A stretch of 29,860 nt of DNA, from IMG/VR virus record IMGVR_UViG_3300011115_000323, positions 1 through 29,860 of that record. The stretch is one strand, 5' to 3'. Numbering within the stretch: position 1 is the first letter of the stretch; every line of letters starts with the position of its first letter. The notes beneath the pieces were generated by a model, which worked only from the letters and a program-made list of their open reading frames with translations, ran no database searches and had not been told where the DNA came from. This DNA is from a virus. Both the position numbers and the translations under genes were made by a program. Positions 1 to 29,860 of this stretch are shown here, in pieces.

Positions 1-14
1 CCCGCGCGATCACC
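1..14. repeat. 14-bp terminal direct repeat, left copy (putative cos end)
   Basis: The first 14 bases, cccgcgcgatcacc, are repeated exactly as the last 14 bases of the window. The repeat is GC-rich and sits just upstream, in the sense of transcription, of the terminase small-subunit region. That is where lambda-like phages carry cos. A filled-in 14-nt 5-prime overhang would give exactly this picture; a circular assembly overlap or a short terminal redundancy would look the same. Confidence 0.75.
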
Positions 15-37
15 TGCGTATTAGACATAGACGGGAG

Positions 38-44
38 CCTCCTA
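38..44 (-). promoter_or_regulatory. Strong Shine-Dalgarno site next to the genome end
   Basis: Minus-strand TAGGAGG lies 9 nt upstream of an ATG at position 28. It is the best anti-Shine-Dalgarno match I noticed in the window. The reading frame from that ATG runs off the left end; if the two 14-bp ends are joined it continues from position 29846 to a TAA at 29749-29751, giving 41 residues. Whether this short frame is a gene is uncertain. Confidence 0.4.
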
Positions 45-113
45 AGATTATTGCATTAGGTAGGCAAAGCGTTATTGTTAGTAGCATAAAGCAATCTGTT
101 ATACTGTAGTCTA

Positions 114-548
114 TCACTGCTTCTGTTTGCTTTTAGCATTAGTGATATGCTGTTGCACGGTCTCTTTGCTGGGTATACTAACAACAGTATGACCAAGCGA
201 TTGTATCTTTCTTTGCAGCACTAAGCTTTCCCCGTGATGTAGAATCGCACCAACTCGATTCATACCGCAGCCCATTAGCTTACCGATCTCACGGTAAGTC
301 ATGCCATCGATTCTGTTTTTATAGGCGCGTTCGCAATCGTAGGCGTCAATCCACTTGGAGACCTCTTGCTCTTCGGTGATAGTCTCTAGCTTAATGGGAT
401 AGCTCATCCAACCTTTAGCAATAGCACTAAGCACGAGAGATGGTGCTTGATTCAAAAGGCTTAGTTTCTTATGAGAATCTTTAAGACAGTCTTGATCTAT
501 CTCTCCCTTTTGAATCTTGCGAGTGAGGTATTTTGGTGAGCCTCCCAT
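114..548 (-). CDS. Putative helix-turn-helix protein, last gene of the leftward series
   Basis: I do not recognise a named family. The 144-residue protein has a basic N-terminus and, at about residues 80-103, a helix-turn-helix-like stretch (GMTYREIGKLMGCGMNRVGA) like the DNA-recognition part of sigma-factor region 4 and many small phage regulators. A DNA-binding role is therefore inferred. It starts 1 nt after the stop of the preceding gene, so it is probably translated by coupling. It is the last gene before the genome end, downstream of the helicase and SSB-like genes, which suggests an early regulatory or replication-accessory job. Confidence 0.75.
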   Translation of the reverse strand: MGGSPKYLTRKIQKGEIDQDCLKDSHKKLSLLNQAPSLVLSAIAKGWMSYPIKLETITEEQEVSKWIDAYDCERAYKNRIDGMTYREIGKLMGCGMNRVGAILHHGESLVLQRKIQSLGHTVVSIPSKETVQQHITNAKSKQKQ

Positions 549-549
549 A

Positions 550-765
550 TTACTGTTGGTTCTTTTCCTCTATCGCTTCGATCTGGTTGAGTAGATCAAC
601 GATGGAGTTATTGGATTGGATAAGCTCCATCTCAAGCTTACGAGCTAACGCAAATACAACGGTTAACGTTAGTATCGGGTAATGCTTTCGAAGCTTCTCG
701 ATCTCAGCGTCGCATCGTGGAGTGGCTGGCTTAGTATCTTCAAAGAACTCGGCTAATGTTGTCAT
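550..765 (-). CDS. Small hypothetical protein (71 aa)
   Basis: A 71-residue acidic protein with no family I recognise. It is predicted largely helical, with a C-terminal Leu/Ile-rich segment (residues about 45-68) that could form a short coiled coil. The start ATG is preceded by taaacc-atttaacacc, the same AACACC leader seen before the genes starting at 1076 and 6645, and there is no Shine-Dalgarno site. It lies 23 nt after the SSB-tail gene and 1 nt before the next gene, so it belongs to the replication transcript. Confidence 0.7.
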   Translation of the reverse strand: MTTLAEFFEDTKPATPRCDAEIEKLRKHYPILTLTVVFALARKLEMELIQSNNSIVDLLNQIEAIEEKNQQ

Positions 766-788
766 GGTGTTAAATGGTTTATTGTATA

Positions 789-1076
789 TCAGAAAGGAAT
801 GTCGTCTTCAACACCAAGAGGATCGTTGGCTGATACCTTCTTGGTTGCTTGCTTAGGATCACGATTGTCTGTCTCTACATAGTTACCGAGTATTGGTCCT
901 TTGCGTCCATCTTGTCGTGCTTGTTTGGATACTGACTGAACAATCATACCATCGTTACCATACTGGTCACGGCCAGCTTTATTGGTAATGAGAGCAATGT
1001 CCAAATATGTTCCAGCCTTTCCCTTGAATAGGTGAGTCTTATCTACTTTCGTAACGTCAATCTTTCCGGTTATCAT
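789..1076 (-). CDS. Putative single-strand DNA-binding protein with SSB-type acidic tail
   Basis: A 95-residue protein whose C-terminus is GVEDDIPF. This closely matches the conserved acidic tip of bacterial SSB (DDDIPF), which binds partner proteins such as helicases, primase and exonucleases. The first 65 residues are basic with alternating beta-like segments (TYLDIALI, GMIVQSVSK) that could form a small OB-like fold, but they lack a clear SSB signature. It follows the DnaB-like helicase gene after an 81-nt gap, so a replication role is likely. The start is preceded by aaacaaacacc. Alternative: an unrelated small basic protein that only mimics the SSB tip to dock on host proteins. Confidence 0.65.
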   Translation of the reverse strand: MITGKIDVTKVDKTHLFKGKAGTYLDIALITNKAGRDQYGNDGMIVQSVSKQARQDGRKGPILGNYVETDNRDPKQATKKVSANDPLGVEDDIPF

Positions 1077-1157
1077 GGTGTTTGTTTGGAATTGAATCCG
1101 TTGAGAGAATCGCAGAATGGTTTAGGGCAGTCAACCCATCGTTTGGTTTTTCTAAAC

Positions 1158-2453
1158 TTAGGTATCGATACCGCACTCACTGAACCGGCAGAACTGTCCA
1201 TCGTACCACAGCTTTACGGCTCCACATTCACCGTCTCGTTGTTTGGCGATTGCGATCACAGCCTCTCCCTTCGGTTGGTTTCGATCTCGATTGAGGAGCA
1301 TCACCAGATCCCCATCTCTTTCGATTTGTCCTGACTCGCCTATGTCGCTAAGGCGTGGATTTCTGCCTTTATCTTTCTCATTCTCCCTGTTGAGTTGCGC
1401 TAAAGCGACGATGGCTGTCTTGGTATCGACTGCGATTGCTTTGAGCTTACCGCTGACTTCTCCTATCTCATAAGTCTTCTTCTCAGCTCCTTTGCTACCG
1501 TGGATCTTCTGGATGTAGTCGATGAGTACCAGCCGGACTCCCCACTTGCGGACCGCTCGGCGGATTACTGCTGTGATGGCAGCAATGTTGGACACAGATG
1601 ATCCAGAAGCAAAGTGTAGCGGACTCGCTGCGATCTTAGCGGATGCGCTGCTCATAGCTTTCATCCCTCTCTGATCCATTTCTCCGGTCTTAATATCCTG
1701 CATTGGTATTGATCCAACAGTTGAAACCAATCTTCTAATAATAGCTTCATCCGACATCTCTAGCGATATGAACAGCGTTGGCGTTCCATCTTCTATGGTT
1801 GCTGCTTTAGCAATAGCGATAGCCATCGCAGTCTTTCCGATAGATGGACGAGCCGCGAGAATGGCGAGTTCTCCAAGTTGAAACCCATCGGTCATTTGGT
1901 TGAGTCGAAAGAAGCCGGTATTGATCCCACTCAACCGTCCTCGGCGGTTAAACCTTTCCTGAGTGCTGTCGATAAACCGGCTGACAACTGACTTGGAGGA
2001 TTGGACCGAGTCTTTGGAGACCTCAACGCTGAGTCCTGCTTCGGCATTAGAGACGATTTGATCGACGGATAGGGTCACCACAGCGGATTCGCGAATCAGG
2101 CGGTCTCCAGCGAAACGTAACTGGCGACGGTGATGGGCTTCCAAAACGCTCTTGGCGAACATCGGATATCCAGCGGCAGATGGGCAGAGTTCATCGCAGC
2201 GGCTCCAAGTCTCAAACGGGACTGGCGAGTTGCTAATGGTTCGCTTCCATTCCTTCATTAGCTCGGGTAACGATACTTTCTTGTTTTGAGCTATGAGGCT
2301 TTTGATGGTTTCATAAGTAGCAGCCAATTGATCGTTCTGGATTGCTTCAGTTGGGATCTCTGCAAATACGTCAAAGCAAATGTCAGAGCCTCCAGCGATA
2401 CACGCTCCGATGAGTCCAAACTCATCGTCTTCTGCAAAAAATGGATCGCTCAT
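1158..2453 (-). CDS. dnaB: Replicative DNA helicase, DnaB family
   Basis: A RecA-fold hexameric helicase that unwinds DNA ahead of the phage fork using ATP. The N-terminal DnaB-type helical domain covers about residues 10-110. The C-terminal motor has Walker A ARPSIGKT at 201-208, the H1a-like SLEMSDEAIIRRL at 230-242, Walker B VRLVLIDYIQ at about 306-315, the glutamine of LAQLNRE near 353, and the arginine-rich segment RLSDIGESGQIERDGD at 367-382. Its 431 residues are close to the usual DnaB length of about 450. The start overlaps the initiator-like gene by ATGA, so the two are coupled. No primase or separate loader is visible, so the upstream gene may load it. Confidence 0.95.
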   Translation of the reverse strand: MSDPFFAEDDEFGLIGACIAGGSDICFDVFAEIPTEAIQNDQLAATYETIKSLIAQNKKVSLPELMKEWKRTISNSPVPFETWSRCDELCPSAAGYPMFAKSVLEAHHRRQLRFAGDRLIRESAVVTLSVDQIVSNAEAGLSVEVSKDSVQSSKSVVSRFIDSTQERFNRRGRLSGINTGFFRLNQMTDGFQLGELAILAARPSIGKTAMAIAIAKAATIEDGTPTLFISLEMSDEAIIRRLVSTVGSIPMQDIKTGEMDQRGMKAMSSASAKIAASPLHFASGSSVSNIAAITAVIRRAVRKWGVRLVLIDYIQKIHGSKGAEKKTYEIGEVSGKLKAIAVDTKTAIVALAQLNRENEKDKGRNPRLSDIGESGQIERDGDLVMLLNRDRNQPKGEAVIAIAKQRDGECGAVKLWYDGQFCRFSECGIDT

Positions 2454-3217
2454 AGGTATTGGGAGATATCCATCGACAACTTGGTGGAGCCGGTGGGTTG
2501 GCTTCCGAGAAGCGGCTGCGAGTCATCGTCACCAGACTTACAGCGATCAATCTCGGTGTTCCAGTTGTTGAGCAGAGTCATAATGTCTTTGCGTCGATAC
2601 TTGTTCTTAGTCTCGTAACGAGCATCGAGAAGCTGGAGGTCTGATTCTGGAGTGTTGAGCTTAACAACGAGCTTGAGAGCTTTGAGTTCAGCGGATTGCC
2701 ATTCGGTTCCTGCTCGTCTGCGAAACCATTTGTTTATCCGAGAGCGAAGCGAATCGAGTTCGGGATCTGCGACGCTTGGAGTTGGCAAAGAAGAATCTAT
2801 CTTCTCTATCTTCTCTTCTCTATCGGTTACCCCACGGGTTATGTCTGGGTTAACCGGAATCGGTTCTGGGTTAACCCGTGGGTTACCCGTGGGTTTCTTT
2901 GGTCGTCCTCCTTTTGCTCCGTTTGACCATGAGCAAATCAATCCAGCGTTAACTTCATCCCATTGATGAGCAATCAAACATCCATCTTCAGATCGACAAA
3001 ATGTCTGAAGCATCGCGTTCCAGAACTCTTGAGCGTCTCCATCCCATCTGCATACCGCAGATAAAATCGAAGGATTCCAGTCGGTAAATTGGTTTGTCTT
3101 CCGAGTTTGGCAATGCGCCCACAATCGAATGACGTGCAGCGGAGCGGTTTCAGTATCGAGAAGTCGGCTTAGGAGCCGAGTCTTCCAATGGTCTAAGAAG
3201 TCAGGTTCTACAATCAT
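2450..3217 (-). CDS. Putative replication initiator or helicase loader
   Basis: A 255-residue protein directly upstream of, and coupled by ATGA to, the DnaB helicase. The N-terminal about 95 residues look like a compact helical or winged-helix domain typical of phage replisome-organiser proteins. Then comes a basic, proline-rich linker (GAKGGRPKKPTGNPRVNPE, AT-hook-like GGRPKK) and a C-terminal helical part ending in NNWNTEIDR, seen in many phage replication proteins. By position and design it corresponds to lambda O or a DnaD-like loader: origin binding at the N-terminus, helicase recruitment at the C-terminus. The linker-coding DNA carries iteron-like repeats (see the origin entry). Upstream of the start lies a strong hairpin rather than a ribosome site. 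Confidence 0.7.
   Translation of the reverse strand: MIVEPDFLDHWKTRLLSRLLDTETAPLHVIRLWAHCQTRKTNQFTDWNPSILSAVCRWDGDAQEFWNAMLQTFCRSEDGCLIAHQWDEVNAGLICSWSNGAKGGRPKKPTGNPRVNPEPIPVNPDITRGVTDREEKIEKIDSSLPTPSVADPELDSLRSRINKWFRRRAGTEWQSAELKALKLVVKLNTPESDLQLLDARYETKNKYRRKDIMTLLNNWNTEIDRCKSGDDDSQPLLGSQPTGSTKLSMDISQYL
2790..2896. other. Candidate replication origin inside the initiator gene
   Basis: Within the linker-coding part of the initiator gene lie repeats of GGGTTAACC at 2847-2855 and 2868-2877 (21 bp apart), GGGTTACCC at 2880-2888 and a half copy at 2891-2896. An 11-bp perfect inverted repeat, cccacgggtta at 2831-2841 and taacccgtggg at 2872-2882, encloses them. Beside it, at about 2790-2824, is a TC-rich, AT-leaning tract (repeated tcttctctat). 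Iterons next to an AT-rich or strand-asymmetric tract inside the initiator gene is the layout of lambda ori in gene O. Binding of the encoded protein here is inference. Confidence 0.5.
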
Positions 3218-3233
3218 GTTTCAAAACAAAGAA

Positions 3234-3298
3234 CCCCGTCACGCATCGTGCTAGGAACTCGCGGAGAAACAACGCGACGTTACACGATACGGACGGGG
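3234..3298 (-). promoter_or_regulatory. Long hairpin just upstream of the replication operon
   Basis: In the minus-strand transcript CCCCGTC-CGTATCGTG (3298-3283) pairs with CACGATGCG-T-GACGGGG (3250-3234): 16 base pairs with one G-U and one bulged base. An inner 5-bp stem TCGCG/CGCGA lies in the loop. The stem is followed by a U-rich run (TTCTTTGTTTT) and, 16 nt after the stem, the ATG of the initiator gene. This looks like an intrinsic terminator or attenuator, or a structure controlling translation; a single-stranded origin is a further possibility. The whole 3218-3371 gap otherwise holds only a doubtful 44-codon frame (3201-3335). Confidence 0.6.
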
Positions 3299-3371
3299 GA
3301 AATTGGTTGAACATGGTTTCTCTTTTGGATGTCATCGCTCGCTTCCTAGGGCTCACGCTGACGATTGATCT

Positions 3372-3554
3372 CTAACTCGGAATCACAGACTTGTCCAGAG
3401 TAAATTTATCGAGGAACTCTGCTTTTGGTCTGACGTAATAATACTCGTCTCTCTGATACACAACACAGAGCCTTTTGGTTTCTCCAATTCTCAATTGAGC
3501 TTCGGCAACGAACTCAACCTCGATAGTTGGCTTGGTCTTCGACAGGTATTTCAT
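3372..3554 (-). CDS. Small hypothetical protein (60 aa)
   Basis: Sixty residues, basic at both ends, with a beta-like core (IEVEFVAEAQLRI, RLCVVYQRDEYYYVRP). No family recognised. I chose the ATG at 3554 because it overlaps the previous gene's TGA as ATGA, the junction used throughout this region; an upstream in-frame ATG at 3596 would overlap that gene by 46 nt. It is the last member of a chain of four coupled genes running from 4247, the first three of which encode helix-turn-helix proteins. Confidence 0.6.
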   Translation of the reverse strand: MKYLSKTKPTIEVEFVAEAQLRIGETKRLCVVYQRDEYYYVRPKAEFLDKFTLDKSVIPS

Positions 3555-3826
3555 CGCGTGAGCCTTAACTTTTTGGATCTCACGCTCCAGACCCAAAAAT
3601 AGGAAACACGATGCTTTTTAGCCAACTGCTTGTTGCTGACACTCTTGTCGGTTTGAAGGACCGCATTAACAATTGCACGAGGGATCTTGCGTCCCTTTGG
3701 TCGTCCCCTTCCGCGCTTCTGGATGCGTTTGGTCTTCAGTGTTCTCGGAATCTCTTTGGTCTCCACCGTCTTGTGGACTCCAAACAATTTGGAGATCCCA
3801 ATTTTGATTTCGTTGTATATGTTCAT
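3551..3826 (-). CDS. DNA-binding protein with AT-hook and helix-turn-helix
   Basis: A 91-residue, very basic protein. Residues about 36-46 (KRGRGRPKGRK) contain a canonical AT-hook core, RGRP, which inserts in the minor groove of AT-rich DNA. Residues about 48-88 (start IPRAIVNAVLQ, then SNKQLAKKHRVSYFWVWSV) form a helix-turn-helix like that of resolvase or transposase DNA-binding ends. The start at 3826 forms ATGA with the previous gene; the longer frame back to 4018 would add Gln/Arg-rich residues that overlap that gene. It is likely a regulator or nucleoid-type protein of the early region. Confidence 0.7.
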   Translation of the reverse strand: MNIYNEIKIGISKLFGVHKTVETKEIPRTLKTKRIQKRGRGRPKGRKIPRAIVNAVLQTDKSVSNKQLAKKHRVSYFWVWSVRSKKLRLTR

Positions 3827-3990
3827 TTTCTGGTCTTGTTGTGTCTGATCTTGTGTATCCAACCTATGCTGACCGCGTAATCTTCTTTGATTTGTCTGTA
3901 TGTTCTGTTGTTCTGAATGTCTTGTAATACTTCTATTACCACTGCTTCTGGTATGTGTCCGCGCTTTGGTATGTATGACAATTGTCTCAT
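3823..3990 (-). CDS. Small helix-turn-helix protein (55 aa)
   Basis: A 55-codon gene, start ATG at 3990 overlapping the upstream TGA as ATGA, stop TGA overlapping the next ATG in the same way. The protein is basic. From residue 13 it follows the same pattern as its two neighbours: an IPEAVVIEVLQDIQ helix, then TYRQIKEDYAVSIGWIHKIR as a helix-turn-helix, then a basic tail. Both junctions and the shared pattern make it a real gene despite its size. It probably binds DNA alone or as a partner of its neighbours. A perfect inverted repeat, GTAATA-N4-TATTAC (3924-3939), lies inside it and could be an operator, though it may be chance. Confidence 0.75.
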   Translation of the reverse strand: MRQLSYIPKRGHIPEAVVIEVLQDIQNNRTYRQIKEDYAVSIGWIHKIRHNKTRK

Positions 3991-4247
3991 GTATCTTTGT
4001 GACGCTGACCTGATCCAATAAGAGAGACCGCTGCTTTGGTTATGCCGTGGGTCTCAGCTATTGATTTTAGTGTTTCTCCGAGTAAAAAACGTTTTCGGAT
4101 ATCCAACACAACGCTCTTGGAAAGAGGTTGGTGCAATAGCACTCCTCCGCGCTTTTTAGCAACGAGCTTAGGAGATACAGCTTCTGGAACCGAAACCTTA
4201 GCGGGACCTAGAAGACGAGCTATCTGCTCTTTAGTTAAGCCGCTCAT
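3987..4247 (-). CDS. Small helix-turn-helix protein (86 aa)
   Basis: An 86-residue protein whose C-terminal half (residues about 45-86) has the form LSKSVVLDIRKRFLLGETLK followed by SIAETHGITKAAVSLI and a GSGQRHKD tail. This is the helix-turn-helix often found at the end of phage HNH nucleases and small regulators. No HNH residues are present, so a regulatory DNA-binding role is favoured. I start it at the ATG 4247, 4 nt after the previous stop; the frame is open to 4367 but that part overlaps the 66-residue gene. It heads a chain of ATGA-coupled genes. Confidence 0.7.
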   Translation of the reverse strand: MSGLTKEQIARLLGPAKVSVPEAVSPKLVAKKRGGVLLHQPLSKSVVLDIRKRFLLGETLKSIAETHGITKAAVSLIGSGQRHKDT

Positions 4248-4251
4248 AGTG

Positions 4252-4452
4252 TTATTCCAGTAGGTGTTTGATGATCTGATTTCTGTCTTTGCCTTTCGCT
4301 CGGAGAATTTGCTCCAGCACAACGTGCGCATTGACCGTGCTGACGTGTTTCCATTCAGGCTTACCATCGATGTGTTTGGCTGTCTCCAGACTCTCCACGC
4401 GGATTAATCCGTTCTGGCGGTGGACGTAGATGAATGCTACTGTGTCTTTCAC
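4252..4452 (-). CDS. Small hypothetical protein (66 aa)
   Basis: Sixty-six residues, start codon GTG overlapping the previous TGA as GTGA. The N-terminal half is beta-like (TVAFIYVHRQNGLIRVESL); the C-terminal half is helical (VLEQILRAKGKDRNQIIKHL). No family recognised. It lies between the coiled-coil gene and the helix-turn-helix cluster in one unbroken series of overlapping small genes. Confidence 0.6.
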   Translation of the reverse strand: MKDTVAFIYVHRQNGLIRVESLETAKHIDGKPEWKHVSTVNAHVVLEQILRAKGKDRNQIIKHLLE

Positions 4453-4832
4453 AGCTTGGCCTCCTTGGCTTTCTTGATGATATTTATCACCTGTCTTGCT
4501 GGACCGGCAATTTGCATCATATGGTTTGCAGCAGGTTGTTTCATTGCCAATTCGATTTCAGTCAACGCCTTCTCCAGCCGCTTGATGCGCTCGGCTCTGT
4601 CCTCGTACAACGCAACGTCCGCAACCAATACGGCGTACTTGTTTTTCACTTTCATAAGCTCCTCCTCCAGCCGCTTGATCTTGGCGTTTGCTGCGTTCAG
4701 TTCGCGTTCCAGTTGGCAAGCGAAGTTCGCATCCACCCAATCGCCCATGAAATGCGCAGGTCCGCTTCGTTTGGCATCCGTTCTCGGAGTGTCTCCGATC
4801 ATATTCCTGACGTCACGAAAATGATCGTTCAT
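4449..4832 (-). CDS. Coiled-coil hypothetical phage protein
   Basis: A 127-residue protein. Near the N-terminus is DTPRTDAKRSG and then NFACQLERELNAANAKIKRL, a combination that recurs in many phage hypothetical proteins (a Thr-Pro-Arg-Thr-Asp box followed by a coiled coil). Residues about 45-95 are a long charged coiled coil. The function of the family is unknown to me; oligomerisation or scaffolding is only a guess. The start at 4832 gives an ATGA overlap with the preceding gene; the longer frame to 4949 would run inside that gene. Confidence 0.65.
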   Translation of the reverse strand: MNDHFRDVRNMIGDTPRTDAKRSGPAHFMGDWVDANFACQLERELNAANAKIKRLEEELMKVKNKYAVLVADVALYEDRAERIKRLEKALTEIELAMKQPAANHMMQIAGPARQVINIIKKAKEAKL

Positions 4833-5176
4833 CGTGATTCCTCTACGACCCCACACGGGAGCCAGTTTTTGCCGCCGTCGGTGCTGTGTTCGTATTTTTC
4901 GCACCAGTCTTTTCTGTTTTCTTCGCTGGATGTTCGGTCGATCAACCAACGTGTTTTGGGGTATTGCGGATTCCTCGCCTGTATCCCCAGCGGCACCTCA
5001 TCCGCAGTCCACGGGCGGAGCGTTGCGGCGGGTTTGATGCGGTAGTTGTAATTAGGCCAATCCCATCTAGGTTGAGTTACTGATGACCAAATTCCACCAT
5101 ACATTGACTGCAACTCCTTACCATCCACATAACCCTGCATGACGCGGATGGCTTCGATTGTTTGTTCGATGTTCAT
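4829..5176 (-). CDS. Conserved phage hypothetical protein (YRIKP type, 115 aa)
   Basis: 115 residues with the pattern WDWPNYNYRIKPAATLRPWT followed by DEVPLG and R-W-L-I. This resembles small phage proteins of unknown function in which an N-terminal recognition half (QTIEAIRVMQGYVDGKELQS) precedes a YRIKP strand. I know of no experimental role. The start is an ATGA junction. The last codons and the junction with the next gene (gaggaatcacgATGAAC) are repeated at the upstream junction as well, which hints at shuffling or duplication of gene borders. Confidence 0.65.
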   Translation of the reverse strand: MNIEQTIEAIRVMQGYVDGKELQSMYGGIWSSVTQPRWDWPNYNYRIKPAATLRPWTADEVPLGIQARNPQYPKTRWLIDRTSSEENRKDWCEKYEHSTDGGKNWLPCGVVEESR

Positions 5177-5460
5177 CGTGATTCCTCCAGAATTGTGAGC
5201 ATGGAAACCGCCGTCTCTTTATCGGAACCATCACAGAAAAATGCTGATGATGCTCGTTTGATGATGTTCTCCAGTCGCTGGACTCGGTCCTCTAACTTAG
5301 CCTTCTCAGTCGCAAGCCAGACGACATCCTTGCGCTTCTCCTCGTTCTCTTCTTGGGACAGCCTAAGCAGTTCGCTTTGCTCATCAACCTTACGGAGAGT
5401 GGATGCTAGTTCGTGTTCTAGTTCAATCAATCGACTCGGCATTGTATGTTTCTTGTTCAT
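5173..5460 (-). CDS. Small coiled-coil protein (95 aa)
   Basis: Ninety-five residues; positions about 10-68 form one long charged heptad-like coiled coil (LIELEHELASTLRKVDEQSE and on), then a short tail ending EESR. No named family. It is one of the few genes with a good ribosome site: AAGGAG at 5466-5471 on the minus strand, 5 nt before the ATG, lying inside the end of the upstream ribbon-helix-helix gene. The upstream and downstream junctions are both ATGA overlaps. Confidence 0.65.
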   Translation of the reverse strand: MNKKHTMPSRLIELEHELASTLRKVDEQSELLRLSQEENEEKRKDVVWLATEKAKLEDRVQRLENIIKRASSAFFCDGSDKETAVSMLTILEESR

Positions 5461-5588
5461 TTCATCTCCTTATCTAGCCATTCTCTAATAATCTTATCTG
5501 TTAGATGCTGGCTTTTGATTCCCTCTTTCTTGCAATACTCTTTGAGTTTCTTGTGAGTGTCTTCTGATATTAGGATTGTTTTCTTCAT
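5457..5588 (-). CDS. Tiny ribbon-helix-helix-like DNA-binding protein (43 aa)
   Basis: A 43-codon gene ending in ATGA with the next gene. The protein starts MKKTILISEDTHKKLKEYCK and goes on with an amphipathic helix (HLTDKIIREWLDKEM). A beta strand with alternating residues, then two helices joined by a short turn, is the CopG/Arc ribbon-helix-helix plan, and the length fits its minimal unit. Such proteins bind operators as dimers. Role here: probably a small repressor of phage early genes. An alternative is an antitoxin-like protein, but no toxin partner is seen. Confidence 0.7.
   Translation of the reverse strand: MKKTILISEDTHKKLKEYCKKEGIKSQHLTDKIIREWLDKEMK
5466..5471 (-). promoter_or_regulatory. 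Shine-Dalgarno site of the coiled-coil gene
   Basis: Minus-strand AAGGAG 5 nt upstream of the ATG at 5460. Such sites are rare in this genome, where most starts rely on stop-start overlap or on A/C-rich leaders, so it supports both the start choice and a host able to use the canonical signal. Confidence 0.6.
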
Positions 5589-5604
5589 AGATGCTTTTAT
5601 GTAA

Positions 5605-5841
5605 TTAATCTTTGCACAATTTCAATGCTGCAGTGACAGCAAAATTGATCCTTGACCATTGATCCTTATTGTTCACTGGAAATTGCCAGAACTTATCGTC
5701 TGAGTCTTCTATCATTACATATCTTTCCCCAAGATCTTCTATGACCAAAATGGTAATAATTGAGTTATCAATAATAGACCCATCTTTCGGCACAATAATT
5801 TTAAGAATTGTCTTGTCTGCTAATTTCTCAAATTCGCTCAT
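5605..5841 (-). CDS. Small acidic hypothetical protein (78 aa)
   Basis: Seventy-eight residues, acidic, alternating beta-like segments (KTILKIIVPKDGSIID, SIITILVIEDLGERYVMI) and a C-terminal helix (RINFAVTAALKL). No recognised family. Its ATG overlaps the TGA of the endolysin gene as ATGA, so it is translated with it; a role linked to lysis (for example an endolysin partner) is possible but unsupported by any motif. Confidence 0.6.
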   Translation of the reverse strand: MSEFEKLADKTILKIIVPKDGSIIDNSIITILVIEDLGERYVMIEDSDDKFWQFPVNNKDQWSRINFAVTAALKLCKD

Positions 5842-6176
5842 TTGATGACTTTTTTAACTTTGTTCCAGTACGCGAGAGTTGCTGATTTACGGTAACCAGT
5901 CGGCCCGCCGTTCCAGATTCGCGCGGCTTCTTCGTTGGTCCTGCCGTCAGCGTATCGATTGAGATAAATCTCGCAGACTCGACGGGCCGCAACTCGGTTG
6001 GTCATCTGGCTGTGAGTGTAGTTGGTGCCAGCGATCCGGTTAACGTCCAGCACAACCGCTCGGTGGATCTGGAGCGCACCGATTGCGGCTCCACCGTCGC
6101 CAATTGCTAGATCTGGGTTGCGGCAACCGCCGGTCTCCACGGTGATGAGAGCCGCAATAAGTGGTCCAAGATTCAT
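5838..6176 (-). CDS. Endolysin, lysozyme-like lytic transglycosylase fold
   Basis: A 112-residue peptidoglycan hydrolase of the SLT/goose-lysozyme type. The expected motif order is visible: ALITVETGG with the presumed catalytic Glu14, GALQIH at 33-38 (the GxxQ strand motif) and AARIWNGGP at 84-92 (the AYN/WNGG substrate loop). It would cleave the glycan at the end of infection. There is no signal peptide or transmembrane segment, so it needs a holin to reach the wall; the holin candidates are 13 kb away in the structural region. At 112 residues it is a minimal single-domain enzyme. Start is an ATGA overlap. Confidence 0.8.
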   Translation of the reverse strand: MNLGPLIAALITVETGGCRNPDLAIGDGGAAIGALQIHRAVVLDVNRIAGTNYTHSQMTNRVAARRVCEIYLNRYADGRTNEEAARIWNGGPTGYRKSATLAYWNKVKKVIK

Positions 6177-6367
6177 CGCAGACCTTTCATAAAAGCGGCT
6201 GCTTTGGCCTGGTACAACTCGTCCGCTGACAGCAGACGGCCAGTGTTGTCGGTGATGCCGATTAGCTCCCGAGTATGCAGCCAGACTTCCCGCGCTCTGA
6301 GTGCCTCCAGAATGCTGGAGTGCTGGCTCAACGATTTACTGTTCCGATCTTTGCAATGATAACGCAT
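6173..6367 (-). CDS. Small hypothetical protein (64 aa)
   Basis: Sixty-four residues, basic, predicted helical, with no family I recognise. I place the start at 6367 rather than the in-frame start at 6409, because the latter would fall within a few bases of the previous stop and the shorter start has the local leader (aacaccatcaaatacc before ATG) shared with several genes here. It overlaps the endolysin start by ATGA. Confidence 0.55.
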   Translation of the reverse strand: MRYHCKDRNSKSLSQHSSILEALRAREVWLHTRELIGITDNTGRLLSADELYQAKAAAFMKGLR

Positions 6368-6390
6368 GGTATTTGATGGTGTTGATGGTT

Positions 6391-6645
6391 TTAGTTCACG
6401 ATCTCGCAAGCTGAAAGACGCTTCTTGGCTCCAACCTCACGGCAGGAAATGCTATTGCCGTTGTACTTTTGACGACTGGCTCCAGTGCGGCTCATGTTGG
6501 ATTTAGGAGACTCTCCGTCGATCTCCAGCACCTCGACAACGAGAGCCATCTTTTCCGAGGTCTTGGTTGCGGTTGCTTTGATGGTAACTCCGCGCCAACC
6601 GGCTGGAGTGAAGACGGATGCGGTGTATTTGATTTCGATGGTCAT
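6391..6645 (-). CDS. Small hypothetical protein (84 aa)
   Basis: An 84-residue basic protein. The first half is beta-rich (MTIEIKYTASVFTPAGWRGV, then TIKATATKT and MALVVEVLEIDG), the second half basic and Ser/Arg/Lys-rich. No recognised family; a small OB or Ig-like fold is conceivable. The start at 6645 is preceded by ttacaccattaaacacc, the recurrent AACACC leader. The open frame extends to 6807, but that part overlaps the next small gene and reads as non-coding. Confidence 0.6.
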   Translation of the reverse strand: MTIEIKYTASVFTPAGWRGVTIKATATKTSEKMALVVEVLEIDGESPKSNMSRTGASRQKYNGNSISCREVGAKKRLSACEIVN

Positions 6646-6706
6646 GGTGTTTAATGGTGTAAGTTTGAGTTTTGCGCGTTGGAGAGTCGCGCCCCTCTTG
6701 GGGAAA

Positions 6707-6877
6707 TTAATCTTCGGAACCGTCGTCTGCGTATCCGTCGTAGGAACCCAACTCGCATCGACGAATCTCAAGATTTCCAAAAGTGGATTCAACGACAACT
6801 GAGGCAATCGAGTTGCCCCGAAACATATCGGAGGCTGCGTCGCAAACTTCTTGGAGGGTTGATGGCTTGTTTTTCAT
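6707..6877 (-). CDS. Small acidic protein (56 aa)
   Basis: A 56-codon gene beginning MKNKPSTLQEVCDAASDMF and ending in a strongly acidic tail (YDGYADDGSED). Its ATG overlaps the stop of a still shorter frame as ATGA. The 61 nt after it contain two short hairpins (CCCC-AAGA-GGGG and GCGCG/CGCGC) before the next start. No family recognised. The acidic tail could mimic DNA or dock on a partner, but that is speculation. Confidence 0.55.
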   Translation of the reverse strand: MKNKPSTLQEVCDAASDMFRGNSIASVVVESTFGNLEIRRCELGSYDGYADDGSED

Positions 6878-6966
6878 TCGTATTCTTTCGGTTTCTTCGT
6901 CGGCTCGTTGCCTTCGATGTGATGAGTTAAACCCATCGTTGGGATATCGTCAACAGCAAACCGCAT
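6874..6966 (-). CDS. Possible micro-gene (30 aa)
   Basis: A 30-codon frame (MRFAVDDIPTMGLTHH and an acid-base C-terminus) between the RusA gene and the 56-residue gene. Support is the ATGA overlap with the following start and a purine-rich GAAGAAAA just before its ATG. Its length makes it doubtful: it may be a coupling leader or simply untranslated spacer. Confidence 0.35.
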   Translation of the reverse strand: MRFAVDDIPTMGLTHHIEGNEPTKKPKEYE

Positions 6967-6999
6967 TTTTCTTCAGATTATTTCCAAACCGACCAGAAA

Positions 7000-7452
7000 T
7001 CAGCGAAATGCTGAGGAAAACTCAACATTTTCCTCGCCAGAAATTCTCACGCTGCAACCAGATCGGCTCATCGCGTAGGTTTTTGTAGCGGTAATTTCGC
7101 AGATTTGGCTGTCGTCCAGCCAGATCCGTTGAGTGTCGGTTATCGCGTCGGTCACCGCTTTGATGAGGTTGTCCAGATCCGGCTTTTTGCAGTGCCAGAC
7201 TGGTGATTTTGGCTTGGGTAGACCATCCTTCCCCAGATGCGCTTTTGGTCGCTGAAGGAAGAAGTCCAGCTCCACGCGAATCGGACCCGTTAGGATTGAT
7301 TCTGGAGCGATTACGGTAGCATTTGACCGCACCTCTTGCTTCCAACTCTCCGCTCCATCCGGCGTGTAAACTCCAGCGTGACCACCGCGCACAAACGCTT
7401 TTACCCGAGGTTGCGCCTTCGGGACTCCAGCGACAAAAAAATCAAGATTCAT
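7000..7452 (-). CDS. rusA: RusA-like Holliday junction resolvase
   Basis: A dimeric nuclease that resolves four-way DNA junctions, cutting recombination intermediates and branched DNA before packaging. The 150-residue protein shows the RusA signature: FFVAGVPKAQPRVKAF at 5-20, GPIRVELDFF at 56-65, KKPDLDNLIKAVTDAI at 89-104 with Asp92 and Asp94, and IWLDDSQICEI at 110-120 with the acidic pair of the metal site. Length matches E. coli RusA (120) plus small insertions. I chose the ATG at 7452, which overlaps the SSB-like gene by 11 nt; the frame is open farther but inside that gene. Confidence 0.88.
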   Translation of the reverse strand: MNLDFFVAGVPKAQPRVKAFVRGGHAGVYTPDGAESWKQEVRSNATVIAPESILTGPIRVELDFFLQRPKAHLGKDGLPKPKSPVWHCKKPDLDNLIKAVTDAITDTQRIWLDDSQICEITATKTYAMSRSGCSVRISGEENVEFSSAFR

Positions 7453-7771
7453 GTCCTGAAGGGATGATTTCGCTGATGCGTCCGGTGACCCGAGGGTTTG
7501 CGTACCACCAGCCGGTTGACGATTTATCCGCGACGGCATCACAGTCACCGTCAAACATAACGTGAGTCCCCTCGGTGAGCAGATTTACCGCATCCATATC
7601 CTCGGGATCAAACGAGCGGAATGTGACCCGTTGAGCGTAGGATTTGCCGTTGCCCAACGTGCGTTTTTCAAACTCGATTACGGCAATCAAAAACTGTTTG
7701 CCGTCGTCGGTCGTGATGATCTGAGCGTCACTGTGCAGCCGTCCAAAGCCACGCGACCATAGATGTCTCAT
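7442..7771 (-). CDS. SSB-like OB-fold single-strand DNA-binding protein
   Basis: A 109-residue protein with the strand order of bacterial SSB: an N-terminal RGFGRLHSDAQIITTDDGKQ strand pair, FLIAVIEFEKR, an aromatic-basic middle (YAQRVTFRSFD), LLTEGTHVMFDGDCDAV, and WWYANPRVTGRI. This is the usual OB layout in which the glycine-rich turn and aromatic residues stack on DNA. Unlike most SSBs it has no acidic Phe-ended tail; the 95-residue protein near 0.8-1.1 kb has one. It is coupled by ATGA to the pyrophosphohydrolase and lies among recombination genes, so it probably coats strands for Bet. Confidence 0.65.
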   Translation of the reverse strand: MRHLWSRGFGRLHSDAQIITTDDGKQFLIAVIEFEKRTLGNGKSYAQRVTFRSFDPEDMDAVNLLTEGTHVMFDGDCDAVADKSSTGWWYANPRVTGRISEIIPSGHES

Positions 7772-8202
7772 CGCGGTATAATCTCCAGTCGAGGTGGGGA
7801 GTAGGAAGGAGACTTCGCAATCTTACCGTCAGACCGCCTCACAATGTGTCGGTTTTCTCCTACCCGAGTTGACCGGCAGTCAGCGGGGATGGAGTCAATC
7901 TCATCGTCCGTCCAGACTTTTGACATATTGGATCGATGGATCTCGCAGAACGCAGCGTCTACTTGATGCGGACTGAATCCCGCAGCCAGCGCGGCTCCAT
8001 AGACGACGTACAGGAGGTCTCCGACAGCGTCGAGATACTCTTTGGTGTTGGTTGCCTCAGCAAGCTCTTGAGCCTCTTCATCAATCAGACGATACCGCAG
8101 ATTTTGCGTCACCGGATCGGGCATGATTGGGCTTTTCGGGATTAACTGCTGATAGGTACGCATAAAGTCGCGCACCAGTTCCATCGGATGGGTTTGATTC
8201 AT
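7768..8202 (-). CDS. MazG/PRA-PH-like nucleotide pyrophosphohydrolase
   Basis: An all-alpha NTP pyrophosphohydrolase of 144 residues. The metal-binding motifs are visible: RLIDEEAQELAEA at 38-50 (Glu42, Glu43, Glu46) and EYLDAVGDLLYVVYGAAL at 55-72 (Asp58, Asp62). The later SNMSKVW and DGKIAKSPSYSPP segments are typical of the phage PRA-PH-like branch. Members hydrolyse nucleoside triphosphates or relatives to the monophosphate; phage versions may clean the nucleotide pool or lower alarmones. The exact substrate cannot be told from sequence. It overlaps both neighbours by ATGA within the recombination operon. Confidence 0.8.
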   Translation of the reverse strand: MNQTHPMELVRDFMRTYQQLIPKSPIMPDPVTQNLRYRLIDEEAQELAEATNTKEYLDAVGDLLYVVYGAALAAGFSPHQVDAAFCEIHRSNMSKVWTDDEIDSIPADCRSTRVGENRHIVRRSDGKIAKSPSYSPPRLEIIPR

Positions 8203-9302
8203 TTGATTCGGGTCAATATTGGTTGGGATGTTTTTGATTCGGTACAGCCGTCCAGCAGAGCGGACAGCTTGGCTTCCAACTCGCGACCTTTGGTTCCAGT
8301 TGCAACCTTTACAGCTTTTTTGAGCTTCGTTTTGTTCAAGCTAATTGCAGGAGCAAGCTGCTCGTAAGTTCCGAGTTCTAGGAAGCGTGAAGCCACCTTT
8401 TCGGAATCCGTAATGGACTCGCGCACCGATCCATCTTTGAGCGTCCAGCCTTCGATTGCGTCTCCCTCACTCAACCTTCGTCGGGCCTCAGTGCGACAAG
8501 CTTCGATGACAACTTCGGCTTGCGCTGCACGGTCTAGGAATGCTGCAAGCGTCTCGTTGGTCAGAGTCGCTGCAATCGCGTCTGGAGTGATGCCAGCGGG
8601 AGCGTTGGCAACTGGAGGAGCAACGGCCAACTCTCGCGCTTCGGAGCAGTACGGTTTCCCTTTGCAGTACTTGCAAGCGGACTCGCTTGGAGTCCTCGGT
8701 TGGCCCACTTTCTGAATCTCTTTCATCAGTCCATTTGCTTCCATTATGGCTGAATGAATATCTGACGACTCGTAGACCGAAACACTCGGAGGTCCCGCTA
8801 AAGGCTGGATGATTGCGACCGTAATTCGATCCATCGTAAATCCCCAAGACTCATCCAGCAGCGCAACCAGACAGCGCAACTGGAGGTTTTCCGCTGCGTT
8901 CTCTACGGTCCCACGACCACTTTTGTAGTCGATGATAAGACCGTAAAGCATTCCCTCATCATTCGCGGTGTAAATGACATCAGGTTTGCCGCTCCATAGT
9001 CGCTCTCCATCTTGAGTCAGCGACCAAAGCCGTTTCTCTCGGAAGCAGTTGGTCTCAAGCTCTCCGAATGTCTGTTTGACCAACTCAAGTTCCTGTTCCC
9101 TGCAACGGTCAATAATCCACGTTTCATCAGTCGTCAGATTGCTCACCGGCTCCATCGCTAGCGCGGAGTGGATGCGGTTGCCGGTCGCAGCGTCTGCGGT
9201 GGATTCGATCTCCGCAACTTGACGCTCTAATTGCCAACTCCCCAAACAAGCAGCGTAGCGAGACGCTGCGGAGGCTGACGGTAGGTTTCCGCGCTCATCC
9301 AT
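8199..9302 (-). CDS. Cas4/AddB-like PD-(D/E)XK exonuclease with iron-sulphur cysteines
   Basis: A 367-residue RecB-family nuclease, similar in plan to DUF2800 phage proteins. Seen directly: His45 in GNRIHSAL, Asp108 in SGKPDVIY, Asp125 and Lys127 in LIIDYKSG, and Gln141 in ENLQLRCL, the order of RecB nuclease motifs. Four cysteines, C19, C210, C213 and C219, give the C-Xn-C-X2-C-X5-C pattern that holds a 4Fe-4S cluster in Cas4, AddB and AdnB. Next to Bet it is the likely end-resecting exonuclease partner, as Exo is in lambda. The start at 9302 overlaps the bet stop by 8 nt; the longer frame upstream runs antisense-like inside bet. Confidence 0.82.
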   Translation of the reverse strand: MDERGNLPSASAASRYAACLGSWQLERQVAEIESTADAATGNRIHSALAMEPVSNLTTDETWIIDRCREQELELVKQTFGELETNCFREKRLWSLTQDGERLWSGKPDVIYTANDEGMLYGLIIDYKSGRGTVENAAENLQLRCLVALLDESWGFTMDRITVAIIQPLAGPPSVSVYESSDIHSAIMEANGLMKEIQKVGQPRTPSESACKYCKGKPYCSEARELAVAPPVANAPAGITPDAIAATLTNETLAAFLDRAAQAEVVIEACRTEARRRLSEGDAIEGWTLKDGSVRESITDSEKVASRFLELGTYEQLAPAISLNKTKLKKAVKVATGTKGRELEAKLSALLDGCTESKTSQPILTRIK

Positions 9303-9978
9303 TGGATACCTCCTGCTGGATGGAGTCGCTTGTTTGGACCGTAGCGGTGGGAATCGGATTGTTCTCGGGGAGGTACTCGTGCGGTTGCGGCTCCACCTTC
9401 GGCTCCAGCTTAGAGCGGAAGATTGGACGGCTCGGAGTGACGTTGACTTGGACTTGCGGCGGGACAGCCTCCTCATCGTCCACGATGCCGCTGAAGCCAA
9501 AAGCGATTCTAGCGCATTGAATCAACGCTTTGTGTCGGAGCATCCTGCGAGGGTTAACCTTCCACGGTTCGCTGTTCCGGTTGCACTCCGAGAAGTACTC
9601 GGTCACTTCGACTGGATGCGACCGCTCTTTGTGGTGGATCGTAGCGGTTACCGAGTGCGGCTTTCCGTCTTTGTCCTCGGTCGCAAACTCGATGCCGTCA
9701 AACTGCGGATGCGAGTTCATCATTTTGATCCAGCCGTCCACGCTGACAGCCGGCTGAATACCACCGTTTTTCGCAGGGAATGCGTAGATTTCGCGGGTAA
9801 ATGGGTTCAAACCGTACTGATTAGCGACGACGACAAACGAGAGTAATTCTTCGTTGGTTGCTTTGGGCATCAGCGTTGCCTTCAGCGTCTCCAGTAGACG
9901 GGCTGGCTCAACGTTGAATTTGCTCGCCATTACGGCCAGCGCGGATTGCTTTGTCTGAGGTATTAGTTCGTTTTTCAT
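9295..9978 (-). CDS. bet: Bet/RecT-type single-strand annealing recombinase
   Basis: A 227-residue ssDNA-annealing protein of the lambda Bet/RecT superfamily, forming rings or filaments that pair complementary strands. The core shows the typical run: FNVEPARLLETLKATLM, then NEELLSFVVVANQYGLNPFT with REIYAFPAKNGGIQPAVSVD, then GWIKMMNSHPQFDGIEF, and RRMLRHKALIQCARIAFGFS. About 60 C-terminal residues are Pro/Gln-rich and probably disordered, a place to contact SSB. I start it at 9978 (MKNELIPQTKQ), which overlaps the upstream small gene by 71 nt; an ATG at 9930 would leave only 23 nt. The nuclease gene follows with an 8-nt overlap, a classic Exo-Bet pair. Confidence 0.88.
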   Translation of the reverse strand: MKNELIPQTKQSALAVMASKFNVEPARLLETLKATLMPKATNEELLSFVVVANQYGLNPFTREIYAFPAKNGGIQPAVSVDGWIKMMNSHPQFDGIEFATEDKDGKPHSVTATIHHKERSHPVEVTEYFSECNRNSEPWKVNPRRMLRHKALIQCARIAFGFSGIVDDEEAVPPQVQVNVTPSRPIFRSKLEPKVEPQPHEYLPENNPIPTATVQTSDSIQQEVSNG

Positions 9979-10114
9979 AGGTCTTCGGTCTTCCGCCTTT
10001 CCTGCCATTTGTGCGGGATGCGGAGGCTTTTGCGGATGATTTGACCCCTCCCAACTCCTTCGCGATATCGCGGAGGCTTGCGGCAAAAATGCAGTTACAG
10101 AAGGGACATTTCAT
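9908..10114 (-). CDS. Small CxxC / GGRPK-type protein (68 aa)
   Basis: A 68-residue basic protein. The N-terminus has KCPFCNCIF, a Cys-x2-Cys-like pair; the middle has ELGGVKSSAKASASRTNGRK followed by GGRPKTYEK, a box I know from many short bacterial and phage proteins of unknown function, often near recombination or regulatory genes. DNA binding is likely from the charge. It starts the leftward recombination module, 16 nt past the hairpin at 10130-10147. The ATG at 10114 is chosen over a TTG at 10129. The end of the gene overlaps bet. Confidence 0.55.
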   Translation of the reverse strand: MKCPFCNCIFAASLRDIAKELGGVKSSAKASASRTNGRKGGRPKTYEKRTNTSDKAIRAGRNGEQIQR

Positions 10115-10129
10115 CGGCTCCGAGACCAA

Positions 10130-10147
10130 TAACCCATCGGTGGGTTA
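10130..10147 (-). terminator. Hairpin between late and recombination modules
   Basis: A perfect 7-bp inverted repeat, TAACCCA-tcgg-TGGGTTA, starts 3 nt after the stop codon of the 874-residue structural gene and ends 15 nt before the next ATG. It lacks a U-run, so it is at best a weak terminator; it could equally be an operator for an early promoter. Its GGGTTA half-site resembles the repeats of the candidate origin. Confidence 0.4.
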
Positions 10148-10150
10148 ATG

Positions 10151-12775
10151 TCAAGCGGTCAAATCGACGTAACGCAAAGAGCCGTAGTAGCGAGCCGGAA
10201 ACTCGGGATATACAACGTTTTGCTTAAAGTATTCCACCGAGTCGGTTTTCTCTCCCTCTGAATAACTGCGAAAAGGAATTGTGTCTTGAGTGGTCGAATA
10301 AGGATCTTTATACGCATCAAAGTTATAAGACTTGAAACCAAACCTCTTGCAATAGCTTTCAAGATCTTCTGGCGTTACATATATAAATGTACCAGTGGGG
10401 GGAATTGGTGGTTCATAATATGCAAAAATACCGTTTGTTAATAACTGATTGTATTGTATTGAGGAAATGTAGAACGCTATTCTTCCCCTATCGTCGTCGC
10501 TATATAAATTTGGTGTACTAATAATGCTGCCAAGCGGAATGCCTCCAATCAAAGGTGCGCTTTTATTCCCCATGCACAAAGGAGCCGATCTAGTCCAAGC
10601 TTCAACCGCCCATTCTAACGAGTTCCAGAGCCAAGCACTCTTTTTGATCTTATGGAATATTGGACCAACAGCAACATAAGGAAGGTTAAAATATTGATAA
10701 GCACTTCTTAAATTGATCTGAGCAAGATTGTCGTATCCTCCGTAAAATCCAGCTACCCCAGCCATTTTAGGATTATCTAAATCGTAAAACACATCATCAG
10801 CTACTGGTATAGGAGCAGAAGTTGTAGTCTGATAAGGTATTTGAAGCGTTTGGTTAGGCTGTCCTAGTATTCTGACTTCATTATCTTTACCACCAGCCGC
10901 TCCCCATTTGTTAATCCAGAAATCCGCTCCACCTCTTGGTTGAGATGTAACTCTTGAAAGTTCTGGGTCATACACCATAGACGCAAACCCCCAAGGTCCA
11001 CGTGGAGGAACAAAAGCTTGTCCACCTATAGGCAATACATTTTTATACCACGAATTTCCACTATTAAACAGATATGTGTAAACAGATGAAACAAATCTAG
11101 TGTTAGACCAATCAATAGCAACTGGAGGATCACTTTGCTGCCCTTCGCCAAGTGATCTTGATTGAATGTACACATTACTTTGACCCAAGTAATTAGATGT
11201 TACGGATGCTTCTTCGTAGTTTCTATGCTTAGTGTAATTAAACGGAAGAGGGTATGCAGTTACTCCGCAACACACTAATCCAAGAGGAGTTAACGTTACT
11301 TTAGAAACTTTTGATTCAGGAACTTCAGCCGGACTGTCAACAAGTGTTTTACCGGGATAGTAACCCATGTAAAGCATCATTAATCTTCTAAGCGTTTGAA
11401 TTGTATCAAACACGTCTGTACCAACTAAATTCCCATAAGTTGTCACTACAACTGTTCCAGCCGGAGGGATATTCCAAAAGAAATTCTCTTCAACACTGTT
11501 GCCAGTTCCGCCTGAAAAAATATTAGCGTCAACAGGAAGTATCAGTAACGTAATGTTTTGTTCTTTAGGAACAATAGTCAATGATCCGGCAGCTTTGGTT
11601 ACTGTTAATCCTATGCTTTGAAGATCATCAATCAACGTTTCCATTCCAGAAAACGTTTTGAAGTATTCCTGAATTATTAAACCATTTTTTAGCTTGGCTA
11701 TCTTAGCTCTTCCCCAAGTGAATATAGCGTTTCCAATTATTGTGCTGTCTTTTAAAGGGTCTTGATACGCGCCTTTGTATGCAGACAGAATGCTGTGCTG
11801 ATTGCGTGGATCAAGTTGAGCAGACATACCTGCCAAGCATCGAAACAAAAGGAATGGGTTTGCTACGTTATTGGCATAAGAAGAGACTTCAATAGACACA
11901 AAAAGATTACTTGTCCACGAAGCGTCTGGAGGAGGTCCTCCAGCAAAGTAAGGAACATCACCAAAAAAATACGGGAAGAAATATCTACAAGCTTCACCGT
12001 TTGGCCAAGTTGTTATCCACTCACCGTCAGGAGATCTTCGAAACGATCTACAACTAGACGGTTCAATTATTATGCTAGTAGAAGATCCGCTATCAGATTG
12101 GAGTTGAACAGTTAACTTTGATGCGTTGCAGTTGTGAACTCTCCAGCAATCATAACGTTGGTAAGTGTTCTTAATTGAAAACTCAAGATATCCCTCAATG
12201 AATATGTCTGCTACAGCAGTCTTGTGCTTGTGTATTCTTGATGGAGGAAAACTAGGAAAAGATCCTAATGCGTTTTTTACATAAGAAGTTTGGAGACTGG
12301 AAGTAGGGTCCCAGCCTAAATGAACATCATAACGCCTTCCGTCAACTTCTTTGGTTAGTAGCTCAAAAGAAAAATGAATTGGAGTAAGGTTGCAAGAAAA
12401 TGGACCCAAAAACGGTGCAAATTTATCCACATAAACCTGACCATCAGCAACGTCTAAGTGTTTTACCTCAAGATTTGAAAGCTGAACTTCAGCTTGAGAC
12501 TGATCATGGTTGTTGATTGTTGGTGCTAAAAAATCTTGAAAAGCTTCACCTAATCTCCTGCAGGTACTAGGGTCTCTTCTATATTGATAGATAATACCAA
12601 AAGGAAAAGGATAAACATAATTCACTACCTCACCAAATGCTCCGGTTGAAAGTGTCATAAACAACGGACTTAATCCATTGAGCGCGAGAAAGCACTTCCT
12701 GTCGAAGCGTGAATACAAATCATTTAGGTTGTTCGCATTGAACATCCTATCATTACCGTCTCTCGCGTAGGCCAT
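10151..12775 (-). CDS. Large unrecognised phage structural protein (874 aa), tail-tip candidate
   Basis: The second-longest gene in the window, encoding 874 residues without any family I can name. It is rich in Tyr, Phe, Asn, Ser and Gly, with many beta-like segments and few charged helices, and without signal peptide or membrane spans. This composition and its place at the end of the tail operon suggest a tail-tip, hub or receptor-binding protein. Phrases such as PPRGPWGFASMVYDPELSRV and GGADFWINKWGAAGG look like folded beta domains rather than repeats. The DNA is clearly more AT-rich than the recombination and head genes. The start follows ctattaacaa with no Shine-Dalgarno site. Confidence 0.8.
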   Translation of the reverse strand: MAYARDGNDRMFNANNLNDLYSRFDRKCFLALNGLSPLFMTLSTGAFGEVVNYVYPFPFGIIYQYRRDPSTCRRLGEAFQDFLAPTINNHDQSQAEVQLSNLEVKHLDVADGQVYVDKFAPFLGPFSCNLTPIHFSFELLTKEVDGRRYDVHLGWDPTSSLQTSYVKNALGSFPSFPPSRIHKHKTAVADIFIEGYLEFSIKNTYQRYDCWRVHNCNASKLTVQLQSDSGSSTSIIIEPSSCRSFRRSPDGEWITTWPNGEACRYFFPYFFGDVPYFAGGPPPDASWTSNLFVSIEVSSYANNVANPFLLFRCLAGMSAQLDPRNQHSILSAYKGAYQDPLKDSTIIGNAIFTWGRAKIAKLKNGLIIQEYFKTFSGMETLIDDLQSIGLTVTKAAGSLTIVPKEQNITLLILPVDANIFSGGTGNSVEENFFWNIPPAGTVVVTTYGNLVGTDVFDTIQTLRRLMMLYMGYYPGKTLVDSPAEVPESKVSKVTLTPLGLVCCGVTAYPLPFNYTKHRNYEEASVTSNYLGQSNVYIQSRSLGEGQQSDPPVAIDWSNTRFVSSVYTYLFNSGNSWYKNVLPIGGQAFVPPRGPWGFASMVYDPELSRVTSQPRGGADFWINKWGAAGGKDNEVRILGQPNQTLQIPYQTTTSAPIPVADDVFYDLDNPKMAGVAGFYGGYDNLAQINLRSAYQYFNLPYVAVGPIFHKIKKSAWLWNSLEWAVEAWTRSAPLCMGNKSAPLIGGIPLGSIISTPNLYSDDDRGRIAFYISSIQYNQLLTNGIFAYYEPPIPPTGTFIYVTPEDLESYCKRFGFKSYNFDAYKDPYSTTQDTIPFRSYSEGEKTDSVEYFKQNVVYPEFPARYYGSLRYVDLTA

Positions 12776-12778
12776 TTG

Positions 12779-12994
12779 TTAATAGAACCAATCTTCAGCA
12801 GAACTGGTTGTAGTGGTTCCCTTTCCAGTCTGCTTTATCTTAAGCGTCGTACCGTTTGGAGTCTGTTCAATCGCTTGATCTGGTCCGGCAACAAGCTGAA
12901 TTTTGCGGACTACGTCAATCAGTTGATTTATAGCGCGAGCGTGTTCTGCTTTGATACCACGCTCCGCAACCTTAGATGGTAGTGTTACAGCCAT
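12779..12994 (-). CDS. Small tail-operon protein (71 aa)
   Basis: Seventy-one residues: a helical N-terminal half (GIKAEHARAINQLIDVVRKI) and a short beta-like second half (TTLKIKQTGKG) ending SSAEDWFY. Such a helix followed by a strand pair is common in small phage fibre-adaptor proteins, but I cannot name it. The start at 12994 is a TAATG overlap with the preceding paralogue gene; the ATG at 13006 is less likely. Confidence 0.6.
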   Translation of the reverse strand: MAVTLPSKVAERGIKAEHARAINQLIDVVRKIQLVAGPDQAIEQTPNGTTLKIKQTGKGTTTTSSAEDWFY

Positions 12995-13359
12995 TAGATT
13001 TCGCAATATTGAGCGAACACTTTGACGCTTGATCCACTAGTTACTGCTTTCAAATACAGGTTAGCATCAACTCGCGGAATGAGCATGAACTCGCCAGCAG
13101 GAATCATGAACTGGTAAGGAGTAGAAACACCAACATAGACCGAGTATTGTAAGTCTAAGTTCTTGATCAGCACTTTGTAAGGCAAAGACAGATCGGCAGC
13201 AATCTCCAGCAATTCATCAGCAGCAGAACCGATATCTTGGGTATTTTGACCCATATCAGTTCCAGTCATATTCACAGTTGCGCTAAACGTCTGTGAGTTG
13301 GTTGACGCGCCGTTTTTCGATGCGTACAACCTAGCGGACATTTCTATTTCGTTTGACAT
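12994..13359 (-). CDS. Tail-operon paralogue B (121 aa)
   Basis: 121 residues, clearly related to the next upstream gene over its full length. Shared landmarks are EI-x-M-x-ARLYASK near the N-terminus, DMG-x2-TQ-x-IG, PYK-x-LI-x-NLD, IPAGE and a CEI C-terminus; by eye about 40 percent of residues match. The fold looks all-beta. The product is probably a small tail or virion-surface protein. No named family. Coupled by TAATG to the following gene. Confidence 0.65.
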   Translation of the reverse strand: MSNEIEMSARLYASKNGASTNSQTFSATVNMTGTDMGQNTQDIGSAADELLEIAADLSLPYKVLIKNLDLQYSVYVGVSTPYQFMIPAGEFMLIPRVDANLYLKAVTSGSSVKVFAQYCEI

Positions 13360-13370
13360 AAGACAAACGC

Positions 13371-13730
13371 TTAGATCTCACAGAACGTGGCTTGGATGGT
13401 AACGGAAGACGTGTTTGCTAGGAGATACAACGTCGCGCTCACGTATGGCATTAACAGCGTCTCGCCAGCGGGAATCCGCATCGTGTAAGTGCCCGAGACA
13501 AAGCCAAGCTCAACATAGTTGGTGCTGTCCAGATTGGCGATCAGAAGCTTGTACGGACTAGCCACATCAACTGGAACGTCAAGAGCCTCAACGGTGGTTC
13601 CAATCAACTGGGTTTGTGAACCCATATCGACTCCGGCCATCGTTGCGGATTTAGTGTAGGTTACGCTCGGTAAGTAAGCTCCACCTTTGGAAGCGTACAA
13701 ACGAGCCGTCATTTGAATTTCGTCAGCCAT
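13371..13730 (-). CDS. Tail-operon paralogue A (119 aa)
   Basis: 119 residues, the tandem sister of the 121-residue gene just downstream (same ARLYASK, DMG, PYK-x-LI, NLD, IPAGE and terminal CEI landmarks). The pair arose by duplication, either in this phage line or an ancestor; the divergence shows it is not recent. All-beta and without membrane segments, so a small tail-tip, decoration or fibre-base protein is plausible. Confidence 0.65.
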   Translation of the reverse strand: MADEIQMTARLYASKGGAYLPSVTYTKSATMAGVDMGSQTQLIGTTVEALDVPVDVASPYKLLIANLDSTNYVELGFVSGTYTMRIPAGETLLMPYVSATLYLLANTSSVTIQATFCEI

Positions 13731-13741
13731 GTTATGTTAGG

Positions 13742-14626
13742 TTAGATTGTAGGTGTTAGAGTGTCTACCGGATAAACAAAAGTGTCCCAAGCAGCAAATG
13801 TCCAAGTCTCATTTCTCTCAACTTGGTTTGTTTTAACGACTAAAGAAGTCGAGTCGTTTACTTTCAACCAAGCCCAAGCAGTTGCTTTTGGTGTTAAGTT
13901 TGGATCTGCTGGAGGCTTTGGCATCATTAATCTGACGTAAGATGGAAATTTATTCAAATTAGACAAAAATGTTCCCGTGTAAATCACTGGAATAAACGAA
14001 GGTGATTTAGGCAGTCCATTCAATCCAGAATAATTTGATATCCTAGTTAAAGAGACTCTTGATGTCTGAAAGCTGGTTTGACCGCGAGCAAATTTAACAA
14101 CAAGCTCTGCCGCAATTGGAAACAAAGTTTCTGAGAATGTAAGCTTATTGTTTTTGGGATCTTCACCAGCAAACTTAATGGCTCCATAGTAATCTCCTTC
14201 TGTTGCTCCGGTTCCAAAAGTTTCAACAAACTTTTTGGCTTCTGCTCTTACCTTTGCTAAATCAAATAAAGAAGCATCAATGTATTCTGTTCTGAACTCA
14301 TATCGAAACGATGGTGTTTCATCAGTAAGGCTTTGTTCAGTTACAGGTGCCGGAGTTGTGGCTGCTCCATTGTTCAGAGCATAGTCTACAGGAACAGCAC
14401 TCCCGCTATAAGTAACAGTGGCTTCAGAATACGGACCGTTTTCGGTTATCTGATATTTTCCACCAGCCAGAACCCACGCAAGTGAAGCAATCCGCAAAGC
14501 GTCTTTGCTGCCTCTGTATTTGTAAGTAACAACCAATCCAGTTCCATCTCCGCTGGTAGATTCACGAGATATTTCAATGAATTGGTAAGTATCTGGATTT
14601 ATTACTGAGCTTTTGACGGTTGCCAT
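13742..14626 (-). CDS. Tail protein candidate of unknown family (294 aa)
   Basis: A 294-residue protein directly after the tape measure gene, the slot usually held by distal tail or baseplate proteins. Its sequence is beta-rich and Thr/Ser/Tyr-rich, ending ETWTFAAWDTFVYPVDTL. I see no diagnostic motif of lambda L/M or Dit, so the assignment rests on position alone. It shares the AT-rich base use of the 10.1-15.7 kb block. The start has an AGAGAAT purine stretch 4 nt upstream. Confidence 0.6.
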   Translation of the reverse strand: MATVKSSVINPDTYQFIEISRESTSGDGTGLVVTYKYRGSKDALRIASLAWVLAGGKYQITENGPYSEATVTYSGSAVPVDYALNNGAATTPAPVTEQSLTDETPSFRYEFRTEYIDASLFDLAKVRAEAKKFVETFGTGATEGDYYGAIKFAGEDPKNNKLTFSETLFPIAAELVVKFARGQTSFQTSRVSLTRISNYSGLNGLPKSPSFIPVIYTGTFLSNLNKFPSYVRLMMPKPPADPNLTPKATAWAWLKVNDSTSLVVKTNQVERNETWTFAAWDTFVYPVDTLTPTI

Positions 14627-14627
14627 A

Positions 14628-15686
14628 TTATTCTCTTGAAATCACTTGGGCCGTTGTTGCGCTACTCTTGGCAATCAGTTTGAGTTGAATTGTCTGCTCA
14701 ATGGCTTGTTTGATTGCGGAATCTTGACCGCTTTGGAATCCAGTAAATCCACCAATCCGAGCAAGTGAGTCTTGCGCTCCACCAAAAGAAAACTTTTGAC
14801 CAGCCGTCTGCTGATAGGTCATTTCCGGTGCTGAGTATTTGCTTCCAATAGGTTTTTCCGGTGTTATTGGTTTGTTTTCGCCAAACAATTCAGCGACGGC
14901 AAACGCTGGTGACATTAACCCAACAGAAAGAGTTGAAAAGAATCTTGCCCAACTTCCTCCTCCAAGCAATTTAGACCCTTTGTCAATTTGCTTATTAAGT
15001 TCAGACATCAATCTTGCTGCGTAGCTTAAAACTGGAAGAGATGTAACCTGAGATTGTTTAATTAACAAATCCATTTGATCGTTAAATCTCTCAATGTTCT
15101 TAATGTCTTCAGCTTTGAACAGATCAATTGGGCCTAAGTCTTTAATTGTTCCTGCCGCCATTGCTGCTTTTGTAAGCTTAAGACCAAGCAAATCAGCAGC
15201 CGCTGCCATTAACTCAGCGTTGTTTCTGTTGGCATTTAGAATTACACCAATACGAACCAGCACTTGCTCGCTTCCAAGTGAAGCGTTGGATAAGTCTGTT
15301 ACACTTATTCCAAGCCTTTCAAATGCTGCTAGTTGCGCTCCATTTCCAGACAAAGCAGATGTGCGAGCATCATTTACTCTAGCGATTGCACTTGCTACGG
15401 ATTCGAATTTTACTCCGTATAACTGCGCTGCCATTTGAAACCTCTGAACATCATCCGTTGAGATATTTAGTTGCTCCGAGAGTTCTCCAACACGATCCGC
15501 AGCTTGAACAATTGAATGAGCGAATCCTGTTACGGCAGCAACAGACAAAGCTCCAGCGAGCCTACTTGTTACAGCGGACTTAAAGCTTGATCCAAACTTC
15601 TCACTAATACTTTGGGCGCGTTTCACGCCCATTTCAAAATCGGATGAATCAATTCCGAGCTTTACCAACATTGAGAGAATACCCAT
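14628..15686 (-). CDS. Tail tape measure protein (short, 352 aa)
   Basis: The helical ruler that sets tail length and carries the genome-delivery segment. The N-terminus has the usual MLVKLGIDSSDFEMGVKRAQ start followed by SISEKFGSSFKSA, then a long helical region with the typical LSEQLNISTDDVQRFQMAAQ block, and a hydrophobic segment (FFSTLSVGLMSPAFAVAELF, about residues 248-267). At 352 residues it is short; at about 0.15 nm per residue it predicts a tail near 50 nm (a family rule of thumb, not a measurement). It lies between the chaperone candidate and the 294-residue tail gene. Confidence 0.85.
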   Translation of the reverse strand: MGILSMLVKLGIDSSDFEMGVKRAQSISEKFGSSFKSAVTSRLAGALSVAAVTGFAHSIVQAADRVGELSEQLNISTDDVQRFQMAAQLYGVKFESVASAIARVNDARTSALSGNGAQLAAFERLGISVTDLSNASLGSEQVLVRIGVILNANRNNAELMAAAADLLGLKLTKAAMAAGTIKDLGPIDLFKAEDIKNIERFNDQMDLLIKQSQVTSLPVLSYAARLMSELNKQIDKGSKLLGGGSWARFFSTLSVGLMSPAFAVAELFGENKPITPEKPIGSKYSAPEMTYQQTAGQKFSFGGAQDSLARIGGFTGFQSGQDSAIKQAIEQTIQLKLIAKSSATTAQVISRE

Positions 15687-15687
15687 A

Positions 15688-16239
15688 TCAGTTAGATTGT
15701 TGGCTTTGCCACACAGCTTCGCTTTGGTCGTCCCACAACTGAACTTGCCCCATCATCTCTGCGTGAGCTAAGATCAGCCTTTCTGCGTCACCGAGAGGCA
15801 TCCTTACGGCATCGTCTGGTCCAATTCCAATATTGAGACAACCGACAAGCACTCGCTCGGTCCACGGCATTGCGGGACGCTTAGACTTAGCTCCTGCTTC
15901 CATCAACACCTCGGGAGCGGTTGATTGCTCTTTGAGCCATAGCTGGAATTTGTCGGACTCAACCATCAGGTTCATCCGTTGAATCCGTTTTCCCCAAATC
16001 CAAAGCGCAAGATCTCTCCAGATCGATTTGATCGATTTGATCGACTCCAGCGGAGACTGTGAGCAAACAAGCACAGCCTCCGCTAGATCGCTGGAGGAGA
16101 TCTCACCGCCTAAGACATACGGAGAGCGCAAACGCTGCAAAACAATCGCATGACCTACCGTGTAGGGGACGAGTCGAACTCCCAATACCACTGGTAATGG
16201 AGGTCCGGTCTCTGCGAATATCTTTGCAAGTTCTGACAC
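15688..16239 (-). CDS. Putative tail assembly chaperone
   Basis: A 183-residue, mostly helical protein in the slot between tail tube and tape measure, where phages of this type encode the chaperone that coats the tape measure (lambda G). It starts with GTG two bases after the tail-tube stop. Motifs such as SSDLAEAVLVCSQSPLESI and AERLILAHAEMMGQVQLWDD suit a chaperone or a portal-like gp24-type protein; I see no frameshift sequence joining it to a second frame, unlike lambda G/GT. The call rests on position. Confidence 0.55.
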   Translation of the reverse strand: MSELAKIFAETGPPLPVVLGVRLVPYTVGHAIVLQRLRSPYVLGGEISSSDLAEAVLVCSQSPLESIKSIKSIWRDLALWIWGKRIQRMNLMVESDKFQLWLKEQSTAPEVLMEAGAKSKRPAMPWTERVLVGCLNIGIGPDDAVRMPLGDAERLILAHAEMMGQVQLWDDQSEAVWQSQQSN

Positions 16240-16241
16240 GA

Positions 16242-16709
16242 TTACAGAGTGAAGACCGTAGCGGTTCCGGCCAGAGAAGGATACTTGGTCAAAGTGACGG
16301 TAACCATAGCTTTACCGCTGGAAGTGAACTTGACGCTTCCACCGCCGGAATAAACGTAATCACCATTGATAGTAGCACCTCCGTAAGTGGTAGCGTCAGC
16401 ACCGGCAATAGTAGCGTAACCATTCACATTAGGCAAAGACGAGCAAGTCAAAGCCAGCGCAGCACTAGTTGAGCTACTAGGGATGAATGTGATATTAAGG
16501 GAAATCCGTTCATTAGCCGAAATTTGAGCGACAACCTCACCGGATGAGTTTTTGATCTGCTCAACGTCCGCTTCATGCGTTACATCATAGCTTTCTATGC
16601 TGCTGATTGCGCCACTAAGAGCAGATCCTGGAGATACTCCAGTTTGATTAAAAAGCTGAATCGTCCCCTTAGATCCGTAGACTAGGGCTAGACCTTTTGA
16701 TGTTGCCAT
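16242..16709 (-). CDS. Major tail tube protein
   Basis: A 155-residue all-beta protein, Ser/Thr/Ala/Gly-rich, starting MATSKGLALVYGSKGTIQLF and ending LTKYPSLAGTATVFTL. Its size, composition and the place upstream of chaperone and tape measure fit the tail tube subunit, which stacks in hexameric rings. The segment ISSIESYDVTHEADVEQIKN resembles the tube-fold strand and loop known from many siphoviruses and T6SS Hcp relatives. The start follows aacaacccaacaac, an A/C-rich leader of a kind also seen before the presumed internal capsid start, as expected for a high-copy protein. Confidence 0.7.
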   Translation of the reverse strand: MATSKGLALVYGSKGTIQLFNQTGVSPGSALSGAISSIESYDVTHEADVEQIKNSSGEVVAQISANERISLNITFIPSSSTSAALALTCSSLPNVNGYATIAGADATTYGGATINGDYVYSGGGSVKFTSSGKAMVTVTLTKYPSLAGTATVFTL

Positions 16710-16721
16710 GTTGTTGGGTTG

Positions 16722-17207
16722 TTAAATCGTGTTTGCTGCTGCGAAAATTGTCATGGAACGCGAAAAAGTTCTAGCTCTTTCGCTGATGTCGTTAATACCA
16801 AAGTCAACTGGAACCGCGAATTGCGCGTTGTAACCTCCAGATGGGTTGGTGTCGTCTGCGTTCAACTCCGCAATGTTTCCATCGACGTAGAGGTATTGGA
16901 GAAGATTCTCAAAGATTTGAACGATAGCTAGCAACTGATATTCAGCCGTATCGTCTGCCGATAACTGGAGCGTAGCGGTTACGTCAACCTCACAAGTGCG
17001 GTCTAGCGGATGCACCGGAACCGCAGTTGATGCGCGGACAACAATGCGCGGAAACGCTGGCATTGAGTCTTCTAAGTCTTGATCAGCAAACGCACCGTGA
17101 CCGTAACTGGTGAGACAAGTGGGAGTCCCAATAGGAGACGCAGACCAGTCTTCAGCGGCTAGCCAGTCAACAAGAGCGCGTTCAGTGCGTAGAGCTACAG
17201 CGTTCAT
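16722..17207 (-). CDS. Tail terminator / neck protein candidate
   Basis: A 161-residue protein upstream of the tail tube gene. Its start (TERALVDWLAAEDW), the conserved FPRIVVRAS strand, the EVDVTATLQLSADD strand and the later LLAIVQIFENLLQYLYVDG helix match the outline of tail terminator proteins of the lambda U / phage minor-tail type, which cap the tube and join it to the head. ATGA overlap with the upstream gene. No single diagnostic residue, so the call is moderately sure. Confidence 0.6.
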   Translation of the reverse strand: MNAVALRTERALVDWLAAEDWSASPIGTPTCLTSYGHGAFADQDLEDSMPAFPRIVVRASTAVPVHPLDRTCEVDVTATLQLSADDTAEYQLLAIVQIFENLLQYLYVDGNIAELNADDTNPSGGYNAQFAVPVDFGINDISERARTFSRSMTIFAAANTI

Positions 17208-17986
17208 GTTACTGTTATTCCTTTGGATTCTGAGCCATCAAAAGCGGCTTGCAGTGCTGCGGCAATGTGGTTTTCAAGCTCACGAGCTTCATCGTTGTAA
17301 GCTTGTTGCATCGCTCTAGAGTAAATTGCTTCTACGTTTCCAATCTGATTGTCGGCCAATCCAATGTTCATGCGAACATGACTCGATGGGTTGAATCCGG
17401 CTTTAGCGTTGAATGCGTAGGCGGAAGATCCTCGATGCATTGAGACATTCTCTTGAGGCAAACCGTATTGATTGGCGAGACTGATCAACGCAGCGTTTCC
17501 CGCTACTGATTTAACACCAGCGGAACCCTTTTTTGCTCGTCGAGTTCCACCAAATTGTTGGAAGGATGGCGACAACTTCTTGATGGCTTTGGTTACAGCA
17601 GACTTGAGGTAACCAACAGAACCAGCAGCGCGGCGGCGTAACGCTCCCGCAGCGTCTCGCATATCTTGACCGTAGAGACCGGGTTTTCCTGCTTTAGCGT
17701 TCTTGGCTTGAGCGATTAAGTGGACCACTCGCAATTGTCGAGATTTACCAACTCGCTTGCCGGTCTTCTTATCAAAGCGATCCGCTCCAACTGGTCTGTT
17801 GAAGTAATCGAGAATCTTGTTTCTAGCCGCTTGTGGCGACTTAGGAGGAAGCAAGCAATACAGCCGCAGCATCAAGTAAAACGTGCGAGCGTTGACCGCA
17901 TCAGCCAGAGATCGCTTGGTCTTCGGGAGGTACTCCTTCCAAGCAGCGTCAAACCGTGATGTATCTACTTTGACGGTTGGATTCAT
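17204..17986 (-). CDS. HK97 gp10-like tail-completion protein
   Basis: A 260-residue basic protein placed between the connector and the tail terminator candidate. It begins VKVDTSRFDAAWKEYL, has a basic middle (RRRAAGSVGYLKSAVTKAIK) and a C-terminal EARELENHIAAALQAAFDG helix. This plan, with a first helix, a Lys/Arg-rich body and a late amphipathic helix, is that of gp10-type proteins that join tail to head. It is longer than the usual about 130-150 residues because of a central basic insertion. ATGA overlaps on both sides. Confidence 0.6.
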   Translation of the reverse strand: MNPTVKVDTSRFDAAWKEYLPKTKRSLADAVNARTFYLMLRLYCLLPPKSPQAARNKILDYFNRPVGADRFDKKTGKRVGKSRQLRVVHLIAQAKNAKAGKPGLYGQDMRDAAGALRRRAAGSVGYLKSAVTKAIKKLSPSFQQFGGTRRAKKGSAGVKSVAGNAALISLANQYGLPQENVSMHRGSSAYAFNAKAGFNPSSHVRMNIGLADNQIGNVEAIYSRAMQQAYNDEARELENHIAAALQAAFDGSESKGITVT

Positions 17987-18438
17987 TTGGTTTTAGACCC
18001 AAGCTCAAGAGCGTAATAAGCTCCAGATCCATCGCGTTTGGCGGACATAATCCGCATCTGGCGACCATCGTAAGTGAGAAGGCGACCGACAACCGGCAGC
18101 ATCTTACCAAAAGTCAGCAGCAAGCGATCAGTGTTCTCTTGCAACAACAAGCTCCCGCTCTCCTGCAAGAGTCGGTCAGCGTTAACTCCAACATCACAAG
18201 ACCAGACCGCAGCGTCAACGGTTACTAGCGTGGAGTCAGCTAGTCGCCAGTCGGAGAACTTAACAAGAACTCGCGCTTGGACGTTATCCTGAAACCCACC
18301 GGAGATAACCGAGTTAGCGTCAGTGATCGCAGCCGGTAAACAGCGCACCAGCACTCCCTGCCAGAGAAACGATGGATTCCCCATCGCGCTCTGTAGCACA
18401 GACATCCCCAACTGGAGGCTGGTAGCAATCAGATTCAC
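17983..18438 (-). CDS. Head-tail connector (stopper) candidate with QE-repeat loop
   Basis: A 151-residue protein starting with GTG overlapping the previous stop (GTGA). The C-terminal GRLLTYDGRQMRIMSAKRDG and YYALELGS strands are typical of small beta-barrel head-tail joining proteins. A peculiar insertion, DRLLQESGSLLLQENTDRLL at about residues 88-107, repeats LLQE twice; a related repeat occurs in the 76-residue protein at 21725-21955. Neck position downstream of the fibre island and upstream of the gp10-like gene supports the call. Confidence 0.6.
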   Translation of the reverse strand: MNLIATSLQLGMSVLQSAMGNPSFLWQGVLVRCLPAAITDANSVISGGFQDNVQARVLVKFSDWRLADSTLVTVDAAVWSCDVGVNADRLLQESGSLLLQENTDRLLLTFGKMLPVVGRLLTYDGRQMRIMSAKRDGSGAYYALELGSKTK

Positions 18439-18935
18439 GAAGTGAAGTATGTGCCAGTTACAATAACTCTGGAGGTCGCTTGAAGGTGACCAGCAAGACT
18501 CGTTGCAGATCCAGTCTCAAACGCTGATAACTCGCAATAGCTGGTACCGTTGATGGCTCTAGCAATGACCGCAGTCTTGGCTTGATTGGTTCCATTAGTC
18601 AGCCAGACAGCAAACGCTGCTTCGTACAAGACCGGATCGGGGAGGCTCAAGCGGAGATTGCCGGTCGCGCTACCAGTCACTGAATTAACCGTTAGATCAG
18701 CGGTAAAAGTTGAGACAAAACCAATTGAAGTGTGACGAGCCGTATTGGTGGTAATTGCAAACGTTCTACCACCACCAGAATCAGTCAGCGTAGGAACCCA
18801 CGTTGATGGGGAAACCAGCGGGAGTGCAGCATACAACTCGGTAAAGTTGTCGTTAGATTTAATCCAACTGCCGCGCAACGTATCACCGTTGTTGTCGTTT
18901 GCGGTTGATCCGACATTAATAACTTGTTGTGACAT
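18435..18935 (-). CDS. Small fibre-like virion protein
   Basis: A 166-residue beta-rich protein. Its N-terminus, VINVGSTANDNNGDTLRGSW, followed by IKSNDNFTELYAAL, is a motif I know from the anchoring ends of many phage tail fibres and head fibres (N-x-G-x-x-ANDxxGDTLR, then a helix ending in NFTELY). The rest could form a trimeric receptor-binding or head-domain barrel. It follows the lipoprotein gene by 1 nt. With no S74 tail it is probably a separate spike or attachment protein. Confidence 0.65.
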   Translation of the reverse strand: MSQQVINVGSTANDNNGDTLRGSWIKSNDNFTELYAALPLVSPSTWVPTLTDSGGGRTFAITTNTARHTSIGFVSTFTADLTVNSVTGSATGNLRLSLPDPVLYEAAFAVWLTNGTNQAKTAVIARAINGTSYCELSAFETGSATSLAGHLQATSRVIVTGTYFTS

Positions 18936-18936
18936 A

Positions 18937-19194
18937 TCAGTCTTTCGGCAATGCGTACCAACCCTCGGGAAGCGTTATCCGGTTGCTGGAGCGCACAGAA
19001 ACACCGTCCGCACCTTTGACCCACACTCGCGCTTTAACGCTCTCAGCGAGCCTTACCGGCTCACCGTGAGGTACCATAACCACGCGAGACCCACAGCCGC
19101 AACTAGCGATCAGACTTAGCAATACGATCCAGCAACTTCTTTTTGAGGTCTGGGTCTCGTTTTGCGTCTTCAACGGTAGGCGGTGTTTGAACAA
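18937..19194 (-). CDS. Outer-membrane spanin-like lipoprotein
   Basis: An 85-residue protein with a basic n-region, a hydrophobic stretch WIVLLSLIAS and a lipobox I-A-S-C at Cys32, followed by a globular part (RVVMVPHGEPVRLAESVKAR, then VWVKGADGV and NRITLPEGWYALP). Cys32 would be lipid-modified and the protein placed in a membrane. Lying partly inside the preceding 47-codon gene, in another frame, and downstream of two holin-like genes, it resembles Rz1-type o-spanins that fuse membranes at lysis. The ATG at 19194 gives a long 20-residue n-region; a TTG seven codons on would be shorter. An alternative is a virion or superinfection lipoprotein. Confidence 0.6.
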   Translation of the reverse strand: MFKHRLPLKTQNETQTSKRSCWIVLLSLIASCGCGSRVVMVPHGEPVRLAESVKARVWVKGADGVSVRSSNRITLPEGWYALPKD

Positions 19195-19246
19195 AACTAG
19201 TCAGCCACTTTAATAAAGCGGTAACGATCTGTTCGATGAAATTCAC
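19103..19246 (-). CDS. Short amphipathic-helix protein, lysis-cassette partner (47 aa)
   Basis: A 47-codon gene starting with GTG that overlaps the TGA of the upstream membrane gene (GTGA). It starts with a hydrophobic-amphipathic helix, VNFIEQIVTALLKWLTSFVQ, then TVEDAKRDPDLKKKLLDRI, a second charged helix. The lipoprotein gene begins inside it in a different reading frame over about 90 nt. The nested layout is that of Rz and Rz1, so an i-spanin role is possible, but there is no clean transmembrane span. Confidence 0.6.
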   Translation of the reverse strand: MNFIEQIVTALLKWLTSFVQTPPTVEDAKRDPDLKKKLLDRIAKSDR

Positions 19247-19425
19247 TCGGGCTTTTTGTCAGCGTCTTTGGCAGCGATCAAACCAATACCAGCAGTCACC
19301 GCTGCAATGGTCGCAGCAATGTCCAGATTGGTTGTAGGATCACCGTCGAAGGCAGCTTTGAGCGCACCGCCAATAGCAATCAGGATGGCACCTACACCGG
19401 CGAGAGTTGTTTTCGTGTTTTTCAT
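19243..19425 (-). CDS. Small two-helix membrane protein, holin-like (60 aa)
   Basis: Sixty residues with two hydrophobic segments, TLAGVGAILIAIGGALKAAF (about 7-26) and IAATIAAVTAGIGLIAAKD (about 36-54), joined by a short acidic loop (DGDPTTNLD), with a basic N-terminus and charged C-terminus. This is the layout of small class II holins and of a common group of small phage membrane proteins. Its ATG overlaps the previous gene as ATGA. Probably acts with the neighbouring 56-residue protein in inner-membrane permeabilisation. Confidence 0.7.
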   Translation of the reverse strand: MKNTKTTLAGVGAILIAIGGALKAAFDGDPTTNLDIAATIAAVTAGIGLIAAKDADKKPE

Positions 19426-19592
19426 TTTGAGCGGAATAATCGGAATGCACCGTAAATGGCGCAGGCTAAGCCAATCAGCGCGGTGATAAGCCGAACCCAG
19501 TCGGTTAGCTGTGGAATAAACGAAACAGCAGTAGCCCCTGCTGCCGCTGCTAGGGATACACCGGGGCTGGTGCTGCTGTTCGTTGGTTCCAT
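19422..19592 (-). CDS. Small holin candidate (56 aa)
   Basis: A 56-codon gene, TAATG-coupled upstream and ATGA-coupled downstream. The protein has two hydrophobic segments, VSLAAAAGATAVSFIPQL (about 12-29) and LITALIGLACAIYGAFRLF (about 35-53), with a basic C-terminal end (RLFRSK). Two short spans, small size and a charged tail are the marks of holins, which form the pores releasing the endolysin. Two holin-like genes in a row may be a holin and antiholin pair. Confidence 0.65.
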   Translation of the reverse strand: MEPTNSSTSPGVSLAAAAGATAVSFIPQLTDWVRLITALIGLACAIYGAFRLFRSK

Positions 19593-19744
19593 TACTCGGG
19601 CTTAGGGTTTTCGGCTTGCGTGATTAACAACTCGACCACTGGTACGGCGACCTTAGCGTTCTGGTAGCCACCGGCTTTGATGGCGATGTCGATGAGTTGC
19701 AGCACGGTGTTGAACTGCTCCTGAGTGAGTTCGATCTTGATCAT
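19592..19744 (-). CDS. Small conserved-type phage protein (50 aa)
   Basis: A 50-codon gene, start ATG overlapping the previous TGA (ATGA), stop TAA overlapping the holin start (TAATG). The protein MIKIELTQEQFNTVLQLIDI then AIKAGGYQNAKVAVPVVELL has a beta strand and a long helix. I know this form from small proteins downstream of fibre genes, but not its function. No membrane segment. Confidence 0.6.
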   Translation of the reverse strand: MIKIELTQEQFNTVLQLIDIAIKAGGYQNAKVAVPVVELLITQAENPKPE

Positions 19745-20112
19745 ACGGTCGGAGCATCGGCAACAACCTCAGGCTCGGCAACAACAACCGCCACCGGCTC
19801 CACCCACGGCAGCGGCAGCACAACCACGGGCGGGTTGATCTGGTCGTTGATCTGCGCGGTGACGTTGGCCTCAATCGCGGTCTGATCGACTCCGTTGGTG
19901 AAGCACCAGTCGAGAACTTGCTGCTCGGTCAGTTCGTTGTACGGAGTGAACGATCCGGTCGGCGGAGCGAACGAGCAGGAGCCGTAGCAGGTGCCGCTGT
20001 AGCTGTCCTGCGAGCCGTTGCACCTCCAGTCGGCGGTGATGACGACATCGGTGAGAGTGCCTTCGGTGGGTTTGCAGAGAAGGCGTTCGATGAGCCAAGA
20101 GATGGTGGGCAT
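19741..20112 (-). CDS. Fibre-associated small protein (DUF7936-like)
   Basis: A 123-residue protein encoded right after the S74 fibre. The first part (SWLIERLLCKPTEGTLTDVV then ITADWRCNG) and the segment FTPYNELTEQQVLDWCFTNG followed by a helix and a Pro-rich, Val-rich tail (PPVVVLPLPWVEP) match a small protein type I have often seen beside phage tail fibres and know as DUF7936-like; its function is unknown. Four cysteines in residues 50-70 may pair or bind metal. The start at 20112 lies 4 nt after the fibre stop. Confidence 0.6.
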   Translation of the reverse strand: MPTISWLIERLLCKPTEGTLTDVVITADWRCNGSQDSYSGTCYGSCSFAPPTGSFTPYNELTEQQVLDWCFTNGVDQTAIEANVTAQINDQINPPVVVLPLPWVEPVAVVVAEPEVVADAPTV

Positions 20113-20116
20113 AGGA

Positions 20117-21721
20117 TTAGGCGAGTTTGGCTTCCAGAGCTTGAACCTTAGCAGCGAGTTCTTTGATGGCCGATACAAGTCGAGCTTCGGTCTTGCTCCA
20201 GCCGGTGACGGTCAGGAATCCGTTCTGTTCTCCGACAGCATCGGAATAGACTTCCTGCATTTCCTGAGCAACGAAACCAATCTGGTGGCCGGAGCCGTCT
20301 TTGTAATCGAACTCGACGGGACGCAGCGACAGGATGTTTGCAAGCTGAGAAGGAAGACAGAGGATATTTTCCTTCAGTCTGGAGTCGGAGTAAGAACCAA
20401 ACGCTGCTTGGCTCGCACCGTTTGCGTTGATTTGACCAGATCCTCCAGCGTTGTCGTTGATCGTGAATCGAACGAGGATCTGTGAGGTCGTTGAATTGTT
20501 ATCGAACTTACCAACAATCAAACCAGCTTGATTAACATCTCCGGTGATTCCCTGAAGCGCGAGCGAAGGATTTGCCGCGATTCCATTGCGAATAAAAACA
20601 CGCGAGCTGTTGGTGTTCGTAGTGGTTCCACAGAGCAAATTCCCACTCGCATCCAGCGTCATCTTTGCTGATCCGAATGAGATTACTCCGGTTGATGCAG
20701 CAGCACTGTACCAAGAATGAATGCCAGTTGAAGATTGCTCGTAAAGCAACGCTGCCGAGTTTGCGATATATGTAAAATTTCCGGCTGAGTCTTCGTAGAT
20801 ATTACGTCCAAGAGAAACAGATCCTGTGGTTGAAGCACTCGACCAGAAACATCCAACACCGCCAACTTGAAGAGCTTTTGCAGCAGAACGCCACGCACTC
20901 GGCGTAACTCCGATGCCGACGTTTGAGGAATTATCAATAGTAACAGCGCGGATTGATGGATTACCACCAAGTTCGACCGGATAAGACACTCCAGCAATTG
21001 CAGAACCAAGAGTCAGTGTTCCTGTAGAGTCATTGTAACGAATACGCTGAATAGTCGTGTTTCCGATGTTTCTAAAGTTAACGTCGGCAGTTGTTGAAGT
21101 AACCAAGCCGATTGTCTGAGAAACAAGCAGCTTGTCGTTCGCCGGACTCATCCCCACCCCCAGTCCGGTGGAGTTCAGGGTCATCCGAGTTCCGCCTGCG
21201 CCGTCGTACCATGTGAATAAACCGCTTGAAGCAATGCGGTACTGCTCCGCCATTGCATCAGCACCGTTGCCGCATTGGAACGACAGATAACCGACATCAG
21301 TGCCATTCAGCACACCGTCAATCTGCGCCACCTTTTCGTTAGTACCCGCTGATAGCCATTTGATAAAAGAGCCGTCTCCACCAGCACCAGCAGCGGTGCG
21401 CAACGAGATTCCAGAAGTGATGCCGCTGCCGCTTGCACGGAAAATGTCCAAGTCAGAAGTCGGACTCGCCGTCCCAATACCCACCCGATTGTTCGCGCTG
21501 TCCACCTTCAGCGTCGAGGTGTCCACCGTCAGGTCGCCGGTGATGGTGGCGGAGGCGAGGGTGGCGGATGGCGAGCAAGCGAGGATGTTGTTGATGCTGA
21601 TACGTTTAGTCGTACCAGATGCTGCCATCGACGTATCCGAGACATCGACCACCGGAAACATATCGTTTGCCGGATCAGCCGTTGTTAGGGCTGCAAGTGC
21701 TGTGATTTTAGAGTCTGCCAT
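20117..21721 (-). CDS. Tail fibre or spike with self-cleaving S74 chaperone domain
   Basis: A 534-residue fibre. The N-terminus (ITALAALTTADPANDMFPVV) and the many VGIGTASP / VGIGVTPS type repeats form a trimeric beta fibre. The last 90 residues (from Ser445, SDSRLKENI) are an intramolecular chaperone of peptidase family S74: the Ser/Lys dyad lies in S-D-S-R-L-K, and RPVEFDYKDGSGHQIGFVAQ is the typical core, ending in a coiled coil. The domain trimerises the fibre and then cuts itself off. It is placed in the head region rather than after the tail genes, so it could be a head or neck fibre. Confidence 0.88.
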   Translation of the reverse strand: MADSKITALAALTTADPANDMFPVVDVSDTSMAASGTTKRISINNILACSPSATLASATITGDLTVDTSTLKVDSANNRVGIGTASPTSDLDIFRASGSGITSGISLRTAAGAGGDGSFIKWLSAGTNEKVAQIDGVLNGTDVGYLSFQCGNGADAMAEQYRIASSGLFTWYDGAGGTRMTLNSTGLGVGMSPANDKLLVSQTIGLVTSTTADVNFRNIGNTTIQRIRYNDSTGTLTLGSAIAGVSYPVELGGNPSIRAVTIDNSSNVGIGVTPSAWRSAAKALQVGGVGCFWSSASTTGSVSLGRNIYEDSAGNFTYIANSAALLYEQSSTGIHSWYSAAASTGVISFGSAKMTLDASGNLLCGTTTNTNSSRVFIRNGIAANPSLALQGITGDVNQAGLIVGKFDNNSTTSQILVRFTINDNAGGSGQINANGASQAAFGSYSDSRLKENILCLPSQLANILSLRPVEFDYKDGSGHQIGFVAQEMQEVYSDAVGEQNGFLTVTGWSKTEARLVSAIKELAAKVQALEAKLA

Positions 21722-21724
21722 AAC

Positions 21725-21955
21725 TTAGTTAGATTGGATTGCGAGTTTAAAGAGGTCTTCCTGTTGGAGAAAACCAGCGTCTTCTCGCAACAGAGAATCG
21801 AAAGTGCCAAAGGTAATGACGATTTTTCCGGTGCCGTCTTCTTGCAGCACAAAAAACTCGTCCTCTTGCAGAACGTCTCGACGTAGCACCGGCGCATCAG
21901 TGCCTCCGGCTTGACCGGAGAACAACCGATTGAGTGCTATGCCGATTGATATCAT
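21725..21955 (-). CDS. Small LQED-repeat protein (76 aa)
   Basis: A 76-residue acidic protein made mostly of a short repeat: RRDVLQEDEFFVLQEDGTGK then IVITFGTFDSLLREDAGFLQ and QEDLFKL. The hydrophobic-Gln-Glu-Asp-x-x-hydrophobic beat suggests a small beta-solenoid or strand pair. The same motif occurs in the connector candidate at 17983-18438. It is coupled by TAATG to the preceding gene and is followed 4 nt later by the fibre gene. Role unknown; an adaptor between fibre and virion is a guess. Confidence 0.65.
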   Translation of the reverse strand: MISIGIALNRLFSGQAGGTDAPVLRRDVLQEDEFFVLQEDGTGKIVITFGTFDSLLREDAGFLQQEDLFKLAIQSN

Positions 21956-22215
21956 TAGGCTCGGGCGTTAAATGCTACGACAGAACCGGATGAGATCTGG
22001 AAGCCGGTGATGTTTCCAACCAGCGGGATGCCAGCAGGAATCGTCTTGGAGGTCCAAGTGCCAGCAATTCGATTGCCGGTGATGGACGTGAAGACAGTCG
22101 GCTCAATAGGGATGAGACCAGACCACGCGCCAGTCTGGGCTGCGGTAGTCGTGAACAGCTCAAAGCCTTCTCGGCCCATTGAATACTCAGTCGAAATGTC
22201 TGCTTGAACGGCCAT
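21955..22215 (-). CDS. Small virion protein candidate after the capsid (86 aa)
   Basis: An 86-residue beta-rich protein beginning MAVQADISTEYSMGREGFEL then TGAWSGLIPIEPTVFTSITG and ending in a strand. Small beta proteins after the capsid gene are often decoration or head-fibre proteins. I start it at 22215 because the frame upstream (to 22323) would read through the 22228-22286 hairpin and overlap the 58-codon gene; no Shine-Dalgarno site is seen before either start. Confidence 0.6.
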   Translation of the reverse strand: MAVQADISTEYSMGREGFELFTTTAAQTGAWSGLIPIEPTVFTSITGNRIAGTWTSKTIPAGIPLVGNITGFQISSGSVVAFNARA

Positions 22216-22227
22216 AAATTGTGTTTC

Positions 22228-22286
22228 GGTTAAAGGGAGGGTCACCAGCGTATCCAGCGACCCTCCCCAGTTTTGGTTGTTTAACC
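22228..22286 (-). promoter_or_regulatory. Long hairpin after the capsid genes
   Basis: On the minus-strand transcript GGGAGGGTC (22267-22259) pairs perfectly with GACCCTCCC (22243-22235), 15-nt loop. Directly continuing, GGTTAAA (22286-22280) pairs with TTTAACC (22234-22228) across a 12-nt one-sided bulge. The stop codon of the 58-residue gene is part of the outer stem. After it comes only a weak U-run, so it may be a leaky terminator that lowers transcription after the capsid gene, or an RNA-stabilising structure. It lies 12 nt before the ATG at 22215. Confidence 0.6.
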
Positions 22287-22457
22287 TTTGCGAATCTTCG
22301 GTGCTAAGGCTCCCTGTACCCACAGGATGAGCTTGCCTCCTTCGGGAACGGAAACAGTGTTGAAATTAGTGCGTTGGAGAGTCGCATCAATTTCGGGACC
22401 AGCCAGCAATTTAGTTTTGCCGGTCTTGTCCACTGCTATGGTAGTTGCAATGCGCAT
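22281..22457 (-). CDS. Small protein next to the capsid gene (58 aa)
   Basis: A 58-codon gene 11 nt after the capsid stop. The protein (MRIATTIAVDKTGKTKLLAG and on, with VSVPEGGKLILWVQGALAPK) is basic and beta-rich. I do not recognise it; by position it may be a small decoration or cement protein made at high level from the capsid message. The hairpin at 22228-22286 contains its stop codon. Coding quality is supported by in-frame codon use and by the tight fit in the gap. Confidence 0.6.
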   Translation of the reverse strand: MRIATTIAVDKTGKTKLLAGPEIDATLQRTNFNTVSVPEGGKLILWVQGALAPKIRKG

Positions 22458-22468
22458 ATCCTAAAGGA

Positions 22469-23623
22469 TTAAGCGGTGATCAACACTTCGGCTTGCGTAG
22501 TATCCGCAGCAGCCGCACCAAACATGATATCGTAAGACGCCATGTGAGCGCGGGTAGAACGGGAATACCACACAGAGAGCAACACAGACAGACCATTGCT
22601 CAGCTCAACAGTGCGCTGCTCAACGAACTCACCAGCGATCATGCCAACCGGCAAGCCGCTCGCAATTGCGATAGCGTCCTGACCGCAAACGAAGCCAGCA
22701 GTGTTAGCGATAGCACCAGTATAATCGTTCTGCTCCAAGATGTTCGCAAAGCCGAAATAGCCGTTGTTCAACGGACCATAACGCGAATCAGGGAACGGAT
22801 TAGTTCCAGCGGCAGCAGTCAACTGACCGGAGAACATCAAGCGAGCCAGATGTCCACCGTCCAACAGCAACAGCTTCTGTCGGTAATTCTTGGCAAGAGC
22901 CAAGATCGCAGGGAGGTCTGAGCTATCAAAGTTCGCAGCAGTACCAATGACAGTACCAGCACCAAACAGCGCGGCAGTCATCTGAGCCGTGACTTTCTTG
23001 GAGATACCAAGAGCGAAGATCTCGGCGGAACCCTGAGCCAAGTCGCTGATAGCAAAACCCTGATTCAGCTCCTGCTGAGTGACGGTAAAGCTCTTGGTGA
23101 TCTGATTAACAGTCACCGAGGTGGCAGCCAGCGTGGACTGGTTAGCCGCACCATCTTCAAAGTTGGTAGCGTTATCAACAGTCGCATCACCAGTCGTGAA
23201 CTTCTTAACTTGAACGGTAGCGCGGGGACGCAAGTTATCCAAACCAACGTTGCGAGTGAAGCCAGCGATCATCGCCAACTTAGTGGTAGCAACAGTGATA
23301 ACCGCATCAGCGAGATAATCGACAACCAATCCAGCCGCGAACGTGTTCGCATTCTGGGGAGCGATCATCGCGGACTGGCGGAGCAGCTCAGAGTGATTCT
23401 CGATCAAGAAACTCTTACGCTCAGCACCAGCGCGGAGAGACTTGTGCTTCTCCAAAAGCGGATTACCCAGATTCACGATCACGGGACGAACCGGATCAGG
23501 AGCGGGAGCGGCGGTAGGCGACTTAATGGAAGCCTCCAGCGCGGAGAGCTTAGCCATGATAGTAGCGAGATCAACGGAAGCGGCAGGAGCAGCCGCAGCC
23601 GTCACAGTAGTGGAATCGGACAT
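22469..23623 (-). other. Probable internal translation unit for free major capsid protein
   Basis: Starting from the ATG at 23623 the frame gives a 384-residue protein beginning MSDSTTVTAAAAPAASVDLA. The 17 nt before it (aacaacccgacacaaat) resemble the leader of the tail tube gene (aacaacccaacaac), the other high-copy virion protein. A full 714-residue fusion in every capsid subunit would be bulky, so separate expression, as with lambda C and Nu3, is expected. This is inference; protease cleavage near the linker is the alternative. Confidence 0.55.
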
Positions 23624-24613
23624 ATTTGTGTCGGGTTGTTGTGTTGGTTGCGACGTGGAGTCCACGCCATTTTTGCTGTTAGCGGTGTTGCTATTAGCAG
23701 AAAGCTTGTCAGACGGCTCTTCCGTCTGTTGGGTTTGAATGTACAGAGCGCGAAACCAATCGCGTCCGCTTGCACCGCCGTAGAGATTAGTTTCTACGTT
23801 TTGTGCGCTGTTTTCGGGATAGTCTAGAAAAGACTCATTATCTCCCCACCAATCGACGATTTTTTCAACAAGATCATCGTCTGGAATTTCTCCGTTAGCA
23901 ATTGGCTGAACTTGAGCGACTAGCTCTTGAGAAATTGTATCGGCACCATAACCATCAGCGAGTTGCTGTATGCCTTTATTGATAGCATCGCGCACAGATT
24001 GCGGAGCTTTAGGGCTAACAGCGCGAGGATGCCACTTAGCGGCCATTGCAAGCTGTTTGATGGGTTTGTCCACCAAGCCAAAAGCAAGAGCTTCAGCGGT
24101 AGTAAACCAAGTCTCAGCTTTCATCGCAGCGCGGATTGAATCAGCGGAGCGTCCAGTCTTCTTAGCATACACTCCAACCAACACTTGAGCGTGTTGATCC
24201 AAAGCATCAGCCATCTTACGCATATCCTCAGACGTACCAGAAGCCATCCCAGATGGATCGTGGATCATCATCAGAGCAGCGTCAGCCATCTCAACACGAT
24301 CACCAGCAAGAGCGATAATCGAAGCAATTGAAGCCGCAATACCAACAACGCGAGTCGTCACCGGAGCTTTGCGACCGCGCAACTGGTTGTAAATGCTGAG
24401 ACCATCCCATACGTTACCACCGGGGGAGTTGATCTCTACAAGTAGAGGACCGTTTCCAGCTTCAACGAGAACGTCGGAAAACTGCTTTGCAGATAGACCG
24501 CTACCTCCAAACCAGTCTTCACCAATCTGGTCAAATATCTGAATGGTCGCAGTCTCGCTCGCAGCATTTGCAGGAGCGTAATAAAGCCAATCGTTTTTCT
24601 TAATGAAGCTCAT
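22469..24613 (-). CDS. ClpP-like prohead protease fused to HK97-fold major capsid protein
   Basis: One 714-residue frame with two functions. Residues about 1-200 are an S14/ClpP-type head maturation protease: INSPGGNVWDGLSIYNQLRG, nucleophile Ser95 in GIAASIASIIALAGDRV, His118 in MMIHDPSG, and TWFTTAEALAFGLVDKP. Residues about 200-330 are a linker ending in a Ser/Asn/Gln-rich stretch. From Met331 to the end is a capsid protein with a short helical delta-like region (DLATIMAKLSALEASIKS) and HK97-fold body (DNLRPRATVQVKKFTTG, KVTAQMTAALFGAG). Met331 (position 23623) has a good A/C-rich leader, so free capsid (384 residues, the size of HK97 gp5) is probably also made from an internal start. ATGA overlap with the portal gene. 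Confidence 0.87.
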   Translation of the reverse strand: MSFIKKNDWLYYAPANAASETATIQIFDQIGEDWFGGSGLSAKQFSDVLVEAGNGPLLVEINSPGGNVWDGLSIYNQLRGRKAPVTTRVVGIAASIASIIALAGDRVEMADAALMMIHDPSGMASGTSEDMRKMADALDQHAQVLVGVYAKKTGRSADSIRAAMKAETWFTTAEALAFGLVDKPIKQLAMAAKWHPRAVSPKAPQSVRDAINKGIQQLADGYGADTISQELVAQVQPIANGEIPDDDLVEKIVDWWGDNESFLDYPENSAQNVETNLYGGASGRDWFRALYIQTQQTEEPSDKLSANSNTANSKNGVDSTSQPTQQPDTNMSDSTTVTAAAAPAASVDLATIMAKLSALEASIKSPTAAPAPDPVRPVIVNLGNPLLEKHKSLRAGAERKSFLIENHSELLRQSAMIAPQNANTFAAGLVVDYLADAVITVATTKLAMIAGFTRNVGLDNLRPRATVQVKKFTTGDATVDNATNFEDGAANQSTLAATSVTVNQITKSFTVTQQELNQGFAISDLAQGSAEIFALGISKKVTAQMTAALFGAGTVIGTAANFDSSDLPAILALAKNYRQKLLLLDGGHLARLMFSGQLTAAAGTNPFPDSRYGPLNNGYFGFANILEQNDYTGAIANTAGFVCGQDAIAIASGLPVGMIAGEFVEQRTVELSNGLSVLLSVWYSRSTRAHMASYDIMFGAAAADTTQAEVLITA

Positions 24614-26178
24614 TCAGTTTTGGCTTTAGGTTTCCGAGTCTTCTTCACAGTAGCGGTAACAACATCGGCAGACACAATATCATTGGATGGAGTCTGTGAG
24701 TCTGGAGCAGCTACTGGAGACGGAGCGTTTTGGTTTTCTGCCGGTATGTCAATACCAGTAACCGGAGGATTGGCGGATTTCTCTTTCTGGATTGTAGATA
24801 TCTCAGAAACATCCAATCCATATTTGAGAGCCAGCTCGCGAACAAACAAAGCTTGCTGTGCTTTAGCTTCTAGCGAAGAACGCCAGTCGAGACCACGCGC
24901 ACCGTAAACCTCATCGTAGGTAACAATACCAGCCTCTAGTTCTGCCAATTGAGCCGCAGAATTACGGCCAACGTCAACATTAGGAGAGCGCGGAGCGGTA
25001 ATCGATACTTCGTACCAGTCGCTTGGAGCGTCATTGAGAGCAGGATCAGTCTTGATCGCGTACTCCATAACGTACTCGTAAATACGACGAGCCGCTGATG
25101 CCATGACTTGATGGCGAGACTTAAACCAGACCGCAGACATATCTAACGCACCGCGATAGACAGTTCCCTGCATCGACTCGGGATATACCAGAACGTAAGG
25201 AATACCAACGCCAGCACAGACCTTTTCGGTCAATTGCCGCCAATACTCCCGCATATTTACACCGGGACGCTCGGTAGCGAACTGTTCAAAACTGTCACCG
25301 TTCTTCATTACCTTCACGCCAGATCCAAAGACCTGTTCGTAGTAATTTTCAGCCGTATTTAAAGTTGTTCCAGCAGTACCAGCGCGGAGATTGCTAGCTT
25401 GTACCTCACCGGAAACCGTTTTAACGATTTGAGCGACAGAAGCTCCGAGTTTACACGCTTCCATCTCCAACTTTTGGAGATCATCAAGATCGTGAAGATC
25501 GTTGATAACCGCCGAGACAAAAGGGAGACCTCTAAGTTGACCGGGACGATTCGGCTCGTAAATGTGAACTACAGAGTCAGAGCCAATTGATCGAACGTCA
25601 GTTAGGTTTCCCTGAGTCTTTTCGTTACCGATAAAGTAAGAGATTGCGCGACCAGTACGAGGGTCAAAGCGGATACCGTCAAACACGGTTTCATCCCCCT
25701 GCATTCCGGTAGGAGTAGCGATAGATTGAGCCTCAATAAGCTGCAATCTAGGTTTCCCGCTGTCTCCTTTGGTCAACAACAAGAACGATTCACCATCGTA
25801 GAACCATCCCCGAGCCGCTTGGGACATTAGGGTTGAAAACGACTGGCGAGAACCGATATCGGGATAACGGCTCCAGATATCAAAAGACTTCTTAGCTTTG
25901 AGATTCCAAGCAGGATCGCTGGAAGCTGGCTGAACTGAAAAATTAGAGCCTACAGTGTAGGACTCAAACAGGTCTCCAAGTCTATTTAGAACAGCGTTGT
26001 TTTGCTCAAAAAAGCGAGACTTGCGAACGATAGCTTGACGAGTTGCGCTCGTAACATCAAACCGCGCGGAAGTGTACGAGGTATCAAGATACGAACGACG
26101 CAACGAGTTTCCGGCTCCTTCGTATTTGTTAACGGGAGCGGGAAACAGCTTATTTGCTATGGTTTGAAGTAGACCCAT
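24610..26178 (-). CDS. Portal protein, lambda B type
   Basis: A 522-residue portal of the lambda gpB (PF05136-like) family: a ring of twelve subunits at one capsid vertex through which DNA enters and leaves. Typical features seen are the early RRSYLDTSYTSARFDVTSAT, ARGWFYDGESFLLLTKGDSG in the stem-clip region, PRTGRAISYFIG, VVHIYEPNRPGQLRGLPFVS, and GVGIPYVLVYPESMQGTVYR followed by AVWFKSRHQVM. The length is normal for the family. A Lys/Pro-rich end (KKTRKPKAKTE) is probably disordered. The TAATG start overlaps the joining-protein candidate; the stop overlaps the capsid start by ATGA. Confidence 0.92.
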   Translation of the reverse strand: MGLLQTIANKLFPAPVNKYEGAGNSLRRSYLDTSYTSARFDVTSATRQAIVRKSRFFEQNNAVLNRLGDLFESYTVGSNFSVQPASSDPAWNLKAKKSFDIWSRYPDIGSRQSFSTLMSQAARGWFYDGESFLLLTKGDSGKPRLQLIEAQSIATPTGMQGDETVFDGIRFDPRTGRAISYFIGNEKTQGNLTDVRSIGSDSVVHIYEPNRPGQLRGLPFVSAVINDLHDLDDLQKLEMEACKLGASVAQIVKTVSGEVQASNLRAGTAGTTLNTAENYYEQVFGSGVKVMKNGDSFEQFATERPGVNMREYWRQLTEKVCAGVGIPYVLVYPESMQGTVYRGALDMSAVWFKSRHQVMASAARRIYEYVMEYAIKTDPALNDAPSDWYEVSITAPRSPNVDVGRNSAAQLAELEAGIVTYDEVYGARGLDWRSSLEAKAQQALFVRELALKYGLDVSEISTIQKEKSANPPVTGIDIPAENQNAPSPVAAPDSQTPSNDIVSADVVTATVKKTRKPKAKTE

Positions 26179-26579
26179 TAGCTCATCCGAGTTGTGGCTT
26201 CACGTCGGAATTGCGTGAAATCCCCATAATACCGAGTAGTTGAAACCAGAACGGCGGTCAACATCTTGTTGTAAATCTGGAGATCGGTGGGACTAGCAAT
26301 GCCATCTCCAGAAAGCAAAGTCACAGCGTAATCGTAATCCGTTAGCAGAGACTCCCACATTTCCAACATTTCAATTGGTGCGGCGGTCGCCTTACCGGGT
26401 TCAGCGAACTCAACGGAAACGTCAGAACTAGAAGTGCTGCGGACTACGTTACCGCTCTCCATCGAAGCAGCGGAGACCGTTAGCTTAGCGGTTAGTGCCT
26501 CAAGCAGTGTCAAAGCGGCTTTGCTCGCGTAAGTCGTACGCAAGTAACTCCGCTTAGTTGCAACCGTGTAAGTGAACAC
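26178..26579 (-). CDS. Small head-joining protein candidate (133 aa)
   Basis: A 133-residue protein between terminase large subunit and portal, the slot of lambda gpW-type head-tail joining proteins, but twice as long as gpW and without its visible pattern. N- and C-terminal thirds are helical (SKAALTLLEALTAKLTVSAA; LQIYNKMLTAVLVSTTRYYG), the middle is Ser/Val-rich. It starts with GTG, two bases from the foot of a perfect hairpin (26581-26606) and no ribosome site, so initiation may be controlled by that structure. Alternative: a nonstructural spacer protein. Confidence 0.6.
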   Translation of the reverse strand: MFTYTVATKRSYLRTTYASKAALTLLEALTAKLTVSAASMESGNVVRSTSSSDVSVEFAEPGKATAAPIEMLEMWESLLTDYDYAVTLLSGDGIASPTDLQIYNKMLTAVLVSTTRYYGDFTQFRREATTRMS

Positions 26580-26580
26580 T

Positions 26581-26606
26581 TCGGCGGACTATCAACAGAC
26601 CGCCGA
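26581..26606 (-). promoter_or_regulatory. Hairpin directly before the GTG start
   Basis: TCGGCGG (26606-26600) and CCGCCGA (26587-26581) on the minus strand form a perfect 7-bp stem with a 12-nt loop; one base separates it from the GTG start codon at 26579. It lies in the 32-nt gap after the terminase stop. It may stop ribosomes from reading into the start, or be a weak terminator or pausing site. Confidence 0.5.
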
Positions 26607-26611
26607 GTTTG

Positions 26612-28462
26612 TCAACCACTAGAATTTTCGGCGGTACTAGAACTCAGATCGTTCCACAGCATGACCATAGCCAACTGCATAATCTCACAATCGTGTAAAT
26701 GGTCCGGCCAACGAGTGTTTCTTTTAAACCACAAGTGTTTGATTCTACCGGATCGGCTGGCTGTTGGACGTAAAACGTGACTATCCAAATGCTTCCAGTA
26801 TGTGTCTGAATCGCTCGCAAATGCTCCTTCAGCGTCAAGCGGAGCGGGTAGACTACAAACGCTCCATTCGTGCTTCTCGCTTCCCTTACGGAGCCGCTGG
26901 AGAACTTCCCGCATATGTTCAGTGTCAAAAATCAGCAGCGGTTGAACAACCTCAGTCGTCATCGAGGTTGAGGTTGTTATTCCAAATGGATGGATCGAGC
27001 CGGTCTTAGACGTAAATCTTGCTCCAGCCTCACGGCCTTTCATTGGCATCCAACCGATCAACATAGGCTTGCGGAGACCTCCCTCCGGTGGGTAACGCAG
27101 ACCGCAGGGATAGTTGATAGGGCTGTTGCTTGTGGTCGCGTGAGCCGCACAAGCGTCGTAAACCGCTTGAGTGTTATAGCCGGAATCCACGCCAACATCC
27201 ATATCGTGTACCTTATAGTGGATCTGAATCCTACGCAGCGCGGCAAAGTCGTCTGCGTGACCGGCTCCAACTAATCGAGAGTTACCGTTGAGCCATTCGC
27301 GGCAGACCCACCAGAGGAACGGAGCGGCAGCTTGTACGTCTGCGGTGAGGTAGCGTCTTGCTTCTGGCATCTCAGCATCCGAGACAATCTCAACTCGGTC
27401 TTGTTGGGTCTCTTGGTTTTCCCACGGTTCTGCGAGCATCCCGTTGATGAATCCCTGCAACCCCATCATCGAGGATTTGGCTTCCAAGAATGCGACCGCG
27501 AGATTTCCCCAAGTACATTTGCGATCTGGGGAGTAAAGCGAAGACAGATGATAAGACCTCACGCTAGGAAGGCTGGCTTTATTTTCCGAGATCCACTTAC
27601 CGTGACGTAACCCCGCGACCTTCTGGCTGTCAGATATTTTCCCCTGACAGAGCTGACAGACGTAATGGGCGGTGGTACGGATGCGCTGCCAGTCGGGTCT
27701 GCCGTCTTCAAGTTTCTCGTTTTCCCAAGTGACTTGTCGCCACTCCAGCTTGATATGCTCGCGGCAATACGGGCAGGGAATGTAATACCGTCGCTGATCC
27801 CCACGCAGGTAACGCTGCCAGATTCGTCCCTCGGAGGTTGTGGGAGTAGAGGTAAAGAAAGCTTTGGAGCTAGAGAATGCTTTGAGTCGTTGCTCAGCGA
27901 GATCCAGAGCGTCGGCTTCTTTGGCTGTAGCGTCCGCGAATTTATCCACCTCATCCGCAACCAAGATTCTGACGGGACGGGACGCTAGATTTGCCGGTGA
28001 GTTGGAACCGACAAAGCTCAGAGTACAGCGGTCAAATTGCTGCTCAAGATTGGTAATCTGATCTTTGTCAGTCGGGAATCTTGCGACCATTGCCGGTGAG
28101 TCTTCCAGCATAGGAAGCCAACGGCTCTTACTGAACGACCGCGCTAAGTTCTCGGAAGGCATCAACCACAAAGCAGGAGACGGCTCCACGTCAACGGACC
28201 ACGCAAGACCAGCCATCAGCGTCGTTGTCTTACTGGTTTGAGATCCCCAACACAACGTGACTTCGGAGACCGCTGGATCTTTCCAGCACTCAAGCGGCTC
28301 TCGGCAATATGGACGCACCGCCGTGGAGAATGGACCGGGATGCTCTGTCTGTCGTTGGGATAGAGTAAGGTTGCGCTCTGCCCACTCGACTACTGACTGC
28401 CGTGGAGTCGGTCGCCATAATTGTCGTCTGAACTCTAGGATCTCGCGCTGTAAATCGGTCAT
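26612..28462 (-). CDS. Terminase large subunit, GpA family
   Basis: The 616-residue ATPase-nuclease that packages DNA and cuts concatemers. Seen are the GpA-type opening (WAERNLTLSQRQTEHPGPFS), an atypical Walker A GSQTSKTT at 73-80, Walker B ILVADEVDKF at 166-175 with Asp170-Glu171, motif III-like SKAFFTSTPTTSEG, a Cys-containing loop (CPYCREHIKLEWRQV, CQLCQGK) with two CxxC pairs, and the C-terminal nuclease with Asp at VDSGYNTQAVYDAC and WPDHLHDCEIMQLAMVMLW. GpA enzymes usually make cohesive ends, which agrees with the repeated ends of this window. TGATG overlap with the nuclease gene; length is normal. Confidence 0.95.
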   Translation of the reverse strand: MTDLQREILEFRRQLWRPTPRQSVVEWAERNLTLSQRQTEHPGPFSTAVRPYCREPLECWKDPAVSEVTLCWGSQTSKTTTLMAGLAWSVDVEPSPALWLMPSENLARSFSKSRWLPMLEDSPAMVARFPTDKDQITNLEQQFDRCTLSFVGSNSPANLASRPVRILVADEVDKFADATAKEADALDLAEQRLKAFSSSKAFFTSTPTTSEGRIWQRYLRGDQRRYYIPCPYCREHIKLEWRQVTWENEKLEDGRPDWQRIRTTAHYVCQLCQGKISDSQKVAGLRHGKWISENKASLPSVRSYHLSSLYSPDRKCTWGNLAVAFLEAKSSMMGLQGFINGMLAEPWENQETQQDRVEIVSDAEMPEARRYLTADVQAAAPFLWWVCREWLNGNSRLVGAGHADDFAALRRIQIHYKVHDMDVGVDSGYNTQAVYDACAAHATTSNSPINYPCGLRYPPEGGLRKPMLIGWMPMKGREAGARFTSKTGSIHPFGITTSTSMTTEVVQPLLIFDTEHMREVLQRLRKGSEKHEWSVCSLPAPLDAEGAFASDSDTYWKHLDSHVLRPTASRSGRIKHLWFKRNTRWPDHLHDCEIMQLAMVMLWNDLSSSTAENSSG

Positions 28463-29007
28463 CAGAAAAGCTCCTCGGTAATCTGTCCGCTCTTGATCTT
28501 GTAGTGAGCGGCTCCACTCATATCAATCAACGCCACTTTCTCGGATCGTCCGTTAACCGTTTTGTCGGTGATTTGATGGTTAGCCGCCCACGATGCGCTG
28601 CGATTAAAGATCTCAACCATCAGCACCGAGTCGTCGTCGTGAAGGTGGAGGATTCCAAAGAACGGAAGCTTAGTATGTCGAGAGACCTCAAGAGCGGCTT
28701 GGAGCTTTGACCAAGAAATCATCCAGCGGTTGCCAAAGGTGGTCTTCAATTTTATCAGACCGTAGTTCCGAGTCTTCACCTCATAGCTTCCGGCAATAAT
28801 CCCTTTGGCTGGATCGTAGATAAAACCATCGATGCGCGACGGTTCTTCGTTGGAGATTCCCAAGAACTCAAAGCCAGTTTGCCGCTCAATAGCTTTAAGC
28901 GCGATCCGGTTCTGTCGGAGTGCTTCGATGCCGGATGGCTTCTGGCAGTTTAAGATTTCCACGGGTCCGTTTGATGCAGAGTTTTGAGACACACTTCTTG
29001 TACCCAT
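28462..29007 (-). CDS. PD-(D/E)XK nuclease between the terminase subunits
   Basis: A 181-residue protein with a nuclease core: RQNRIALKAIERQTGFEFLG, Asp of SRIDGFIYDP, then GSYEVKTRNYGLIKLKTTFG with the E-x-K pair and a WMISWSKLQAALEVSR helix. The D-(n)-E-x-K spacing is that of PD-(D/E)XK enzymes such as Holliday-junction and repair nucleases. It is encoded exactly between small and large terminase genes, so trimming branched DNA at packaging or helping cos cleavage is likely. The ATG at 29007 overlaps the TerS stop by 58 nt; a GTG at 28962 would overlap 13 nt. Confidence 0.7.
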   Translation of the reverse strand: MGTRSVSQNSASNGPVEILNCQKPSGIEALRQNRIALKAIERQTGFEFLGISNEEPSRIDGFIYDPAKGIIAGSYEVKTRNYGLIKLKTTFGNRWMISWSKLQAALEVSRHTKLPFFGILHLHDDDSVLMVEIFNRSASWAANHQITDKTVNGRSEKVALIDMSGAAHYKIKSGQITEELF

Positions 29008-29591
29008 CGCTCTAGCTCACGCTCTGCGTGCTCAGGATCGTGCGGCGCAATGCGACCGGAAAGCTGTTTTGGCATCGACTTGAGCAGTTGGGCAACCGCT
29101 CCGTCGTGCTCTTGCATTGCCTTTTTGACCCAAGCACCGGAGACCAGCGTTCGCTCCTTCTCGGATTGAGCCAGTACGTCATCGCGGGAGGAGATTAGGT
29201 TTTTTGCTGCGGTCGCGTGTACAGAGACCATTCGACCGGCATCGAGGGATCGTGACTTAAGAGCCTCAACTGCTAAATCGTAAGCGGCTCGTTCAATCTT
29301 CTTCTGCCGTTCATATGCTCCCTGCGGGGAGTCTTCTGTTGCAAGAGCAGCGTTGATAGCCGTAGCTGCTTCAGGAGGTCTGTACGGGCCTCCAGCGAGT
29401 TCTGGCGCCGGTTGTTGCTGGTTGATTGCAGCCATTCGTTGGAGCGTGGACGGTCTACCTCCAATCCCTTTGCGCGATCCCCTCCAAGCGTCCGCTTCCT
29501 CTGGGGAGGTTAGAGGCATCCCTGCTGCGGTGAGTTGCGAGACTCTACCTTTTGTGAGACCAGAGTGTTTAACGTAATCGCTTTGAGTCAT
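28950..29591 (-). CDS. Terminase small subunit, Nu1-like
   Basis: A 213-residue DNA-recognition subunit. The N-terminus is a winged helix of the Nu1/MerR type (DYVKHSGLTKGRVSQLTAAG, then PLTSPEEADAWRGSRKG), which binds cos. A Pro/Gln/Ala-rich hinge (60-80) and a long helical middle (AYERQKKIERAAYDLAVEAL and so on, about 95-150) follow, the part that oligomerises and contacts the large subunit. Length is near lambda Nu1 (181). It overlaps the upstream small gene by ATGA. The nearby genome ends fit its role as the cos-binding protein. Confidence 0.82.
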   Translation of the reverse strand: MTQSDYVKHSGLTKGRVSQLTAAGMPLTSPEEADAWRGSRKGIGGRPSTLQRMAAINQQQPAPELAGGPYRPPEAATAINAALATEDSPQGAYERQKKIERAAYDLAVEALKSRSLDAGRMVSVHATAAKNLISSRDDVLAQSEKERTLVSGAWVKKAMQEHDGAVAQLLKSMPKQLSGRIAPHDPEHAERELERWVQEVCLKTLHQTDPWKS

Positions 29592-29800
29592 CGCAGTTGG
29601 ATCGGCATATTCTCGGGTCTCATCTTAAGGAGTTCTGTTAACCCTTTTTTGACCGTGCCATAGGTGGGTTGCTTCGGATCGGGAGCGTAAAACGAAGCCA
29701 CTTGATCCACGGTAAACGATCCGGTCTTAATGCGGTCCAGATGCCACTTTAAGGTTGAATGTCCAACGTTAAGGAGTAGGTAGTCGGTAGATAGTGACAT
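29588..29800 (-). CDS. Small gene ahead of the terminase operon (70 aa)
   Basis: A 70-residue protein, the first clear gene after the genome end. It has an amphipathic helix (NVGHSTLKWHLDRIKTGSFT), a VDQVASFYAPDPKQPTYGTV segment and TVKKGLTELLKMRP, which suggests a small winged helix. I do not know the family. The ATG at 29800 is preceded by gtagtacaaaccca without a ribosome site; the frame extends only to a TTG at 29836, too close to the end. It is coupled by ATGA to the small terminase gene, so a packaging helper is possible. Confidence 0.6.
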   Translation of the reverse strand: MSLSTDYLLLNVGHSTLKWHLDRIKTGSFTVDQVASFYAPDPKQPTYGTVKKGLTELLKMRPENMPIQLR

Positions 29801-29846
29801 TGGGTTTGTACTACAATAGGGAGTTCGCTCGCACAAGATGATTGGT

Positions 29847-29860
29847 CCCGCGCGATCACC
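29847..29860. repeat. 14-bp terminal direct repeat, right copy (putative cos end)
   Basis: The last 14 bases, cccgcgcgatcacc, equal the first 14. This copy lies 46 bp before the first ATG of the packaging operon, where lambda-type cos sites lie. GC-rich, with a CGCGCG core and GGT/ACC at the borders of the joined site, it resembles a cohesive end more than a random overlap. Confidence 0.75.

Follow-up and report, generated by a model that had tools for sequence, protein, structure and literature searches.

A probable 14-nt cohesive-end (cos) site at the termini of a linear phage genome assembled from a metagenome

In lambda-like phages, the terminase nicks the cos site in a staggered fashion, and cos itself spans about 200 bp and comprises the subsites cosQ, cosN and cosB (PMC4669245). 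The 5' cohesive ends are 12 nt long in phages lambda and N15. For systems of the P2 type, a length of 19 nt is cited (PMC5557969), and 5' overhangs of this kind are expected to be filled in during library preparation, leaving a recognizable pattern at the ends of the sequenced DNA (PMC5557969). This kind of site has been long known from phage lambda, and the phage described here adds another member. The 29860-base stretch of DNA that was analysed (hereafter the window) resembles lambda and N15 in having fixed ends of probable 5' polarity, a site located beside the TerS-TerL operon, a TerL of the GpA family, a portal protein of the lambda family and an apparent circularisation that retains a single copy of the end sequence. 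It differs from both phages in the length of the ends (14 nt versus 12 nt), in the additional ORFs that precede TerS and separate it from TerL, and in a cos region that has no match in phage records. The P2-type site has cohesive ends of comparable length, whereas the GpA-family TerL of the window sets it apart from that type. No published 14-nt cohesive end was found in the literature searched.

The sequence CCCGCGCGATCACC occurs at both extremities of the window (Table 1), as the initial annotation had noted. Direct reading and a pattern search of the whole window established that the repeat is exact, and the search returned no further exact copy, the next-best matches having three mismatches. 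Because the window covers the whole of its source record (a virus contig, 29860 bases), its termini are genuine ends of that contig and do not result from arbitrary trimming. Given the base composition, the chance of identity for one fixed 14-mer pair is 3.8e-9, in agreement with the earlier view that a chance origin of the repeat is very unlikely.

Table 1. Coordinates of the putative cos site, its flanks and the packaging genes in the window.
Feature	Position	Strand	Evidence or proposed role
Left copy of 14-nt cohesive-end sequence	1..14	+	Exact repeat; relatives' starts; adapter tails at base 1; probably the 5' overhang strand at the left end
Conserved left flank, TGCGTAT ... GGGAGCCTCCTA block	15..46		Candidate cos accessory sequence
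Portal protein, lambda family	24610..26178	-	Phage_portal_2, E = 4e-44
TerL, GpA family	26612..28462	-	GpA_ATPase, E = 5.5e-64; GpA_nuclease, E = 5e-14; phrog_15, E = 1e-108; presumably nicks cos and drives packaging
Nuclease-like ORF between TerS and TerL	28465..28962	-	Invariant SRIDGF and YE.K motif
TerS, weakly Nu1-like	28950..29591	-	phrog_57 terminase small subunit, E = 7.2e-5
First ORF of terminase operon, about 70 aa	29588..29800	-	Near full length in 112 loci
Conserved right flank, site to terminase operon	29811..29846		Candidate terminase-binding (cosB-like) sequence
Right copy of 14-nt cohesive-end sequence	29847..29860	+	Exact repeat; relatives' ends; probably the filled-in strand, with the 5' overhang on the minus strand

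Very probably, the two 14-bp copies represent the ends of one linear virion chromosome and derive from filled-in 14-nt 5' cos overhangs. A GpA-type terminase would introduce staggered nicks 14 bp apart at cos, generating complementary 14-nt 5' overhangs; end-repair during library preparation would then fill in both overhangs and thus leave an identical 14 bp at each contig end. In the cell, the ends would anneal and be ligated to form a circle or a concatemer, in which a single 14-mer lies between the right and left flanks. The simplest reading of the site is a cosN with a 14-bp stagger. Following published logic (PMC5557969), the mark of 5' polarity is the same short sequence at both ends after end-repair, which was seen in seven records; a 3' overhang would leave the 14-mer off both ends. 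We infer cutting by the GpA-type terminase as well as the 5' polarity and single-strandedness of the ends, the latter two from this end-repair logic.

The evidence comes throughout from assembled contigs, above all from where those of relatives end. When viral contigs were scanned for exact copies of the 14-mer, it lay precisely at contig ends in a related group, while the many unrelated contigs that contain it carry it internally, none exactly at a contig end (both among the matches listed). Scans of IMG/VR contigs with the 14-mer plus one flank found 77 and 74 stretches, in which 43 relatives start at base 1 (2 more with short tails) and 42 finish at base 14 (7 more with one extra base), which amounts to over 80 related ends at the same base. 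Contigs with the 14-mer at either end come from 77 metagenomes, so that relatives from independent assemblies have fixed, unique chromosome ends defined to the base. Because these scans could detect only places in which most or all of the 14-mer was present, flank sequence alone was used as a control for selection; the patterns were short and exact, and the close group alone was therefore sampled. Among the 38 family places found with the left flank, 22 begin exactly at base 1 and 2 have adapter tails; a further 12 are joined, 1 begins 8 bases inside, and 1 (L230) looks chimeric. With the right flank, 48 of 100 places end at base 14, 4 end one base later, 29 are joined, 6 are one base short (L307 included) and 13 fall short by 3-22 bases. 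Retrieval by TerL protein alone yielded 80 contigs, 27 ending exactly at cos and 3 one base off, with 10 reading through cos and the remainder ending elsewhere. Further, a rare variant of the 14-mer, CTCGCGCGATCACC, is common to one left-end and one right-end contig of metagenome 3300043470, as expected if both ends come from one site. In L307, the site at the right end comprises 13 bases, CCCGCGGATCACC, the last of which is also the final base of the contig.

Three records have remnants of Illumina adapters attached to base 1. Base 1 is directly preceded by TCCGATCT in L116 and by GATCT in L128, whereas the left end of the 31602-base record (L314) is preceded by TCCCCGACGCTCGTCCGATCT, 18 of whose 21 bases agree with the standard Illumina adapter end; the 8-base tail is found in full in L116 only, among 774 locus ends. 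At the right end, the additional base is an A in 5 of the 7 one-base extensions, which is the base expected from A-tailing or from the adapter, and a G in the other 2 (L208 and L222), an addition that counts against the filled-in overhang.

The joined form of the site, in which the right flank, one 14-mer and the left flank follow each other, is present in about 30 relatives. The scans with the 14-mer and a flank gave 24 places with both flanks around a single 14-mer. Another 8 internal places are joined sites in which the right flank is a variant, and in one more (L213) it is the left flank that varies. Foreign flanks beyond the ends, an outcome that would speak against the filled-in overhang, were looked for; beyond the site, the contigs that read through continue into the other end of their own genome. 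Together with the same-base ends and the adapter remnants, the single joined copy agrees with the published prediction (PMC5557969) and supports the earlier proposal that a filled-in 14-nt overhang explains both the repeat and its length. No strong centre of dyad symmetry was found around the 14-mer. A short minus-strand frame (MSNTQVIARD...), whose start codon comes after AGGAGG (window 45-27), crosses the joined cos; this ORF was rejected as a gene, its start being missing in one subgroup and its frame breaking after cos in others.

Identical contig ends and a single copy in joined DNA would also be produced by a short direct terminal repeat, that is, blunt virion ends with a true double-stranded duplication of 14 bp that arises, as in T7, through extension synthesis, and contigs alone cannot tell such a repeat from a filled-in overhang. 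Length and terminase family nonetheless make this very unlikely. Among the cases cited, direct terminal repeats have at least 131 bases and cohesive ends at most 19 (PMC5557969), so that a repeat of 14 bases lies in the cohesive range and far below the about 131 bases or more of T7-like ends, and in the GpA family, of which the TerL is a member, the lambda enzyme produces 5' overhangs. Headful (pac) packaging, which gives circularly permuted DNA with no fixed right end, was discarded, both ends being fixed to the base in relatives.

There is scarcely any probability that the 14 bp are instead an attachment-site core, in which case the two copies would be the attL and attR sites of a prophage integrated in its host, and the joined contigs would represent excised attP. 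A core of about this length is possible, and attP would likewise have one copy between two phage flanks, but the contigs of the family stop at the 14-mer or in adapter, with no consistent host flank beyond (L230 being the one odd case), the site lies beside terminase genes, and no integrase match was obtained among the ORFs scanned. An assembly or database artefact, either the k-mer overlap of a circular contig or a coincidence, can be practically dismissed. Equal contig ends are indeed common in circular assemblies; however, k-mers used in the assembly of Illumina metagenomes normally exceed 14 bases, and a k-mer overlap is thus no explanation for the repeat. Coincidence is opposed by the low chance value for a single pair, by the recurrence of the same end base across the independent assemblies and by the unrelated contigs, which do not end at the 14-mer.

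With the filled-in cos overhang as the preferred reading, the window is almost certainly a complete linear genome, whose circle would comprise 29846 bp. The initial annotation had regarded it as the whole genome, and the fixed ends of relatives, the adapter junctions and the single-copy joined sites uphold this. Seven records carry the 14-mer at both ends, the window and six others of 31279, 31945, 31388, 31248, 31602 and 30313 bases. A record classed in IMG/VR as linear without end repeats, and so often a fragment, is in this way upgraded to a complete genome whose physical ends are known, as are at least six related records. The case shows that contig ends pooled from public assemblies can locate a cos site with single-base precision when neither reads nor isolates are at hand. 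The phage group, moreover, gains a defined cos sequence, although its DNA has no match among phage records: none near was found there for window positions 1-24000 and none for the joined cos region.

Related phages were compared for a conserved block at the site, as had been proposed, and conserved columns were found in both flanks. In the left flank, GCGTAT and GGAGCCTCCTA are nearly invariant (66 distinct relatives), and in the right flank, ACAATAG and ATCGG are conserved (71 distinct relatives). These blocks were not matched to known cosB or cosQ subsites, and the functions proposed for them in Table 1 are tentative.

From the right end, the minus strand encodes in order the ORF of about 70 aa, TerS, the nuclease-like ORF, TerL, the portal protein and a ClpP-type head protease. 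Farther along lie tail genes and genes for a Bet-like annealing protein, an exonuclease, a RusA-like resolvase and a DnaB-like helicase. TerL identity to that of the window is about 86-96% within the cos-sharing group. The site had been described as lying immediately upstream of Nu1-like and GpA-like terminase genes. The GpA-type TerL is borne out, but TerS is not immediately adjacent, since the about-70-aa ORF intervenes, its likeness to Nu1 is weak, and the nuclease-like ORF separates it from TerL. Neither the about-70-aa ORF nor TerS has a Pfam match. The nuclease-like ORF gave a sub-threshold match to PDDEXK_14 (E = 0.24), and its predicted structure has a mean pLDDT of 44. It is unlikely that this protein assists TerS and TerL in cutting cos or in processing the ends; if it did, the system would represent a modified lambda mechanism into which an additional nuclease had been recruited. 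The slot between TerS and TerL is filled differently in a relative whose TerL is about 50% identical, namely by an unrelated ORF (L312:776-1465, plus strand) with a PLD-like H.K ... GSANLRS motif recognized by eye, for which no family match was found.

Verrucomicrobiota plausibly include the host, because the nearest relatives of TerL in genomes belong to a Verrucomicrobia MAG, ADurb.Bin006, whose TerL is about 50% identical to that of the window and has a TerS-like ORF upstream. The TerL of Akkermansia phage Moulinsart is 33% identical. No portal match was found in the ADurb.Bin006 MAG. A check of its contig for end repeats shared by the two ends found none, and the genes at the far end are different ones.

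In some members of the group, the stretch from the site to TerS is longer by about 1.2 kb. The additional segment of L286 encodes a QueC-like 7-cyano-7-deazaguanine synthase (L286:276-851, plus strand; E = 6e-43) and a second ORF without a match, and the presence of the synthase suggests a possible role of the segment in DNA or nucleotide modification. TerL likewise lies about 2546-2650 from the end in other contigs, e.g., L305 and L377. At the genome end opposite the terminase genes, the ORF at window 114-548 (minus strand) has a sub-threshold match to sigma-70 region 4/helix-turn-helix.
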